From contig NZ_LT984895.1 of assembly GCF_900258505.1 (NCBI RefSeq), positions 2,250,479 through 2,314,478 on the forward strand: 64,000 bases of DNA. The letters are read 5' to 3'. Below, piece after piece: positions 1 to 64,000 of this stretch (position 1 is its first letter; every line of letters starts with the position of its first letter). The notes under the pieces were generated by a model that worked only from the letters and a program-made list of their open reading frames with translations, was not told where the DNA came from and ran no database searches. This DNA comes from Brachybacterium timonense (GTDB lineage: Bacteria; Actinomycetota; Actinomycetes; Actinomycetales; Dermabacteraceae). The position numbers and the translations under genes were made by a program.

Positions 1-777
1 ACCGAGCGCCACCAATCCGATGAGCAGCGGGATGCCATTGAGCCGGATACCGTCAATGAGCGCATTGGGCAGGTTCAGCAGAGGCATCTTGCGATACCGG
101 CGGACCAGTTCCCTGCGCGAGGGTGTCTCCTCGGACACCTCGTGCATCAAGTCTCGGGACTTGCGCCGCAAATTCACGAACGCGAAGGCCTGGCCGAGCA
201 GCGTACCCAGCTGCAATCCAAGGAGGGAGCGCATGCCGAGCGCTCCGAACAGCACCTGTCCGCCAGCTGAGCCGATCATCTGCTGCACGCGATTCACAGA
301 GATCGTCCGGTAGTCAGTTTTGCGGTTGAACCAGTACTGCAGCACATTGACCTGTGCCACGAAGAAAATGGTCAATCCGGCGAGCGGAAGCCAGGTAGCC
401 AGAGCAGCACTGTCGTAGATCCGAAGCACCACGTCGTGAAGCAGCAGTGCCAACAGTGACGCGCTTGCGGCGACTGCGATATTCGAGATCGTTGCGATGC
501 TCGCGATCCGGCGGGCATCGTCATCGCGCTCAGGCAACATGATCGTCATGTCAAGGCGGAGGGAGGCCACGGTGATCGCGATCGCCGTGAGCGATCCATA
601 GATGGCGAACTGCCCGAAAACCTCTGGGGTGAACAGGCGAGCCGTGATGAGGCTTGCCGCAAATGCGACGATCTGCGCGATCGCCGTTCCTGACACCAGC
701 ACCAGGATGTGCCGCAGAGTTGGGTACTTCTGAACCAGGCGTGCGAACCGCCCTGAGGCTCCCCCGGGTCGAGCCAT
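1..777 (-). CDS. Polysaccharide flippase (Wzx/MATE-type), C-terminus beyond window
   Basis: This membrane protein would move lipid-linked saccharide units across the cytoplasmic membrane. The 259 visible residues start at an ATG (complement 775-777) preceded by a GGAAGGAA ribosome site. Hydrophobic helices can be read from about residue 23 (HILVLVSGTAIAQIVAF), with a RLFTPEVFGQFAIYGSL segment near residue 45 that is characteristic of the Wzx/oligosaccharide flippase family, then further helices and a basic loop. The reading frame is open to base 1, so the gene continues to the left of the window. It diverges from the glycosyltransferase at 896 and belongs to the surface polysaccharide locus. 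The substrate cannot be deduced. Confidence 0.82.
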   Translation of the reverse strand, partial: MARPGGASGRFARLVQKYPTLRHILVLVSGTAIAQIVAFAASLITARLFTPEVFGQFAIYGSLTAIAITVASLRLDMTIMLPERDDDARRIASIATISNIAVAASASLLALLLHDVVLRIYDSAALATWLPLAGLTIFFVAQVNVLQYWFNRKTDYRTISVNRVQQMIGSAGGQVLFGALGMRSLLGLQLGTLLGQAFAFVNLRRKSRDLMHEVSEETPSRRELVRRYRKMPLLNLPNALIDGIRLNGIPLLIGLVALG

Positions 778-895
778 GGTGATGCGTTCCTTCCCGGCGG
801 TCCGTATGCGCCTGACATAGTAGTACGGGGTTCCCGAGACAGGGACGCCATCGAGAGGCATGTCGCCTTTGAGCGCTCTGGAGAGAGGAGACAGG

Positions 896-2023
896 ATGGC
901 CCATCATCCTCGTCGGATCGCAGTAACCACCCCACTGCTGGCGATCCCGCCCACCTATTTCGTCACGGAGCACGCCGAGCACTTGCTTCGACCTGGTGCA
1001 GCCTGGATGTTCCGCGTGCATCCCCTGGCCTCCCACGTCACCAAGGGGGCGACGCGGATCCCGATCATCCCAGCGCTGCCGAATCTCGGATCATTCTCGC
1101 AGCGCTCGCGGATCGCCTCGGCGGCGATGCCGCTCCAGGCACGACACGTCATCCGCGAGCGACCCGACCTTATCCATCAGCATCATGGCGTGTGGACCGC
1201 CGGTGCTGCAGCAGCAGCACGCATCCTGCGAATCCCGATGATCACCACCTTTCATGGCACCGATGCCGTCACCGCGGCGCTGCCCCATCCGCAGGGCCTG
1301 CAGAGGGTGCACCGTCAGCAGGCACGGCTCGCGTTCTCACGCTCGGATCGCATACTCGCGGTGAGCGAACACCTGCGCAGGACCGCACTAGCCGCTGGCG
1401 CACCTGCTGATCGCACTCTGGTCCACTACCAGGGCATCGATACCGACGTTTTCACACCATCGCCCATCCGTATGGACCGTCCGCCGGCGATCTACGTCCT
1501 CAGCGCGTTGATCCCGCGTAAGCGGATCGATCTCGCCATTCGTGCCTCGCAACAGCTCATGCATGATGTCGACCACGAGCTCCACATCATCGGCGATGGC
1601 CCACTGCGTTCCGCACTGAGCCGGCTCGCGTCGGATACCCCGCACATCACATTCCACGGGCAAGTGGACCGATCGCGAGTGCTCGAGGCGCTGCGGTCAG
1701 CGGATCTGCTCGTCTTGCCATCCCGAGCAGAAGCAGCCGGGCTTGTGCTGCTCGAGGCACAGGCTTGTGGTGTTCCGGTCGTCGTCACGGGTGGGGATGG
1801 GAAGCAGGAGATGCTGCAGGACGGCGTGACCGGCACGGTTACATCCCCTGATCCCACCCCGGTGGAACTGGCCCGCGCCCTGCACGCCTGGCTCCCCGAC
1901 TCCTCGCGGATGCGCGAGCAGGTGGCGCGTGCAGCACGCAATTTCGTTGTGACGCAGCGCAGTGTGCATGTCGGCGCCGAGCGCCTCGTCCAGATCTATG
2001 ACGAAGTGCTCGGCACCGCGTGA
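896..2023 (+). CDS. GT4-family glycosyltransferase
   Basis: A retaining glycosyltransferase with the GT-B fold (group 1, GT4) of 375 residues, probably acting in cell-surface polysaccharide assembly. Typical features are FHGTDAV in the N-terminal domain, a SEHLRR segment after the linker, LIPRKRIDLAIRA at the start of the donor-binding domain and the E-x7-E motif (E279 and E287 within AEAAGLVLLEAQACG). An in-frame ATG at 860 would add 12 residues. The ATG at 896 is preferred because GAGAGGAG lies a few bases upstream and the conserved N-terminus begins directly after it. The end converges on the oxidoreductase gene with 30 bp between them. The sugar donor and acceptor are unknown. Confidence 0.85.
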   Translation: MAHHPRRIAVTTPLLAIPPTYFVTEHAEHLLRPGAAWMFRVHPLASHVTKGATRIPIIPALPNLGSFSQRSRIASAAMPLQARHVIRERPDLIHQHHGVWTAGAAAAARILRIPMITTFHGTDAVTAALPHPQGLQRVHRQQARLAFSRSDRILAVSEHLRRTALAAGAPADRTLVHYQGIDTDVFTPSPIRMDRPPAIYVLSALIPRKRIDLAIRASQQLMHDVDHELHIIGDGPLRSALSRLASDTPHITFHGQVDRSRVLEALRSADLLVLPSRAEAAGLVLLEAQACGVPVVVTGGDGKQEMLQDGVTGTVTSPDPTPVELARALHAWLPDSSRMREQVARAARNFVVTQRSVHVGAERLVQIYDEVLGTA

Positions 2024-2053
2024 TCATGCGGGATGCCAATGCGGGCGGACGTC

Positions 2054-3046
2054 TCAGAGCGAGACCACACGCCCGTCCCGCGCGCTCTCCAGCACCGCTT
2101 CGACGGTCCGCACCGTATTAAGCCCCTCGCGCATGGTGACGATGTTCGACGAATCTCCATGCAGCGCATTGCGGAACGCTTCATGCTCGGTCTTCAGAGG
2201 CTCCTTGCGGGTGAGCGCGTACCGGGTGACGTCCCCCTCGGACACGCCACGGAAGGACGCCATCGATTCCCAGACGTTGGTGGGGTTCTGCCCGTTCTGG
2301 TAGAAGGTGAGGTCCGCGTTCACGGTGTCGCCCACGAGAGCGCCCTTCTCCCCCGTGACCACGGTGACGCGCTCCTTGAACGGCGACAGCCAGTTGACCA
2401 GGTGCCCGGTGATCGCGCCGTTGCGGAGTCGACCTGCGATGGAGACCATGTCTTCATCGTCTCGGCCCGAGCGGCGAGTCGTCGTGGCGGCCACCGACTT
2501 GAAGTCCGACTGCGCCACCCATGCGGTCAGGTCGATATCGTGGGTAGCAAGATCCTTGGTCACACCCACGTCGGCGATCCGTGCGGGGAAGCCGCCTTGG
2601 CGGCGCGTTGCGATCTGGTAGATCTCCCCCAGCTGTCCGTCGGCGATCCGCTGACGCATCTCCTGCAACGCCGGGTTGTACCGCTCGATGTATCCCACTG
2701 CGCCCACAAGCCCCGCGGACTCGAAGGCGAGCGCGATCTCTTCCGCCTCAGCGACGTCGAACGCCAGCGGCTTCTCCACCAGGCAATGCACGCCAGCCTG
2801 CGCGAAGGTGAGTGCAACGTCCTTATGCAGGGCGGTGGGGACCGCGACCACGGCATAGTCGATGCCAGCCTTCACCAACGCCTCAGCGTCGGGCAGGATG
2901 TCGTAGCCGGCAGCGGCACCGTGCGGGTCGCCGCCCGGATCCGCCACAGCCACCAGCTCGACGCCGTCCAGTGATTTGAGGTTGCGGGCATGGTGACGCC
3001 CCATCATCCCCAGGCCGATCAGGCCCGCACGCAGTGTCGCCGTCAT
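2054..3046 (-). CDS. Gfo/Idh/MocA-family sugar-nucleotide oxidoreductase (WbpB-like)
   Basis: An NAD(P)-dependent oxidoreductase of 330 residues. The Rossmann motif GLIGLGMMGRHHARNLK opens the protein and the family signature EKP (LVEKPLAFD) follows near residue 95. Together with the downstream-partner genes for a DegT aminotransferase and a left-handed beta-helix acetyltransferase it matches the WbpB/WbpE/WbpD set, in which WbpB oxidises C3 of UDP-GlcNAcA before transamination. The start at complement 3044-3046 is one base after the aminotransferase stop, so the genes are translationally close. An in-frame start at 3073 would overlap the upstream gene and is not favoured. The exact sugar is inferred from context only. 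Confidence 0.82.
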   Translation of the reverse strand: MTATLRAGLIGLGMMGRHHARNLKSLDGVELVAVADPGGDPHGAAAGYDILPDAEALVKAGIDYAVVAVPTALHKDVALTFAQAGVHCLVEKPLAFDVAEAEEIALAFESAGLVGAVGYIERYNPALQEMRQRIADGQLGEIYQIATRRQGGFPARIADVGVTKDLATHDIDLTAWVAQSDFKSVAATTTRRSGRDDEDMVSIAGRLRNGAITGHLVNWLSPFKERVTVVTGEKGALVGDTVNADLTFYQNGQNPTNVWESMASFRGVSEGDVTRYALTRKEPLKTEHEAFRNALHGDSSNIVTMREGLNTVRTVEAVLESARDGRVVSL

Positions 3047-3047
3047 C

Positions 3048-4151
3048 TCACGCACCTGCCTTCGCCACAGCATTCACCGCGGTGATCACGCGGTCGACAT
3101 CGTCATCGGACAAGCTCGGGTGCACCGGGAGCGAGATCACTTCGGCCGCGACCGTTTCGGTGACCGGCAGATCGATCTCCATCCCGTAGGACGGGAGTCG
3201 ATGCACCGGAGTCGGGTAGTAGACGCCTGCTCCGACCTGGTGCTCCTCGCGCAGGGCGTCGCGGAATCGATCCCGCTCCTCGCCTGTCGCACCAGCTACT
3301 CGGATCGTGTACTGGTGGTACACGTGAGAGGCGCCTTCCCGTACCACCGGAACCACAACACCCTCGAGTTCGGTATCGAAACGGGCGGCGATCTCGCGAC
3401 GACGCTCCGTCCACGCATCGACCTTGGTCAGCTGCACCCGGCCGATCGCCGCGTGAATGTCGGTCATGCGATTGTTGAAGCCCACCACCTCATTGGCGTA
3501 CTGCTTCTCCATGCCCTGGTTGCGGTACAGGCGCACCACGCGGGCCATCTCCGACGTCGCGCACGCGGTCATGCCACCCTCACCGGAGGTCATGTTCTTC
3601 GTCGGGTACAGCGAGAACATCGCGCCGTCGCCGAAGGTGCCCACCTGCTGGCCGTTCAGGGTGGCGCCATGGGCCTGTGCAGCGTCCTCGAAGACCCACA
3701 GGCCGTGTTCCTTCGCGATCTCGACGATCTCGGGCATCGCGGCTGGGTGCCCGTACAGGTGCACCGGCTGGATGCCGACGGTGCGCTCTGTGATCGCAGC
3801 CCGCACTGCGGCCGGATCCAGGCAGAACGTGTCCGGATCAATATCGACGAACACGGGCACGCCGCCGCTGGCAGCCACAGAGTTCGCGGTCGCCGCGAAC
3901 GTGAACGAGGGAACGATCACCTCGTCACCGGGCTTCAGACCCAGAGCCAGCATGCCCAGATGCTGCGAAGAGGTTCCCGAGTTCGTGGCCACGCATTCAC
4001 GGCCGGCCACCATGTGTGCAGCGAATTCCTGCTCGAAGGCCTTCACCTCCGGGCCCTGAGCGACCATTCCGGAGGCAAGCACGCGGTCAACCGCGTCCCT
4101 CTCTTCCTGGCCGATGATCGGCTTCGCGGCGGGGATCAGAGCGGGGGTCAT
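3048..4151 (-). CDS. DegT/DnrJ/EryC1/StrS aminotransferase (WbpE-like)
   Basis: A PLP-dependent sugar-nucleotide aminotransferase, 367 residues, full length for the family. The Schiff-base lysine is K185 in SLYPTKNMTSGEGGM, the PLP-stacking region VATNSGTSSQHL lies near residue 55, and FEDAAQAHGA carries the PLP-binding Asp. In the WbpB-E-D route this enzyme would place an amino group on C3 of the oxidised sugar nucleotide. Its ATG overlaps the stop of the acetyltransferase gene (ATGA), indicating translational coupling. Many DegT enzymes act on 4-keto sugars, so the C3 assignment rests on the neighbouring genes. Confidence 0.87.
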   Translation of the reverse strand: MTPALIPAAKPIIGQEERDAVDRVLASGMVAQGPEVKAFEQEFAAHMVAGRECVATNSGTSSQHLGMLALGLKPGDEVIVPSFTFAATANSVAASGGVPVFVDIDPDTFCLDPAAVRAAITERTVGIQPVHLYGHPAAMPEIVEIAKEHGLWVFEDAAQAHGATLNGQQVGTFGDGAMFSLYPTKNMTSGEGGMTACATSEMARVVRLYRNQGMEKQYANEVVGFNNRMTDIHAAIGRVQLTKVDAWTERRREIAARFDTELEGVVVPVVREGASHVYHQYTIRVAGATGEERDRFRDALREEHQVGAGVYYPTPVHRLPSYGMEIDLPVTETVAAEVISLPVHPSLSDDDVDRVITAVNAVAKAGA

Positions 4152-4825
4152 GAGTCGTGTCCGTCCTTCGTGTCGTCCTTCGCCGGGGCGGCCGCCTCGG
4201 CAGCAGGGTCGGAGGCGAGCTGGAGCCCGCCTGTGGTCTCGTCAGGGATGTACCACTCGCCCGTGACGGGGCACACCCACGCATCAGTGCCGTCGGAGGC
4301 TGGCTGCAGGGGCTCACCGGAGCGGCCCACCCAGGCGATTCGCCGGGCGGGAACACCGGCGACCAGCGCATGCGGGGGCACGTCCTTCACCACGGTCGCG
4401 CCGGCGGCGACCATGGCCCAGGCGCCGATCGTGACGGGCGCGACGCACACGGCGCGCGCCCCGATGGAGGCGCCTTCGCGGCAGGTCACGCCCACCGGCT
4501 CCCAATCCGTCGCCGATTTCGGGGACAGATCGGGGTTGACGGCGCGGGGGAAGTGGTCGTTGGTGAATACGGCGGCGGGGCCGACGAAGACACCGGCTTC
4601 AAGAACCGCTGGTTCGTACACCAGGGCGTAGTTCTGGACCTTGCATCCATCGCCCATGCGCACGCCGGTGCCGATGTAGGCGCCGCGGCCCACCACGCAA
4701 TGCTCGCCAAGCTCGGCGTCCTCGCGGATCTGGGCGAGGTGCCAGATGGAGCTGCCCTCCCCGATTCGTGCGCGCTCGTCGACGTCCGCGCCGGGGGCGA
4801 CCCGGTAGTTCGAGGGTGAACTCAT
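4148..4825 (-). CDS. Left-handed beta-helix N-acetyltransferase (WbpD-like)
   Basis: An acyltransferase of 225 residues built of hexapeptide repeats (IGEGSSIWHLAQI, VGRGAYIGTGVRMGDGCK, VQNYALVYE, GVFVGPAAVFTNDHFPR). The WH and KVQN segments and the FVGPAAVFTND stretch closely resemble WbpD/WlbB enzymes that acetylate the 3-amino group of UDP-2-acetamido-3-amino sugars. A C-terminal tail of about 50 residues, Ala and Asp rich with a CPVTGEWY patch, follows the helix. It is the first gene of the three-gene unit acetyltransferase-aminotransferase-oxidoreductase. A UDP-GlcNAc 6-dehydrogenase (WbpA) is not in the window. Confidence 0.83.
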   Translation of the reverse strand: MSSPSNYRVAPGADVDERARIGEGSSIWHLAQIREDAELGEHCVVGRGAYIGTGVRMGDGCKVQNYALVYEPAVLEAGVFVGPAAVFTNDHFPRAVNPDLSPKSATDWEPVGVTCREGASIGARAVCVAPVTIGAWAMVAAGATVVKDVPPHALVAGVPARRIAWVGRSGEPLQPASDGTDAWVCPVTGEWYIPDETTGGLQLASDPAAEAAAPAKDDTKDGHDS

Positions 4826-4832
4826 AGCCGTG

Positions 4833-4838
4833 AGCCTA
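4833..4838 (-). promoter_or_regulatory. Leaderless -10 element of the acetyltransferase unit
   Basis: TAGGCT on the minus strand ends 7 bases before the ATG at 4825. With transcription starting about 7 bases after a -10 hexamer, the message would begin at or next to the start codon. No Shine-Dalgarno sequence is visible, which fits a leaderless transcript. Confidence 0.5.
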
Positions 4839-4917
4839 CCGCGCCCATACCTCGATTCTCGGGACGCTTCGCCTGTCGGAGCGCGTCTGCCGCGTCGTCG
4901 ATCCGGAGCGCGAGCAT

Positions 4918-5442
4918 TCAGCTGCTCAGCCGTCCGCGCAGCGCCTCACCCTTCGCGTAGGCGCTGCGCCGCAGGTCCTGCTGGAACTCGACCATCTGAG
5001 CTCGCAAGCGCTGCGCGACGTCATCCGTGCCGGCGCCCAGGATCCGAGCGGCCAGGAGACCAGCATTGCGAGCCCCGCCGATGGACACGGTGGCCACCGG
5101 CACGCCGGCGGGCATCTGCACGATGGACAGCAGGGAGTCCATACCGTCCAGGTGGCGCAGCGGCACTGGTACACCGATCACCGGCAGTGGGGTGAGGGAG
5201 GCGAGCATGCCGGGCAGGTGCGCGGCGCCGCCGGCCCCGGCGATCACGACGCGCAGCCCGCGCTCTGCGGCACTGCGGCCCCAGGCCACCATGTCCTCAG
5301 GCATGCGGTGGGCGGAGACGACGTCGACTTCGACGGCCACGTCGAATTCGGCGAGCGCGTCGGCCGCTGCTTCCATCACCGGCCAGTCGGAGTCGGATCC
5401 CATCACGATGCCAACAAGCGGGGTGTGGTCGTTCTGCGTCAT
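4918..5442 (-). CDS. purE: N5-carboxyaminoimidazole ribonucleotide mutase
   Basis: PurE converts N5-CAIR to CAIR in purine biosynthesis. All family signatures are present: [12 protein letters not shown] at the N-terminus, [23 protein letters not shown], and [11 protein letters not shown] followed by [10 protein letters not shown]. The protein has 174 residues from the ATG at 5442, which follows AGGAG by 5 bases. A GTG two codons further upstream is less well placed. It lies downstream of purK on the same strand (69 bp gap), giving a purK-purE pair that acts as the two-step bacterial replacement for direct AIR carboxylation. Confidence 0.95.
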
Positions 5443-5511
5443 GGTCACTCCTGTGACGAGGATTGCTACGGATATGTGTGGGGCCGACGGTGCAGCGACG
5501 GATCGGCAGGA

Positions 5512-6762
5512 TCACGTGCATGCCACGTCGGCCGTGGCGGCGTCCGGTCCGTCGATGATGAGCGTCTCGGCGCGGTGGGCGCGCTCGAGCAGCGACGCGG
5601 CGTTATCGCCGCACAGGGTGACGTGGCCGAGTTTGCGGCCAGGCCGCACGGACTTGCCGTACAGGTGGAGCTTCAGCTCGGGATCGACGGCGAGCGCCGC
5701 GGCGGCACCGGCGTGCAGGTCCTGCGCATGCCCGCCGAGCAGGTTCACCATCACCACAACGGGCGCGGTGGGGGTCGTCTCCCCGAGCGGCAGGTCAGCG
5801 ACTGCCCGCAGGTGCTGCTCGAATTGGCTGGTGACGGCCCCATCCATGGACCAGTGGCCGGTGTTGTGGGGGCGCATGGCAAGCTCATTGACGAGCACGC
5901 GTCCATCGGCGGTCTCGAACAGTTCTACGGCGAGCATGCCGACTACGTCGAGGTCGTCGGCAATGCGGCGGGCGAGGTCCTGGATCTGCTGCTGGCGTGA
6001 TGCGTCGAGGCCCGGTGCGGGGGCGATCACCTCGTAGCAGACGCCATCTCGCTGCCGGGACTCAACCACTGGATAGGCCACGGTCTCTCCCCCGGGCCGA
6101 CGGGCCACCTGGGCGGAGAGCTCGCGACGGAAGTCAACGAGTTCCTCGGCGAGCAGCTCGCCACCGGCGAACCAGTCCGAGACCTGGGCTGCGTCGGTGA
6201 CGATGCGCACGCCATGGCCGTCGTAGCCACCGCGGGGAGTTTTCACCACAAGGCGTCCACCCATCTCGGCGAGCGCAGCCTCGAGGTCGTCCGGTCCCGT
6301 CAGTCGCCACCAGCGCGGACAGGGGTGATCCAGCGCGGTGAGGCGCTCACGCATGTGCAGCTTGTCCTGGGCATGGGCGAGGGCGTCCGGACCTGGGCGC
6401 ACCGCGGCGGCGCCAGTGCCGAGGACGCCGCGCAGGATCGGCCCGGGCACGTGCTCGTGGTCGAAGGTGATGACGTCGACGGCCTCGGCAAGTGCGCGCA
6501 CTGCCGCATCGTCATCGTGGCGGCCGATCCGGGTGCTGCCGGCGACCCGTGCGGCGGATTCATCGGGGCTGGTAGCGAGGACGGTGAGGTCCAGATCGAG
6601 TTCGATAGCGGGGCCGATCAGCATGCGGGCCAGCTGTCCGCCGCCGACGACGCCGATCCGGCGGGTAGGCGGGTTCATGGGGGTTGACGTGCGCGGCTCG
6701 GTCACGGTGCCCATCGTAGGCCGCCCGCCATCGGCGATCGCAACGACGCCGGGACGGCTCAT
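5512..6762 (-). CDS. purK: 5-(carboxyamino)imidazole ribonucleotide synthase
   Basis: PurK is an ATP-grasp ligase that makes N5-CAIR from AIR, bicarbonate and ATP. GVVGGGQLARMLI marks the N-terminal nucleotide-binding domain; KTPRGGYDGHGV is the ATP-grasp loop; ELFETADGRVLVNELAMRPHNTGHWS carries the metal-binding residues. The longest frame (416 residues) begins at an ATG overlapping the histidine kinase stop (ATGA). ATG codons at 6714 and 6678 would shorten it to 400 or 388 residues, and the last one would place the Rossmann motif directly at the N-terminus. None has a clear ribosome site, so the start is uncertain. Confidence 0.93.
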   Translation of the reverse strand: MSRPGVVAIADGGRPTMGTVTEPRTSTPMNPPTRRIGVVGGGQLARMLIGPAIELDLDLTVLATSPDESAARVAGSTRIGRHDDDAAVRALAEAVDVITFDHEHVPGPILRGVLGTGAAAVRPGPDALAHAQDKLHMRERLTALDHPCPRWWRLTGPDDLEAALAEMGGRLVVKTPRGGYDGHGVRIVTDAAQVSDWFAGGELLAEELVDFRRELSAQVARRPGGETVAYPVVESRQRDGVCYEVIAPAPGLDASRQQQIQDLARRIADDLDVVGMLAVELFETADGRVLVNELAMRPHNTGHWSMDGAVTSQFEQHLRAVADLPLGETTPTAPVVVMVNLLGGHAQDLHAGAAAALAVDPELKLHLYGKSVRPGRKLGHVTLCGDNAASLLERAHRAETLIIDGPDAATADVACT

Positions 6763-8120
6763 GCGGACCGCCGGGCACGTGCGCCGCGCCGGGAACGGCG
6801 CACCACGGCACCCTGCGGTAGCTGGGAGAGGTCCTGGGCCTCGTCCTGCGGCTCTGTCTCGTCGTCGATGTCTTCTTCGCCGGGGGCGGAGATCAGGAAG
6901 ACGCCGAAGGTGGCGGGTTTCTCGGTCAGCAGCTCGAGGCGGCCACCGTCATCCTCGACGAGGGTGCGCGCGAGCGCCAGACCGACACCGGTGGATGAAC
7001 CGCCGGAGACGGCCCGTTCAAAGATGCGGTTGCCGAGCGCGGGGTCCACGCCCTCGCCTTCGTCGGTGACCTCGATAACTGTGGAGCGGTCGCTGCGGCG
7101 GACCTTCACAGTCGTGCGTCCGCCGCCGTGGGCGAGGGAGTTCTCGATGAGGGTGGCGAGCACCTGTGTGAGAGGGCCGACGGACCCCCAGACGGTGGCC
7201 GTGCGCGGCACCTGGATCCGCAGTTCACGGCGGGCGTTGCGGAAAGCGGGGGACCACTCTTCGCTCTGCTGGGTCAGGATGGTGCGCAGCTCGACCACGC
7301 CGGGTGTGCGGCGGTGCGAGGAGCGCGGGGCGTTGATGAGGTCGTGCACGACCTCGGTGAGGCGGTCGATCTGCTCGAGCGAGATGCGTGCCTCGTCCCG
7401 CACCCACTCCTCCGAGCTGGTCGCGAGGATTTCATCCAGTCGCATCGACAGCGCTGTGAGCGGAGTGCGCAGCTGGTGGGAGGCGTCGGAGGCGAGACGG
7501 CTCTCGGCTTCGAGGCGCTCGGTGAGCAGGGCGCCGGAGCGTGAAAGCTCTTCGGCCACATCGTCGATCTCGGCGATGCCGGAAGGGGTCCAGGGGCCGC
7601 GGGCGCGGCCTGATCCGAGTTCTTCGGCGCGGCGGTTGAGCCGTGCCAGTGGCATCGCGATGCGTTGCGCCTGCCAGAGCGCCACGGAGACGCCCACGGA
7701 GATCGCGGCAAGACTCGCCACGGCGATCAGAACCCAGGCGCTCGCCGTGTGGGTTCGCACATCCGATTGCGGAATGTACACGTTGATCAGCTGGCCGTAA
7801 GCACCGTTGGAGTTGACGTGCAGCGGGTTGTCTCCAGGCGGGTCACCGGCGGTGATGGCGGTGCCGTCCACGGTCACGGAGATCGTGAGGAACAGGTCGG
7901 GCTGGGCGTCGACGTATTGCTGCAGCAGCGCTTCGTCGAGAGGTCTTCCCTCTGCCAGCCGTGTATCGGTGGCGATCCGGACCTCTTCGAGGACCGCGGC
8001 GGCGTCGGCGCTGAGCTGCTGCCGGGAGAGGTTCAGCCAGGAGCCGCCCAAGGGGATGCCCAGCATGATCACGGCCAGCACCACCGTGATGATGGTGGCC
8101 TGCAGCACCCGCTGCCGCAC
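6759..8120 (-). CDS. Two-component sensor histidine kinase (HAMP, HisKA, HATPase)
   Basis: A membrane sensor kinase of 453 residues. Membrane helices lie near residues 8-28 and 126-148, enclosing an extracytoplasmic sensor region of about 95 residues. A HAMP-type linker follows, then the H box SDASHQLRTPL with phosphoacceptor H215, the N box ATLIENSLAHGG, the G1 box DEGEGVD and the G2 box GVGLALARTL. The acidic C-terminal tail (EEDIDDETEPQDEAQD) is followed by a strongly basic end. The gene lies 3 bp after its response regulator and overlaps purK, so it forms a clear cognate pair. The signal is unknown. Confidence 0.9.
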   Translation of the reverse strand: MRQRVLQATIITVVLAVIMLGIPLGGSWLNLSRQQLSADAAAVLEEVRIATDTRLAEGRPLDEALLQQYVDAQPDLFLTISVTVDGTAITAGDPPGDNPLHVNSNGAYGQLINVYIPQSDVRTHTASAWVLIAVASLAAISVGVSVALWQAQRIAMPLARLNRRAEELGSGRARGPWTPSGIAEIDDVAEELSRSGALLTERLEAESRLASDASHQLRTPLTALSMRLDEILATSSEEWVRDEARISLEQIDRLTEVVHDLINAPRSSHRRTPGVVELRTILTQQSEEWSPAFRNARRELRIQVPRTATVWGSVGPLTQVLATLIENSLAHGGGRTTVKVRRSDRSTVIEVTDEGEGVDPALGNRIFERAVSGGSSTGVGLALARTLVEDDGGRLELLTEKPATFGVFLISAPGEEDIDDETEPQDEAQDLSQLPQGAVVRRSRRGARARRSA

Positions 8121-8123
8121 TGG

Positions 8124-8819
8124 TCAGCTCTCGGCGCCGGTCTCGAAGCGGAAGCCGACTCCGCGCACCGTGGTGATCCGGCGCGGGCTGGTGGCGTCAT
8201 CACCCAGCTTGCGACGCAGCCAGGAGATATGCATGTCGAGGGTCTTCGTGGAGCCCCACCATTCAGCGCCCCACACCTCGCGCATGAGGTCATCGCGAGT
8301 GACCACGCTGCCTGCTTCGCGCACGAGCACGGTGAGCAGGTCATACTCCTTGGCGGAGAGGTTCAGCTCCTCACCGTCGACATAGGCGCGGCGGGCGGCG
8401 ACATCCAGAGACACGCCGTGAACGTCGAGGGTGTCGGAGGATTCTTCGACAACTTGCGTGCGCCGCAGCAGAGCCCGGATGCGTGCCTGCAGCTCCCCGA
8501 GTCGGAACGGCTTGGTGACATAGTCGTCGGCCCCGGCGTCCAGCCCCACCACGGCGTCGACCTCGTCGGCGCGCGCGGTCAGCACGAGGATCGGGGATTC
8601 GAGCCCTCCCTTGCGCAGGCGACGGGCGACCTCCAGGCCGTCGATGTCCGGCAAACCGAGGTCAAGGATCACGACGTCCACGCCCTCGGGACCGGCGGCG
8701 ATGGCGAGCGCGTCCATGCCGCGGCTCGCGCGCGTCACGGTGTACCCCTCCCGGTCCAGTGCACGGGAGAGCGGTTCCGCAATGGCTGAATCGTCCTCGA
8801 CGAGAAGCAAACGAGTCAC
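8124..8819 (-). CDS. OmpR/PhoB-family response regulator
   Basis: A transcription factor of 231 residues. The receiver domain has the acidic pair (LLLVEDD), the phosphoacceptor D53 (VVILDLGLPDIDG), T/S in LVLTARA and the lysine in YVTKPF. The C-terminal winged helix (about residues 130-225) contains LSAKEYDLLTVLVREAGSVVTRDDL in family position and the recognition-helix region ending MHISWLRRKLGDD. It starts with GTG and lies immediately upstream of the histidine kinase. A TAGGAT element 6 bases before the GTG suggests its own leaderless promoter inside a 32-bp gap after the cyclase gene. Confidence 0.92.
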   Translation of the reverse strand: MTRLLLVEDDSAIAEPLSRALDREGYTVTRASRGMDALAIAAGPEGVDVVILDLGLPDIDGLEVARRLRKGGLESPILVLTARADEVDAVVGLDAGADDYVTKPFRLGELQARIRALLRRTQVVEESSDTLDVHGVSLDVAARRAYVDGEELNLSAKEYDLLTVLVREAGSVVTRDDLMREVWGAEWWGSTKTLDMHISWLRRKLGDDATSPRRITTVRGVGFRFETGAES

Positions 8820-8825
8820 GGGCCC

Positions 8826-8831
8826 ATCCTA
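8826..8831 (-). promoter_or_regulatory. Leaderless -10 element of the response regulator gene
   Basis: TAGGAT is separated by exactly 6 bases (GGGCCC) from the GTG start at 8819. The sequence might be mistaken for a weak ribosome site, but its spacing matches the other leaderless starts in this window (13063, 18905, 34825). Confidence 0.5.
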
Positions 8832-8851
8832 CGTGTCGCGTCGTGCCAAGC

Positions 8852-10105
8852 TCACAGGCCGATGCTCAGCGATGACGACCTGCCGCGCTCAAGGGTGATC
8901 GCCTCGACCTCGCCGATGCCCTGAAGGTCGACCGCGCGGACCTGGTCCATCACGAAGTCGCGCGGCACAGCATCGGCCACGCACTCGGCGGTGTGCCGGT
9001 CGATCAGGACGCTACCGGGGCGGGCAACAGCCTGAAGGCGGGCCGCGAGATTCACGGTGGGGCCGAACACGTCGCCGTAACGCGAGAACATCGACCCCCA
9101 GCACAGTCCGACTCGCACGGGCGGCAGGTCCGGGTCGGCGGTGATGATTTCGGAGAGGCTCAGTGCGATCTGCGCGCCCGCTTCCGGGGTGTCGGCGAGG
9201 AACATAATCTCGTCGCCGACGGTCTTGACCACACGCCCGCCGCCTACGGAGATGACGTCTCGGCTGACGGCCTCAAAACGACCGACCACGTCGGCGAGCT
9301 GGCCGCCCTCGAGGCTCTGGGTGAGCCGTGTGAACTGCACGAGGTCAGCGAAGCCCACAGCGCGCAGCAGCGGGAAACGCTCATCCACGTCGGTGTGGAG
9401 CACCTCGGATCCGGCGCGCGCGGCATACGATGCGAGCTGCCGACGGAAAGTGAACATGACCTGCGACTCGAGGGTGCCCAGAATCTCGGGGATCATATCG
9501 AGCATGGCTTGGCGAGCGTCGGCGTCATTCGTCCCGGCCGCGGTCTTCTCTTCATCGACCAACGCTTCGGTGATCCACATGGCCAGGCGTCCCATGTGAT
9601 AGCCCAACCCGCGTGTGATCGAGATGAAGGCGCGTTCAGAGAGCACACCGTCCTCGACCAGGGCGGCGAGGTCGCCGATCGCGAACGCGTCGTCGTCCGT
9701 GAACACCACCGTGTCCTCATCCACGGGACTGAAGCCGAGCGAACGCCAGTACACGCGGGCGAGCCGTTCCGGAATGCCCTGCAGTTCACTGAGGTCGCGC
9801 AGGGAGTGGGTGCGAGAGCCCTGCAGCAGCGCCTTCTCCAGGGTGCCGACGCTGCGGCGGGCAGAGGCGAAGCGTTGGTGAATCCGCCGTACCTCATCTT
9901 CATCAAGCGGGGCGTCGGTGAGGACGGGCAGTGCCCCGGTCAGGGTACTCACCGTGCGGGCCACGCGATCATCACCGAGCTGTCGATCGGACACCATCGA
10001 CACGTCCGCAGGATCGACAGCGGCATCCTCCTGCCGTGCCCCCGGGGCCGGGTCGAGGGAAACGTCACTGTCGGAGCGCTCCACCGGATCGTACCCCTGG
10101 GTCAC
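8852..10105 (-). CDS. Class III adenylate cyclase with N-terminal regulatory domain
   Basis: A soluble cyclase of 417 residues that should make cAMP from ATP. The catalytic domain (about 245-405) keeps every key residue: metal-binding D254 (FADLVQFTR) and D298 (KTVGDEIMF), substrate-selecting K294 and D345, and transition-state N352 and R356 (GPTVNLAARL). Residues 45-230 are helical and resemble the pH-responsive autoinhibitory domain of M. tuberculosis Rv1264. The start is taken as GTG at 10105 because AGGAGG precedes it by 7 bases; the longer open frame upstream lies inside birA. The gene therefore overlaps the birA end by 41 bases. It is followed by the two-component genes. Confidence 0.87.
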   Translation of the reverse strand: MTQGYDPVERSDSDVSLDPAPGARQEDAAVDPADVSMVSDRQLGDDRVARTVSTLTGALPVLTDAPLDEDEVRRIHQRFASARRSVGTLEKALLQGSRTHSLRDLSELQGIPERLARVYWRSLGFSPVDEDTVVFTDDDAFAIGDLAALVEDGVLSERAFISITRGLGYHMGRLAMWITEALVDEEKTAAGTNDADARQAMLDMIPEILGTLESQVMFTFRRQLASYAARAGSEVLHTDVDERFPLLRAVGFADLVQFTRLTQSLEGGQLADVVGRFEAVSRDVISVGGGRVVKTVGDEIMFLADTPEAGAQIALSLSEIITADPDLPPVRVGLCWGSMFSRYGDVFGPTVNLAARLQAVARPGSVLIDRHTAECVADAVPRDFVMDQVRAVDLQGIGEVEAITLERGRSSSLSIGL

Positions 10106-11003
10106 GCTGGGTCCTCCTGCCGTCGATTCGGATGCTCTGCCAGCGCCGTGGGGCATCGTCGGGCCGTACGCGATGCACATCTCCCATGTCGATCGGCACG
10201 GGAGCGGCGCCGCCTGTGTCCACGAGCAGTCGCCCGCGCGAATCGATGCCGACAGCTCTGCCGCAGAGCGGTGCCTCCGTGGTGCCACCGAGCTGTGATT
10301 GGCCCCATGGGAGCACGCGTACCTGCTGCCCCACTGTGAGGCACGTCATAGCATAACGCTCTCGCAGCGTCTCGCCAGCGTCACCGTCACGCGAGTCGAG
10401 CGCGGCAGCGGCCATCTCGAGCGAGTCCGCTAAATGTGCATCGAAGGATTCCTCGGGGGCATCGACGTCGCGTTCGCGCCCCATGGCCAGCAGTCCTCCC
10501 TCTCCGAGCAGCCAGGCTGGCTCCAGTGCAAGGGCATCGACGGGCACGGCCGGCGGCCGCAGGTTGATCCCCACCCCGATCAGAAGGTGATCGGGGCCCT
10601 CCGCCTCCACGAGGATGCCGCCGAGCTTCCTGCCGTCCCGCGTCACGATGTCATTGGGCCACTTCACGCCAAGATCTGCACGGCTTCCCTGGTCACGCAT
10701 CAGAGTCGCGATCGTCTCGAGCACAGCGAGACCTGCCACGAGCGGATACCAGCTGCGGCGCTCAGGGCCGACGGACGTGCAGTGCGCGAGGGTGAGTGCG
10801 ATCCCGTCCCCCGGCGCGACAGACCAGGAGCGGCCCAGTCTGCCGCGCCCGGCGCGCTGGTCCCGCGTGAGAACCGCCAAAGGCGTCGGCGCCCCGGAGC
10901 GCACGAGGTCCCGCGCCTCATCCTGCGTGGATCCGTCGACACGGTCACGGCGGTGCAGCACGGGCCCCGCAGAGCCGGAGGGTGAATGCATCGGTGGCTG
11001 CAT
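10065..11003 (-). CDS. birA: Biotin--[acetyl-CoA-carboxylase] ligase
   Basis: BirA attaches biotin to the carrier domain of acyl-CoA carboxylases. The biotin/AMP loop is present as GRGRLGRSW, followed by KWPNDI and KLGGILVEAEG, with LLIGVGINLR marking the core sheet. It is a short (312-residue) class I enzyme lacking an N-terminal DNA-binding domain, so it is not expected to repress its own operon. The start at ATG 11003 has GGAG 9 bases upstream. Longer in-frame starts run into the accD promoter. It diverges from accD, its substrate pathway, as in mycobacteria. Confidence 0.9.
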   Translation of the reverse strand: MQPPMHSPSGSAGPVLHRRDRVDGSTQDEARDLVRSGAPTPLAVLTRDQRAGRGRLGRSWSVAPGDGIALTLAHCTSVGPERRSWYPLVAGLAVLETIATLMRDQGSRADLGVKWPNDIVTRDGRKLGGILVEAEGPDHLLIGVGINLRPPAVPVDALALEPAWLLGEGGLLAMGRERDVDAPEESFDAHLADSLEMAAAALDSRDGDAGETLRERYAMTCLTVGQQVRVLPWGQSQLGGTTEAPLCGRAVGIDSRGRLLVDTGGAAPVPIDMGDVHRVRPDDAPRRWQSIRIDGRRTQRDPGVRSGGALRQ

Positions 11004-11022
11004 GAGGGGCGGCTCCAGGATT

Positions 11023-11089
11023 AACGAAGGATGAGAAACGAAGGATGAAAAACGCGGGCCCTGACCCGCGGCGGTGGGTAGCGTAGTAT
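11023..11089. promoter_or_regulatory. Shared birA/accD control region with tandem repeat and dyad
   Basis: The 152 bp between birA and accD hold a perfect 12-bp direct repeat, AACGAAGGATGA, at 11023-11034 and 11037-11048 (14-bp period). Next is a dyad CGCGGG-N6-CCCGCG (11053-11070), then TAGTAT at 11084-11089, a likely -10 element for accD. The repeat lies where an activator or repressor of the carboxylase genes could bind. The function is inferred from position. Confidence 0.45.
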
Positions 11090-11155
11090 CCCCGTGTTCC
11101 CGAACCCTGCGGGTGAGCATCCCGCGCACCCGCGGCGCCGCTCCCAGGAGGCCCC

Positions 11156-12745
11156 GTGACCGCATCCCCCCGGCCGCTCAGCACCGCACAGCGTCTGGAG
11201 GACCTGCGCGAACGCGAGGAAAAGGCTGTCTCGGCCGCAGACTCGGTCGCAGTCCAGAAGCAGCATGCCCGCGGGAAGAAGACAGCGCGCGAGCGGATCC
11301 ACGACCTGCTCGATGAGGGATCCTTCACCGAGACCGATCGCTATGTGCGCCACCAGGCACGGTCCTTCGGGATCGATGCCAAACGTCCGGACGGCGATGG
11401 CATCGTCACCGGGTACGGCACGATCGACGGCCGCCAAGTGTGCGTGTATGCGCAGGACTTCACCGTCTTCGGTGGTTCGCTGGGTGAAGCCCACGGACGC
11501 AAGATCCAGAAGGTCCAGGACCTCGCCCTACGCACCGGGGTACCGATCATCGGCATCCTCGATGGGGGCGGCGCCCGCATCCAAGAAGGCGTGGCCTCAC
11601 TCGCCTCGTTCGCGGGGATCTTCCGCCGCAACACACGCGCCTCCGGCGTCATCCCGCAGATCTCGTTGATCATGGGGCCGGCGGCGGGCGGCGCCGTGTA
11701 CTCCCCCGCGCTGACCGATGCGATCGTGATGGTCGAGAAGACCTCCCACATGTTCATCACCGGTCCCGACGTGATCCGCACCGTCACCGGTGAGGACGTC
11801 GGCTTCGAGGAGTTGGGCGGTGCCCGCACCCACTCGGTGCGTTCAGGCGTGGCCCACTACATGGCCCCGGATGAGTCTGAGGCCATCGAGTACGTCAAAG
11901 ATCTGCTTTCCTACCTTCCGGCGAACACTCTGACGAACCCGCCGGTGTTCCCACTCGCTGTCGAGGACGAGCCCACTGCGGAGGATCGCGCGCTCGACTC
12001 CCTCGTCCCGGACTCCCCCAACCAGCCGTACGACATGCTGACCGTGATCCGCGCAGTACTGGATGAGGGCGAGTTTCTCGAGATGCAGCCAATGTTCGCC
12101 CGCAATGTCGTGGTCGGATTCGGCCGCGTGGAGGGGCACAGCGTGGGCATCATCGCCAACCAGCCCTCGCACCTGGCCGGCACACTCGACATCGATGCCT
12201 CGGAGAAGGCAGCGCGGTTCGTGCGCCTGTGCGACTCCTTCAATGTGCCCGTGCTGACCTTTGTGGACGTGCCCGGCTTCCTTCCCGGCACCGACCAGGA
12301 GTTCGGGGGCATCATCCGGCGCGGCGCCAAACTGCTGTACGCCTACGCGGAGGCGACGGTTCCGCTGATCACCCTGATCACGCGCAAGGCGTACGGCGGC
12401 GCGTACATCGTGATGGGCTCCAAGGACCTTGGCGCCGACGTGAATCTCGCCTGGCCCACCGCGCAGATCGCCGTGATGGGTGCACAGGGTGCGGTGAATA
12501 TCCTCCACCGCCAGAACCTCAAGCGGGTCGCGGAAGAGGGCGGCGACGTCGAGGCCGAACGCACCCGCCTGCAGCAGGAGTACGAGGAGGAGTTCGCCAC
12601 GCCGTACACGGCTGCAGAGCGCGGCTGGATCGACGGGGTGATCCAGCCGTCCCAGACTCGCTGCGAGATCACCCGGGCGCTGCGGGCGCTGCGCACGAAG
12701 CGTGACACGCTGCCCACGAAGAAGCACGGGAACATTCCGCTGTGA
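11156..12745 (+). CDS. accD: Acyl-CoA carboxylase beta subunit (carboxyltransferase)
   Basis: The carboxyltransferase subunit, 529 residues, moves the carboxyl group from biotin to acetyl-CoA or propionyl-CoA. Crotonase-fold landmarks include [13 protein letters not shown] and [17 protein letters not shown] in the N-terminal half, and [16 protein letters not shown] with the [18 protein letters not shown] segment in the C-terminal half. It starts with GTG at 11156, 5 bases after AGGAGG. The overlapping accE and the nearby accA complete an actinobacterial long-chain/propionyl-type carboxylase. Whether acetyl- or propionyl-CoA is preferred cannot be read safely from the sequence. Confidence 0.93.
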
Positions 12746-13023
12746 GCCCGCATGCATCCCACGACGCCGCCTCCCCGGCGCCGCAGCCCCGCCCCGATGT
12801 GCGCCTGGTCGGTGGCCGTCTGAGCGAAACGGAACTGGCTGCGCTCACCGCTGCTGTGGCGGCCGTGAGCGTGGCCTCTCGAGAACTCGCCCACGAGCGC
12901 GAACTGGCACAGAACACCGCCGACGACTCGAGCTGCTGGGGCGATCCCACACAGCGCCACCCGCGGGCTCATGGACTGCGCTCACGTCCAGGCCCCGGAG
13001 CCTGGCAGTTCTCCGACCGCTGA
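12742..13023 (+). CDS. accE: Acyl-CoA carboxylase epsilon subunit
   Basis: A small protein of 93 residues typical of the actinobacterial AccE family, which binds the carboxyltransferase and raises complex activity. The diagnostic [19 protein letters not shown] helix is in the first third. The C-terminal [10 protein letters not shown]...PGPGAWQFS element matches the W-R-P-G-P-G-W ending of the family. The GTG start overlaps the accD stop (GTGA), so translation is coupled. The short Pro/Ala-rich N-terminus is variable in the family. Confidence 0.85.
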
Positions 13024-13062
13024 GCAGGCGCGCCTCGGTCCCCGCCCGAGGCCACAAGGACG

Positions 13063-13068
13063 TAGGCT
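13063..13068 (+). promoter_or_regulatory. Leaderless -10 element of the DUF885 gene
   Basis: TAGGCT is followed by 6 bases (cgagct) and the ATG at 13075. There is no Shine-Dalgarno sequence. The DUF885 gene may therefore be transcribed on its own although it lies only 51 bp after accE. Confidence 0.5.
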
Positions 13069-13074
13069 CGAGCT

Positions 13075-14775
13075 ATGCCCACCGCATCCGAGCAGAGCAC
13101 TCGTACCCCGTCCGCCCTTGACGCGCTCGCTGACCGCTACGTCGACGCCGTCGCGGCAGCGGACCCCTTCAGCGCCACCGCCCTGGGCGTTCCCGGCCAC
13201 GACCACGAAGTCACCGACTACTCCCCCGAGGGTTTCGCTGCCCGCACCGATCTGGCACGCGATCTGCTGCGAGCGATCCGTGAGGTGCCAGACGCCGACC
13301 ACACCGACACCATCACCCGAGCTGCTCTCGAGGAGCGGCTGGGGCTGGAGATCGAACGTGCCGAACGCCGGCTGGATCAGGCTGAGGTGAACAACCTCGC
13401 CAGTGTGCTGCAGTCCCGTGACGTGCTGGACCTGATGCCCGCTGAGACCGCCGATGACTGGGATGTGCTCAGCGAACGCATGGCCGCTTTCCCTCACGCC
13501 CTGCGTGGTTGGGCGCGCACCCTGCGTGAGGCCGCAGCAGACGGCGTGCGCAGTTCGCGCCGCCAGCTGCTGCTGGGCGCTGAGCAGGCACGGGGATACG
13601 CAGCGGAGGGCGGTTTCTTCGACACATTCGCGTCAGAGGCCGCGGGGGACGACGCGCAGCGCGAGCGTGCCCACACAGCCGCCCGGACCGCAGCTGATGC
13701 GTACCGCGAGCTGGCCGATGTGCTCGACGAGCTCGCCGCTGACGCACCGGCGCGGGACGCCCTGGGCCGCGAGGACTACCCCCTGGCCTCGCAGACCTTC
13801 TTGGGTGATCGGATCGACATCGACGACACCTATGCGTGGGGCGTGGATCAGCTGCGCGCGATCATCGATGAGCAGGAGCAGGTGGCCGAGCGCATCAATG
13901 CCCGATACGGCACGGGCGCCGGCCGCAGCGTGGCGGCAGCCCGCGAAGCGCTCACCGCCGACCCCGATCGGGTCCTGCACGGCACCGATGCCCTGCAGGC
14001 GTGGATGCAGGAGCTCAGCGACCGGGCTATCGCTCAGCTGGCCGATGTGCACTTCGACATCCCTGAGCCGCTGCGTGCGCTGGAGTGCCGCATCGCCCGC
14101 ACAGGCTCCGGCGGCATCTACTACACCGGCCCCAGTGAAGACCTCACCCGCCCGGGCCGCATGTGGTGGGACGTCCCCGCCGAGCAGAATGAGTTCCGCA
14201 CCTGGTCGGAGACCACCACGGTGTACCACGAGGGCGTTCCCGGTCATCACCTGCAGGTGGGAACGCAAACACTGCAGGCGTCGGCGCTGAACCGCTGGCG
14301 CGCCATGATGTGCTGGACCTCCGGTCACGGCGAAGGCTGGGCACTGTACGCCGAGCGGCTGATGGAACAGCTCGGGTACCTCGACGACGACGGCGACCGG
14401 CTGGGCATGCTCGACGCGCAGCGGATGCGCGCGGGCCGTGTGGTGCTGGACATCGGCCTGCACAATGAGCTCTCAATGCCTACGGATCTGCCCGGCTCCC
14501 GCGGCGGTGCGTGGACGTACGAGTCGGCGTGGGAGTTCATGGCCGAGCACTGGAATGACCCGGAGCCGCTGCGCCGCTTCGAGCTGCACCGCTACCTGGG
14601 CTGGCCCGGGCAGGCCCCGTCGTATCGGATCGGACAGCGCGTGTGGGAGCAGCTGCGTGATACGGCGCTCGCCCGCGGCGGCGAGGACCGCGAGGCCACG
14701 CTGCGTGATTTCCACCGGCGCGCCCTGGAGCTCGGCGGGCTGCCGCTGGCCGTGTTGCGGGATGCCCTGGCATGA
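13075..14775 (+). CDS. DUF885-family putative metallopeptidase
   Basis: A soluble protein of 566 residues belonging to DUF885, a family related in fold to M3/M32-type zinc metallopeptidases. The defining motif YHEGVPGHHLQ begins near residue 384, giving a HExxxGHH-like zinc site. GHGEGWALYAERLMEQLGY follows about 55 residues later and supplies a further conserved Glu. There is no signal peptide, so it should act in the cytoplasm. The natural substrate is unknown for this family branch; peptidase activity is an inference from the motif. It is flanked by accE and maf, and its stop overlaps the maf start. Confidence 0.83.
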   Translation: MPTASEQSTRTPSALDALADRYVDAVAAADPFSATALGVPGHDHEVTDYSPEGFAARTDLARDLLRAIREVPDADHTDTITRAALEERLGLEIERAERRLDQAEVNNLASVLQSRDVLDLMPAETADDWDVLSERMAAFPHALRGWARTLREAAADGVRSSRRQLLLGAEQARGYAAEGGFFDTFASEAAGDDAQRERAHTAARTAADAYRELADVLDELAADAPARDALGREDYPLASQTFLGDRIDIDDTYAWGVDQLRAIIDEQEQVAERINARYGTGAGRSVAAAREALTADPDRVLHGTDALQAWMQELSDRAIAQLADVHFDIPEPLRALECRIARTGSGGIYYTGPSEDLTRPGRMWWDVPAEQNEFRTWSETTTVYHEGVPGHHLQVGTQTLQASALNRWRAMMCWTSGHGEGWALYAERLMEQLGYLDDDGDRLGMLDAQRMRAGRVVLDIGLHNELSMPTDLPGSRGGAWTYESAWEFMAEHWNDPEPLRRFELHRYLGWPGQAPSYRIGQRVWEQLRDTALARGGEDREATLRDFHRRALELGGLPLAVLRDALA

Positions 14776-15464
14776 CCACCGCAGCGCCCGAACAGATCAC
14801 CGACGCCACGGGTGAGCCGGAGCCCTTGCTGCTGCTCGCCTCCTCCTCCCCCGCTCGGCGCGCCACGCTGCAGTCTGCGGGCATCGCCCACACGACGCGG
14901 CCAGTGGACCTCGATGAATCGGCGGTGCTCGCCGCCGCCCTGGCCGGGGCTGACCTGGAACCCGCCGAACAGGTACTGGTGCTCGCTCGCGCGAAAGCAG
15001 AAGCGGCCACGCGCCGTTCCGACGGCGGCTATGTGGTGCTCGGCGCGGACTCGATGCTGGAGATCGACGGCGAGATCGTGGGAAAGCCGCTCACCGCCGC
15101 GACGGCACGAGAGCGTTGGCAGGCAATGCGGGGCCGCGCCGGTGTGCTCCACACCGGACACTGGCTGGTCGATGACCGCGACCCCGACGACGGTGGCACC
15201 GGGGCGACCCTGGGAGCGACGGCATCATGCCGCGTCAGCTTCGCCGACCTCACCGATGAGGAAATCGACGCATATATCGCCACCGGCGAGCCGCTGCAGG
15301 TGGCAGGCGGTTTCACGATCGACGGCCGCGGGGGCCCGTTCATCACCGCACTCGAGGGCGACCCGCATGCCGTGGTGGGCCTGTCCCTCCCCCTGCTACG
15401 TGACCTGCTCGCCGAGCTCAAGATCGCGGTGTACGAGCTCTGGGAGGAGCCGGATTCTCGCTGA
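14772..15464 (+). CDS. maf: Maf-family nucleoside triphosphate pyrophosphatase
   Basis: Maf proteins hydrolyse dTTP, UTP and modified nucleotides and are linked to house-cleaning and septum control. LLLASSSPARRATLQSAGI near the N-terminus is the family signature; VLGADSMLEIDGEIVGKP carries the catalytic Asp; GGFTIDGRGGPFI and GDPHAVVGLSL are the later conserved blocks. At 230 residues it is slightly longer than typical because of insertions near residues 130-145. The ATG overlaps the DUF885 stop (ATGA). The accE-maf-accA neighbourhood is conserved in many actinobacteria. Confidence 0.92.
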   Translation: MTTAAPEQITDATGEPEPLLLLASSSPARRATLQSAGIAHTTRPVDLDESAVLAAALAGADLEPAEQVLVLARAKAEAATRRSDGGYVVLGADSMLEIDGEIVGKPLTAATARERWQAMRGRAGVLHTGHWLVDDRDPDDGGTGATLGATASCRVSFADLTDEEIDAYIATGEPLQVAGGFTIDGRGGPFITALEGDPHAVVGLSLPLLRDLLAELKIAVYELWEEPDSR

Positions 15465-15499
15465 CGGGCACGCTGGCCCGTCGGGGTCCTGCCCGGTAC

Positions 15500-15505
15500 T
15501 AGACT
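15500..15505 (+). promoter_or_regulatory. Probable -10 element of accA
   Basis: TAGACT sits 37 bases before the accA ATG in the 78-bp gap after maf. The predicted leader of about 30 bases contains GGAAGGAAG, a good ribosome site, so accA seems to have a separate, leadered promoter. Confidence 0.45.
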
Positions 15506-15542
15506 CGACCTCTGTTCGGCTCCCGGAAGGAAGATCGCTCCT

Positions 15543-17321
15543 ATGGCCGCTCGCCATCCCAAAACCCGCCCGCTGCGCACGGTGCTCATCGCCAACCGGG
15601 CAGAGATCGCAGTGCGCATCGCCCGGGCATGCCGGGATGCCGGTCTACGGTCGATCGCGGTGTACGCAGACCCTGACCGGGACGCACTGCACACGACAAT
15701 CGCCGACGAGGCATACGCGCTCGGCGGCAGCACCGCCGCGAACTCCTACCTGGTGATCGACAAGCTGCTCGATGTGGCCGAACGCTCCGGAGCCGATGCG
15801 ATCCATCCCGGCTACGGGTTCCTGGCCGAGCGCGCCGATTTCGCGCAGGCGGTCATCGACGCTGGGCTCACCTGGATCGGACCGCCGCCGGAAGCAATCG
15901 AGAAGCTCGGGGACAAAGTGTCTGCCCGCGCAATCGCGCAGAAGGTCGGGGCCCCGCTCGTGGCCGGCACCCCCGATCCGGTCTCCGGCAGTGACGCCGT
16001 GGTGGCCTTCGCTCGCGAGCACGGCCTGCCGATCGCGATCAAGGCGGCCTACGGCGGCGGCGGCCGCGGCCTGAAGGTGGCCCGCGAGGAGTCCGAGGTG
16101 CGCGAGCTGTTCGACTCCGCGGTGCGGGAGGCCACCGCGGCATTCGGGCGCGGCGAGTGCTTCGTGGAGCGCTACCTGGATGCTCCGCGGCATGTGGAGA
16201 CGCAGTGCCTTGCGGACATGCACGGCACCGTGCAGGTGGTCTCCACGCGTGACTGCTCCCTGCAGCGCCGCCACCAGAAGCTTGTGGAGGAGGCCCCGGC
16301 GCCGTTCCTCACCTCGCAGCAGCAGGCGCAGCTGGTCAGCTCATCGAAGGCGATCCTGCGCGAAGCAGGCTATGTGGGTGCCGGCACCTGCGAGTTCCTG
16401 GTGGGGCGTGACGGCACCATCTCGTTCCTCGAGGTCAACACGCGTCTTCAGGTCGAGCATCCGGTGACCGAGGAGGTCACCGGTGTGGATCTTGTGCGCG
16501 AGCAGTTCCGTATCGCGGCGGGCGGTCGGATCAGCCCGCGTGATCCCGTTCCGCGCGGTCATTCCTTCGAGTTCCGCCTGAACGGCGAGGATGTCGGCCG
16601 TGGCTTCCTGCCCTCTCCCGGGCGGATCCGCCGCCTTGATCTGCCTGCCGGACCCGGCGTGCGCGTGGACATGGGTGCGCGCGCCGGCGATGAGATCTCC
16701 GGCGCCTTCGATTCGATGCTGGGCAAGCTTGTGGTCACCGGCGCCACCCGCGAGCAGGCACTCGAGCGCTCCCGACGAGCTCTTGCGGAGATGCAGATTG
16801 AAGGCATCCCCACCGTGCTGCCCTTCCACCGACTCGTCGTGGAGGATCCTGCCTTTGCTCCGGCAGATCCGCAGGAACCGTTCGGGGTTCATACTCGATG
16901 GATCGAGACCGAGTTCACCGGTGAGGTGCCTCCGGCGCCGCTTCCGGCGCAGCCCTCCGAAGAGGAGGACCGCGAAACTGTGGTGGTGGAGGTCGACGGC
17001 CGTCGGGTGGAGATCAGCCTGCCCGCCTCCCTGCGTGCCCCGCAGACCTCACGTCCGCAGCGTCGTCGCCGCTCCCACCGCGGCAGCGCTCCGGAGAGTG
17101 TCGGATCCGGTGCAGTCACCGCCCCGATGCAGGGCACGATCGTCAAGATCGCGGTGGAGGACGGACAGCACGTGGCCGACGGCGATCTATTGCTGGTGCT
17201 GGAAGCGATGAAGATGGAGCAGCCGATCACCGCGCACCGCTCCGGCATCATCAGCGGGCTCACCGCGGAGGTCGGTGCCACGGTCTCCGCCGGCGCCGCC
17301 CTGTGCAGCATCGAAGACTGA
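15543..17321 (+). CDS. accA: Acyl-CoA carboxylase alpha subunit (biotin carboxylase + BCCP)
   Basis: A fused biotin carboxylase and biotin carboxyl carrier protein of 592 residues. The biotin carboxylase half has [16 protein letters not shown] at the N-terminus, the ATP-grasp glycine loop [22 protein letters not shown], and [15 protein letters not shown] basic linker (about 490-515) leads to the BCCP domain with EAMKMEQP, biotinylation site K557. It partners AccD and AccE and is biotinylated by BirA, all encoded nearby. The name accA follows actinobacterial use (accA/bccA), not the E. coli AccA. Confidence 0.94.
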
Positions 17322-17333
17322 TCAGGCCCGTGC

Positions 17334-18794
17334 TCAATCCCCCCAGAGAGCCTGCCGCGCCACCTCGGACAGGGATCCACTGAGCGAGGGGTAGACGGTG
17401 AACGTCGAGGCTAGCTGCTCGGCGGTGAGTCGGTGGGTCACCGCCAGGGCGAACGGCATGATCAGTTCGCTTGCCCGTGGCGCAACGACAACCGCTCCCG
17501 CCACCACGTGGGAGCCGTGCCGCACCATGAGTTTCACGAAGCCGTCGGAGATCCCCTGCATCTTCGCTCGCGGGTTCGTGCCGAGCGGCTTGGTGAGCAC
17601 GCGCGCATCGATGCGCCCCTCACGCACGTCCTGTTCGCTGCAGCCGACGGTCGCGATCTCCGGACTCGTGAAGATCGCCGAGGAGATCTGCGCGGCGATC
17701 AGCGGTGAGACCGCCTCCCCCAGCGCGTGATGCATGGCGATACGGCCCTGCATGGCAGCGACCGACGCCAGCGGATTCACCCCGGTGCAGTCACCGGCCG
17801 CATACACGCCGCGCACACTCGTGCGGGAGACGCGGTCGGTCTCCACGTGGCCGCTCGGCCGCAGGCGGATCCCTGCCTCCTCCAAGCCCAGGCCGTCCGT
17901 AGCGGGCACGGCACCGATGGCCATCAGCACATGACTGCCGCGAATCTCCTCCCCGGACTGCAGGGTGACCACCACGCCGTCGCCCTCCACGCGAGCTCCG
18001 GCCGCCCGTGACCGGGCCTTCAGCCGCACCCCGCGGCGAGCGAACACGTTCTCCAGCACGTCGGCAGCATCAGTATCCGAACCGGGCAGCACCTGGTCGC
18101 GCGAGGAGACGAGCGTGACCTCGGAGCCCAGGGAACGGTAGGCGCTGGCGAACTCGGCGCCGGTCACACCAGAACCGACGACGATCAGGTGCTCAGGCAG
18201 CTGCGTGAGGTGGTACAGCTGGGTCCAGGTGAGGATGCGCTTCCCGTCGGCCGGCGAATCGGCGAGCTGGCGCGGGGTCGCACCAACGGCGAGCAGCACG
18301 ACGTCGGCGTCAATGGTCTCCAGTACCTCACCGTTCTCGCCAACTGCCTCGACGCGGTCTGGGCCGCGTAGACGACCAGTCGCCTCGAGAATCCGGACCC
18401 CGGCCTCACGCACCGACGCGGCGATGTCCTCCGACTGCGCATGCGCCAGACCGCGGACGCGCCGGTTGGCGGCATCCAGGTCGACCGTGAGCGATCCAGC
18501 GGCCGGGCTGGTCGCAGAGTCCGCGTCGCGGATGCCCAGTTCCGCTGAATCAGCCACGACGCCCAGCACATCGGCCGTCGCGATGAGCGTCTTCGAGGGC
18601 ACCACATCGGTGAGCACGGCGGCTCCGCCGATGCCGCGTCGCTCCAGCAGTGTCACCTCCGCTCCGAGATGGCCCGCGACAAGCGCGGCTTCGTAGCCGC
18701 CGGGGCCGCCGCCGATGATCACGACACGCGATCGGTCGTGGCGGGCATCCAGACGTGCAGGGTCAGGGGGCAGGGCGGTGCTCGGATCGCTCAC
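17334..18794 (-). CDS. NAD(P)H-quinone dehydrogenase-like flavoprotein (LpdA/Rv3303c type)
   Basis: A two-dinucleotide-fold flavoprotein of 486 residues. The FAD motif is VVIIGGGPGGYEAALVAGHLGAEV and the NAD(P) motif is LIVVGSGVTGAEFASAYRSLG. At the place of the redox-active CxxxxC disulfide it reads GIGGAAVLTDVVPSKT, with no cysteine, so it cannot work as a lipoamide dehydrogenase. This matches the Rv3303c group, which reduces quinones. The C-terminal dimerisation domain ends TVYPSLSGSLSEVARQ. The GTG at 18794 is chosen because a CAGAAT element lies 6 bases upstream; the open frame beyond it overlaps the divergent PNP gene. Confidence 0.85.
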   Translation of the reverse strand: MSDPSTALPPDPARLDARHDRSRVVIIGGGPGGYEAALVAGHLGAEVTLLERRGIGGAAVLTDVVPSKTLIATADVLGVVADSAELGIRDADSATSPAAGSLTVDLDAANRRVRGLAHAQSEDIAASVREAGVRILEATGRLRGPDRVEAVGENGEVLETIDADVVLLAVGATPRQLADSPADGKRILTWTQLYHLTQLPEHLIVVGSGVTGAEFASAYRSLGSEVTLVSSRDQVLPGSDTDAADVLENVFARRGVRLKARSRAAGARVEGDGVVVTLQSGEEIRGSHVLMAIGAVPATDGLGLEEAGIRLRPSGHVETDRVSRTSVRGVYAAGDCTGVNPLASVAAMQGRIAMHHALGEAVSPLIAAQISSAIFTSPEIATVGCSEQDVREGRIDARVLTKPLGTNPRAKMQGISDGFVKLMVRHGSHVVAGAVVVAPRASELIMPFALAVTHRLTAEQLASTFTVYPSLSGSLSEVARQALWGD

Positions 18795-18800
18795 AGCGCC

Positions 18801-18806
18801 ATTCTG
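18801..18806 (-). promoter_or_regulatory. Possible leaderless -10 element of the LpdA-like gene
   Basis: CAGAAT on the minus strand is followed by 6 bases and the GTG at 18794. It is a weaker match than the TAGGNT elements but has the same spacing. The start codon choice partly depends on it. Confidence 0.35.
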
Positions 18807-18904
18807 CCCCGGCGCCCTCCGCTCTGTCAGGCGATCTTGCACGTCACGAGCAGCAGCCACTGGCCCGTCGACCGTTGGACTGCACGCTGCAGGCTGGCCT
18901 GCGC

Positions 18905-18910
18905 TAGGTT
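18905..18910 (+). promoter_or_regulatory. Leaderless -10 element of the PNP gene
   Basis: TAGGTT is followed by 6 bases (cggtcc) and the ATG at 18917, with no ribosome site. The PNP-phosphosugar mutase unit thus appears to start with a leaderless message. Confidence 0.5.
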
Positions 18911-18916
18911 CGGTCC

Positions 18917-19747
18917 ATGAACCCCGACACCACTGATCCCTACACGCTCGCGCGCGATGCCGCCGATGCGATCGCGGCATCCTCCGGTATCGCCCGCCAC
19001 GACATCGCCCTTGTGCTTGGCTCCGGCTGGGGCGGCGCTGCTGACCTGCTCGGACAGGAAGTCTGGCGCGCCGACGCCACCTCGATCCCCGGCTTCCGCG
19101 CCCCTGCCGTCGCCGGGCACGTTGGCACACTGCGCTCGATCCGCATCGCCGCCACAGGCGCCCACGCCCTTGTGCTCGGTGCCCGCACCCACTTCTACGA
19201 GGGCGCTGGCGTTGACGCCGTTGTCCACGGCGTGCGCACCGCAGCAGCGGCCGGCTGCAGCACCCTAGTGCTCACCAATGGCTGCGGCGGCCTCAACACC
19301 TCCTGGGCGCCCGGCACGCCCGTGCTGATCTCTGATCACATCAACCACACCGGCGCGACACCGCTGCGCGGAGCGAACTTCGTGGACCTCACCGACGTCT
19401 ACACGCCGCGTCTGCGTCAGATCGCCCACGACATCGATCCCTCACTGCCCGAGGGTGTGTATATGCAGTTCAGTGGCCCGTCCTATGAGACCCCCGCCGA
19501 GGTGCGGATGGCCGGCATACTGGGTGCCTCACTGGTGGGCATGTCAACGGCGCTCGAGGCGATCGCCGCCCGGGAAGCGGGCCTCGACGTGCTCGGCATC
19601 TCCCTGGTCACCAACCATGCAGCCGGGATCAGCCCCGAGCCGCTCTCCCATGAGGAGGTGCTGCAGGCCGGCAAGGACGCTGGGCCGCGCATCGCCGAAC
19701 TGCTGGCCCGTACCGTCACCCGCATTACCGAGGAGGCACAGCGATGA
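18917..19747 (+). CDS. Purine-nucleoside phosphorylase (trimeric, family 2)
   Basis: This enzyme splits inosine or guanosine with phosphate into base and (deoxy)ribose 1-phosphate. Family 2 signatures are ALVLGSGWGG (phosphate site), LGARTHFYEG, LTNGCGG, ISDHINHTG with GANFVDLTDVY, YMQFSGPSYETPAEVRM and the base-site region LVTNHAAGI. The length, 276 residues, is normal for the trimeric class. Its stop overlaps the start of the phosphosugar mutase gene, which would process the released sugar phosphate. In mycobacteria the same pair is deoD-pmmB. Confidence 0.93.
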   Translation: MNPDTTDPYTLARDAADAIAASSGIARHDIALVLGSGWGGAADLLGQEVWRADATSIPGFRAPAVAGHVGTLRSIRIAATGAHALVLGARTHFYEGAGVDAVVHGVRTAAAAGCSTLVLTNGCGGLNTSWAPGTPVLISDHINHTGATPLRGANFVDLTDVYTPRLRQIAHDIDPSLPEGVYMQFSGPSYETPAEVRMAGILGASLVGMSTALEAIAAREAGLDVLGISLVTNHAAGISPEPLSHEEVLQAGKDAGPRIAELLARTVTRITEEAQR

Positions 19748-21483
19748 GCGCACTGTCAGCCCAACTGTGTGACCAGGTCAACGCGTGGATCGCCGATGAC
19801 CCGGCGGCCTCGACCCGGCGTGAGCTCACCGAGCTGCTGAGCCGCGCTGAGGCGGGCGAGGACGCCGCGATCGCTGAGCTCACCGACGCCTTCTCCGGGA
19901 CGCTCCAGTTCGGCACCGCCGGGCTGCGCGGACGCATGGGGCCCGGCCCGAACCGGATGAACCTGGCCGTCGTCTCCCGCGCGGCCCGCGGCCTCGCGGA
20001 TCATCTGCTCGCAACACTCGGGGACAGCGCAGCCGCAGGCTCCGACCAGGCGCCGCTCGTAGTGATCGGTCATGACGCCCGCTACAACTCGCGCGACTTC
20101 GCACTCGCCTCCGCGCAGATCATGACAGCGGCAGGTTGCCGTGTGCTGCTGATGGATCGCTGCGGACCCACCCCGCTGGTGGCGTTCGCGGTGCGACACC
20201 TGGGGGCCGACGCGGGTGTGGTGGTCACCGCGAGCCACAATCCGCCTGCCGACAACGGCTACAAGGTGTACCTGGGTGGCCGGATGCAGGAGCCGGACGG
20301 TCGTGGTGTGCAGATCGTGCCGCCCTCGGACGCTCAGATCGCTGAGCGGATCGCGGCCGTCGGCCCGGTTGCACAGATCCCGCTGGCCGAATCCGGTTGG
20401 GAGGAGCTCGGTGATCAGCTGCGTGAGCATTACCTTGAGGCGATCTGCGCCCTGCCCGACCCGTCTGGGCCGCGCGACGTGCGGATCGTGCATACTGCTA
20501 TGCACGGGGTGGGGACCGAGCTCGCGACCGCCGCGCTGCACCGCACCGGTTTCACCGATGTGCACAGCGTGCCCAAGCAGGCTGACCCGGATCCGGATTT
20601 CCCCACGGTGTCCTTCCCGAACCCGGAGGAGCCCGGTGCGATCGACCTCGCCCTCGAGCTCGCCCGCACTGTGGAGGCCGACGTGGTGGTCGCGAACGAC
20701 CCCGATGCGGACCGCTGTGCTGCAGCCGTATTCGATCCCCATCGGGACGACTGGCGGATGCTGACCGGGGACGAGCTCGGGGTGTTGCTGGGTGATCACC
20801 TGGCGCGTGTGCACGGCTACGCGGGGGCATTCGCCCGCTCGGTAGTCTCCAGCCGCTGGCTTGACGCAGTTGCTCAGCAGGCCGGGCACGAGGCCCGTAC
20901 GACGCTCACCGGTTTCAAGTGGATCGCACGTGCTCCGGGGATCGTCTACGGGTATGAGGAGGCGATCGGCTACTGCGTTCTGCCCGATATCGTGCGCGAT
21001 AAAGATGGTCTGTCCGCCGCACTGATGGTGGCGGAGATGGCGGCGCTCGCGAAGGCACAGGGTCGCACCCTCGTGGATCGTCTCGATGACCTCGCACGCA
21101 GCCACGGCTTGTTCGCTACCCGGCAGCTGTCGATCCGTGTGGAGGATCTCTCCCTCATCGGTCAGATGATGCAGCGTCTGCGGCAGTCGCCCCCGAAGCA
21201 GCTGATCGGCGCCGACGTCGTCGAGACGCAAGACCTCGCGGAGGGGTCGGTGGAGAGCACTGGTCTGCCGCCCACCGACGGCATGCTGCTGCGCACCGCG
21301 GAGGATACGCGGGTGATCGTGCGTCCATCGGGCACTGAGCCGAAACTCAAGTGCTATCTGGAGGTCGTGGAGCAGGTGGCCACGGACTCGTCGCAGAGTG
21401 ATCTCACAGCCGTGCGTACGCGTGCTGCGGAGCGCCTCGAGGTGCTCGTGGCGGACATGCGCGCAGCGCTCGGTGCAGCCTGA
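19744..21483 (+). CDS. Phosphosugar mutase (PGM/PMM family, probable phosphopentomutase role)
   Basis: An alpha-D-phosphohexomutase superfamily enzyme of 579 residues. The phosphoserine loop is TASHNPPADNGYK with S164. The metal loop is NDPDADRCAAAV, and the sugar-binding loop GYEEAIGY and the phosphate-binding loop RPSGTEPKLKCY follow. The long form resembles the PGM2/YbbT-like branch that isomerises ribose or deoxyribose 1-phosphate as well as hexose phosphates. Coupling to the PNP gene (ATGA overlap) and the nearby deoC favour a pentose phosphate substrate, but this is inferred from context. Confidence 0.88.
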   Translation: MSALSAQLCDQVNAWIADDPAASTRRELTELLSRAEAGEDAAIAELTDAFSGTLQFGTAGLRGRMGPGPNRMNLAVVSRAARGLADHLLATLGDSAAAGSDQAPLVVIGHDARYNSRDFALASAQIMTAAGCRVLLMDRCGPTPLVAFAVRHLGADAGVVVTASHNPPADNGYKVYLGGRMQEPDGRGVQIVPPSDAQIAERIAAVGPVAQIPLAESGWEELGDQLREHYLEAICALPDPSGPRDVRIVHTAMHGVGTELATAALHRTGFTDVHSVPKQADPDPDFPTVSFPNPEEPGAIDLALELARTVEADVVVANDPDADRCAAAVFDPHRDDWRMLTGDELGVLLGDHLARVHGYAGAFARSVVSSRWLDAVAQQAGHEARTTLTGFKWIARAPGIVYGYEEAIGYCVLPDIVRDKDGLSAALMVAEMAALAKAQGRTLVDRLDDLARSHGLFATRQLSIRVEDLSLIGQMMQRLRQSPPKQLIGADVVETQDLAEGSVESTGLPPTDGMLLRTAEDTRVIVRPSGTEPKLKCYLEVVEQVATDSSQSDLTAVRTRAAERLEVLVADMRAALGAA

Positions 21484-21490
21484 GCACTGC

Positions 21491-22663
21491 TCAGCTCACC
21501 CGGGTTCCCCGGGACCGAGTTCCCCGCTGAGCAAGCACGAGCACGATGACGGTCACGATCGCTGTGATCAGGTTGCCCAGCAGCACCACGATCCCTGTGA
21601 GCGTCCAGCCAGCCGGGAACGGCCCGAGATAGACCACTTCCGTGACGTCGTACGTGGGTACGACTGTGTCCTGCTCGGGGTCGGGGGCGAAGGTGAAGTC
21701 CGTGGTGAAGGACTCAGGTTCGCCCCAGATCCGAAACTGCGTGACGATGCCGTGTCGCCCGCCGTGATCGTCCGGGGCGATCAGGCCTCGCAGGGTGTCG
21801 TCGGTCCAGGTCCAGTCCTCGTCGGTCGGGTCGGCGATCCAGGGGCGTTCGCTGATCTGCTCGTCCTCGCTCGCATCGGTGCGCTGCATCGGCTGGTCGG
21901 AGATGACGTACAGGTTCAGTTCCTGGCTCGTGCGGGCGGCCTGTGAGAAGCGCATCGGATAGACGAGCTCTTCACTGTCAAAGTCGAAGCGCAGCGGCTC
22001 GGTTTCATCCTCGAGCACTGCGTCGTCGGCGTACCGCACGGCGGTAAAGGTCCAACCCTCCTCGGCGTACGGCTCCAGCAGCGGCGAGACCTCATCCGAC
22101 AGGGCGAAGCCGTTGTCCTCGAGCCACGTGCGCACGGGGGCTGCGTCGCCGCCGAGGACCGCCACATCGAAGCTGCCGATCCTCTGCCTGCTGTGCACCA
22201 CTGCCGCAGAATCGGGGACGGCCGCCCCATGGTCATCACCGCTGCCGACGAGGCCGGGGGGCTCCTCCGAGGTTCCCCAATAGTCGTAGCGGATCCGCTG
22301 ACGGGGCCGTGTCGCGCTCCGCATTTCGCTCAGTGTGTCCACATCAGCAGCGCTCACGTCCGGCACAGTGGGCGTGGGCACGAGCAGCGCGGGCCCTGTC
22401 CGGCTGGCACCGAGCTGGAATCCCATAATGATGGTTTCGCGACCGTCGCGGTGGGCGAGCACGGCGGTCTCCTCCAGAACGTCAGAGTCGTTGCCCGCAT
22501 CAGCAGGGTCGATGAAGGCGCCACAGGCGCAGGCACTCGCTGGTGTCAGTGCCCCCACGAGCAGCTGAGCCGCCAGGATCGATGCCACGAGCAGTAGACG
22601 CCTGAGGCGTACTGCCTGCACCGATACGGATCGCACCGACAATCGCATAGACATGAGCATCAT
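21491..22663 (-). CDS. DUF2330-family membrane-anchored protein
   Basis: A predicted exported protein of about 390 residues. A basic N-terminus is followed by a hydrophobic signal segment (RLLLVASILAAQLLVGAL) ending in ASACACGAF, the cysteine-rich start typical of DUF2330. The large extracytoplasmic region contains the repeated L-VPTPT and W-T patterns of the family. A single C-terminal helix (about TGIVVLLGNLITAIVTVIVLVLA) and a short basic tail anchor it with the tail inside. GAGGGG precedes a run of ATG codons at 22663, 22660 and 22654, so the exact start is ambiguous. It follows deoC by 78 bp. The function is unknown. Confidence 0.75.
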   Translation of the reverse strand: MMLMSMRLSVRSVSVQAVRLRRLLLVASILAAQLLVGALTPASACACGAFIDPADAGNDSDVLEETAVLAHRDGRETIIMGFQLGASRTGPALLVPTPTVPDVSAADVDTLSEMRSATRPRQRIRYDYWGTSEEPPGLVGSGDDHGAAVPDSAAVVHSRQRIGSFDVAVLGGDAAPVRTWLEDNGFALSDEVSPLLEPYAEEGWTFTAVRYADDAVLEDETEPLRFDFDSEELVYPMRFSQAARTSQELNLYVISDQPMQRTDASEDEQISERPWIADPTDEDWTWTDDTLRGLIAPDDHGGRHGIVTQFRIWGEPESFTTDFTFAPDPEQDTVVPTYDVTEVVYLGPFPAGWTLTGIVVLLGNLITAIVTVIVLVLAQRGTRSRGTRVS

Positions 22664-22740
22664 GCGTCCCCTCATCCGGGGCGCTCCGGTGTTCGATCCC
22701 CATCGACTCCGGGCGGCACCGTCGACCGCAACCCCAGGGA

Positions 22741-23409
22741 TCAGTATCCCTCGCCTGCGGTATCTCCCTCGAGCACGGCGCGCGATCCGGACAATCCCAA
22801 CCGGGTGGCGCCTGCGGCCACCATCGCCTCAGCGGCAGCGCGAGTGCGGATGCCTCCAGAGGCTTTGACGCCCAGACGGTCGCCGACGGTGCGGCGCATG
22901 AGAGCGACAGCATGCTCGGAGGCGCCGCCGGCGGGGTGGAAACCGGTCGAGGTCTTCACGAAATCAGCGCCGGCCTTCTCGGCGGCCTCGCACACGGCGA
23001 TGATCTCCTCATCGCTCAGCGCGGCGGACTCGATGATCACCTTGAGGACCGTCGGTGCTGGCGCGGCCTCGCGCACGGCGGCGATGTCTGCCTGCACCCC
23101 AGCAAAATCACCGGCCTTAGCGAGGCCGATGTTGATCACCATGTCGATCTCGTCAGCACCCTTCGCGACGGCGTCGGCGGCCTCCGCGGCTTTGATCGAG
23201 CTGGCGTGCTGACCCGAGGGGAAGCCGCACACCGTCGCGACCTTCACGGAGGTCTCAACAGGCAGCATCGACGGGGACACGCACACGGAGTAGGTGCCGA
23301 GTTCCTCGGCCTCGCGCAGCAACGCTTCGACGTCGGCCGCAGTCGCCTCGGGCTTGAGCAGGGTGTGGTCGATGAGCTGGGCCAGCTGGGCGCGTTCAAT
23401 GGCAGTCAT
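22741..23409 (-). CDS. deoC: Deoxyribose-phosphate aldolase
   Basis: DeoC cleaves 2-deoxyribose 5-phosphate to glyceraldehyde 3-phosphate and acetaldehyde. [49 protein letters not shown] with the Schiff-base K152, and VKASGGIRT with the second catalytic Lys are all in place. The length of 222 residues is standard. GGGAG lies 9 bases before the ATG. With PNP, the mutase, DeoA and Cdd encoded around it, the deoxynucleoside salvage route is complete. Confidence 0.95.
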
Positions 23410-23562
23410 GCATCGAGTCTCCCAGATCCGCGGCCATCGTGGGGCCGTCTCGGTCCCGCCGCGGTAGATCGCGTGGGCGGGAATCGTCGGCGGGATCGCG
23501 CCCGCCCGCTGCCCCGCATGTAGTGGCCCCTCCGCGGCACTGATCGGCGTCCGCCGTTCGCG

Positions 23563-23568
23563 TAGGAT
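23563..23568 (+). promoter_or_regulatory. Leaderless -10 element of the kinase-Nudix gene
   Basis: TAGGAT ends 8 bases before the GTG at 23577 in the 167-bp divergent gap with deoC. No Shine-Dalgarno sequence is present. Confidence 0.45.
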
Positions 23569-23576
23569 CCTCGGGC

Positions 23577-24674
23577 GTGAGCACGCCCCCGCCTCAGCCG
23601 CGACAGGATCCCGTCCCTCTCTCGCCCCCGCGCCGCATCGTCCTCGTGGCCGGTCCCTCGGGTAGCGGCAAGGGGCTGCTTGCTGCCCGCTCCGGTCTGC
23701 CGATGGTGCCGCTGGATGAGTTCTACCGCGACCTGGATGATCAGAACCTGCCGCGCCGCTTCGGCATTGTGGACTGGGACGTACCGGCGTCCTGGGATGC
23801 CGACGCAGCGTTCACTGCGCTGAGCGAGCTCGCCCGCACGGGCACCGCCCAGATCCCCACCTATTCGATCTCACAGTCCCGCCGGGTGGGCAGCCAACGC
23901 GTCGAGGTCGGCGATGCGCCCCTGATCATCGCCGAGGGCATCTTCGCCGCCGAGCTCATCGCACCGCTGGCCAGTGCCGGGCTGCTAGCCGACGCGATTG
24001 TGCTCAAGCGTCCTGTGCCGCTCGTGTTCGTCCTGCGCCTGGCGCGAGACCTGCGTGAAGCACGCAAACCCGTGGGCGTGCTGCTGCGGCGCGGGCTCAC
24101 CCTCGCAGCCGAGCAGCCGCAGCAGATCTCTCGTTGGGTGCGCGCCGGTATGACACCGATGCCGCTTCGTCGAGCGATCCGGCACGCCCGGTCCCTCGCC
24201 CAGCTGGCGTGGGCTGAACACCACCACCGAAAGGTCGGCAGTGCCGGGACGACGTTGAGGATCACAGCGGTCTGTTTCCTGCGCGATGGGGAGCACGGCC
24301 CTGAGCTGCTCGGGGTGCGCAAACGCGGCACCAGCACCTACATCCAGGTGGGCGGCAAACTCGAGGCCGGTGAGGGCGCACAGGATGCCGCCCTCCGCGA
24401 GACCGTGGAGGAGACGGGTCTGCACCTGAACGTCTCGGAGCTGGAACTGCTGGGGGATTTTCATGCCGTCGCCGCGAATGAGCCGGACACCCTGGTCCAC
24501 TCCACCGTGTTCCTCACCCATCATCCTCTGCCAGAGGACTTCCAGGTCAGGGCCGAGCTCGCGGACCATCGCTGGTTCCCACTCACTCAGCCAACGCAGT
24601 GCGCAGGGGTGCAGATCGCGCCGCTGATGGCCGAGCACATCATCCCGGCGCTGCGCCGACGGCTCGGCCGCTGA
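23577..24674 (+). CDS. Uridine kinase-like P-loop domain fused to a Nudix hydrolase
   Basis: A two-domain protein of 365 residues. Residues 18-215 look like an uridine/phosphoribulokinase-type kinase: Walker A GPSGSGKG (26-33), a substrate-site segment [18 protein letters not shown], and a Walker-B-like [12 protein letters not shown]. Residues 226-360 form a Nudix domain whose box fits the consensus exactly: G260, E266, R274, E275, E278, E279 and G281 ([17 protein letters not shown] onward). The first part could phosphorylate a nucleoside, the second hydrolyse a nucleotide or sugar diphosphate. The combined substrate is unknown. It lies between the nucleoside salvage genes deoC and deoA. Confidence 0.83.
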
Positions 24675-24691
24675 CCGACCCTCACCCGTCG

Positions 24692-24705
24692 CGTCTGTTC
24701 AGACG
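24692..24705. terminator. Hairpin between convergent kinase-Nudix and deoA genes
   Basis: CGTCTG-TT-CAGACG is a perfect 6-bp stem with a 2-base loop. It lies in the 97-bp gap where two transcripts converge. No U-tract follows, as is common in high-G+C genomes. It could serve either strand. Confidence 0.45.
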
Positions 24706-24771
24706 TGAGGCGCGCCGACGGCGCTGCTCCTGCTCACTCGCAGGCGACGACACGCTGCAGACCGACGGGTC

Positions 24772-26076
24772 TTAGGCGATCCGATCCAGCACGATCCGCC
24801 GTTCACCGATCGCGGTGCCCGTCGCAGCGATCGTCCACGCGCCGTCGATCGCGTCGACCGCCCGGCCGACGCGTTCAGGGGTATCCGTGTGCAGGCGCGC
24901 GAGCACGTCGCCGGCGCGCACCTCCTCCCCTAGGTGCTTCACGATCTCGACACCGGCGGCGGCCTGCACGGCTTCACCGGGACGGGAGCGCCCGGCACCG
25001 AGTCGCCACGCGGCCACACCCACCTGGAGTGCGTCCAGCGAGCTGACGACGCCATCGGCCTCAGCACGGTACTCCTCGATGTGGCGCGCCTGCGGCAGCT
25101 CGGCGTCAACATCTCCGCCCTGCGCGACGATCATCGCCCGCCACGTGTCCATGGCACGCCCGTCAGCAAGTGCCTGCTCGACATCGGCGTCATGCACCCC
25201 GGCCGCGTCGAGCATCTCGCGGGCGAGCGCACAGGTCAGCTCGATGATGTCAGCGGGGCCACCACCGGCGAGCACCTCCAGGCTTTCGCGCACCTCCAGG
25301 GCGTTGCCGGCGGTGCGGCCCAGCGGTGCGGACATGTCGGTCAGCAGGGCGACGGTGCGCACACCGGCGTCGGTGCCCAGATCGACCATAGTGCGGGCAA
25401 GAGCGCGAGCGTCGGCCTCGTCCTTCATAAAGGCGCCAGCGCCGGTCTTTACATCCAGGGTGAGAGCGGCGGTGCCCTCCGCGATCTTCTTGGACATGAT
25501 CGAGGAGGCGATCAGCGGGATCGCCTCGACGGTTCCGGTCACGTCCCGCAGGGCGTACAGTTTCTTGTCCGCGGGGGCGAGGCCTGAGCCAGCCGCGCAG
25601 ATCACCGCGCCGACCTGCTCGAGCTGGCGCATCATCTCGTCGTTGCTCACAGCGGCGCGCCAACCGGGGATCGCCTCGAGCTTGTCGAGAGTGCCGCCGG
25701 TGTGCCCGAGCCCCCGGCCGGACAGCTGCGGCACCGCCACGCCGAAGGATGCAACCAGTGGTGCGAGCGGCAGAGTGATTTTGTCGCCCACTCCGCCGGT
25801 GGAGTGCTTATCGGTGGTGGGCTTGGAGAGCGCGGAGAAGTCCATCCGCTCGCCGGTGGCGATCATGGCGCGGGTCCAGCGCGAGATCTCCTCCCGTTCC
25901 ATGCCGCGCAGGAAGATCGCCATGGCCAGTGCTGCCATCTGTTCCTCAGCGACAACGCCACGGGTGTAGGCGTCGATCACCCAGTCGATCTGCTCAGGGC
26001 TGAGACACCGCCCGTCGCGCTTGGTGCGGATCACGTCGACAGCGTCGAATGACTCGACGCGGGTGCTCTCAGTCAT
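24772..26076 (-). CDS. deoA: Thymidine phosphorylase
   Basis: DeoA phosphorolyses thymidine and deoxyuridine to base and deoxyribose 1-phosphate. The family signature is SGRGLGHTGGTLDKLE, with the phosphate-site motif KHSTGGVGDK upstream and KTGAGAFM in the C-terminal half. The length of 434 residues is full. Its start overlaps the end of cdd by 8 bases, so it is the last gene of the transporter-cdd-deoA unit. A C-terminal alpha/beta domain (VGRAVDAIDGAWTI) is complete. Confidence 0.95.
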   Translation of the reverse strand: MTESTRVESFDAVDVIRTKRDGRCLSPEQIDWVIDAYTRGVVAEEQMAALAMAIFLRGMEREEISRWTRAMIATGERMDFSALSKPTTDKHSTGGVGDKITLPLAPLVASFGVAVPQLSGRGLGHTGGTLDKLEAIPGWRAAVSNDEMMRQLEQVGAVICAAGSGLAPADKKLYALRDVTGTVEAIPLIASSIMSKKIAEGTAALTLDVKTGAGAFMKDEADARALARTMVDLGTDAGVRTVALLTDMSAPLGRTAGNALEVRESLEVLAGGGPADIIELTCALAREMLDAAGVHDADVEQALADGRAMDTWRAMIVAQGGDVDAELPQARHIEEYRAEADGVVSSLDALQVGVAAWRLGAGRSRPGEAVQAAAGVEIVKHLGEEVRAGDVLARLHTDTPERVGRAVDAIDGAWTIAATGTAIGERRIVLDRIA

Positions 26077-26599
26077 GAGTCTCCTCCTGGAGGTTGGCGG
26101 GGCCGAAGGCCTGCGGCAGCATCTGCTGCACGGTCAGCGGGCCCTGGGGGCTGAGGATCGTGAAGTCGGCAGCGGCGTGCTCGCTGAGCAGCTGACGGCA
26201 GCGACCGCAGGGCATGACCACGGGACGGTTCACGTCGGCGTGCTCAGGCCCGCCCACGCACACGAAGGCGCGTAGCCGGCCGCCGCCGCCGGCGATCAGG
26301 GAGCTGATCAGCCCGCATTCGGCACAGAGGGTGACGCCGTAGCCGGCGTTCTCCACATTGCAGCCGGTGACCACGCGGCCGTCGTCCACGAGCGCAGCCG
26401 CCCCGACCTGGAAGTGGGAGTACGGGGTGTAGGCGCGCGGCGCGATGGCACGTGCTTCCTGCACGAGGCGGTCGAACAGGGCGTCATCGATCGGGGCGCT
26501 ACTGATCGAGGCATCGCCGATCGGAGTGTCGTCGGTCGACGCGCTGCCTGATGGCACCCCGTCGGTCGGGGCGTCACCGTTCAGGTCCTGGCTGCGCAT
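26069..26599 (-). CDS. cdd: Cytidine deaminase
   Basis: Cdd deaminates cytidine and deoxycytidine. The zinc site is complete: CNVENAGYGVTLCAE with the catalytic Glu and PCGRCRQLL with two Cys ligands. The homotetrameric-type core begins near residue 40. Residues 1-40 are unusual: an acidic, low-complexity stretch made of near-repeats of DDTPIGDASI and SSAPIDDAL. The ATG at 26599 is the only obvious start before the core. The gene overlaps deoA by 8 bases and follows the ABC permease gene by 63 bp. Confidence 0.93.
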   Translation of the reverse strand: MRSQDLNGDAPTDGVPSGSASTDDTPIGDASISSAPIDDALFDRLVQEARAIAPRAYTPYSHFQVGAAALVDDGRVVTGCNVENAGYGVTLCAECGLISSLIAGGGGRLRAFVCVGGPEHADVNRPVVMPCGRCRQLLSEHAAADFTILSPQGPLTVQQMLPQAFGPANLQEETHD

Positions 26600-26662
26600 A
26601 CGTGGCTCCTCTGTTCGGGCGGATCTGCTGCGATCAGGCGATGGCGACGCTGAGCAGCAGCC

Positions 26663-27997
26663 TCACTGCTTGACGTACGGAACACCGTCGGCGGCGGGCA
26701 CGCGCACGCGCCCCACCACGCCAGCCACGGCGAACAGTGCCACAACGTACGGGAGCATGAGCAGGAAGTCACCGGGGATGCTCACGCCACCGGCGGAGGC
26801 GCTCATGGTGCCCAGGCGCAGCTGCAGCGAGTCGGCGAAGGCGAAGGCGAGTGCGGCAAGGAGGGCGCCGACGGGGTGGTAGCGCCCCAGCAGCATCGCG
26901 GCCAGTGCGATGTACCCCTTGCCGGCGGACATCTCCTGGCCGAACGCCACGCCGGTGCCGATGGTGAGGGTCGCGCCACCGAGCCCGGCCACGGCCGAGC
27001 CCAGCAGCACATTGCTCCAGCGGGTTCGGTTGACCTTGATGCCCACGGTGTCGGCGGCCTTCGGGTGCTCGCCCACGGCGCGCACGCGCAGACCCCAGCG
27101 GGTGCGGAACAGCGCGATGGTCAGCACCACCACGATCACCCACATGATGTAGACGAGAACGTTCTGGTCGAACAGCACGCGTCCGATCACAGGAATGTCT
27201 GCGAGCAGCGGGATACGTAGGTTTGGCAGCCGCATGGCGGTGTTGAACGTGCCCGGGTCCTGACTCATCACGGTGCCGAAGACGAAGGACGTCACACCGA
27301 TGGCGAACACATTCAGCACGACGCCGACGATGATCTGCTGGACGTGGTAGCCAACGGCGAACAGCGCCAGCGTCGCGCCCATGAACAGAGCCATGAGCGG
27401 CGCTGCGAATAGGCCAACCCACACATTGCCAGTAATCGACCCGACCAGCGCCGCGCCGAAGGCGCCGAACAGCAGCTGGCCCTCGATCGCAATGTTGATC
27501 ACGCCTGCGCGTTCGGAGAGCACACCGGAGAAGGCGCCGAAGGCGAGCGGTACGGCGAGAACGATCGTGGACTGAAGCAGCGTGCCCACGTCAAGGGTGC
27601 GCTCGGAGATCACCCAGGTGAGGAAGCACAGCACCCAGGTGATGGCGAACACGGCAACGATCGGATTGCGCACACGCCCGCGTAGTCGGGTGGGTCGGCT
27701 CGCGAACCACCACAGTGCACCAGCGGCGGCCAGGGCGATCAGCGCCAGCACGATTGCGCCGCCGCGCGAGGGCAGGGCGACCGTCTGCGGAATGATGCCG
27801 AGCGGGTTGATGTCGCCGTCCCGCGCAAGCGCGAAAGTGCTGCTCACTGCAGGCAGACCGCGCAGACCGAAAACGACGAGCGCGATGAGCGCGAGCACAG
27901 TCAGTGTGGTGGGCAGGTGCCACCAGTTCTGCGGCCGCTCATCGACTACGGCGCGGGTGACGACGGAGTCATTGGAGGTGACGGCTGGTGTGCTCAT
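26663..27997 (-). CDS. Nucleoside ABC transporter permease 2 (NupQ/YufQ type)
   Basis: An integral membrane permease of 444 residues with about ten predicted helices. The C-terminal two thirds match BmpA-type nucleoside importer permeases, with FGAFSGVLSERAGVINIAIEG and the coupling segment RTRWGLRVRAVGEHPKAADTVGI. The N-terminal 130 residues carry extra helices. The ATG at 27997 is used because it overlaps the stop of permease 1 (ATGA) and has GGGAGAG upstream; the longer open frame is antisense-like shadow sequence over permease 1. It should form the membrane pore with permease 1 and the double ATPase. Confidence 0.9.
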   Translation of the reverse strand: MSTPAVTSNDSVVTRAVVDERPQNWWHLPTTLTVLALIALVVFGLRGLPAVSSTFALARDGDINPLGIIPQTVALPSRGGAIVLALIALAAAGALWWFASRPTRLRGRVRNPIVAVFAITWVLCFLTWVISERTLDVGTLLQSTIVLAVPLAFGAFSGVLSERAGVINIAIEGQLLFGAFGAALVGSITGNVWVGLFAAPLMALFMGATLALFAVGYHVQQIIVGVVLNVFAIGVTSFVFGTVMSQDPGTFNTAMRLPNLRIPLLADIPVIGRVLFDQNVLVYIMWVIVVVLTIALFRTRWGLRVRAVGEHPKAADTVGIKVNRTRWSNVLLGSAVAGLGGATLTIGTGVAFGQEMSAGKGYIALAAMLLGRYHPVGALLAALAFAFADSLQLRLGTMSASAGGVSIPGDFLLMLPYVVALFAVAGVVGRVRVPAADGVPYVKQ

Positions 27998-29340
27998 CGG
28001 TTCTCTCCCGTCGTCGTGACGCGTGTCTGTGGACGTCCAGGGCGCCGGGTGCGGTTCATACCAAAGATCGCGCGCACCAGCGGGGGCGCGGCAATGAACA
28101 GCACGACGAGCGCCTGAATAACCTGTACCAGGTCCAGGGGAACGCCCTGTGTGGTCTCCATGAAGCGCCCGCCGGTGGACAGCGCCGCGAACAGCAGGCC
28201 TGCCAGGAGGATGCCGACCGGTCCGGAGGCGCCCAGCAGCGCCACGGTGATCGCGTCGAAGCCGAGTGATCCAGCGATGCCTTCGGTGAGGCGGTGTTCG
28301 GTGCCCAGCACGTGCACCGCGCCGGCGAGGCCCACGAGGGCACCGGCCACCAGCATCACGCCGAAGGAGGCGCGGGAGGTGGAGATACCGGCTACCTGGG
28401 CGGCGCGCGGGTTGGAGCCGACGGCACGGAAGCGGAAACCCGCCGTCGAACGATTCATGAGCCACCACAGGAAGACGACCGCAGCGATCGCGAGCACGAT
28501 GCCTAGGTGCAGACGGAATTGCGGCCCCAGGATCTGCGGCAGCTGCGCGGTGGGTTTCACGGCCGGAGAGGTGGGCTGGGACTTGTTCGCGCCGGTGAAC
28601 AGTTCGGTCTTCAGAGCGAAGAAGAGCAGGTAGGTCGCGATCCAGTTCAGCATGATCGTGGAGATCACTTCATTGGCTTCGAACCGGGCCTTGAGGAACC
28701 CTGCGATACCGCCCCAGAGCCCGCCGACGGACGTGCCGACGGCGAGAGCAACCAGCAGGTGGATCACAGGTGGCAGGCTCCAGGTGAATCCCACGAACCC
28801 TGCTGCGGCGGCGCCCATGATCAGCTGGCCGGTGCCGCCGATGTTGAACAGCCCGGCGCGGAAACCAACTGCCATGCCGGTGGAGGCAATGATCAGTGGG
28901 GTGGCGACGGTGAGCGTCTCGGTCAGCGGGCGGAAACCGGCGGCGAGAGCCGGGAACAGCACGTAGGTGCCGCTGCCGCCGGCCTCGCGGATGGAGTCGG
29001 CGCGATGCGAGTAGGAGGGTGCATCGAAGATGGCGCCGCGGAACATGGCGACGTAGGCCTGGGTCACGGAGTCCCACACGGCGCGGAAGGTGTCGCTGGG
29101 GCGTGCGAAGAAGTAGCCGGCGGCCTCGCGTACGTCCTGGTCGGCCACCACGATGAGCACGGAGCCGATGAAGAAGGCCAGCAGGAAACTGAGCGCGATC
29201 ACCAGCGGGTTGCCGCGTCCGATGGCCTGAGCGAGGCGCCGCAGCATCGAGTCGGCCTCATCGTCGCGCGGGGGCGGCGCGGTCGGGCCGACGCCTGCGG
29301 CCTGTGCGGTGGTGGCAGCGCCGTCGGGGGGCGTGGTCAC
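27994..29340 (-). CDS. Nucleoside ABC transporter permease 1 (NupP/YufP type)
   Basis: A permease of 448 residues. After a Pro/Ala-rich cytoplasmic N-terminus of about 45 residues, the first helix (NPLVIALSFLLAFFIGSVLIVV) appears and is followed by a long loop and about eight helices. FRAGLFNIGGTGQLIMGAAA and the coupling motif STAGFRFRAVGSNPRAAQVAGI are diagnostic for the nucleoside/BmpA branch. It starts with GTG overlapping the ATPase stop and overlaps permease 2 at its end. Partner of the lipoprotein at 31066-32172. Confidence 0.9.
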   Translation of the reverse strand: MTTPPDGAATTAQAAGVGPTAPPPRDDEADSMLRRLAQAIGRGNPLVIALSFLLAFFIGSVLIVVADQDVREAAGYFFARPSDTFRAVWDSVTQAYVAMFRGAIFDAPSYSHRADSIREAGGSGTYVLFPALAAGFRPLTETLTVATPLIIASTGMAVGFRAGLFNIGGTGQLIMGAAAAGFVGFTWSLPPVIHLLVALAVGTSVGGLWGGIAGFLKARFEANEVISTIMLNWIATYLLFFALKTELFTGANKSQPTSPAVKPTAQLPQILGPQFRLHLGIVLAIAAVVFLWWLMNRSTAGFRFRAVGSNPRAAQVAGISTSRASFGVMLVAGALVGLAGAVHVLGTEHRLTEGIAGSLGFDAITVALLGASGPVGILLAGLLFAALSTGGRFMETTQGVPLDLVQVIQALVVLFIAAPPLVRAIFGMNRTRRPGRPQTRVTTTGENR

Positions 29341-30911
29341 GCGATGTCTCCTTCGTCGGCAAGCTGGGAGTCCGTGGTGCGGGCGCCGGCGGCGACTGCT
29401 TCGCGTGCAGACTCCACGGTGTATCCGGCCATCATCAAACCGAGCACGTCGCGGTCCTCGTTGCCGGGCACGATTCCGAGGACGCTGCCGCGGTACATGA
29501 CGGCGATGCGATCAGCGAGCTGGACCACCTCGTCGAGCTCGGTGGAGACGATCACAACGGGGGTGCCGCGGTCACGCTCCTCAATGATTCGCCGGTGGAG
29601 GAACTCGATTGAGCCAACATCCACACCGCGAGTGGGCTGACAGGCGATCAGCAGGGATAGCTCGCGGTTCAGCGCGCGCGCCATCACCACTTTCTGCTGG
29701 TTGCCCCCGGACAGTGTGGACACGGCGGACTGTCCATCCGGTGGGGTGCGGATGTCGAAGGCGGCGATCTGTTCGCGGGCGCTGTCACGCACAGAGGCCG
29801 GTCGCATGGCGAGGGAAGAACCGTAGGGGGCACGGTCGTGCTGGTCGAGCACCAGGTTCTCGGCCACTGTGAAGTCGGGGATCAGCGCGTCATGGGTGCG
29901 GTCTTCGGGCACGAAACCCACCCCGCGGTCCAGGATCTGTTTGGTGCTTCGCCCCACGAGCTCAGTGCCGCGCAGCGAGATGGAGCCGCGCACGTCGTGC
30001 TGGAGCCCCATGAGTGCTTCTGACAGCTCGGTCTGACCGTTACCCTGCACGCCAGCAATAGCGAGCACCTCACCCTCATGCACGTCGAAAGAGACGGCGT
30101 CGAGCGTGCGCACACCCTGCTCGTCGGTGACGCGCAGCTCCCGCACCTGCAGCGCGGCACCACCCGTCCTGGCTGGTGACTTCTCGAGGTCGAGCTCTAC
30201 GCTGCGGCCCACCATGAGAGAGGCGAGCTCCGTCTGATCGGCCGACGGGTCGGCGGTGCCCACCACGCGGCCGCGACGGATCACGGTGATCCGGTCAGAG
30301 ACGGCCTTGACCTCGCGCAGCTTATGCGTGATGAACACGATGGAGGTGCCCTCTTCGCGCAGCTGACGCATGATCGCCATGAGTTCGTCGGTCTCGTGCG
30401 GGGTGAGCACGGCGGTGGGCTCATCAAGCACGAGGATCTCGGCGCGGTGACTGAGCGCCTTGACGATCTCGACCCGCTGCTGCGCGCCCACGGGAAGATC
30501 CTCGACGCGGGCATCGGGGTCGAGGTCAAAGCCGAAGCGATCGGAGATCTCACGCACCAGGGTGCGGGCTGCGGACAGATCGAGCAGGCCACCGCGGGTG
30601 GGTTCACTGCCCAGCACGACGTTCTCTGCCACGGTGAACACGGGCACGAGCATGAAGTGCTGGTGGACCATGCCGATTCCGGCGGCCATCGCATCGCCCG
30701 GTCCGGAGAAGCTGACCGGCTTCCCATCCAGCAGGATCGTACCGCCGTCGGGGCTGTACAGGCCGTACAGCACGTTCATCAGGGTGGACTTGCCGGCGCC
30801 GTTCTCCCCGAGCAGGGAGTGGATCTCGCCAGGCTCGACCACGAGGTCGATGGCGTCATTGGCCACGAAGGACCCGAAAGTCTTGGTGATGCCTTGCAGT
30901 TCGAGCTTCAC
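29337..30911 (-). CDS. Nucleoside ABC transporter double ATPase (NupO/YufO type)
   Basis: A protein of 524 residues with two ABC modules in tandem. Module 1 has Walker A GENGAGKSTL, a Q-loop in VHQHFMLVPVFTV, and Walker B EILVLDEPTAVL. Module 2 has an altered P-loop (GVQGNGQTELSEAL, lacking the usual GKS/T) and a good LSGGNQQK signature. This asymmetry is normal for the sugar/nucleoside importer class with two fused ATPases. The gene precedes the two permease genes with an overlapping stop/start and powers import of nucleosides that Cdd, DeoA, PNP and DeoC then degrade. Confidence 0.92.
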   Translation of the reverse strand: MKLELQGITKTFGSFVANDAIDLVVEPGEIHSLLGENGAGKSTLMNVLYGLYSPDGGTILLDGKPVSFSGPGDAMAAGIGMVHQHFMLVPVFTVAENVVLGSEPTRGGLLDLSAARTLVREISDRFGFDLDPDARVEDLPVGAQQRVEIVKALSHRAEILVLDEPTAVLTPHETDELMAIMRQLREEGTSIVFITHKLREVKAVSDRITVIRRGRVVGTADPSADQTELASLMVGRSVELDLEKSPARTGGAALQVRELRVTDEQGVRTLDAVSFDVHEGEVLAIAGVQGNGQTELSEALMGLQHDVRGSISLRGTELVGRSTKQILDRGVGFVPEDRTHDALIPDFTVAENLVLDQHDRAPYGSSLAMRPASVRDSAREQIAAFDIRTPPDGQSAVSTLSGGNQQKVVMARALNRELSLLIACQPTRGVDVGSIEFLHRRIIEERDRGTPVVIVSTELDEVVQLADRIAVMYRGSVLGIVPGNEDRDVLGLMMAGYTVESAREAVAAGARTTDSQLADEGDIA

Positions 30912-31002
30912 AGCACTCGCTTCCGTCGGCGTGCCCTGAACGGGGCGTCCGCCGGCTCATGGGCTGGGGCGATGGTCCGTCGGCTGGCCGCGGGTCACCG
31001 AT

Positions 31003-31040
31003 GACTCGCGGTCCCCACCGCGTGGCGGGGGCCGCGAGTC
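31003..31040 (-). terminator. Strong hairpin between the lipoprotein and ATPase genes
   Basis: Arms at 31003-31016 (GACTCGCGGTCCCC) and 31027-31040 (GGGGGCCGCGAGTC) pair over 14 bases with one mismatch and a 10-base loop. Lying 26 bases past the binding-protein stop, it would cut part of the transcription before the transporter genes, so that the binding protein is made in excess. Confidence 0.6.
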
Positions 31041-31065
31041 AGGATAGTGAGCGTGGTCGCTCCCG

Positions 31066-32172
31066 TCACTTCGCCTTTGGAGAGGCGTCGGACTGGACGG
31101 TGACCTTGCCGTCGATGATGTCCTGGCGCAGGGTGTCGAGCTCACCCTTCAGTTCGTCCGACACCTTGTCCTCGAAGTCGTGGAACGGGGCGAGGCCCAC
31201 GCCTTCGTTCTCCAGCGTGCCCACGTAGGGGGTGGATTCGAAGGAGCCGTCAGCGGCACCCTTGGTGACGTCCTGCACGGACTCGCCGATCTTCTTCATC
31301 ACAGAGGTGAGGATGACCTGCTGGGCGGCGGGATCCGAGCCGTTGGTCTCGTAGCCGTCGGAGTCCACCCAGATGACCTTCGCGCCGTCGTGCTCCTTGG
31401 CCGAGGCGAGCGTGCCAGCGCCGACGGGGCCGGCCACCGGCATCACGATGTCGGCACCGGCGTTGTAGAACTCGTCCGAGACAGCCTTGCCCTTGGACTG
31501 GTCCTCGAAGGTGCCGACGATCGACCCCTCCTGCTTCTCCTTGTTCCAGCCGAGCACCTCGACGTTGGTGCCGTGGACCTCGTTGTAATGGGCCACGCCG
31601 TCGGCGTATCCGTCCATGAAGATCGTGACGGTGGGGATGTCCATGCCGCCGTAGGTTGCGACCTTGTCGGTCTCGCTCATACCTGCGGCGAGGTAGCCGG
31701 CGAGGAACGCAGCCTGGGCAGTGTCGAACTCGATCGGCTTGACGTTGTCGTACTCGACCGGATTGCCGTCAGCGTCCTGGGCGGTGGAGTCGATGATGGC
31801 GAACTCCACATCGGGGTTTGCCTCGGCCGCGGCGCCGGTGGCCGGAGCCAGCAGGTAACCCACGGTGTAGATCAAGTCGCACTGCGAGGAGACGAGGTTG
31901 TTGATGTTCGGGGTGAAGTCCGAATCAGAGGTGGACTCCGCGGTCTGCGTCGCGATGCTGAGGTCCTTCTCAGCGGCTTTCAGACCGTTGTAGCCGGACT
32001 CATTGAAGGACTTGTCCTTCCAGCCACCGGAGTCGGAGACCATGCAGGCTTTGAAGTCGGAGCCGCCGCCGTCGCTGCCACCGCTGCCGCCCTCCTCGGG
32101 CGCGGAGCCGCAGGCGGACAGGGCCAGGATGCCCGCACCGGTGAGGGCGATCAGGCGCGAGGAGTTCTTCAC
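31066..32172 (-). CDS. BMP-family nucleoside-binding lipoprotein
   Basis: The extracytoplasmic substrate-binding protein, 368 residues, of the BMP/PnrA family. The GTG at 32172 is chosen because GGAGG precedes it and the signal peptide follows directly: VKNSSRLIALTGAGILALSACGS with lipobox LSAC. A Gly/Ser-rich linker leads into the BMP core (ACMVSDSGGWKDKSFNESGYNGL, VGYLLAPATGAAAEANPDV, AAFLAGYLAAGMSETDKV, IVMPVAGPVGAGTLASAKE). It is the first gene of the uptake unit lipoprotein-ATPase-permease-permease-cdd-deoA. Nucleosides are the inferred ligands from context. Confidence 0.92.
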   Translation of the reverse strand: MKNSSRLIALTGAGILALSACGSAPEEGGSGGSDGGGSDFKACMVSDSGGWKDKSFNESGYNGLKAAEKDLSIATQTAESTSDSDFTPNINNLVSSQCDLIYTVGYLLAPATGAAAEANPDVEFAIIDSTAQDADGNPVEYDNVKPIEFDTAQAAFLAGYLAAGMSETDKVATYGGMDIPTVTIFMDGYADGVAHYNEVHGTNVEVLGWNKEKQEGSIVGTFEDQSKGKAVSDEFYNAGADIVMPVAGPVGAGTLASAKEHDGAKVIWVDSDGYETNGSDPAAQQVILTSVMKKIGESVQDVTKGAADGSFESTPYVGTLENEGVGLAPFHDFEDKVSDELKGELDTLRQDIIDGKVTVQSDASPKAK

Positions 32173-32365
32173 GGGGGTCCTCCAGAAGGGGTCGGGGCAG
32201 GGCGGCCGACGTCCATTCACCGGCTGCTCCACGTGGGTCACCGGCACTGTATCTTCGTGCGCGCGGCGCCGCGCCCACCTTGGCCACTCGCAGCGAAACG
32301 TTATGGAATCGACGCGGTGATGACCCGCAGGTGAACACGGGGTGACGGCTTGCCCGTGTGCAGCG
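32173..32365 (-). promoter_or_regulatory. Promoter region of the nucleoside uptake unit
   Basis: This 193-bp gap separates the M20 amidohydrolase from the binding-protein gene. A possible -10 (TACAGT, complement of 32246-32251) would give a leader of about 70 bases. Upstream, around 32296-32306, the sequence CGAAACGTTAT resembles half of the AACGTT-centred palindromes bound by LacI-family repressors. Both are weak, position-based suggestions. Confidence 0.3.
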
Positions 32366-33583
32366 TCACACGAGGTCGCGCTGTATGCATGCCGAGGCGA
32401 GGACAGCAGCTCCGATGCCGATGGCGCGCTCATCGATCATGAGGTCGCCCATGTGCAGGTCGTAGGTGCGCCCGCCGGGGGTGCGGGTGCCGAGCCGAGC
32501 CAGCGCCCCGGGGACCTTCTCGAGGTACCAGGCGAAGTCCTCCCCGCCCAGTGACTGCGCCGTGGGGTCCACCCCGTCTTCCCCGAGCACGGCCGCAACG
32601 GCAGCGGCTAGCACCGTCACGCTGTCCGGGTCATTAGCGACGGGCGGTACCCCGCGATCGTGGCTGACCTGGACGTCGACGCCCCATGTGCGGCCGATCT
32701 CGCCGGCGATCTCGACCAGCAGGTCCTCGGCACGGTCCCATGCGTCGTGATCCAGGCAGCGCAGGGAACCCTCGAGATGGCCACGCGACGGGATCGCGTT
32801 GAAGGCGGAGCCAGCGTGGATGCTGCCCCAGGTGAGATTCACGCCAGAGCGCGGATCCATGCGGCGGCCAAGCGCTGCGGGCAGCTGGGTGGCGAGCGAG
32901 CCCAGGGCGTACACAAGGTCCTGGCTGAGGTGTGGGCGGGAGGTGTGACCACCGGCACCGCGCACTGTGATGCTCACCGGATCGGTGGCCGAGGTGATGG
33001 GCCCCGACTTCAGCCCCACGTGGCCAACGTCCACTCCCGGATCGCAGTGCAGCGCCAGGATGGAATCGACGCCGTCGAGAACACCCTCGCCGATCAGCTC
33101 GAGCGCCCCGCAGGGATGCTTCTCTTCCGAAGGCTGGAACACCAGGCGCACTCCGCGAGTGAGCAGACCGGCCTCACGCACACGCACCACGGCAGCGGCC
33201 GCACCGAGCACAGCACTCATGTGCACGTCGTGGCCGCAGGAATGGGAGACGCCGTCCACGGTGGAGCGGAAGGGAACGGTGCTCAGCTCCGGAATGCCGA
33301 GCGCATCCATGTCGGCCCGCAGGGCGATGAGCGGCAGCTCGCTCTTCTCGCCGGGAATGTCGCAGATCACTCCCGTGCGCGGCATCCGTACTGGCTCGAG
33401 CCCGAGCGCGTGAAGATGCTCGATGACGTACTCGGTGGTGGCGTGCTCTTCGTGGGACAGCTCCGGGTAGCGATGGAGGTGCCTGCGCACCTCGCGCAAG
33501 GACTGCTGCTTCTCGCGCAGCACGCTCATGATCAGGCCGTCGGGGCCGAGGGCGGGGTGTGCGGCAGGGTCGGCGGGGGTCAC
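32366..33583 (-). CDS. M20-family amidohydrolase
   Basis: A zinc-dependent amidohydrolase of 405 residues of the M20D (IAA-amino acid/aminoacylase) branch. LIALRADMDALGIPE and HSCGHDVHMSAVLGAA supply metal ligands, FQPSEEKHPCGALELI the catalytic Glu pair, and the lid domain with the GAGGHTSRPHLSQD segment is intact. SLGGEDFAWYLEKVPGALARLG is the final ligand motif. It begins with GTG after GAGGAG. The related pair amiA1-amiB1 occupies the equivalent place next to deoD in M. tuberculosis. The true substrate, an N-acyl amino acid or peptide, is not evident. Confidence 0.9.
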   Translation of the reverse strand: MTPADPAAHPALGPDGLIMSVLREKQQSLREVRRHLHRYPELSHEEHATTEYVIEHLHALGLEPVRMPRTGVICDIPGEKSELPLIALRADMDALGIPELSTVPFRSTVDGVSHSCGHDVHMSAVLGAAAAVVRVREAGLLTRGVRLVFQPSEEKHPCGALELIGEGVLDGVDSILALHCDPGVDVGHVGLKSGPITSATDPVSITVRGAGGHTSRPHLSQDLVYALGSLATQLPAALGRRMDPRSGVNLTWGSIHAGSAFNAIPSRGHLEGSLRCLDHDAWDRAEDLLVEIAGEIGRTWGVDVQVSHDRGVPPVANDPDSVTVLAAAVAAVLGEDGVDPTAQSLGGEDFAWYLEKVPGALARLGTRTPGGRTYDLHMGDLMIDERAIGIGAAVLASACIQRDLV

Positions 33584-33639
33584 CGTGCTCCTCGTCTGCG
33601 CCCGCCGACGGGATCGGGATGCGCGGGAACGGAGCGGGC

Positions 33640-34818
33640 TCAGCCGTTCGACGCGGTGCCCGCAGCGCGGTCGCAGAGCCTACGGGCGAGTGGTCCGAGC
33701 GCCTGGGCGTGCTCATCGGCGAGGACGAGAAGGGCGTCGTCGGTGTCGACCACGCTCACACCCTCCACGCCCACGAGCGCCACGAGGCGATGCGAGGAAC
33801 CGTACACCGTGGCCTGCGAGGACACGGCATCGACCCGGGTATCGCCCAGAACGCGGACATCGCTGCGTTCATCCCCGACTGTGCGCACGGCCCCGCCAGC
33901 GTCCGGGCTGCGCAGCTGGCGGGCGAGGGCAGCGAAGTCTCCGACGTCATCCCAGTCGAACGTCGCAGGCACGACGGCCACGCGCCCCTGTGCAGCGAGC
34001 GGCTCGGCGAGCGCATGGTCGATCGCGATCGAGGTGAGCGTGGGCCAAACCTCGTCACGGACCGCGTCGGCGTGCGGCCCGTCGAGGGCGGCAGCGATGC
34101 GGCGTGCACCGGCTGCAAGCGGCGGGATCTGTTCGGCCAGGGCGTCCAGCAGCATGTCGGCTCGGGCCACGAACATGCCGGCGTTCCACAGGTGGCCGCC
34201 CTCGGCGAGGAACTGTGCGGCCCGATCTGCGTCGGGCTTCTCCACGAAGCGGTCCACCCGGAGCGCTCCGGTGACGTTCAGCGCATCGTCCGTGTCCCTG
34301 GCCTGGCAGCGGATGTAGCCGAAGCCGGTCGCCGGATGCGTGGGTCGAATGCCGAGCGTCGTCAGGTAGCCGTGTGCGGCAGCGGCGCACGCGCGACGCA
34401 CGTCGTCATGGAAAGCCGCGGTGTCAGTGATCAGGTGATCGGCGGCGAAGGAGCCGATGATCGCGTCGGGATGTTCGCGCTCAGCCACCGCCGCACCGAG
34501 CGCGATCGCTGGCATGGAGTTGCGGCCCGACGGCTCAACGAGCACACGGGCCTGCTCCCCCACCTGCTCACGCACGGCGCCCTCGTGGGCGCGCCCCGTG
34601 ATGATGCACGCGGGATAGTCGGCAACGCCGTCGAGCCGGGCGATGGTCTGCTGCAGCAGGGAGGCGCCGCTCCCCGTGAGGTCGAGCAGGAACTTCGGGT
34701 GGTCGGGCCGTGAGAGCGGCCACAGTCGGGTGCCGGCTCCCCCGGCGGGCACGATGGGGATGAAGGGTGCCCGAGGCGTGGCGTCGGGCGCCTCGTGGCG
34801 TGATGCTGCCATGACCAT
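33640..34818 (-). CDS. manC: Mannose-1-phosphate guanylyltransferase
   Basis: This nucleotidyltransferase makes GDP-mannose from mannose 1-phosphate and GTP for glycans of the envelope. The signature GGAGTRLWPLSRPDHPKFL lies near the N-terminus, FAADHLI marks the metal-binding Asp, and FVEKPDADRAAQFL the sugar site. A left-handed beta-helix remainder ends the protein (392 residues). The ATG at 34818 is preferred over 34845 because TACCCT stands 6 bases upstream in leaderless spacing. It is a single-domain type without the isomerase half. It diverges from sdhC. Confidence 0.88.
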   Translation of the reverse strand: MVMAASRHEAPDATPRAPFIPIVPAGGAGTRLWPLSRPDHPKFLLDLTGSGASLLQQTIARLDGVADYPACIITGRAHEGAVREQVGEQARVLVEPSGRNSMPAIALGAAVAEREHPDAIIGSFAADHLITDTAAFHDDVRRACAAAAHGYLTTLGIRPTHPATGFGYIRCQARDTDDALNVTGALRVDRFVEKPDADRAAQFLAEGGHLWNAGMFVARADMLLDALAEQIPPLAAGARRIAAALDGPHADAVRDEVWPTLTSIAIDHALAEPLAAQGRVAVVPATFDWDDVGDFAALARQLRSPDAGGAVRTVGDERSDVRVLGDTRVDAVSSQATVYGSSHRLVALVGVEGVSVVDTDDALLVLADEHAQALGPLARRLCDRAAGTASNG

Positions 34819-34824
34819 GTCCAC

Positions 34825-34830
34825 AGGGTA
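34825..34830 (-). promoter_or_regulatory. Leaderless -10 element of manC
   Basis: TACCCT on the minus strand is separated by 6 bases (GTGGAC) from the ATG at 34818. There is no ribosome site at any of the candidate starts. Confidence 0.4.
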
Positions 34831-34902
34831 ACGATCCGGGAACATGTCCGGCGTGCGGTTCTGTAACAGTGCCGCGCGGCCAGAACAGCCTGGTCCGAGT
34901 GC

Positions 34903-35066
34903 TAGGCTGACGGCGCCCCTGTCGGGGGCGATGATGATGTCGCCGTGTCGTCACCCGCTCGTCGGACCGGATCGCCGCGCTGTCGCGGTCGGGTGCAGGA
35001 TGCGCGAGGATCCACGCGTGCACACATCGGATCCTCCGGCTCCACCCCCGTTCTTTGGAGGACTCC
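34903..35066 (+). promoter_or_regulatory. sdh operon promoter and leader
   Basis: TAGGCT at 34903-34908 is a likely -10 element for sdhCDAB. The predicted leader is about 150 bases and starts with a hairpin (CGCCCC at 34914-34919 with GGGGCG at 34925-34930). GGAGG at 35057-35061 is the sdhC ribosome site. The leader is long enough for post-transcriptional control, but no known riboswitch was recognised. Confidence 0.45.
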
Positions 35067-35444
35067 GTGGCATCAGCCCAGTCCGGGACGCTCTACCGCG
35101 GCCGAGAAGGCATGTGGTCCTGGGTCGCGCACCGCATCTCCGGGATGCTCATCTTCCTATTCCTCGTCGTCCACGTGCTCGACACCGCACTGGTGCGAGT
35201 CTCCCCTGAGGCGTACAACGAGGTCATCGGCCACTACGCAACGCCGGTCTTCGGCATTGGCGAGCTCGGGCTGGTCGCCGCGATCCTCTTCCACGCGCTC
35301 AATGGTCTGCGCGTGATCCTGGTCGACTTCTGGTCGGGTGGGACGAAGCACCAGCGGGCCCTGTTCTGGGGCGTCGTCATCGTGTGGGCCGTCCTCATGG
35401 CCGGCTTCACTCCCCGCCACCTGATGCACATGTTCGGAGCGTGA
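35067..35444 (+). CDS. sdhC: Succinate dehydrogenase cytochrome b subunit
   Basis: SdhC, 125 residues, is a haem-binding membrane anchor of complex II. It has three hydrophobic helices, with candidate haem-ligand or quinone-site residues in HRISGMLIFLFLVVHVLDTAL and in FHALNGLRVILVDFW. The GTG at 35067 is preferred because GGAGG lies 5 bases upstream; a TTG four codons earlier is also in frame. It is followed 1 bp later by sdhD. The four-gene order sdhCDAB is the usual actinobacterial one. Confidence 0.93.
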   Translation: MASAQSGTLYRGREGMWSWVAHRISGMLIFLFLVVHVLDTALVRVSPEAYNEVIGHYATPVFGIGELGLVAAILFHALNGLRVILVDFWSGGTKHQRALFWGVVIVWAVLMAGFTPRHLMHMFGA

Positions 35445-35445
35445 G

Positions 35446-35892
35446 ATGACCACCACCATTCCCGAGCCCCGCACCCGGTACCGCCGCACCGGTCAGCGCG
35501 GTGTGAACACCGAAATGGCTGCCTGGCTGTTCATGCGCATCTCCGGTGTTGCCCTGGTGATCCTGGTATTCGGCCACCTTTTCGTGAACCTCTGGCTGGG
35601 AGAGGGCGTCAAGGGCATCGACTTCGCCTTCGTGGCCGGCAAGTGGACCAGCCCCTTCTGGCAGACCTGGGACCTGGCCATGCTCTGGCTGGGCATGATC
35701 CACGGCGCCAACGGCGTGCGCACGATCATCAATGACTACGCGCGCAACGACACGCTGCGCATGGTCCTCAAGGCGCTGCTGTATATCGCCGCTGTGGTGA
35801 CCATCGTGCTGGGCACGCTCGTGATCTTCACGTTCAGCCCGTGCCCTGCGGGCGCCGATCCCGCCCTGTTGCCCTCCATCTGCCAGGGCTGA
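35446..35892 (+). CDS. sdhD: Succinate dehydrogenase membrane anchor subunit
   Basis: SdhD, 148 residues, has a basic N-terminus (about 20 residues) and three membrane helices: WLFMRISGVALVILVFGHLF, LAMLWLGMIHGANGVRTII and ALLYIAAVVTIVLGTLVIF. The HLF and HGANGVR histidines are the likely haem and quinone-site residues. It pairs with SdhC to hold SdhAB at the membrane and to reduce quinone. It starts directly after sdhC and precedes sdhA by 40 bp. Confidence 0.93.
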   Translation: MTTTIPEPRTRYRRTGQRGVNTEMAAWLFMRISGVALVILVFGHLFVNLWLGEGVKGIDFAFVAGKWTSPFWQTWDLAMLWLGMIHGANGVRTIINDYARNDTLRMVLKALLYIAAVVTIVLGTLVIFTFSPCPAGADPALLPSICQG

Positions 35893-35932
35893 GTCCTGCC
35901 CTGACGCCGTCACGAACGGAGCCTGAATCCTC

Positions 35933-37708
35933 ATGCAGACCCATACCTATGACGTGGTGATCGTCGGCGCCGGCGGCGCCGGTATGCGCGCGGCGCTGGA
36001 GGCCTCCAAGCGCGCCCGCACCGCTGTGGTCACCAAGCTCTACCCCACTCGCTCCCACACCGGTGCCGCGCAGGGCGGCATGTGTGCCGCCCTTGCCAAC
36101 GTCGAGGAGGACAACTGGGAGTGGCACACGTATGACACCGTCAAGGGTGGCGACTACCTGGTGGACCAGGACGCCGCGGAGATCATGGCCAAGGAAGCCA
36201 TCGACGCGGTGCTCGACCTGGAGAAGATGGGCCTGCCGTTCAACCGCACTCCGGAGGGCCGCATCGACCAGCGCCGCTTCGGCGGTCACACCCGTGAGCA
36301 CGGTGAGGCACCGGTGCGGCGAGCCTGCTACGCGGCGGACCGCACCGGTCACATGATCCTGCAGACCCTCTACCAGAACTGCGTGAAGCAGCAGGTGGAG
36401 TTCTTCAACGAGTACTACGTGCTGGACATCCTGCTCACCGGCGATCCGCGCACTTACGAGGATGTGCGTGCCGCTGGCGTGGTCACCTATGAACTGGCCA
36501 CCGGCGAGATCCACGTGTTCCGCGCGAAGTCGGTGGTGTTCGCCTCCGGCGGTTTCGGCAAGGTGTTCAAGACGACGTCGAACGCCCACACCCTGACCGG
36601 TGATGGCCCGGCCATGGCGCTGCGCCGCGGTATCCCGCTGGAGGATATGGAGTTCTTCCAGTTCCATCCGACGGGCCTGGCTGGCCTGGGCATCCTGCTG
36701 TCTGAGGCCGCCCGCGGCGAAGGCGGCATCCTGCGCAATGCAGACATGGAGCGCTTCATGGAGCGCTACGCCCCGACGCTGAAGGACCTCGCTCCCCGCG
36801 ACGTGGTGGCCCGCGCGATGGCGAACGAAGTGCGTGAAGGACGCGGCTGCGGCCCGAACAAGGACTATGTGCTGCTGGATCTCACGCACCTGGAGCCCGC
36901 GCACATCGATGCGAAGCTGCCGGACATCACCGAGTTCGCCCGCACCTACCTGGGTGTGGAGCCCTACACGGAGCCGGTGCCGGTGTACCCCACCGCGCAT
37001 TACGCGATGGGCGGCATCCCCACGAACGTGCGCGGCGAGGTGCTGCGCAACAGTGAGGACGTGATCCCCGGCCTGTACGCCGCCGGTGAGACGGCCTGCG
37101 TGTCGGTGCACGGCGGTAACCGTCTGGGCACGAACTCGCTGCTAGACATCAACGTGTTCGGCCGCCGCTCCGGCATCGCCGCCGCGGAGCATGCTGCACA
37201 GGTTGAGCAGGCAGAGCTGCCGGCCGGCGCTGAGGAGCCGACGGTTCAGCTGCTGGAGCGTCTGCGCGACCGTCCCGCCACCGAGGATCGCATCGCCGAT
37301 ATCCGGCGCGATCTGCAGGAGACGATGGACGCGAACGTGCAGGTGTTCCGCACGGAGGAGACCTGCCGCAAGGCGCTCGAGGATATCCGCGCGCTCATGA
37401 AGCGCTACGAGACCGTGGCCGTGCAGGACAAGGGCCGGCGCTACAACCTCGACCTCATGGAGGCCGTGGAGCTGGGGTACCTGCTGGATCTCGCCGAGTG
37501 TGTGGCGCTCGGGGCTCTGCACCGCAAGGAGTCCCGCGGCGGTCACTTCCGCGAGGACTTCCCCAACCGTGATGATGCGAACTTCCTGCACCACACGATG
37601 ACCTACCGCACCCTGGAGGGTGAGACCGGCGAGGAGGGCACCACGCTGCGGCTGGGCACCAAGCCTGTGGTCATCACCCGTTACGAGCCGAAGGAGCGCA
37701 CGTTCTGA
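35933..37708 (+). CDS. sdhA: Succinate dehydrogenase flavoprotein subunit
   Basis: SdhA oxidises succinate to fumarate with covalently bound FAD. The FAD fold opens with [17 protein letters not shown] and the covalent attachment site is H42 in [10 protein letters not shown]. The active-site region includes [29 protein letters not shown], and HYAMGGIPT. The length of 591 residues is standard. Its stop shares a base with the sdhB start (TGATG). Confidence 0.96.
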
Positions 37709-38469
37709 TGACCGCTGAGGCGAAGAACACGACTGCCGAATCGTCGGCCGCTGAGATCCCCTCCTTCGACGTCACGCTGCGGATCGCCCGCTTCGATCCG
37801 GATTCGGATCAGGGCACCCACTGGCAGGACTTCACGGTGCGGATGCACGGCACGGATCGTGTGCTGGATGCCCTTCACGAGATCAAGTGGCATCACGACG
37901 GCTCGTTGACGTTCCGCCGCTCCTGCGCCCACGGCATCTGCGGTTCGGACGCGATGCGCATCAATGGCCGCAACCGGCTGGCGTGCAAGACGCTGCTGAA
38001 GGACCTCGACATCAAGAAGCCGATCACGGTGGAACCGATCAAGGGTCTGCCCGTGGAGAAGGACCTCATCGTCGATATGGAGCCGTTCTTCGACTCTTAT
38101 CGCGAGGTGATGCCGTTCCTCGTGGCACACGGCCAGGAGCCGAGCCGTGAGCGCCTGCAGTCAGCCGAGCAGCGCGAACGCTTCGACGACACCACGAAGT
38201 GCATTCTGTGCGCCGCCTGCACCTCGTCTTGCCCCGTGTTCTGGACCGACGGGCAGTACTTCGGGCCTGCGGCGATCGTGAACGCGCACCGCTTCATCTT
38301 CGACTCGCGCGACGACGCGGGTGAGCAGCGTCTGGAGATCCTCAACACGCGCGAAGGCGTGTGGCGTTGCCGCACCACGTTCAACTGCTCCGAAGCGTGC
38401 CCGCGCGGTATCCAGGTGACCAAGGCGATCGCTGAGGTCAAGCAGGCCGTCATCCGCGGCCGCATCTGA
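37708..38469 (+). CDS. sdhB: Succinate dehydrogenase iron-sulfur subunit
   Basis: SdhB passes electrons from FAD to quinone through three clusters. The [2Fe-2S] site is C73, C78, C81 and C93 (SCAHGICGSDAM). The second and third clusters are in CILCAACTSSCP (from C165) and in CRTTFNCSEACPRGI near residue 220. All cysteines expected for [2Fe-2S], [4Fe-4S] and [3Fe-4S] clusters are present. The N-terminal 16 residues form a polar Ala/Ser/Glu extension. It is the last gene of the operon. Confidence 0.96.
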   Translation: MTAEAKNTTAESSAAEIPSFDVTLRIARFDPDSDQGTHWQDFTVRMHGTDRVLDALHEIKWHHDGSLTFRRSCAHGICGSDAMRINGRNRLACKTLLKDLDIKKPITVEPIKGLPVEKDLIVDMEPFFDSYREVMPFLVAHGQEPSRERLQSAEQRERFDDTTKCILCAACTSSCPVFWTDGQYFGPAAIVNAHRFIFDSRDDAGEQRLEILNTREGVWRCRTTFNCSEACPRGIQVTKAIAEVKQAVIRGRI

Positions 38470-38497
38470 CGGCGCGGCCCCGCAGCCACGTCACGGC

Positions 38498-38542
38498 AGG
38501 GCCCGATCCGCTCCGGTGAGCGCACCGGTCGGCTCGGGCCCT
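38498..38542 (+). terminator. Nested hairpin ending the sdh operon
   Basis: An outer stem AGGGCCCGA/TCGGGCCCT (38498-38506 with 38534-38542) encloses an inner perfect stem CCGGTG/CACCGG (38513-38518 with 38523-38528). It lies 29 bases after sdhB and before the convergent exonuclease gene. It lacks a U-tract. Confidence 0.6.
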
Positions 38543-38644
38543 GTTGTCGATCGGCCTCCCATGTCAGGACGCTACGGGCGGAGCGGACCGCATGAGCGGC
38601 GGCACATCGACGCGGGTGCTCCGGGCACAGAACGATGCTTCGCC

Positions 38645-39466
38645 TCAGCCGTAGGTGATGATCAGTGGGGCATGGTCGGACCAGCGGGTGTCGTAGGACG
38701 GTGCGCGGTCCACGCGGGCGCTCTGCGCACGCTCGGCCAGCTCGGGGCTGGCGATCTGGTAGTCGATGCGCCAGCCGGCGTCGTTGTCGAACGCCTTGCC
38801 GCGCTGTGACCACCACGTGTAGGGACCGGGTCCCTCGCCGGCGAGGGTGCGGTGCACGTCCACCCAGTCACTGTCGACCAGCAGACGGTCCAGGTAGGCG
38901 CGTTCTTCGGGCAGGAACCCGGCGCTGGTGAGGTTGCCCTTCCAGTTTTTGATGTCGACCTCGCGGTGGGCGATGTTGATGTCGCCGGTGAGCAGCACGT
39001 GGCGGCCGTCGGCGCGTAGAGCGGCCAGGCGTTCCAGCATCACGTCGAGGAAGGCGTACTTGTCGATCATTGTCTGGGGGCGCTCGGTGCTGCCGGAGTG
39101 CATGTAGCAGGAGATCACGGTCAGCTCGCGGCCGTCACCCAGGGGGTCATCGAGGTCCAGCTCAAGCCAGCGGCCGGTGTGGGTGTCCTCCTGAAGGCCA
39201 GGCAGGCCTCGACGAACCGCATCGAGGTCCACGTCATCCCGCTCGACGCGCACAGCTGCTGCAACGCCCGCGCGGCCTTTGAGGCGCGACGCGCTAGACG
39301 CGGTGGCCCAGCCCTCGCCGACCAGACCGGCCACGAGCTCGTCGGGGGCGCGGACTTCCTGCAGGGTGATCACATCGGCTCCCGCGGAGGCAACCCACTC
39401 GGGCATTCCTTTGCGGACGGCGGCCCGCAGGCCGTTGACGTTGACGGTGGCGATCGTGAGGCTCAT
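38645..39466 (-). CDS. xthA: Exodeoxyribonuclease III
   Basis: An AP endonuclease/3'-5' exonuclease of base excision repair, 273 residues. IATVNVNGLRAAV is the N-terminal metal/substrate motif, ITLQEVRAP carries the catalytic Glu, VISCYMHSGS and LTGDINIAH the catalytic Asp/Asn region, and the ending YDTRWSDHAPLIITY contains the final Asp-His pair. The start at ATG 39466 places the family N-terminus right after Met-Ser. Further upstream in-frame codons do not resemble the family. Confidence 0.92.
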   Translation of the reverse strand: MSLTIATVNVNGLRAAVRKGMPEWVASAGADVITLQEVRAPDELVAGLVGEGWATASSASRLKGRAGVAAAVRVERDDVDLDAVRRGLPGLQEDTHTGRWLELDLDDPLGDGRELTVISCYMHSGSTERPQTMIDKYAFLDVMLERLAALRADGRHVLLTGDINIAHREVDIKNWKGNLTSAGFLPEERAYLDRLLVDSDWVDVHRTLAGEGPGPYTWWSQRGKAFDNDAGWRIDYQIASPELAERAQSARVDRAPSYDTRWSDHAPLIITYG

Positions 39467-39574
39467 GCAGGGCAGTATTCCAGGATCGTGATCACCGCGG
39501 CTGCCTGCAGCGGGGCATGGCATCATCGATGCGGGACATCCCACTCGTCCCGTCGATGCCGCCAGGAGGTTCCC

Positions 39575-40408
39575 ATGTCAGCTCTGCGACGCCTCAAGAA
39601 CGGGTTCCCGATCAGGATCAGCCGCCAGCCCCAGGCCCAGCGGACCGCGTCCGCGGACCTACGGGAAATCGCGCCGTCGCTTGGCCGCAATCCGTCGGCG
39701 CAGGAGCTGCTCGATGAGGCCCGTGCCGTGGTGATCAGAGCGATGCGCGATGAGTTCCTGCGCGAAGGCCTGGTGCTCGTGGACCTACCGGCGGACTGGA
39801 CGCGCCGCACCCTGCTGGAGTCGCACCTGGCTGACGATCACGAGTACCAGGCGTTCGTGGACCGCTCCCTCCATGCGCTGGCGCTTGAGGCGGATCCGCA
39901 ACCGGTGGCGCATGTGGCGCAGGAGCTGCGTGCGCGGGAATCGGCTGATCGCGCAGGACTGACGCTCGAGGCGGCTGGCTCTGTGGCTGCCCTGCTCGTA
40001 TCCGAGGCGGTGCGCCAGGCTGCGCCTGCCGGGGACGGGCCGCATGACCGTGACCGTTACCTCGAGCGACTCGAAGCGGTGGCGCAGGGACAGCTGCGCC
40101 GGATGGTGACCGTGCCGCAGGAGCTACGGGTCGCGCAGCAGCGCCTGGCAGCTCTCGAAGAGGACGTGCATGAAGCACTCGGCCCCGATGCTCCGAACAC
40201 TTCGTCCGCCGAGGAGAACGGCACGGCCGCTCCGACGCTCGGTGAGCGCGCCGCCGCCCTACGGGATTACCTGAACTCGGACAGCGGCCGCCAGACCGTC
40301 GGGATGATGGCCCGCGGTGCGGCGGCAGCGGCCACGAATCCGATGGTGCGCCGTGCGGGCCGCACAATCATGGGCAATCGCCGACGCGGCACCGACCATC
40401 AGCACTGA
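39575..40408 (+). CDS. Uncharacterised Ala/Arg-rich helical protein
   Basis: I do not recognise this protein of 277 residues. It starts at ATG 39575, 5 bases after AGGAGG, which is one of the best ribosome sites in the window. It has no signal peptide or clear membrane helix. Most of it is predicted to be alpha-helical and charged, with a coiled-coil-like stretch around residues 175-210 (RLEAVAQGQLRRMVTVPQEL region), a polar linker near 215-228 and a basic C-terminus (RRAGRTIMGNRRRG). It diverges from xthA across 108 bp and is convergent with folD. No function is proposed. Confidence 0.72.
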   Translation: MSALRRLKNGFPIRISRQPQAQRTASADLREIAPSLGRNPSAQELLDEARAVVIRAMRDEFLREGLVLVDLPADWTRRTLLESHLADDHEYQAFVDRSLHALALEADPQPVAHVAQELRARESADRAGLTLEAAGSVAALLVSEAVRQAAPAGDGPHDRDRYLERLEAVAQGQLRRMVTVPQELRVAQQRLAALEEDVHEALGPDAPNTSSAEENGTAAPTLGERAAALRDYLNSDSGRQTVGMMARGAAAAATNPMVRRAGRTIMGNRRRGTDHQH

Positions 40409-40450
40409 TCCGCCGAGCAAGCGAGGCCGACGCCGCATGGCTCAACCGCG

Positions 40451-40541
40451 AACGCCACCGCGTGTGCGCGGCCATGAGCGTGCCGTGCACCAGCAGGGAC
40501 CATCCGCTAAGAACGCCCCGCGTGCGCGCGGCCATGAGCGT
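40451..40541. repeat. Two near-identical 30-bp repeats between convergent genes
   Basis: The 174-bp gap between the uncharacterised gene and folD contains CGTGTGCGCGGCCATGAGCG at 40461-40480 and CGTGCGCGCGGCCATGAGCG at 40521-40540. Both copies are preceded by AACGCC-CCG and followed by T, so about 30 bases are shared, 60 bases apart. The rest of the gap shows no coding pattern. Origin and role are unknown. Confidence 0.6.
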
Positions 40542-40582
40542 TCACGGTGACGCAACTGGCAACGGGTGATGTGTTCAGCGGC

Positions 40583-41488
40583 TCACAGCGACGGCTCGGT
40601 GGTGATGCCCGCGGCGTGCTCGGCCATCTCCACGACGTTCTTGACCAGCAGCGCCCGGGTCATCGGGCCCACTCCCCCAGGGTTCGGGGAGATCCAGGAT
40701 GCCTTCTCTGCAACACCGGGCGCGACGTCACCGGTGAGCTTCGCTTCCCCGGTCTCCGGGTCGACCACGCGGGAGACGCCGACGTCGAGCACGATCGCGC
40801 CCTCCTTGACGTCGTCCTGTGTCACCAGGTGCGCGGCCCCCGTGGCCGCGACGATCACGTCAGCGCGGCGCAGATGCTCCGACAGATCCCGGGTCCCGGT
40901 GTGCGTCAGGGTGACTGTGGCATTGACGGCACGGCGCGTCATGAGCGCGCCGATCGATCGGCCGACGGTCACGCCGCGGCCGGCGACCACCACATCCTTG
41001 CCCGCAAGGTCGATGCCATGCCGATCAAGCAGCTCGATGACGGCTCGCGGCGTGCAGGGCAGCGGCGTGAGGATCGGCCGGTTCGCGTTTAGCACCAGTC
41101 GCCCCAGGTTCATGGGGTGCAGACCGTCGGCGTCCTTGGCCGGGTCGATCCGTTCGAGGATCGCATCCGTGTCCAGATGCTTGGGCAACGGCAGCTGCAC
41201 GATGTAACCGGTGCAGGCTGGATCGGCGTTCAGCTCATCGATCACCGCCTCGAGCTGCTCCTGAGTGGTGTCCTCCGGCAGGTGCTTCTGGATGGAGTTC
41301 AGGCCGATCTGCTCGCTGTCGCGGTGCTTGCCACGCACGTACGCGGCGCTGCCGGGGTCATCACCCACGAGCACAGTGGCCAGGCCCGGCTGCGGGTGGC
41401 CTGCCTGCACGAGGGCGCGCACACGCTCAGCAAGCTCAGCCTTGATGGTCTTAGCGGTGGCCCGCCCGTCCAGAATCTGTGCACCCAT
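40583..41488 (-). CDS. folD: Bifunctional methylenetetrahydrofolate dehydrogenase/cyclohydrolase
   Basis: FolD, 301 residues, interconverts 5,10-methylene-THF and 10-formyl-THF. [16 protein letters not shown] contains the catalytic Lys region, [11 protein letters not shown] and [11 protein letters not shown] are the active-site motifs, and [18 protein letters not shown] the NADP fold. The C-terminal [14 protein letters not shown] signature is complete. ATG 41488 has AAGGAG upstream. It follows glyA by 32 bp on the same strand, pairing two one-carbon enzymes. Confidence 0.95.
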
Positions 41489-41520
41489 TCTGTCTCCTTC
41501 CTCGCGTTCCATCGTGCCTG

Positions 41521-42789
41521 TCAGTACTGGGCAAGTCCCGCATACAGCGGCTTCGCGTCAGCGAGCGCCGCGGTGCGGCGGCGCAGCGCCTCCAGGTCCG
41601 CACCGTCGGTCAGTGCGAGCGCGATCACGTCGGCCACCTCCCGGAACTCGTCGGCGCCGAAACCGCGGGTGGCGAGCGCCGGGGTGCCGATCCGCAGGCC
41701 GGAGGTGACGCGCGGGGGTCGCGGGTCGTTGGGCACGGCGTTGCGGTTCACGGTGATGCCGACCTCGTGGAGGCGGTCCTCCGCCATCTGGCCGTCGAAC
41801 GGGCTGTCCACGAGGGAGACGAGCACCAGGTGCACGTCCGTACCGCCGGAAAGCACAGACACGCCGGCGCGCTGCATGTCCGGGGCCGTGAGCCGTTCAG
41901 CGAGGATGCGCGCGCCCTCGAGGGTGCGCTCCTGCCGCTCGCGGAACGCAGCGGACGCGGCGACCTTGAGCGCGACTGCTTTCGCGGCGATCACATGCAT
42001 GAGGGGGCCACCCTGCTGGCCGGGGAAGACGGCGGAGTTGATCTTCTTGGCCCAGTCATCGGTGGACAGGATCATGCCCGAGCGCGGGCCGGCGAGGGTC
42101 TTGTGCACGGTGGTGGAGACGACATCAGCGTGGGGCACGGGGCTCGGATGCAGCCCGGCGGCGACGAGCCCGGCGAAGTGGGCCATATCCACCCACAAGC
42201 GTGCGCCCACCTCGTCGGCAATCGAGCGGAAGGCCGCAAAATCAAGCTGGCGCGGGTACGCGGACCACCCGGCGACGATCACATCGGGCCGGGTCGTGAG
42301 CGCCATCTCCCGCACGGCGTCCATGTCAAGCCGCCCCGTTGCCGGGTCGATCTCGTAGGCGGCGATGTCGTAGAGCCGGCCGGAGAAATTGAGCTTCATC
42401 CCGTGGGTGAGGTGGCCGCCGTGTGCAAGCGACAGCCCCATCAGCGTGTCCCCGGCCTGGGCGAGTGCGTGCATGACGGCTGCATTCGCGGTGGCACCAG
42501 AGTGCGGCTGCACATTGGCGTGCTGAGCGCCGAACAGCTCCTTCGCGCGCTCGATAGCAATCGTCTCCGCGACGTCCACCTCTTCGCAGCCGCCGTAGTA
42601 CCGCTTCCCGGGGTAGCCCTCGGCGTACTTGTTCGTGAGCACAGAGCCCTGCGCCTGCAGCACTGCCCGCGGCACGAAGTTCTCGCTGGCGATCATCTCC
42701 AGCATGCGGCGCTGGCGATCCAGTTCACCGTCGAGCACACGCGCAATCTCCGGGTCGAGGTCGGCGATCGACTGGTCCATGACGTCCAC
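41521..42789 (-). CDS. glyA: Serine hydroxymethyltransferase
   Basis: GlyA makes glycine and methylene-THF from serine and THF. The PLP lysine is K230 in [51 protein letters not shown] and [14 protein letters not shown] are the other SHMT landmarks. The 422-residue length is standard. It starts with GTG at 42789, 5 bases after AGGAGG. The product methylene-THF is used by FolD encoded next. Confidence 0.95.
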
Positions 42790-42851
42790 GGTGCCTCCTG
42801 GCTTCTCGGGGAAGGGCGGAGCGTCATCACGCCGCCCGAAGAATGACCTTC

Positions 42852-42857
42852 ATCCTA
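42852..42857 (-). promoter_or_regulatory. Probable -10 element of glyA-folD
   Basis: TAGGAT on the minus strand lies 62 bases before the glyA GTG, within the 95-bp gap after murB. A short GC hairpin (42868-42880) just upstream may end the murB transcript. Confidence 0.45.
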
Positions 42858-42884
42858 AATCGATCCGGCCCGCACCGGGCGCGT

Positions 42885-44015
42885 TCAGATCCGCACACCC
42901 ACCTGGACCGGCTCGGGCACCAGGGTGATGCCGAAGGCGTCCTGCACCTGTGCACGCACGGCCCGCGCCAGCTCCACCAGGTCATCGCTGGTGGCGCCGC
43001 CGCGGTTCGTCAGGGCGAGCGAGTGCTTGCTCGAGACCGCGGCGCGGGGCCCGACGCTGAATCCACGCTCGATGCCCGCGTGTGTGATCAGCCAAGCCGC
43101 GCTCGTCTTGATCCGGCCGTCTCCGGCGTCGTACCGGGGCGCGTCGTGCGGCAGCCGCGCTGCCTGCTCAGCGTCCAGGATCGGGTTGGTGAAGAAGGAG
43201 CCAGCAGACCAGGTGTCGTGGTCTGCCTCATCGAGCACCATGCCCTTCGCGGCGCGAATTGCGAGCACCGCGTCACGGACCTGCGTCATCGGCACCCGGT
43301 CACCCACGTCGACACCCAAGCGTTCGGCAAGCTGGCTGTAGGCGATCGGCGCAGACAGGTTGCCGATGCGGTGCTGGAAGGTCACGGCGAGCACGACGTA
43401 GCGGCCGGTCGCAAACGCGTCATCGGCACCGTACCGGGTGCGTTTGAAGATGCTGTCGCGGTAGCCGAAGTCGCAGTCGCCGGCGAAGAAGGTGCGTACG
43501 CGTCGGTCGTCGCGATCCCAGGTCCGCACACGCGTGATGGTCGCGGCAACGTCCTGTCCGTAGGCGCCGACGTTCTGGATCGGGGTGGCGCCGACGGTTC
43601 CGGGAATGCCGGAGAGGGCCTCGATGCCGATCATCTCGCGTGCCACCGCGTACTGCACGGCGCGGTCCCAGGTGGTGCCAGCGAAATGCTCGACAATGGC
43701 GCCGCCACAGGTGGGCTCGAGCGGGGTGAGGGCAGCGGGATCCGCCAGGATTCCGTCGGGCTCACCGCTGGGGCTGATCTCGCATTGTGCGTCGAGCACG
43801 GGCGGGCGATGCGGGTCGCGCAGGTGCACGACGGTGCCGTCGAACGGGGCGTCGGAGGCAATGATGTTGCTGCCTCCACCAAGCACGAGCAGGTCCTCGC
43901 CGCGCTCGTCGGCGGCGGCAACAGCCTGGATGATCTGCTCTTCATCCGTGGCATCGACGAGGCTGCGGATCGTTCCACCGATGCGCAGTGTGGTGAGATC
44001 CGCCAGTCGTGTCAT
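42885..44015 (-). CDS. murB: UDP-N-acetylmuramate dehydrogenase
   Basis: MurB reduces UDP-GlcNAc-enolpyruvate to UDP-MurNAc in peptidoglycan synthesis. LTTLRIGGTI and VLGGGSNIIASD belong to the FAD-binding domain; GIEALSGIPGTVGATPIQNVGAYGQ spans the flavin region in family order; SAGSFFTNPIL carries the proton-donating Ser; and SSKHSLALTNRGGATSDDL is the C-terminal domain. The 376-residue length fits the actinobacterial type. Its start overlaps the stop of the second MaoC gene. Confidence 0.94.
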   Translation of the reverse strand: MTRLADLTTLRIGGTIRSLVDATDEEQIIQAVAAADERGEDLLVLGGGSNIIASDAPFDGTVVHLRDPHRPPVLDAQCEISPSGEPDGILADPAALTPLEPTCGGAIVEHFAGTTWDRAVQYAVAREMIGIEALSGIPGTVGATPIQNVGAYGQDVAATITRVRTWDRDDRRVRTFFAGDCDFGYRDSIFKRTRYGADDAFATGRYVVLAVTFQHRIGNLSAPIAYSQLAERLGVDVGDRVPMTQVRDAVLAIRAAKGMVLDEADHDTWSAGSFFTNPILDAEQAARLPHDAPRYDAGDGRIKTSAAWLITHAGIERGFSVGPRAAVSSKHSLALTNRGGATSDDLVELARAVRAQVQDAFGITLVPEPVQVGVRI

Positions 44016-44464
44016 GCCTGCGACCCCTCCGGTGTGTGAGGCAGTGCGATGGTGACGCGGGCGCGGCCGAGCGCGGCGGTGCCATCGACGGTGGCCGTCA
44101 GGTCGATTCGTGCGGTTCGCCCCTCCTGGTCGATGCTGCCGACGGTGGCTGTGACGTGCAGCGTCACCGAGCCGTCGGCGGGCACGACCACGGGGTTCGT
44201 GAACCGGGTCGAGTACGCAGTCACTCGTGTGGGGTCACCGAGCGCATCGAGCAACGGCGCGATCGCCATCCCCATGGTGAGCATGCCGTGGGCGAGCACG
44301 CCCGGCAGCCCGGCCGCCTGTGCTGCGGTGTCGTTGTAGTGGATGGGGTTGAAGTCGCCGGAGGCGCCGGCGTAGCGCACGAGGGTGTCACGGGTGATCT
44401 CGCGGTCGACAGCGAGGATCTCCTGGCCCTTCTCAAGGGCGCTGAGGTCGAGGGTGGTCGTCAT
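44012..44464 (-). CDS. MaoC-family dehydratase (HadB-like)
   Basis: A single hot-dog-fold protein of 150 residues. The hydratase motif YAGASGDFNPIHYNDTAAQAAG contains the catalytic Asp and His, followed by GVLAHGMLTMGM. It matches the HadB-type half of an R-specific 3-hydroxyacyl-thioester dehydratase. The start at ATG 44464 is 46 bp after the first MaoC gene. In mycobacteria the hadABC set sits between rpmG and a tRNA cluster in a similar way, where it serves fatty-acid elongation; the role here without mycolic acids is uncertain. Confidence 0.87.
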   Translation of the reverse strand: MTTTLDLSALEKGQEILAVDREITRDTLVRYAGASGDFNPIHYNDTAAQAAGLPGVLAHGMLTMGMAIAPLLDALGDPTRVTAYSTRFTNPVVVPADGSVTLHVTATVGSIDQEGRTARIDLTATVDGTAALGRARVTIALPHTPEGSQA

Positions 44465-44510
44465 GGCCTGCTGGGCTCCTTCCTGGTCGGTGCCGTGCGT
44501 CGCGTCTGGT

Positions 44511-44981
44511 TCACGCACCGCGCACCACGAGCATGCTGCGCACGGCTGCGACGGGGGCGCCGGATTCGTCGGCCATATCCACTCGGGTCGTGACCATGGT
44601 GTGGCCGCCCGCCGCACGCACCCGTTCGACGGTGAGGGTCGGGATGAGCACGTCACCGGCGATAACGGGGCGATGCAGGGTGAAGTCCTCCTCGCCGTGG
44701 ACCACGCGGCTGAAGTCGATACCGGCAGCGGGGTCCTCGATGTACTGGGCCTCCGTGCTCTGGGCGAGAGAGACCAGGAAGGTGGGAGGGGCCACGACGT
44801 CGGTGTACCCGGCCGCATGAGCGGCATCAGCGTCGGTGTGCAGCGGGGAGGCCGCGCCCGTGGCATGCGCGAACTCAGCGATCTTCGCGGCACTCACGCG
44901 GTGCGGTGCGCCGGGAGGGTAGGTGCGTCCGGCGAAGGACGGATCCGGGGCGGTGGGGCTCTGGGCGTCAGCGGCGGTCAT
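44511..44981 (-). CDS. MaoC-family dehydratase N-terminal type (HadA-like)
   Basis: A hot-dog-fold protein of 156 residues, similar to HadA/FAS1-like dehydratase domains. RVSAAKIAEFAHATGAASPLH and VVAPPTFLVSLAQ are conserved, with VVHGEEDFTLHRPVIAGDVL in the second half. It lacks the full hydratase Asp-His motif and so should form a heterodimer with the catalytic HadB-like partner downstream. ATG 44981 follows GAGGAG; a longer frame to 45035 lacks a ribosome site. Confidence 0.85.
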   Translation of the reverse strand: MTAADAQSPTAPDPSFAGRTYPPGAPHRVSAAKIAEFAHATGAASPLHTDADAAHAAGYTDVVAPPTFLVSLAQSTEAQYIEDPAAGIDFSRVVHGEEDFTLHRPVIAGDVLIPTLTVERVRAAGGHTMVTTRVDMADESGAPVAAVRSMLVVRGA

Positions 44982-45006
44982 GGGGCTCCTCGGGTCGGGT
45001 CCGTCC

Positions 45007-45012
45007 AGGCTA
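45007..45012 (-). promoter_or_regulatory. Probable -10 element of the MaoC-murB unit
   Basis: TAGCCT on the minus strand lies 26 bases before the HadA-like start, with GAGGAG between. A strong hairpin upstream (45113-45138) separates this unit from rpmG. Confidence 0.4.
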
Positions 45013-45112
45013 GGCGCCGACGGGTCGCTGGCCATCGGGGCCCGTCACTGCTGCGTGCATTGTCGGTACGGGCTGGGCATGCGCGGCGCCTGGGTGCGCA
45101 GGATGCGCGAAA

Positions 45113-45138
45113 GGCCACTCGGCATACTCCGAGTGGCC
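45113..45138 (-). terminator. Terminator hairpin after rpmG
   Basis: GGCCACTCGG (45113-45122) and CCGAGTGGCC (45129-45138) form a perfect 10-bp stem with a 6-base loop, 23 bases after the rpmG stop. Confidence 0.65.
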
Positions 45139-45161
45139 CTGTCACGTGTGCGCGATCGCGG

Positions 45162-45332
45162 TCAGCGGGTCTCGCGGTGCGCGGTCTGCTTGCCGCAGGT
45201 GGGGCAGAACTTTGACAGCTCGAGGCGGTCGGGGGTGTTCCGCCGATTCTTCTTGGTGATGTAGTTGCGCGCCTTGCAGTCGACGCAGGCCATGGTGATC
45301 TTGGGACGCACGTCAGAGCTCTTGCTCGCCAC
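45162..45332 (-). CDS. rpmG: Ribosomal protein bL33
   Basis: A 56-residue large-subunit ribosomal protein. It has the zinc-ribbon form with two cysteine pairs, CVDC and CPTC, and the core [22 protein letters not shown]. The GTG at 45332 gives the usual N-terminus [12 protein letters not shown] and follows GAGAGG. The C+ (zinc) form implies a zinc-sufficient copy; many actinobacteria also have a zinc-free paralogue elsewhere. It lies directly after tRNA-Met. Confidence 0.95.
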
Positions 45333-45423
45333 GGTTCGCCTCTCTCGTTCCGGGTGACGCGCCGGGTGCGCGCCGCGTGGGTCCCCTGGCGGGGATTGTC
45401 TGTGCACTCCGGCCGAGCCGGCG

Positions 45424-45500
45424 TGGTACCGAGGGCGGGGATCGAACCCGCGACCTCACGATTATGAGTCGTGCGCTCTGACCGTCTGAGCTACCCCGGC
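45424..45500 (-). tRNA. tRNA-Met (CAT)
   Basis: The 77-nt cloverleaf has acceptor GCCGGGG paired with CCTCGGT (G-U at the end), D-arm GCTC-GAGC, anticodon stem CACGA/TCGTG around loop CTCATAA, T-arm GCGGG-TTCGATC-CCCGC and an encoded CCA. The anticodon stem lacks the three G-C pairs of initiator tRNA, so it is the elongator type. A lysidine-modified tRNA-Ile2 with the same CAT is less likely given the rpmG neighbour. Confidence 0.9.
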
Positions 45501-45513
45501 ATGATCGATGCGA

Positions 45514-45540
45514 CGGCCCGACCTCACAGAGGTCGGGCCG
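45514..45540 (-). terminator. Perfect hairpin between tRNA-Thr and tRNA-Met
   Basis: CGGCCCGACCTC (45514-45525) pairs fully with GAGGTCGGGCCG (45529-45540) around a 3-base loop. It sits in the 52-bp spacer and may terminate or punctuate the tRNA transcript. Confidence 0.55.
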
Positions 45541-45552
45541 GTCATCCATCAG

Positions 45553-45625
45553 AGCCCTGAAAGGGAATCGAACCCTTGACCTTCTCCTTACCATGGAGAT
45601 GCTCTGCCGACTGAGCTATCAGGGC
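45553..45625 (-). tRNA. tRNA-Thr (GGT)
   Basis: A 73-nt cloverleaf with acceptor GCCCTGA/TCAGGGC, D-arm GCTC-GAGC, anticodon loop ATGGTAA with GGT, and T-arm AAGGG-TTCGATT-CCCTT. The discriminator base is T and CCA is not encoded. Confidence 0.93.
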
Positions 45626-45710
45626 AACCCGGTGAACGCTACACGCTTCGTGCCCAGGGGGCAATTCGCACGCGGCGACCGGTGCCTCGGATCACATGGA
45701 TCTTCGGCGG

Positions 45711-45792
45711 TGGCAGGTGAGGGATTCGAACCCCCGTAGGCAATGCCAGCTGATTTACAGTCAGCCCCCTTTGGCCACTCGGGTAACCTGCC
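45711..45792 (-). tRNA. tRNA-Tyr (GTA)
   Basis: An 82-nt type II tRNA with acceptor GGCAGGT/ACCTGCC, anticodon loop CTGTAAA with GTA, a long variable arm, and T-arm CGGGGG-TTCGAAT-CCC. CCA is not encoded (CCG follows the discriminator A). Confidence 0.93.
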
Positions 45793-45864
45793 GGGTCGAC
45801 CAGTCCGGAGCACCACACGGAATCCAACCGAGATTCTGCCGACGCCCGCGAACGGACCTGGAAC

Positions 45865-45894
45865 AGCATACCGGCCACCCGGCCTCGAGGCGAA
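45865..45894 (-). promoter_or_regulatory. Probable promoter of the tRNA-Tyr-Thr cluster
   Basis: On the minus strand TTCGCC (45889-45894) and TATGCT (45865-45870) are 18 bases apart, the normal -35/-10 spacing, about 72 bases before tRNA-Tyr. Confidence 0.4.
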
Positions 45895-45949
45895 CCTTCT
45901 CCCGGAGGCTGAGCCATGAGGCTGGTCACAGGTCCTGTATCGGCGCGGC

Positions 45950-45955
45950 TAGAGT
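45950..45955 (+). promoter_or_regulatory. Probable -10 element of yajQ
   Basis: TAGAGT lies 106 bases before the yajQ ATG. The remaining leader contains two copies of TCACTGCATTCA. Confidence 0.35.
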
Positions 45956-46018
45956 GGGCGGATCAACCCCGATCATCCGCTGCTGCACCGACCGTCGGTC
46001 GCTGCACTCACCCACTTA

Positions 46019-46050
46019 TCACTGCATTCATCTCACTGTCACTGCATTCA
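46019..46050 (+). repeat. 12-bp direct repeat before yajQ
   Basis: TCACTGCATTCA occurs at 46019-46030 and 46039-46050, a 20-bp period, with a degraded copy (CTGCACTCA) near 46002. The second copy abuts the AGGAGG ribosome site. Confidence 0.5.
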
Positions 46051-46060
46051 GGAGGCTCAG

Positions 46061-46549
46061 ATGGCTGATTCCTCGTTCGACGTCGTCAGCAAGCTCGACC
46101 GCCAAGAGGTCGATAACGCCGTCAACCAGGCGATCAAAGAGGTCGGCTCCCGCTACGACTTCCGCGGCACCGGCGCTTCCGTCGCACTCAGCGGCGACGA
46201 GATCGTGATGACTGCGAACGCTGAGGAGCGCGTTATGGCCGTGCTCGACGTGCTGCAGACGAAGCTGCTTCGTCGCGGGGTCTCCCTGAAGGCCATCGAG
46301 GTGGGTGAGCCCAAGCAGTCAGGTAAGGAGGTGCGCCTGACTGCCGCACTGAAGGAGGGAATCTCCTCCGAGGATGCAAAGAAGATCGCGAAGATCATCC
46401 GCGATGAGGGCCCCAAGGGGGTCAAGGCGCAGATTCAGGGCGATGAGCTGCGGGTCAGCTCCAAGAGCCGGGACAACCTGCAGGCTGTCATTGCGCTGCT
46501 GAAGGGCAAGGATCTCGACGTCGCCCTGCAGTTCGTGAATTACAGGTAA
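46061..46549 (+). CDS. YajQ family protein
   Basis: A small soluble protein of 162 residues with two ferredoxin-like folds. [20 protein letters not shown] at the N-terminus, [10 protein letters not shown] and [14 protein letters not shown] at the C-terminus are family signatures. YajQ proteins bind nucleotides or RNA, and some (Xanthomonas) bind cyclic di-GMP. The role in actinobacteria is unclear. It has AGGAGG 5 bases before the ATG and stands alone, convergent with the WXG100 cluster. Confidence 0.92.
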
Positions 46550-46560
46550 GCCACTCCGCG

Positions 46561-46596
46561 GCCCGTCTCTGCTGACCCCGCTGCAGAGACACGGGC
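46561..46596 (+). terminator. First hairpin after yajQ
   Basis: GCCCGTCTCTGC (46561-46572) pairs with GCAGAGAC and ACGGGC (up to 46596), with a 2-base bulge, 12 bases after the yajQ stop. Confidence 0.5.
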
Positions 46597-46612
46597 ACAG
46601 CGCACATGCACG

Positions 46613-46642
46613 AGTGCCCCGGCCCTGATGGGCCGGGGCACT
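46613..46642. terminator. Perfect 13-bp bidirectional terminator hairpin
   Basis: AGTGCCCCGGCCC (46613-46625) and GGGCCGGGGCACT (46630-46642) form a perfect stem with loop TGAT. It separates yajQ from the convergent WXG100 gene and could stop both transcripts. Confidence 0.7.
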
Positions 46643-46657
46643 GCGTTGTGGGCGTGA

Positions 46658-46927
46658 TCAGCCCTGGTTCGAGGTGTCGTCCTGCTCGTCGGCGTGCTTG
46701 TTCAGCTCGTCACCCTTGCCCACAAGAACCTGCTCGAGGTTGGCCACGGCGCCGTTCTGGAAGTTGTTCCAGTCATCGAGGAAGGCGTCGTAGTCCGGGC
46801 CGAGCCACTCGACGCCGCTGACGATGGTGCCGGCGTCGGCGATCGCGCTCGCCATGTCCGAACCGGTGGTGTTGAGGAGCTGCGCGACCTCGCGCCCCTC
46901 GTCCGGGTTCATCCCCTTGAATGACAT
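46658..46927 (-). CDS. WXG100 protein, pair 2 second member
   Basis: An 89-residue helical-hairpin protein of the WXG100 (ESAT-6) superfamily, a type VII secretion substrate. The turn motif is EWLGPDYDAF, where WLG replaces W-x-G in the normal position. N-terminus SFKGMNPDEGREVAQLL and C-terminus KGDELNKHADEQDDTSNQG are shared with the paralogue at 47565-47834, indicating duplication. It follows the MKKGMDPEA-type partner by 44 bp, so the two probably form a heterodimer. Confidence 0.87.
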   Translation of the reverse strand: MSFKGMNPDEGREVAQLLNTTGSDMASAIADAGTIVSGVEWLGPDYDAFLDDWNNFQNGAVANLEQVLVGKGDELNKHADEQDDTSNQG

Positions 46928-46971
46928 TGTGTCCCCTTACTCCGAAAGCTCGATCAGTGTGATGGCGGTGC

Positions 46972-47232
46972 TCAGGCAGACGCGTCGCGCTGCTCGGTGG
47001 CGTTCTGACGGGCACGCTCGGCGAAATCCTCCGCCTGCTGCTTGACCTGCTGAACCAGCTGCTGGACGCTGGAATCGAAATCAGCGACGTACTGCTCGCG
47101 GTCATCACCGGTCCAGTCGAGCTCGGCCACGCGGTTCTGGGCCGTGGTGTACAGCTCCTGGACACGCTCTCCAGCCTGCTGGATCTGGTTAGCCATCTGC
47201 TCGACAGCCTCCGGGTCCATCCCCTTCTTCAT
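46972..47232 (-). CDS. WXG100 protein, pair 2 first member
   Basis: An 86-residue WXG100 protein starting MKKGMDPEAVEQMANQI. The turn is LDWTGDDREQYVADF, a canonical WXG. GGAGGG lies upstream of ATG 47232. It is closely similar to the protein at 47886-48146 (same start and same LDWTG turn). It is the first gene of a two-gene unit with its own promoter and operator box (47331-47375). Frames extending upstream cover only promoter sequence. Confidence 0.88.
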   Translation of the reverse strand: MKKGMDPEAVEQMANQIQQAGERVQELYTTAQNRVAELDWTGDDREQYVADFDSSVQQLVQQVKQQAEDFAERARQNATEQRDASA

Positions 47233-47330
47233 GGTCTTCCCTCCATGTGTGTTCCCTCGGGTCACCCGGATTGACGATCCGAGCCGTGATCCTGGGCCCC
47301 TGCGACCCGTGATCTCCAGGTGATGGCTCC

Positions 47331-47375
47331 ACTCTAGGCAGGTGGGGCATCCCGCGCGATGGGGACTAGTACCCA
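47331..47375 (-). promoter_or_regulatory. WXG100 box A with -10 element
   Basis: The plus-strand box GCGATGGGGACTAGTACCCA (47356-47375) contains the dyad TGGGGA-CTAG-TACCCA. On the minus strand it ends 19 bases before TAGAGT (complement of 47331-47336). The arrangement is repeated upstream of both other WXG100 units. The box covers the -35 position, as expected for an activator site. The predicted leader is about 93 bases. Confidence 0.65.
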
Positions 47376-47499
47376 TGACCTACCCCGACGGCTCCCCCTG
47401 GTCACCTGCCAGCAGAATGCGAGGTCAGGCGGCTGCCAGCGTGAGAACCCCGTGTGCGTCGAGCGCGCCGCCATCCCCATTCACCGTTCCTCCCCAATG

Positions 47500-47538
47500 A
47501 CAAGAGCCCCGACTCCCAGAGGGAGCCGAGGCTCTTGT
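47500..47538 (-). terminator. Long hairpin ending WXG100 pair 1
   Basis: Arms of 18 bases (47500-47517 and 47521-47538) pair with two G-T/A-C type mismatches around loop AGA. It begins 27 bases after the stop of the 47565 gene. The rest of the 188-bp gap holds the promoter of pair 2. Confidence 0.65.
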
Positions 47539-47564
47539 CGTGGCGCGAGCGATCTCGCCGGGGC

Positions 47565-47834
47565 TCAGCCCTGGTTCGAGGTCTCGTCCTGCTCGTCGGC
47601 GTGCTTGTTCAGCTCGTCAGCCTTGGCGGTGTACGCGTCGGCCAGAGCCTGCTTGGCGCCGCTGAGGTAGGAGGTCCAGTCGTTGGTGAAGTTGTCGTAG
47701 TCGGGGCCCACCCAGGCCACGGACATAACCTCGGAGTTGACGCTGTCGTGCGTGTCGCTGAGGACCGTAGCGGCCTCCTTGACCAGGTTAGCGGTCTCGC
47801 GTCCCGCCTCGGGATCCATTCCCTTGAAAGCCAT
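47565..47834 (-). CDS. WXG100 protein, pair 1 second member
   Basis: An 89-residue WXG100 protein, AFKGMDPEAGRETANLV at the start and AWVGPDYDNFTNDW at the turn. The tail KADELNKHADEQDETSNQG is nearly identical to that of the 46658 gene. It lies 51 bp after its MKKGMDPEA-type partner. The conserved C-terminal segment could contain the secretion signal; the classical YxxxD/E of mycobacterial substrates is not evident there. Confidence 0.87.
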   Translation of the reverse strand: MAFKGMDPEAGRETANLVKEAATVLSDTHDSVNSEVMSVAWVGPDYDNFTNDWTSYLSGAKQALADAYTAKADELNKHADEQDETSNQG

Positions 47835-47885
47835 GATTCTCCCCTTTTCTGAAAGTCAGTCAGTTGTTGGTATCGGTGACCGCGG

Positions 47886-48146
47886 TCAGTTCGACGCCTG
47901 GTCCTGGGCGTCGGCGTTCTGGCGCAGACGCTCGGCGAACTCGGTGAGCTGCTGCTGGCAGGTACGCGCGGCGTTGCCCACCTCGCTCTCGAACTGGCTG
48001 ATGTACTGCTGCTGGTCCTCACCGGTCCAGTCGAGCTCGTTGACCTGGTTGAGGCGCAGCTCGTAGTTCTGCATGACGTTCTCGCCGAGCTCCTCGACGC
48101 GACCCGCCAGTGCGCGCACAGCCTCGGGATCCATGCCCTTCTTCAT
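47886..48146 (-). CDS. WXG100 protein, pair 1 first member
   Basis: An 86-residue WXG100 protein, MKKGMDPEAVRALAGRV at the start and LDWTGEDQQQYISQF at the turn. GGAGGGGG precedes ATG 48146. It has a single cysteine (TCQQQL) in the second helix, absent from the pair 2 paralogue. It is the promoter-proximal gene of pair 1. Confidence 0.88.
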   Translation of the reverse strand: MKKGMDPEAVRALAGRVEELGENVMQNYELRLNQVNELDWTGEDQQQYISQFESEVGNAARTCQQQLTEFAERLRQNADAQDQASN

Positions 48147-48246
48147 TGTGTCCCCCTCCGTGGTGACAGTGTTGGATGGTCCATCACGTCGGTGGTTCTC
48201 GGTGGCTCGGGGCCTGTCCTCGATCCGCTCCGTTCGTGATGGCTTC

Positions 48247-48292
48247 ACACTATGCGTACCGCACAACACTTGGCGATGGGGAGAACTACCCA
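48247..48292 (-). promoter_or_regulatory. WXG100 box B with -10 element
   Basis: The plus-strand box GCGATGGGGAGAACTACCCA (48273-48292) contains TGGGGA-GAAC-TACCCA. On the minus strand it is 20 bases from TAGTGT (complement of 48247-48252). The bases after the -10 (GTGAAGCCATCAC) also resemble those after box A. The predicted leader is about 94 bases. Confidence 0.65.
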
Positions 48293-48545
48293 CCCTGGTG
48301 ATTTTTTGGAGACGCCCCGCTCAGGCCCCACATCTACGCAGGTCACAGCGCCGTGGATGGGTGCGAATGGGGAGGAAGGGCCGGCGGAACCGCCGAAAAT
48401 CTGGCTCTGGGATGCCGCATGGTGTCGCGTCAGCCGTATGGCGTCGCGTCACAAGACTGTGGAGCACAGAGCGAGGGCCCCGCCCGATGCCGGCGAAGCC
48501 CTCATTCTCGATACGTCGTCGGTCTCCACGACCGACGCCGTCGCG
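48293..48545. other. 253-bp gap without a gene
   Basis: This stretch lies between WXG100 pair 1 and the LpqN-like gene. It holds the terminator at 48517-48537 and three copies of GTCGCGTCA (48424, 48443, 48540). An A/T-rich ATTTTTTGG lies at 48301-48309 just upstream of box B. I see no convincing coding sequence. Confidence 0.5.
48517..48537 (-). terminator. Hairpin after the LpqN-like gene
   Basis: CGTCGGTC (48517-48524) and GACCGACG (48530-48537) form a perfect 8-bp stem with a 5-base loop, 9 bases past the stop codon. Confidence 0.55.
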
Positions 48546-49028
48546 TCACAGTCCAGTGATGGCCACCGAGTCCTGGATCCCGCGCACGACCTCGATCTCC
48601 TCCTCGGCCCCCTCAGCACCGCAGCTGCCAACGATCTCGATGACATCCACAGCAACGTCTTCGCGAGAGATCACCGCGTAGCGCGCTGCCTGCACCACGG
48701 TGGGACGCCCAGGCTGCGTGTACCCGTACTCGCTCGCCACCCACGTCGTGCCCTCAATGTCAATCTCCCCCGTGCCGAGCTCCTCCAGCTCCGGCAACGA
48801 TGCCTTGCGCTGTTCGAGACCGTTTTTCGCCGCTTCAAGCGTGAACTCGGGGCCGAAACGCTGCACCGTGACCACCACATTGGCCCGGAAGCGCCCCTCA
48901 ACGCGGGGCTGCGCGACTGCAAGCTGCACCCCCGGAACAGTCAAGGTTTCCCAATCGTCCGGAACGGACAGCGAAACGGTCGGAGGTCCGGGAAAGACCT
49001 CGCTCGGGTAAGAAATGGTCTTGCTCAT
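48546..49028 (-). CDS. LpqN/PsbP-like hypothetical protein in the type VII locus
   Basis: A cytoplasmic-looking protein of 160 residues with no signal peptide. The opening YPSEVFPGPPTVSLSVPDDW, the alternating strands VVVTVQRF and TTWVASEYGY, and the helix between them suggest the PsbP/DcrB/LpqN fold, but the match is only by pattern. GGGAGGAACGGAG precedes ATG 49028. It has its own promoter (TAGATT, complement of 49065-49070). Similar soluble proteins are often encoded beside WXG100 genes, where they may act as chaperones or effector-associated factors; that is inference. Confidence 0.6.
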   Translation of the reverse strand: MSKTISYPSEVFPGPPTVSLSVPDDWETLTVPGVQLAVAQPRVEGRFRANVVVTVQRFGPEFTLEAAKNGLEQRKASLPELEELGTGEIDIEGTTWVASEYGYTQPGRPTVVQAARYAVISREDVAVDVIEIVGSCGAEGAEEEIEVVRGIQDSVAITGL

Positions 49029-49064
49029 ATCGACGCTCCGTTCCTCCCACCGGTGGCCGCGATC

Positions 49065-49070
49065 AATCTA
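49065..49070 (-). promoter_or_regulatory. Probable -10 element of the LpqN-like gene
   Basis: TAGATT lies 36 bases before the ATG at 49028 and downstream of the terminator hairpin of the single WXG100 gene. No WXG100 box precedes it. Confidence 0.4.
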
Positions 49071-49079
49071 CCAGTATGA

Positions 49080-49113
49080 GAGCGGCCCGGGTCACATCAG
49101 ACCCGAGCCGCTC
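49080..49113 (-). terminator. Terminator of the single WXG100 gene
   Basis: GAGCGGCCCGGGTC (49080-49093) pairs with GACCCGAGCCGCTC (49100-49113), 14 bp with one mismatch and a 6-base loop, 16 bases after the stop. Confidence 0.65.
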
Positions 49114-49129
49114 CCCATCCCTCATACGG

Positions 49130-49399
49130 TCAGTTCGAGGAGGTCGCCTCCTGCTGACCGGCGTTGCGGTCAGCGCTCTCACCGAGCTCGTTCACGGCGT
49201 CCTTGACCTGCAGCAGTGCAGGCACCATCTCGCCCGCCCACTGGTCGCGGAAGCGGTCCGCATCCGGGCCGGTCCAGTCGACTCCCTCCAGCCCACTGGT
49301 GAGCTCCTGCTCGATCCGCAGAATCTCATCCGCGGCATCACGCAGCTGGCCCGCCATGCGACGGACCTCTTCAATGTTCATGCCCTTGACAGCGTTCAC
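49130..49399 (-). CDS. WXG100 protein, single copy next to eccC
   Basis: An 89-residue WXG100 protein beginning with GTG (MNAVKGMNIEEVRRMAGQL). The turn is VDWTGPDADRF. It ends GQQEATSSN, unlike the two paired families. AAAGGGGA lies about 10 bases before the GTG; the ATG at 49381 is an alternative. It lies downstream of the EssC-like ATPase gene but has its own box and -10. It may be the homodimeric core substrate of the machine. Confidence 0.86.
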   Translation of the reverse strand: MNAVKGMNIEEVRRMAGQLRDAADEILRIEQELTSGLEGVDWTGPDADRFRDQWAGEMVPALLQVKDAVNELGESADRNAGQQEATSSN

Positions 49400-49473
49400 G
49401 GCTCGGGTTCCCCTTTCCTGGTCTGCGACTCGCCCGCGCCCCCATCGGGTGCACCGGCCCCTGCCTCGGGATC

Positions 49474-49518
49474 ACTCTAGAGGGGCTTCATCACCGGGGC
49501 GATGGGGAGGAGTCCCCA
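49474..49518 (-). promoter_or_regulatory. WXG100 box C with -10 element
   Basis: The plus-strand box GCGATGGGGAGGAGTCCCCA (49499-49518) has a perfect dyad TGGGGA-GGAG-TCCCCA. On the minus strand it is 19 bases from TAGAGT (complement of 49474-49479). It gives a leader of about 68 bases to the single WXG100 gene. This copy best shows the symmetry of the operator. Confidence 0.65.
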
Positions 49519-49577
49519 TGTGGACATCCCGCGATCGCATGCGGATGACCCGGCCCCAGAGCTCTTCCCTCCAGGCG

Positions 49578-52500
49578 TCATGTGGTGATCTGGGCGGTCT
49601 GAAGCTTCACCGCACGCCCGCTGTAGACCAGGAAGCCACGGCCCGCCGGGAAATCAGCCCGACGAATGCGGCCCAGGTTGGTGCCCAGCAGGGAGTCACC
49701 GTCCATCTCACCGGGTTGCAGCAGCAGACCGCGACGCCCCGCCTTGAACGGCTGCGCGAGCAGATACGCCTGCGACCAGGAGGCAGACTCGTTCTCGCCC
49801 ACCACGAACTGCCCCTCGCGGGTGCACGCTCGAATGAGCTTGTCCAGGTCGTTCTCCACGCCGGTGCCCGTGAAGTCAGCAACGCCGTCGATGAACAGTG
49901 CCAGCTGTCCCTCCGGCACCGCACCACTCTCGACGGCGCTGAACAGCTGGCCCGCGAGCTCCTTCACGGTCTCCGGGTCTGATCCCTCCACATCCCAGAC
50001 GGGAAGGCCCGTCAGAGGCGTGCGTCGAGAGGAGAATCGCACCAGGCGCATTGGGTTCGGCATCGCCTTCAGGCCGCTGGCGATCGTCAGCATCGCCGTG
50101 GTGCGGCCGGAGCTCATCGGCCCGGTGACCATGAACGCGCCACGCGGTTCGTAGGTGACCTCGGCCAGTGTCTCGTCGCCCATGCCGATAACAGGCATGC
50201 CGTCCACGACCGGGCGCAACTGCGAGAACTCCACGCGCTCAGGCAGACGGAGCACCTCGGGCGCCTCCGGTACGCCGGCGCGGCGCATCGCCTTGGCGAG
50301 CTTAGAGACCTCGCGCGACTGGATCGCCACGTTCGCATCGCCGCCGTGGACGGCGATCTGAACCTCATGGCCCTGCAGAATGGCGCGGCCAGGAGGTGAC
50401 TTGCTGTCCAGGATGTCTTTTGCCTCGCCGAACGCGAGATAGTCGTCGACGCTCGCCATGCGGTGAATGAGCCGCCGCTGGATCGAGGAGCCCAGGGACG
50501 TCGGGATGGCGTTGGGTCGATCACCGGTGACGATCACATGGATGCCCACCTGACGGCCATCGGTCGCGATCTGCACGAAGGTGGTGAACCACTTGGTGAG
50601 GTTCGAGAAGTCGTACGCCTCACGGAAGGCGGCCATGCCGTCCACCAGCAGCAGGATGCGCGGGGTGTCCGGTTTCCCAGCCAACTCGCGGTATTCGGAC
50701 ACAGATCCGGCACGGAGCTTCGCGAAGTCACGGGCCCGCTCGTCAATCGTCTGCCGCAAGGTGCGCAGCAAGCGGATCACGCGCTCCTCGTCATCGCCCG
50801 GCACGATCGATCCGACGTGCGGCAGCTCCTCCAGCATGGTCAGGCCAGAGGCACCGAAGTCCAGGCCGTACACCTGCACAGGGCCACCACGCACCGTGGA
50901 CGCTGCAGAAATGGCGATCGTGCGCAGCGTGGTGGACTTGCCGGAACCACCGGTGCCGTAGATCGCCATATTGCCGTCCTGGTCCGGGAAATAGGAGACA
51001 GTCGGCTGAGCCTGATCCTCCGGCACGTCCATCACGCCCAGCAGCAGCTCTTCGTCGGTACGCCGCGTCGGAAGACGGGAGAGGTCGTACGCTTCGGCTA
51101 GCTCGGACAGCCACGGCTTGCGCGGGGCCGGCACACCCGCCTGCTCAGCCGCTTTGGTGATGGTTGCGACCATGCGGGAGATGTCATTCGGACCGGGGTC
51201 CTTGACCTCCTTCTTCGGCGGAGCTGGGATATCCCATTTCTCGCCGGTGCCGAAGTCCTTCTCGACCACGTCGATGCGGGCCCGCTCCGGTTCGTCGGTG
51301 GTCCAGCCTCCGGCATACCCCGTCTGGAAGGTGGCGATACGGCCGGGGCCGGTCTTCGCGGCGGCACGACCGGGAATGCCGGGATCGAAGTGGGCGGCCA
51401 TCTTGTCGCCCAGGATGTCCTTGGAGTCTGCTTCGTCGGCCATGCGCAGGGCGATGCGCAGGTTGGTGTTCGCGCGCAGGTTGTCCTTGATCACGCCAGC
51501 GGGCCGCTGGGTGGCGAGGATCAGGTGCAGTCCGAGTGAGCGGCCACGGGCGGCGACGTCCACGACGCCGTCGACGAACTCCGGGATCTCCTTAGCCAGA
51601 GCTGCGAACTCATCGACGATGATGATCAGGCTCGGCGGCGCCTCGGGGTCACCGGTGCGCTCCAGCGAGACGAGGTCCTTGGCCTTCTTCCGGTTGAGCA
51701 GGTGCTCGCGGTAGTGCAGCTCAGCGCGCAAAGACGTCAGGGCGCGGCGCACGAGGTGCGGGGAGAGGTCGGTGACCAGGCCGACGGCGTGCGGCAGTGT
51801 GATCGCGTCGGCGAACGCGGCACCACCCTTGTAGTCCACGAACAGGAAGGTGACGCGGTCCGGGCTGTGGGCGGTGGCCATACCCATCACCCAGGCCTGC
51901 AGGAACTCTGATTTACCGGCACCGGTGGTGCCGCCGACGAGGGCGTGCGGGCCCTGGGTACGCAGGTCGAGGTGGAAGGCGTCCTGACCGTTATGGCCGA
52001 TCAGCCCGCGCAGGTTCGCATCATGCTTACGGCGCTGCGGTTCGCTGCCATCGCGCGGGGTCAACGAGTTGTTCTGCTTCCAGCGCTCAATGATGGCGCC
52101 CGGGTCCTCCGCCAGTTCCATCCCGCCGAGCTTGAGGTAGGAGATCGCGCGCGGCAGATCGGAATCGTCGTCGATCGGTACGCCCGCGTCGACGACGGGG
52201 GACAGATGACGCGCCACACCGGCGGCGACGTCGACCGAGACGGTCTCGACGCTCACGGGGTAGAACCGTTCACCGAGTCGCACGTGGCCGGCACTGGCAC
52301 CCTCGACGGACTCATCCACCGAGATGTAGGTGCGGCAGGCGGCCGGGAGGGCGGCGACGTTGGAGGCGCACCACACGATGTGCACGCCGACGTCGGGGCC
52401 GCGCTCCGCGAGGCGCACTAGGCGAGCGCGATCCACCGGCGCATCATCCTCGATGATGACCACCAGGTTCGGAGTGATGGGCTCCGGCGGGATGTCCGGT

Positions 52501-54041
52501 TCCTTGGTGATGTCCGTGGTCATCGGGGTGCGCAGCTGCGGCGCTTCACCGCCGCCACGTTGTTCGATCAGCTCTTCGATGCGGCTGAGCAACGACGTAC
52601 CGCGCCCCGGGGTGTCCGCAAGGTGGTCACCGGGCAGCGGCGAGTGGGGACTGGAGGTGTGCGGCAGCCATTTCAGCCACTCCCACATGTCGCGGCTGGA
52701 ACGCGAGGTGATCGCGGCGATGGCGATCTCCGCCGGGGAGTGCAGCGCGAACAGCTGGGTGATAATGCCGCGTGCCACACCGTCGGCGGCGTCCCCTCCC
52801 CCGGCGATGCCGATGTTGCCCGCGTACCGAAGCTCAGCAACGATCGGCACACCCGCGATGAGCTTATACTCCTCGTGCATGTCATCGAGCATGTCGTAGT
52901 ACTTCGGGATGGCGTCGTTCTCTGCCGGCATCTCGATGCCCACGCGAGACTCGGCCACGCCCAGGCCCAGGCGCACGGTCGCGAAAGCGTTGTGCTCAGG
53001 TCGGTGGGTCCACAGCAGCCGCCCCAGCCGGAACGCGGCGTCGACGGTGTCCGCTGCGGAGGGCGTCTCCACCAGACGTACCGCTCGTTCGAGATCCTGT
53101 GCCGCGGTGACCCGCCGCTTCAGCGAGGCGAGCCCTTCTTCGAAGTTCTTGATCTGTCGTTCGAGGACCTTCTTCTGCTGGAATTTGCGGTTCAGGAAGC
53201 CGGCGGTCGCCATCATCGGCATCATGAACACGAACATGAGCGAGAACGGGCTGCGGGTCATCGAGAACATGAAGGCGCCCATGAGGATCGGCGCGAACAT
53301 CATGAAGATCGGGAAGAACTGCGGCTGCGGCTCTTTTGGGGGTGTTGGCGCCTTCATCGGCCGGTAGGGGAAGCGCGGCACCACACGCGGAGACCGGTTG
53401 AACTCCACCACCGGCGAGTTCGGTGTCGTGCCGCCCAGACGGTGCAGGGCGATCACGGAGAAGGTGGTCTGACCGATCAGCACGGTGTCCGCCGGGCCGA
53501 CGACGGCGCGTTGCACCTGTTCACCACCGATGACGACACCGTTGGAGGAGTGCAGGTCGACGATCTCGATGGAGTCGCCCACGTTGATGCGGGCGTGACG
53601 TTTGGACAGCATTGGGTCGGCGATGCGGATATCAAGGTCACCTTCGCGGCCGATCACGCTCGACCCGCTGGGCAGTGGAAACTCACGGCCTGCCTCTGGT
53701 CCCGACAGCACGCGCAGCAGTGCGACGGCCGCGCCGCGTGACTCGGATTTCGTGGCGTACTCGCTGCTGGAGCGCGCGATGGAGACAATGGATCCAGAGC
53801 GCAGACCCGCCTGGATGAGGTCGATCTCGCGATCGAGGGAGCGCACGCCTGCAGCACCGGGACCAGCGCCCGGATCCTGCACCTGCAGAGTGAGACCCTC
53901 GGGCGCCTCCACCTCCGAGCGCAGCGGGTCTGCGAGATACAGAGCATTGGCTACATCGGCGACCGTCGCGGTGGCATCGGCCGTCACCTCAAGATCGGTC
54001 AGCCTGTCCTCCGGCCGCCGCAGCGTGAGCTTGATGCGCAT
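49578..54041 (-). CDS. EssC/EccC-like FtsK/SpoIIIE ATPase of type VII secretion
   Basis: The motor ATPase, 1487 residues. Residues 1-90 look like a ubiquitin-like beta-grasp domain. Residues 105-200 are an FHA domain (GREGDLDI, SKRHARI, HSSNGV). Two membrane helices lie at about 241-283. Three FtsK/SpoIIIE modules follow: D1 with Walker A GGTTGAGKS (703-711) and Walker B LIIIVDE with catalytic Glu 811; D2 with GTGGSGKS (1029-1036) but LLLVDG without the Glu; D3 with GPMSSGRTT (1307-1315) where Lys is replaced by Arg. Only D1 seems able to hydrolyse ATP. FHA plus single-chain layout resembles Firmicutes EssC more than mycobacterial EccC. GGAGGAAGG precedes the ATG. Confidence 0.93.
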   Translation of the reverse strand: MRIKLTLRRPEDRLTDLEVTADATATVADVANALYLADPLRSEVEAPEGLTLQVQDPGAGPGAAGVRSLDREIDLIQAGLRSGSIVSIARSSSEYATKSESRGAAVALLRVLSGPEAGREFPLPSGSSVIGREGDLDIRIADPMLSKRHARINVGDSIEIVDLHSSNGVVIGGEQVQRAVVGPADTVLIGQTTFSVIALHRLGGTTPNSPVVEFNRSPRVVPRFPYRPMKAPTPPKEPQPQFFPIFMMFAPILMGAFMFSMTRSPFSLMFVFMMPMMATAGFLNRKFQQKKVLERQIKNFEEGLASLKRRVTAAQDLERAVRLVETPSAADTVDAAFRLGRLLWTHRPEHNAFATVRLGLGVAESRVGIEMPAENDAIPKYYDMLDDMHEEYKLIAGVPIVAELRYAGNIGIAGGGDAADGVARGIITQLFALHSPAEIAIAAITSRSSRDMWEWLKWLPHTSSPHSPLPGDHLADTPGRGTSLLSRIEELIEQRGGGEAPQLRTPMTTDITKEPDIPPEPITPNLVVIIEDDAPVDRARLVRLAERGPDVGVHIVWCASNVAALPAACRTYISVDESVEGASAGHVRLGERFYPVSVETVSVDVAAGVARHLSPVVDAGVPIDDDSDLPRAISYLKLGGMELAEDPGAIIERWKQNNSLTPRDGSEPQRRKHDANLRGLIGHNGQDAFHLDLRTQGPHALVGGTTGAGKSEFLQAWVMGMATAHSPDRVTFLFVDYKGGAAFADAITLPHAVGLVTDLSPHLVRRALTSLRAELHYREHLLNRKKAKDLVSLERTGDPEAPPSLIIIVDEFAALAKEIPEFVDGVVDVAARGRSLGLHLILATQRPAGVIKDNLRANTNLRIALRMADEADSKDILGDKMAAHFDPGIPGRAAAKTGPGRIATFQTGYAGGWTTDEPERARIDVVEKDFGTGEKWDIPAPPKKEVKDPGPNDISRMVATITKAAEQAGVPAPRKPWLSELAEAYDLSRLPTRRTDEELLLGVMDVPEDQAQPTVSYFPDQDGNMAIYGTGGSGKSTTLRTIAISAASTVRGGPVQVYGLDFGASGLTMLEELPHVGSIVPGDDEERVIRLLRTLRQTIDERARDFAKLRAGSVSEYRELAGKPDTPRILLLVDGMAAFREAYDFSNLTKWFTTFVQIATDGRQVGIHVIVTGDRPNAIPTSLGSSIQRRLIHRMASVDDYLAFGEAKDILDSKSPPGRAILQGHEVQIAVHGGDANVAIQSREVSKLAKAMRRAGVPEAPEVLRLPERVEFSQLRPVVDGMPVIGMGDETLAEVTYEPRGAFMVTGPMSSGRTTAMLTIASGLKAMPNPMRLVRFSSRRTPLTGLPVWDVEGSDPETVKELAGQLFSAVESGAVPEGQLALFIDGVADFTGTGVENDLDKLIRACTREGQFVVGENESASWSQAYLLAQPFKAGRRGLLLQPGEMDGDSLLGTNLGRIRRADFPAGRGFLVYSGRAVKLQTAQITT

Positions 54042-54082
54042 GGCCCTTCCTCCCTCATTCCGGGCTCGTGCCCGGCCTCCTC

Positions 54083-54102
54083 AGCCGGCCATATAGCCGG
54101 CT
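54083..54102 (-). terminator. Hairpin between the FHA-wHTH and eccC genes
   Basis: AGCCGGC (54083-54089) and GCCGGCT (54096-54102) form a perfect 7-bp stem with loop CATATA in the 80-bp gap. It could reduce read-through into the ATPase gene or stabilise the upstream message. Confidence 0.45.
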
Positions 54103-54121
54103 CATCTTCACGATGCCGGGG

Positions 54122-54832
54122 TCAGTCCTCGTCCTCATCCTGTGCCTGGTCCAGCAGCGGCAGATCCGCGGTCGTCACCAGACGCGAGAACACGGCATGC
54201 TCGACGAGTCGAGCGCGCCGGTTGCTGGCAAGCTTGCCGGGTCCACCCCGCAGGCCGCGCACCCCCATGCGGTCCAGCTTGTCGCACACGTTATCGAGCT
54301 TGCGGTTGAACTTCGTCAGCGCCCACCCCAGCCGTTTCGCGGCCTGCGCGGATGTGGGAACGGAACTCATGCCACTGCCTTCACGCACGAGCATCGGTTC
54401 GGCGAGCGCAAGGATCAACAGCTTCTGGCTGGCGGTCAGCTGAACCGACCCCACCGTGGTCTCCCCCACCGGGTCATCCGCCGAGGCGATCCGTTCGAAG
54501 TCGGGCGACTCGGCGTGCACCGACAGATCGTAGGTGGTCGGTCCCGCGGTGAAGACCACCTTCGTTTCATCGAATACCAGCGGGATCCGGGCCCCGGGTG
54601 CCAGCCACGCCTGCATCGACCCGCTGCCATCGGTGATGGTGGCGGACAGGCGCGAGCCGATGTTCACCAGCCACCACATCGACTCGACCTGCAGGATCGA
54701 CAGGAACTTCCGGTGGAGGAACGGGTTGTCGTCATCCACGTTGAGGTCCGCGTCGCGGCCGATAGTGAACTCCTGTCCGTCAGCTACGCGGAACCATTCG
54801 CCGCAGAATTCCACAGAGATCGAGGACGCCAT
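54122..54832 (-). CDS. FHA domain protein with C-terminal winged-helix-like domain
   Basis: A soluble protein of 236 residues. Residues 5-110 form an FHA domain (FTIGRDADLN with GR at 25-26, and H40 in NPFLHRKF), which binds phosphothreonine. Residues 130-212 (LTASQKLLILALAEP, VPTSAQAAKRLGWALTKFNR, GVRGLRG, LASNRRARLVEHAV) have the helix-turn-helix-wing pattern of a DNA-binding domain. The order FHA then HTH is the reverse of EmbR. It lies between the Ser/Thr kinase and the ATPase gene. It is the best local candidate for the regulator of the WXG100 boxes; this is inference. AAGGAACTG precedes the ATG. Confidence 0.72.
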   Translation of the reverse strand: MASSISVEFCGEWFRVADGQEFTIGRDADLNVDDDNPFLHRKFLSILQVESMWWLVNIGSRLSATITDGSGSMQAWLAPGARIPLVFDETKVVFTAGPTTYDLSVHAESPDFERIASADDPVGETTVGSVQLTASQKLLILALAEPMLVREGSGMSSVPTSAQAAKRLGWALTKFNRKLDNVCDKLDRMGVRGLRGGPGKLASNRRARLVEHAVFSRLVTTADLPLLDQAQDEDED

Positions 54833-54923
54833 CGTCAGTTCCTTTCAATCAACACGTCGTGCAGTTCAGCAACGGCTCGCCACAGTCCTGGCCGGGAACA
54901 CCCTGCGGGGAATGCACAGGGCA

Positions 54924-56579
54924 TCATGTTCCCTCCAGGCAGGTGGTGGCCCAGGCGCTTGTCGTGCCGTCCTTGGTCATCGCACGCACACGGACGCATC
55001 GTTCGGGCAGGTTGGGAGGCACGTTCAGCACGGTGCTGTTACGTCCGTACACCTCAACCGGTTCGGAATAGTCCTGGTAGTTCTCGGGCAGGTCCTGCCA
55101 CTGCACCGCGTAGTACACGTCCGCGGTCGCTTCTGGAGGCAATGACCACACCACCTGGGCGCGGCCGCCGAGACCGTGCTCCTCAGGGACGATGAGCTTG
55201 ACGGACAGGTCTCCCGGCGGCGAGATCGAGGTAGGCCCGGCAACGGGAGGCGGGGCCGGCGCCGGGTCATCCTTCTCATCGCCGAACATGCTGCGCACCA
55301 GCAACGTGGACCCCACCCCGAGAGCGATCACGAGGAACCCGGCGATGAGGACGAATGGCCAGACCGGGGTACGTCGCGTCGGGGTGTCGTCCTGCGGCGC
55401 CGGGGCGGCCGACTCATTCGCCGACATCGGTGTGTGTGCACGGGGCAGTGCGGCTCCTGCGGGACGCAGCACCGTGGATTCCCCGGATTGCGTCTGGTCC
55501 AGCGCGGACATGGATGACGGCGCCGACATCGGCGAGGACAGTGCCGGGGCGACGCCCGCGTACCTGTCGAGCTGCGGCTTCGACGGCTCGCCCGTGGTTC
55601 CGGGGGACGCCGGCCCCGTCGGGTCGACCGTGGCGACCTTGCGGATACGGGTGTGGGACTCGAGCTCGTCGTCCCCGTCGGCGTCTGCGGTGGTTGCTCC
55701 GCGGTCGTCCAGCACGTCCATCTGCGTGACCGGCAGCGAGAGCGCCATCTCGGCCTGCTGGAGGGCACGGCCGAAGGCGAGCGCAGAGTCATATCGACCT
55801 GACGGGTCCTTCGCCATGGCGACCGACAACACGCGGTTCAGTTCGGGCGGCACGTCGGGGCGGGAGAGCGGGCGCAGCGGCTCGGTTTCGATGCGGGTGA
55901 TGAGGTCCGCCGCAGTGTTGCGCTGGCCTACACGCTCGAACGGGGTGTGCGAGGCGAGCAGCGAGTACACGGTCGCCGCCAGGGAGAACACGTCGGAGCG
56001 CACGTCGGCACGCGGCGGGTCGGCGAAGAACTCCGGCGGCGACCACGGGATCGACATGCCCTGGGAGTCCTCGATGTCATGGCCCTGGCCCGAGGTGATG
56101 GAGATGCCGAAATCCGTCAGTGCCGGACGGTTGTAGTCCGTGACAAGGATGTTCGCCGGTTTGATGTCGCGGTGCAGGATGCCGGCGCGGTGGGCGGTTT
56201 CCACGGCACCCGCGATCTGGACGCCGACGCGCAACGCCTCCGACACCGAGATCCGTTCTTTGCGGAAGCGCACTCCATAGTTCGGGCGTGAGCAGAACTC
56301 CATCACGATGTACGGGCGGTGCTCGCTGGAGACGTCCGCCTGGTAGATCGTGACGATCGAGGGGTGCGTGGACATCGTGGCCATCACGTTGGCCTCGGAC
56401 TCGAACTGCTGGCGCACCGTGTCATCGAGAATGCTCGCGAGCAGCACTTTGATGGCCACGCGGCGCTGCGGCCGCAGCTGCCGGTACAGGAACACGTCGG
56501 CGAATCCGCCGGATCCCAGCAGACGCTCGAAGTCGTAGCCAGGCAGTGAGGGTGGTGGGGACGGCGGTCGTGGCGTCAC
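54924..56579 (-). CDS. Transmembrane Ser/Thr protein kinase
   Basis: A Hanks-type kinase of 551 residues. The kinase domain (14-280) has the glycine loop LLGSGGFADVF, K44 (VAIK), HRDIKPANI with catalytic D138, and DFG at 156-158. A Pro/Ala/Ser-rich juxtamembrane region (about 285-403) leads to a single helix (405-428, WPFVLIAGFLVIALGVG). The outside part (about 450-551) looks like a fibronectin type III-like beta domain (VVWSLPPEATADVYYAVQW), not PASTA repeats. It overlaps the large FHA gene. With PP2C and FHA partners it forms a phospho-switch at the secretion locus. Confidence 0.92.
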   Translation of the reverse strand: MTPRPPSPPPSLPGYDFERLLGSGGFADVFLYRQLRPQRRVAIKVLLASILDDTVRQQFESEANVMATMSTHPSIVTIYQADVSSEHRPYIVMEFCSRPNYGVRFRKERISVSEALRVGVQIAGAVETAHRAGILHRDIKPANILVTDYNRPALTDFGISITSGQGHDIEDSQGMSIPWSPPEFFADPPRADVRSDVFSLAATVYSLLASHTPFERVGQRNTAADLITRIETEPLRPLSRPDVPPELNRVLSVAMAKDPSGRYDSALAFGRALQQAEMALSLPVTQMDVLDDRGATTADADGDDELESHTRIRKVATVDPTGPASPGTTGEPSKPQLDRYAGVAPALSSPMSAPSSMSALDQTQSGESTVLRPAGAALPRAHTPMSANESAAPAPQDDTPTRRTPVWPFVLIAGFLVIALGVGSTLLVRSMFGDEKDDPAPAPPPVAGPTSISPPGDLSVKLIVPEEHGLGGRAQVVWSLPPEATADVYYAVQWQDLPENYQDYSEPVEVYGRNSTVLNVPPNLPERCVRVRAMTKDGTTSAWATTCLEGT

Positions 56580-59500
56580 GGCAGCCCCCTCATGAGCAGC
56601 ACGACGCCATCGCCCAGGTCGAGTGTGTCGCCGGAGATGAGCCCCACACCTTCGCGTGGCCGCAGCCGTCTGGCCGCGTTGCCTGCGCGAAGCAAGGTGG
56701 TGCCGTTGGTGGTGCCGAGGTCAACAGCGAGCACGCGCCAGCCTTCCAGACGCAGTTCGAGATGGGAACGGGAAACATCCTGCTGCGGGCTGGGCACGGT
56801 CACCAGCTGCGGCACATCCGACCCGCTCACACGGGAGGCGCGAGGCCTCCGCCCGATAATGGCGGAGCGTTCCAGGGTGAATGATCCGCCGGTGGAAATC
56901 TCGACGCTGCCCAAGACAGGCCGCGTCACAGTCTCGGTGGCCCCGCCGAGCGCTGCACCGCAGACGAAGCAGGCTCCGCGCTCCGGGGGGTTCGCGTGCC
57001 CGGCCGGGCACACCACGCCAACAAGTTGCGGCGCTGAGGTGTTCGAGCTGCTGGAGCGCGGGGTCCCACGGTGCGTGTTCTCGCTGCGTGCCGAGGCGGG
57101 ATCGCTCCCGGGGCCTGTTGGGGCGGCAGGTGCGTGCTGCGGCGCCGCCGACGCTTGGGGCACAGGTCCCGCAGCCGGCACGGGGTGCGGGGCGCTCGCA
57201 TGGCGCGGTCCCTGCGGCGAGGCGCCCTGAGGACGCATGCCCTGGGGAGGGTGCCCCTGCTGGGGCATGCCGGGGGGCGCTGCCGCAGGTGCCTGCGGGG
57301 AGGCTCCATGAGGTGGCTGCCTGGGGGCATCGAAGCCCTGCGTTGGATGCGGGCCGGCAGGGCGCTGCCGCATCTGCGGTGGCGCCGGACGGTGAACGGG
57401 CTGCGGCGCAGCAGGCGACGCGAACGAGCCGTGCTGCCACGCGGCAGGCGGTTGTGGCGCCCCCGGAGCGTGTCCCGCGGGGCCCATCGGAGCGGCTGGA
57501 CGCTGTGGCCCGGCCGGGTAATGGGGGCCGACGGGGTGCTGCGGGGCACCGTATCCCTGCGGGGGCACCGCGGGAGAGCCCACCGCAGGATGTCCAGGCC
57601 CGTACTGTCCTGGCGCAGGCTGCTGCGGCGGAATCTGCTGAGCGGCGGAGCCTGGCACCGATGTCGCCGACGGGTATGCCGGGTTCTGGCCAGCTGGCGG
57701 CGAGGGCTGTTGCGAGACGTGCTGCGCCCGGGTGGGTGTCGGCGGCCGTTCGGGCATGTGGACCTGCGGGTATGCAGTCGGCGGTGGTGGCGGGGCGGCC
57801 GCTCGGCGAGCTGCCGTGTGCGCGATCTCCGGTGCTTCACGGCCAACGCCCGGCACCCAGTCGATGAAATCGCCGCCGATTGTGGACGATGCCGCATCCG
57901 CTGTGGCACCGAGCGGCTGGGCCAGCGCTGAGGTCTGCTCGTTCTCGGGGCCCTGCTGCGGAGATTCCGGCTCGGGTTTCGGCTCGGGCGCGGGAGACTT
58001 CTCCTTCTGCGCCGGTTCGTCCTCGTGCTCATCGTCGCGCTTGCGCACGGCGGCGTCCTCGATACGTCGGAAGATCGTCTTGCCGAACAGGTCGTCGTAC
58101 TCGTCGGCACCGTCGTCCTCGGTCTCCGCTGGGAGCGATGGTGCGGATGCCGGAGCGTTCTGGGCGGGAGCAGCAGCCGCGGCGCTCTCGGCGTCGTCCT
58201 CGCCGGCATCCTCGTCGTCAATCGGCGCGACGAGGGTGACGGGTGAATCGTCGTCTTCTGGCGGCTCTGGCGTCGGCATCGAGGTGGCGGAGCTCCGCGG
58301 GGCTGGCTGCGGGCGCGCGGGCTCCCCCGGCATCGCAGGCTGTGCTGGCGCCGCGGAATCCGCAGACGCTGCGGCGGCTGCGGAATCCTCCTCGGCGGGA
58401 GCAGTCGGCTCTGCGGGCTCAGCAGGAGCACCGGGCTCGGGCTCGGCCCCGGCCGATGCAGGCGGCTCTGCGGACTCGGCACGAGCAGCTGGCTCTGCGG
58501 GCTCCACAGGAGCAGTCGGCTCTGCGGTCTCTGCCTCAGTCGAGGCAGGCGGCTCGACGGAGTCAGTGTTCTGTGTCGGCGCTGGATCATCTGCCGGTGC
58601 GGGACTCGGCTGCACAGGGCTTTCGCCCGCAGGACTCGGCTGTGGCGGAGTCTCCTTAGGCTGCGGGGCCTGCTGAGGCGCAGGGCTTTGCGCAGGAGCG
58701 GTCTTCTCCTTCGTCGGCGCCGCACGCCGACGATCGAAGAGAGATGTGCTGACCAGCCGCCGGCGAGGCCGTTGCCCGCTCTGAGGACTCGACGCTGTCC
58801 CCTGCGCCGATGCAGAACTGGCGGTGGCCCCGTCCGCAGAGGGAGCAGCCGCCGGAGTCGTCTCGGCGGCAGGCGCGGTCGAGGCCGACGCGGCCGATGC
58901 GGCTGCCGTCGACGCAGCTGGTGCAGCGGGGGCCACGGCATCCTGCGCAGCGGGAGCGGGCTGTGCCGGAGCGGGCGCTGCGGGAGCGGGCTGTGCCGGA
59001 GACGAACTGAAGAGGTTGTCGAACACACTCGGCCCTGCGGGCTTCTCCGGTGTCTCGGGCTTTGCGGGACCGCGTGTCGAGGATGTGCGTGAGGGCGATG
59101 ACATACGCCGTGTGGCAGCCGTCGCGGAACGCGGCGACATCGAGGAGAACGATCCCGAGGACGAGCTCGACGTGGACGGCTTGGGCTTGGGTGGAGGCGG
59201 AGGCGCTTCGGCCCGCTTTTTCTTCGCCTCCTCGGTCTCGATCGAGCGTCCGTCGTCCTTGACCTGCTGTGCTAGCGCAGAACGCGCGTCATCGTCCAAC
59301 GATGAGGGGTCCACCAGTGCGTGGACGAAGCCACGGATGCGTGCCATGCCAGCCTCGATACGAAGACCACCGGTGCTGCTCTCTTCGGGCAGGTCACCGA
59401 AGGCGACGCGGCGAACCCCGTCGAAGGTTTTCGTGACCACGGGTTCGTCGTCGGTGCCGATGACCTGCTGAGATCCGTCGGCCGTGTAGACGCCGATCGG

Positions 59501-59824
59501 GGTCGATCCCTTGACACAGATCGTTGTGCTCTCACCGTGGGTGAACCCGAACATCACGGCCTTGAGGTCATCGGGACCTTCGAAACCGGCCTTCTCGATC
59601 AGTGCACTCATCAGGGCATCTGCGGAGTCAGGCCGGTCCTTCAGCACGGTCCAGGCGGCGTCGATCAGCGACTTGCGAGCCCCGGGCACCAGAACGATCC
59701 AGGCTCCGTCGCGCACCACGAGCGTAGCCGGGCCAGCGCGGAACCAGAGCCCCTCATCGAGGAGGGGATTCTCGGTCTTCTCCGCGCCGTCGGTCGCGTC
59801 GTCGGCAGGCTTTTCGTTGCTCAT
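56576..59824 (-). CDS. Large Pro/Ala-rich protein with zinc ribbon and C-terminal FHA domain
   Basis: A protein of 1082 residues. Residues 1-190 form a globular domain I do not recognise (LWFRAGPATLVVRDGAWIVLV, VTKTFDGVRRVAFGDLP). Residues 200-930 are low-complexity Pro/Ala/Glu/Gln, likely disordered. A zinc ribbon lies near 939-960 (CPAGHANPPERGACFVCGA). The FHA domain fills 972-1082 (IGRRPR, SRSHLELRL, GTTNGT). It has no membrane helix. The disordered part offers many kinase sites and the FHA could bind the adjacent kinase. The start overlaps the PP2C stop and its end overlaps the kinase start. Confidence 0.82.
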   Translation of the reverse strand: MSNEKPADDATDGAEKTENPLLDEGLWFRAGPATLVVRDGAWIVLVPGARKSLIDAAWTVLKDRPDSADALMSALIEKAGFEGPDDLKAVMFGFTHGESTTICVKGSTPIGVYTADGSQQVIGTDDEPVVTKTFDGVRRVAFGDLPEESSTGGLRIEAGMARIRGFVHALVDPSSLDDDARSALAQQVKDDGRSIETEEAKKKRAEAPPPPPKPKPSTSSSSSGSFSSMSPRSATAATRRMSSPSRTSSTRGPAKPETPEKPAGPSVFDNLFSSSPAQPAPAAPAPAQPAPAAQDAVAPAAPAASTAAASAASASTAPAAETTPAAAPSADGATASSASAQGTASSPQSGQRPRRRLVSTSLFDRRRAAPTKEKTAPAQSPAPQQAPQPKETPPQPSPAGESPVQPSPAPADDPAPTQNTDSVEPPASTEAETAEPTAPVEPAEPAARAESAEPPASAGAEPEPGAPAEPAEPTAPAEEDSAAAAASADSAAPAQPAMPGEPARPQPAPRSSATSMPTPEPPEDDDSPVTLVAPIDDEDAGEDDAESAAAAAPAQNAPASAPSLPAETEDDGADEYDDLFGKTIFRRIEDAAVRKRDDEHEDEPAQKEKSPAPEPKPEPESPQQGPENEQTSALAQPLGATADAASSTIGGDFIDWVPGVGREAPEIAHTAARRAAAPPPPPTAYPQVHMPERPPTPTRAQHVSQQPSPPAGQNPAYPSATSVPGSAAQQIPPQQPAPGQYGPGHPAVGSPAVPPQGYGAPQHPVGPHYPAGPQRPAAPMGPAGHAPGAPQPPAAWQHGSFASPAAPQPVHRPAPPQMRQRPAGPHPTQGFDAPRQPPHGASPQAPAAAPPGMPQQGHPPQGMRPQGASPQGPRHASAPHPVPAAGPVPQASAAPQHAPAAPTGPGSDPASARSENTHRGTPRSSSSNTSAPQLVGVVCPAGHANPPERGACFVCGAALGGATETVTRPVLGSVEISTGGSFTLERSAIIGRRPRASRVSGSDVPQLVTVPSPQQDVSRSHLELRLEGWRVLAVDLGTTNGTTLLRAGNAARRLRPREGVGLISGDTLDLGDGVVLLMRGLP
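58300..59010. repeat. Degenerate codon repeats encoding the Pro/Ala/Glu-rich region
   Basis: The DNA for the central disordered region repeats variants of GGCTCTGCGG and GCAGGAGCA, giving PAEPTAPAEPAE-like protein. Copies are imperfect and of varying spacing, so this is a low-complexity coding stretch and not a satellite. Length variation between strains would be expected. Confidence 0.55.
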
Positions 59825-60696
59825 GCGCTCTCACCGCCGAATCCGGGTAGTGCTCGCGGCAGCGTGTCCTCGTCCAGTTCGTGCACCGACGTGTTCGGGT
59901 CGGTGTCTTCATCTGACCTGTTACCACGTCCAGACAAGCCCACCACGTCGAGCGCCTCGACCACGAGAACGGTGACGTTGTCGCGGCCACCAGCGGCGAG
60001 CGCCAACTGCACGAGGTCTTCGCACACCGTGCGGACATCCACGGGGCTGCGCAGAACGCGTTCGATGGTGGCGTCGTCGACCTCGCCGGTGAGCCCGTCG
60101 GAGCATACGAGCATCCGGTCACCGACTTCCGCCGGGATCAGCCAGTAGTCCGGCTCCGACTCCGGCCCGGCGCCGAGGGCGCGGGTGACCATGTGCCGGT
60201 AGGGATGCACCTTCGCCTCGTCGGCGCTGAGCTCCCCACGGTCCATCAACTCCTGCACGACGGAGTGGTCCACGCTGACCTGCTCGAAGATGTCATCCGA
60301 GAGTCGGTACACACGCGAGTCGCCCAGGTTCAGCACCACCCAGTAGCCCACGCCGTCCAAAGCCATCGTCGCCACCAGTGCCACCGTCGTGCCGGCGCCA
60401 GCCTCTGCCTCACCGCCCAGCTCGCCGATCCGCTGCGCGGCCGAAGCCAGTGCATCCCCAAGCTGCTCGACGGTCACGGTGCTGCCGAGCGTGAGCTTCT
60501 CAAACTCCTCCACCGCGATCGCGCTGGCGACCTCACCGGCGTTGTGGCCGCCCATACCGTCGGCAACGAGGAAGACGGGGCTCTGGTCCAGATGCGAGTC
60601 CTCGTTCGTCGCGCGCACGTGTCCGACGTGCGTGACGGCTGCGGAGGTGACGTGGATGGTGCCGTTGACGGGCGCGTCGGGGTTCACCGGGGTCAC
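59821..60696 (-). CDS. PP2C-family Ser/Thr protein phosphatase
   Basis: A metal-dependent phosphatase of 291 residues that would reverse the action of the neighbouring kinase. The PP2C motifs are THVGHVRATNEDSHLD, VFLVADGMGGHNAGEVAS, LNLGDSRVYRL, VTRALGAG, and VCSDGLTGEVDD, with GGRDNVTVLVVE near the C-terminus. All metal-binding Asp residues (NED, ADGMGG, SDGL, RDN) are present. It has no transmembrane segment, unlike mycobacterial PstP. The GTG start overlaps the stop of the RDD-FHA gene. Confidence 0.94.
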   Translation of the reverse strand: MTPVNPDAPVNGTIHVTSAAVTHVGHVRATNEDSHLDQSPVFLVADGMGGHNAGEVASAIAVEEFEKLTLGSTVTVEQLGDALASAAQRIGELGGEAEAGAGTTVALVATMALDGVGYWVVLNLGDSRVYRLSDDIFEQVSVDHSVVQELMDRGELSADEAKVHPYRHMVTRALGAGPESEPDYWLIPAEVGDRMLVCSDGLTGEVDDATIERVLRSPVDVRTVCEDLVQLALAAGGRDNVTVLVVEALDVVGLSGRGNRSDEDTDPNTSVHELDEDTLPRALPGFGGESA

Positions 60697-62672
60697 TGCA
60701 CCCGCTCCACAGTCAGCGTACGGTCACCGATCGCGAGGCCGGCGCCATCGGGCAACGCAACCGGGGTGTCCGCGGCGAGCGCCTCGCGTTCACCATCCTC
60801 ACGGGTGATGGCCGATCCGTTGGTCGAGCCGAGGTCGGTAACCATCACGTCCTCACCCGTGGGATCCACGCGCAGATGGGTCTTCGAGACCGAACGCGTG
60901 GAGTCTTTGACGACGAACCGCTCATCCCCCTCCTCACGCGCGGCTGGATTACGGCCAACCACCACGGGGCGATCGACGGTGGTCTCGGTGCCATCGTCGG
61001 CCACGAGTCGGATGCGGAGCCGAGGCCGTGGGTGTGCCGCAGGTGACAGGCGCGTCGCTTCGAGGTCCTCGTCCTCGTCCTCGAGGCTGCTGAGGTCCGG
61101 TCGGGTGTGCTCGTCGATGTCAGAGGCCAGACGCGTGGCCTCGTCGACCCCCGCATCGACCCCAGTGCTGTTCCGCGGTTCCGGCGCGTGCATCGCGGGC
61201 GGCGCGGGAGTGTGAGCGGTCGGTTCCGGCACGCTGCTCGCCTGCTGTGCTGGGGTCACGCTCGAGTGTGGCGCGGGGACCTGAGCTGCAGGGTGTTCCG
61301 TGCTCTGCTGCATGGGGGCCGCCGGGCTCGGTTCGACGTCGACAACCGGTGGCTGCCAGGAGCCTGCCTCAGCCGCCGGAGAACCGGTGTCCCACGCCGA
61401 TGCTGGCGGGCCCCAGTTCGGCGACGGTGCCGAGGTCTGCTCGTGCGGGGCAGATGCCGGTGCTGGCTGTGCGTCCCCCACGGGCGCGGCCGACGGGGCA
61501 GCAAACCCAGTGGGCCCCGGTGCAGGCTGCCCGGAACCGTACGGGGAGACTGGGTGCGCCTGCCCGGTTGCCTGCACCGGGCTGTGTCCTGGCGGCGGCG
61601 CCTGCCACGCATGCTGCTCGGTGGGCTGTGGCGCGGGGTGACCCTGCTCCTGCTGAGCCGGCGCTGGTTCAGCGGGCGCCCACGAGGTATCCACCGCTGC
61701 GGCGGGCGCCGGCTTGTGTGTCTGCTGTCCGTTCCAGGCTGCGCCCGGTGTGGCGAGCAGGTTGTCATGTGCCTGGACCTCGACAGAGCTCTGCCCCAGG
61801 TACTCCGAAGCGTCAGGGCGTTCGAAGTCGTCGGGACGAGGATGCATCGGATTGCGTCCGCTGCGTACGTCGGTCACGACGGCGCCCACTGCACGATCGT
61901 GGAAGCCTCGCAGCACCTTGCGGGGGTCGAAGAAGATCGACAGAGCCATCAGCCACGGGATCACGCCGTACAGGGCCCACCGTCCGAGCGACCGACCGAA
62001 GCCGATCGGGCCGCCCTGCTCAGTGCGTGTGACGCGTAGTCCCATGATGAGTTTGCCGAGCGTGAAGCCCTTGGCGCCCAGGAGCCACCACATGACCACC
62101 GTGTAGGCAGCGGGCACCGCCGCACCGACGCCCACGAGGATTTGCGCGAGCAGCCCGGCCTTGTCCTGCACAAGGATCAGCGTGATCCCAATGGTCATCG
62201 GGACCATCACGATGGTGCCGATCACTGTGTCGATAACCGCAGCGAGCAGACGCTTGAGCACGCTCGCAGGCTCGCAACCATCCAGGGGGTAGCCGAGCTC
62301 CCCGGTGCGCGGCGATGAGCCGTCGTCGGCAGAACCGTTGGCCGGCTGCGAAGCGGTGTGCGGTTGCTGAGTGGCCATCAGCTGATCGTACTGCTCCTGC
62401 GTGCGCAGGGCCGTGGCACCGGGGTTCTTCGGCGCCAGGGCGTCAGAGCTGAGCAGCTGGACTCCGGTGTCCGACGCTTTCTCCTGCGCATTCTCCTCAG
62501 GCGCACGCCCCAGGTCTCGGGACCGTGCCTTGGGAGTGGACGACCAGGCTCCCGGTGCGTCGGTGGCCCGTTTCTCATACGGCGACTCCTGGTACCGCGC
62601 ACCGCATTCACCACAGATCACAGCGCTTTCGGACAGCAGCGTCCCGCAGGTGCTGCAGTACCGCGTGCTCAT
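60693..62672 (-). CDS. RDD membrane protein with zinc ribbon and FHA domain
   Basis: A protein of 659 residues with three parts. A zinc ribbon is at 6-23 (CSTC and CGEC). An RDD domain is at about 133-270, with three helices (LLAAVIDTVIGTIVMVPMTIG, GVGAAVPAAYTVVMWWLLG, WALYGVIPWLMALSIFF) and the typical GKLIMGLRV. A Pro/Ala/Gln-rich linker follows. The C-terminal FHA domain (about 560-659) has VVVGRNP, SVSKTHLRV and GSTNGSAI. The ATG at 62672 is chosen: it follows GAGG and overlaps the transglutaminase-fold gene stop. It places a phosphothreonine reader at the membrane. Confidence 0.85.
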   Translation of the reverse strand: MSTRYCSTCGTLLSESAVICGECGARYQESPYEKRATDAPGAWSSTPKARSRDLGRAPEENAQEKASDTGVQLLSSDALAPKNPGATALRTQEQYDQLMATQQPHTASQPANGSADDGSSPRTGELGYPLDGCEPASVLKRLLAAVIDTVIGTIVMVPMTIGITLILVQDKAGLLAQILVGVGAAVPAAYTVVMWWLLGAKGFTLGKLIMGLRVTRTEQGGPIGFGRSLGRWALYGVIPWLMALSIFFDPRKVLRGFHDRAVGAVVTDVRSGRNPMHPRPDDFERPDASEYLGQSSVEVQAHDNLLATPGAAWNGQQTHKPAPAAAVDTSWAPAEPAPAQQEQGHPAPQPTEQHAWQAPPPGHSPVQATGQAHPVSPYGSGQPAPGPTGFAAPSAAPVGDAQPAPASAPHEQTSAPSPNWGPPASAWDTGSPAAEAGSWQPPVVDVEPSPAAPMQQSTEHPAAQVPAPHSSVTPAQQASSVPEPTAHTPAPPAMHAPEPRNSTGVDAGVDEATRLASDIDEHTRPDLSSLEDEDEDLEATRLSPAAHPRPRLRIRLVADDGTETTVDRPVVVGRNPAAREEGDERFVVKDSTRSVSKTHLRVDPTGEDVMVTDLGSTNGSAITREDGEREALAADTPVALPDGAGLAIGDRTLTVERVQ

Positions 62673-64000
62673 CGGGCACCCCCCATCCTCCAGCGTCGGC
62701 GCGACCGTTTCTGCGCACTCGCCCCGGCGCGGCGCCGACGCACGGCCTGAGCTCGTCGCTCGACCGACGCTCTCTCCTTCATGATGTTCTTGGATCGCTT
62801 GCGCTCCGCCCGCTGGGCCGAGCGGCGCCGACGGAACGACTTCAGCGACAGCAGGGCCCGTAACCGCCGATGCCACGACACCGAGGACGCCATGCTACGG
62901 CGTGCTGCCATGACGTCATTCCAATACTCGTCGGCCGCTGCTGGAGCTAGATCGTGCGGACCGAAGGTGGCCCGGTCGGCGCGACCTGCCAAGAGGAACG
63001 CACGTGCACCGGGGATGTCCGCATCCACCGTGGCCGCGATCTCCGCGCGGGTCGCCACCGGATCAGGTCTTCGTCCCATATCGGTGAGCAGATCAAGGAT
63101 CTCATCCCAGCCACCGTCCACGCGGTCGGCCACACTGTCCCGACCGCGCCTCTGCCGACGCCGCCACCATTTCGCGGTCGCTACGGCGATCACGAACAGG
63201 GTGAACAGCAGCAGCGGGGTGAGCGCGATCGCTGTGTACACCACCCAGGCCGCGGTCTCCTGCGGCTCCTCCGGCGGCTCGGGTGCGTCATCGCTCATCG
63301 CACCCGGCGGTGGCGAAGGCGGTTCTGCTGGCGGCGGCGGTGGCTGCGCAACCTGGGGGCGTGGCTTCTCGATCTTCTTCGGTTCGGGCTGAACGGGATC
63401 GTCGTCGTTGTCCGGAGCAGCATCGAACCGTACCCAGCCAATGTCGGTGAACGCCACCTCCACCCAGGCCGTTACATCATCACCGGTGATCGTCGCATTA
63501 CCGTCGGTGCCGGCTGGCACCTCGAAGCCCATGACCACCCGTGCCGGAATGTCGATCTCCCGGGCGAGCACCGCAGCGAGCACCGCATACTGCTCCTCGT
63601 CGCCGATCTTCCCCTTCGGGTAGTCATCCGCCTTGTTCTTGTCGAATGCACCCTCTTCGAACATGGCGCTGAGCCGCGACAGGCTGTGCCCGGACAGCGA
63701 CGCCGGCTCGTTCTCGATGCCGTGGGAGTAGTACGCGTCCTGCTTGAGGCTGCGCAGCAGGTTCTGGAACTTCTCCATATCGGAGTCAGAAGTCCCCATC
63801 CACTCATCGGCGAGCTGCCCGAACTCGGAGGGCACGGCCGCGTTCTCGGGCATGCGCGCTTCGATGTTCGCATCGAACGTCGCACTGCGCTGCTGCTCAG
63901 CTGTCGGATCACTGTAGGGCTCGTACTCCAGCTCGTAGGAGTCACCCTCGGCAAGGTGCCCGGCCTGCACGGCCGTCTGCGTCATGTCGTTGAGGTACAG
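62669..64000 (-). CDS. Transglutaminase-fold membrane protein, N-terminus beyond window
   Basis: The frame stays open to base 64000, so the visible 443 residues are the C-terminal part of a larger TgpA-like protein whose N-terminal helices are outside. The fold is seen in DEEQYAVLAAVLAREIDIPARVVMGF and TAWVEVAFTDIGWVRFDAAP. In active enzymes these read GxCEQ and HAWVE; here Cys is Glu and His is Thr, so catalysis is unlikely. A Pro-rich linker, one membrane helix (AWVVYTAIALTPLLLFTLFVIAVA) and a very basic cytoplasmic tail follow. It is the first visible gene of the phospho-signalling run. Neighbouring MoxR and DUF58 genes are commonly found upstream of such proteins but are outside the window. 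Confidence 0.8.
   Translation of the reverse strand: MYLNDMTQTAVQAGHLAEGDSYELEYEPYSDPTAEQQRSATFDANIEARMPENAAVPSEFGQLADEWMGTSDSDMEKFQNLLRSLKQDAYYSHGIENEPASLSGHSLSRLSAMFEEGAFDKNKADDYPKGKIGDEEQYAVLAAVLAREIDIPARVVMGFEVPAGTDGNATITGDDVTAWVEVAFTDIGWVRFDAAPDNDDDPVQPEPKKIEKPRPQVAQPPPPPAEPPSPPPGAMSDDAPEPPEEPQETAAWVVYTAIALTPLLLFTLFVIAVATAKWWRRRQRRGRDSVADRVDGGWDEILDLLTDMGRRPDPVATRAEIAATVDADIPGARAFLLAGRADRATFGPHDLAPAAADEYWNDVMAARRSMASSVSWHRRLRALLSLKSFRRRRSAQRAERKRSKNIMKERASVERRAQAVRRRRAGASAQKRSRRRWRMGGAR

Follow-up and report, generated by a model that had tools for sequence, protein, structure and literature searches.

EmbR (structure 2fez) joins an FHA domain to a SARP-type HTH and acts under the control of PknH, and it differs in DNA-binding domain and targets from the FHA/LuxR-like candidate regulator described here. 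In the accessible parts of PMC7002343 and PMC11005418, EspM, a regulator of mycobacterial ESX-1, carries an N-terminal FHA domain and a C-terminal HTH region. EspM resembles our candidate in combining FHA with HTH and in regulating T7SS-associated genes (both predicted here), and in being encoded beside the secretion locus. EspM is described as a protein of at least 363 aa with two HTH domains and a helical bundle that regulates whiB6, whereas the candidate has 236 aa and a single predicted LuxR-like HTH, and a predicted activator site lies upstream of many WXG genes. The FHA+LuxR proteins listed in Nocardia and Rhodococcus share the domain combination by name, a comparison by description, with neither function nor DNA site given in the accessible text of PMC3466318; unlike these proteins with their LuxR label, our HTH escapes the GerE model. 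In its predicted fold the HTH resembles those of the LuxR/NarL-type activators VqmA (whose site is also palindromic according to the accessible text of PMC8284805), LiaR and TraR, but the sensor domain here is predicted to be FHA-like, and is neither a receiver nor a pocket for a ligand.

T7SSd and other T7SS variants (PMC11217815, in its accessible part) resemble our locus in having an EssC-type ATPase with FHA, a cluster kinase and, in some, a phosphatase. The same text gives a separate FHA component for T7SSe, f and j, names LytR-like TsiN of T7SSi as its only cluster regulator, and cites IreK kinase-dependent transcriptional activation of the Enterococcus faecalis T7SS; within that part, Brachybacterium is not mentioned, nor is an FHA-HTH regulator or a DNA site. 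As far as these partial texts go, the known elements are FHA-HTH secretion regulators (EspM), FHA+LuxR proteins, and kinases, phosphatases and FHA proteins of T7SS clusters (PMC7002343, PMC11005418, PMC3466318, PMC11217815). Open-licence literature searches returned little on T7SS regulation outside mycobacteria and Firmicutes, and no paper recognisable as a description of the box, the regulon or an FHA/LuxR regulator of T7SS.

The T7SS locus of Brachybacterium timonense

We analysed a stretch of 64,000 nucleotides (the window) from the 3.09 Mb, 4-contig genome of B. timonense, which was also searched as a whole. The window contains the following genes, where 'census' refers to the genome-wide search for WXG N-termini described below.

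46658 to 46927, minus strand: WXG100-like gene, second of unit 1 (no Pfam match; census E=3.6e-29)
46972 to 47232, minus strand: WXG100 gene, first of unit 1 (Pfam WXG100 E=1.8e-5, below the curated cut-off; in the census)
47565 to 47834, minus strand: WXG100-like gene, second of unit 2 (no Pfam match; NCBIfam WXG100_ESAT6 E=0.0074, below cut-off; in the census)
47886 to 48146, minus strand: WXG100 gene, first of unit 2 (Pfam WXG100 E=9.8e-5, below cut-off; in the census)
49130 to 49399, minus strand: WXG100 gene of unit 3 (Pfam WXG100 E=5.4e-5 and NCBIfam WXG100_ESAT6 E=1.5e-7, both below cut-off)
49578 to 54041, minus strand: EssC/EccC-type ATPase with N-terminal FHA (FtsK_SpoIIIE, FHA; TIGR03928 EssC E=1.1e-163, below the equivalog cut-off)
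54122 to 54832, minus strand: candidate regulator, 236 aa, predicted FHA and C-terminal LuxR/NarL-like HTH (predicted structure, co-occurrence with the box)
54924 to 56579, minus strand: Ser/Thr kinase (Pkinase E=3.4e-37; catalytic motifs intact)
56576 to 59824, minus strand: 1082-aa ORF between the phosphatase and kinase genes (44% identity over 567 residues to the same-position ORF of locus L074)
59821 to 60696, minus strand: PP2C-type phosphatase (PP2C_2 E=1.7e-11)

The five WXG genes encode proteins of 86-89 aa with the size and central WxG motif of WXG100 proteins, the W and G being invariant in 14 aligned sequences. None of them reaches the PF06013 curated cut-off (27.3 bits), three matching at E 1.8e-5 to 9.8e-5 and two not at all, while the L009:2808 protein elsewhere in the genome passes it with 30.1 bits. 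The kinase retains the motifs AIK42, HRDIKPAN136 and DFG156, and has one hydrophobic segment from about residue 406, a putative membrane anchor. The N- and C-terminal parts of the 1082-aa ORF match, at 36-40% identity, the T7SS stretch of another genome of the genus (G031), which has neither the kinase nor the FHA gene. Searching plasmids with EssC gave only matches below 60% identity, which were set aside.

The best explanation of our data, and one we regard as likely, is that a conserved box before the WXG100 units is the site of a T7SS-regulon activator, most likely the FHA/LuxR-like protein encoded between the kinase and EssC-type ATPase genes, and probably tuned by kinase and phosphatase.

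A palindromic box precedes the WXG100 units

A preliminary description of the window had reported a 20-bp box before each of the three WXG100 units. Its pattern, GCGATGGGGANNNNTMCCCA, matches exactly at 47356-47375, 48273-48292 and 49499-49518, in each case read on the minus strand toward the WXG100 genes. With up to three mismatches, 1.90 matches were expected in the window and 7 were found, of which two are boxes 1 and 3 read on the opposite strand; none of 100 shuffles reached 7 or more, placing the boxes above chance.

The boxes are indeed conserved, but a 55-site matrix, which took only sites with a -10 at 23 bp, redraws the unit as an 18-bp palindrome, ATGGGGAGTnCTCCCCAT, followed by TSGYC at the -35 location and a 17-bp spacer to the -10. 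The leading GCGA of the 20-bp pattern lies outside the dyad and is the start of this -35. The preliminary description saw no good -35; a degenerate one, TSGYC, does exist and follows the box. The elements of the window are as follows.

47359 to 47376, minus strand: box 1, 18-bp dyad (core 47360-47375, TGGGTACTAGTCCCCA on the minus strand)
47331 to 47336, minus strand: -10 of unit 1, TAGAGT, 23 bp from the 16-bp core of box 1
48276 to 48293, minus strand: box 2 (core 48277-48292, TGGGTAGTTCTCCCCA on the minus strand)
48247 to 48252, minus strand: -10 of unit 2, TAGTGT, 24 bp from the core of box 2
49502 to 49519, minus strand: box 3 (core 49503-49518, TGGGGACTCCTCCCCA on the minus strand, a perfect dyad)
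49474 to 49479, minus strand: -10 of unit 3, TAGAGT, 23 bp from the core of box 3

As first described, the core is perfect in the third copy, and boxes 1 and 2 carry one mismatch each from the dyad. The minus-strand TAGNGT elements reported at 19-20 bp from the 20-bp box are the ones in this list, where the distance is counted from the 16-bp core; they were assigned by sequence alone and the transcription starts are predicted. Right after the -10, a CATCACCTGGRG-like stretch recurs in several leaders of the paired units, for example at 47310-47330 of the window.

The box co-occurs with a predicted FHA/LuxR-like protein

Of 36 genus genomes, 35 carry exact boxes, with between 2 and 17 per genome; among 22 genomes from the order's other families, 5 have one or two. 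Backward-pattern controls, mostly 0 in the genus genomes, and reversed sequence led us to reject chance or a repeat artefact. Allowing two mismatches swamps the signal (89 matches versus 75 for the control in G031, 107 versus 115 in G009 and 121 versus 123 in G017).

We examined 40 different exact sites in three further Brachybacterium genomes: every site of G011 (17) and of G020 (14), and 9 of the 12 of G026. A WXG-like ORF follows within 320 bp at 21 of them (11, 7 and 3, respectively) and not at the other 19; a -10 lies at 23 or 24 bp on the WXG side in 18 of the 21. Conservation before the WXG100 genes of relatives, on which the preliminary description had staked its reading, is found. Outside the genus, 16 sites were examined, 15 chosen because they score 11/12 or better and the last scoring 10/12; 12 of the 16 have a -10 at 23 or 24 bp. 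Of 31 non-genus stretches that surround the FHA gene, 10 contain a box of at least 11/12. A permutation control on these stretches came out less clearly: TGGGGA arms gave 12 sites in 10 loci and the best of 29 same-composition arms gave 5; yet 13 of 400 random four-G/C arms reached at least 12.

The candidate regulator is predicted to comprise an FHA domain and a LuxR/NarL-like HTH on the basis of its modelled structure. Its sequence matched no Pfam (E<=5) or NCBIfam (E<=0.1) model, FHA models included; it was absent from the PF00196 (GerE) search of the genome at E<=0.001, with a profile comparison giving 4%, and did not match the EspM equivalog model NF052403 at E<=0.1. FHA domains bind phosphothreonine through G, R, S, H and N residues. 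G25, R26, H40 and N57 are invariant in 13 sequences of the FHA protein, and the usual Ser position is not conserved.

Among 394 genomes of the class, 33 have a strong homologue of the FHA protein (E<1e-40) and 74 have exact boxes. In hand-counted cross-tables, with four weak matches (E 3.7e-9 to 7.3e-12) classed as negative, the box is present in 22 of 33 FHA-positive versus 52 of 361 FHA-negative genomes, the backward control giving 5 of 33 versus 33 of 361. The difference persists when the genus is excluded (20 of 31 versus 52 of 361), in the other genera of the order (17 of 24 versus 1 of 14) and in genomes with a very close EssC (E=0; 14 of 21 versus 0 of 4), these three comparisons being uncorrected for relatedness. 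At the EssC locus itself, read in 20 of 25 close loci, a box with the right -10 follows EssC in 12 of 16 loci of FHA-positive and 0 of 4 of FHA-negative genomes, one of the four having only about 400 bp downstream (threshold 9/12 or better with a -10 at 23 or 24 bp; reversed control, 1 match in 20 loci). Among the remaining five of the 25 genomes, our own, G010 and G345 have the box and G040 does not; G043 has two exact boxes without a -10 at 23 or 24 bp.

The FHA protein is present in 36 of 38 genus genomes. It is absent from G031, a 99% complete genome and, of the 36 genus genomes scanned for boxes, the only one without exact copies, although G031 keeps EssC (51% identical) and WXG genes. 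We accept G031 as a knock-out only in part, because it differs in further ways: kinase and phosphatase are also missing from its T7SS stretch, to which that search was confined. Several results count against the mechanism proposed here. Eleven of the 33 FHA-positive class genomes have no exact box; G001 (74% complete) has 10 boxes and no FHA match; boxes have decayed at locus L067; sequence evidence for the HTH is weak; and no box precedes the regulator operon in the window. The decayed L067 boxes, at 13492-13507 (10/12) and 14732-14747 (9/12), lie in a T7SS locus near an FHA gene 86% identical to ours. Autoregulation of the regulator operon was considered and rejected for Brachybacterium, where the search turned up no box before it. 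In another genus, an 11/12 box stands directly after the FHA gene and before an ORF of about 1,800 aa (L125, L126 and L128).

Whereas the preliminary description knew of no named regulator for the box, co-occurrence and predicted fold together point to the 54122-54832 protein as probably the activator acting there. Alternatively, the box could be bound by a different member of the LuxR/NarL family, for instance a response regulator of a two-component system, and the FHA protein would then govern T7SS assembly. Of 11 GerE-domain matches in the genome, 5 (L081, L083, L085, L089 and L090) find no clear orthologue among the proteins of box-free G031 (identity 30-52% at best, in one case over only 53 residues), and the DNA-binding domains of LiaR and VraR are among the structural matches of the predicted HTH, so the shape of the box does not single out the FHA protein. 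However, the other 6 GerE-domain proteins have 71-78% orthologues in G031, and box presence follows the FHA protein even where its gene is far from the EssC locus, as in G201, which has three exact boxes beside EssC and the FHA gene about 540 kb away. We consider this alternative unlikely.

Box position suggests transcriptional activation

An EssC search gave 19 loci that share 79-92% identity; 18 carry Brachybacterium titles and the other belongs to an Actinomycetales MAG. Boxes of 11/12 are present, singly or in greater number, in 17 of them; L074 ends within EssC, and L067 has the decayed boxes. Across the Brachybacterium T7SS stretches and the window, 44 of 45 boxes of at least 11/12 have a TANNNT at 23 (37) or 24 (7) bp, the sole exception being in L069, where two boxes overlap and the outer one lacks this spacing. 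With the first T of the -10 set as -12, this fixed spacing puts the dyad centre near -43, the position of a class II activator. Class II activator sites are dyads centred near -41 to -43. Our promoters combine such a centre with a weak -35, the -10s being assigned by sequence. In the matrix, box and -10 are conserved while the intervening stretch varies.

The position of the box makes it very probable that it activates transcription, and the activator-type site first proposed now gains support from genome distribution, conservation in the genus, the fixed -10 spacing and the centre near -43. A site abutting the -35 could also hinder polymerase, and the box could be a repressor operator, with phosphorylation releasing the block. 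In our judgement a repressor would need neither such strict spacing, which here fixes the dyad centre near -43, nor a -35 as poor as the degenerate TSGYC; we hold this possibility to be quite improbable.

Returning to activation by the FHA/LuxR-like protein, we propose that a dimer would bind the 18-bp palindrome centred at about -43 and recruit RNA polymerase to promoters with a good -10 (TANNGT) and a degenerate -35, as in class II activation. The targets would be WXG100 partners, WXG-fused effectors and a few envelope proteins. The activator, most likely the 54122-54832 protein, would probably be tuned by the adjoining kinase and the nearby same-strand PP2C phosphatase, although for phosphorylation control, suggested by neighbourhood and domain, we see roughly even chances. 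It is similarly a balanced question whether kinase, phosphatase and FHA/LuxR-like activator form a new route that switches on a scattered T7SS effector regulon via one conserved palindrome in Micrococcales and some other actinobacteria, a phosphothreonine-reading FHA replacing the receiver domain of LuxR-type proteins. With a named candidate, the proposal is directly testable.

The box marks a proposed regulon of WXG and envelope proteins

The core TGGGGANNNNTMCCCA occurs exactly at 13 places in the genome, 11 of them perfect dyads. When up to one mismatch is allowed, the matches number 27 (forward) and 29 (reverse), compared with 7 and 3 for the backward control. The census, using the WXG N-terminus from 14 aligned sequences, found 20 places, one a 36-residue fragment; it was not blind, because the query alignment was drawn largely from box-associated genes and included the 46658-46927 gene itself. 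A box of at least 10/12 lies within the 1.5 kb searched upstream of 18 of the 19 full WXG-domain genes, with the L215 match (10/12, no -10 at 23 or 24 bp) left out of the 18. These 18 genes are served by 16 distinct boxes. Sixteen genes, including the two second genes of the window's paired units, are within 450 bp of their box, and two are 854 and 906 bp away, the former plausibly as part of an operon. A TANNNT -10 at 23 or 24 bp from the box was found for 16 of the 19.

The box was originally thought to stand only before WXG100 genes. This is true of the window but not of the genome, where the 320 bp beside 4 of the 11 perfect-core sites contain no WXG-like ORF; by eye, these 4 adjoin lipoprotein or small-protein genes. 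The box does occur elsewhere, yet the other 7 precede WXG-domain genes. The proposed regulon also takes in envelope proteins. Among ten proteins scanned is an LppM-domain lipoprotein whose gene follows a non-WXG box. By eye, comparable non-WXG proteins turn up repeatedly after boxes in other genomes of the genus: lipoproteins that resemble LppM, a protein of MSALP type and a small membrane protein. Although the WXG genes are mutually related in sequence and some boxes share a leader, the boxes before lipoprotein and membrane-protein genes and in other genera, together with conservation of box and -10 across a variable intervening stretch, make it highly improbable that the boxes are mere copies from duplication of a WXG cassette, with no regulator.

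The fixed DNA signature offers a route to spotting scattered T7SS effectors from promoter sequence. One example is the WXG-type protein L007:2886-4184, which follows an exact box, has a DNA/RNA non-specific endonuclease domain (E=6.5e-8, above cut-off) and is a candidate T7SS nuclease effector. Another WXG-type protein among the ten scanned has a PGAP1-like alpha/beta stretch just below cut-off. Small proteins are encoded near WXG genes at L009:3748-4248, with a weak DcrB match in Pfam, and at 48546-49028 of the window, with no Pfam match; both are possibly dedicated partners. L016:3740-4218 and L021:2821-3857 are, by eye, transposase-like ORFs near WXG genes with 11/12 boxes.
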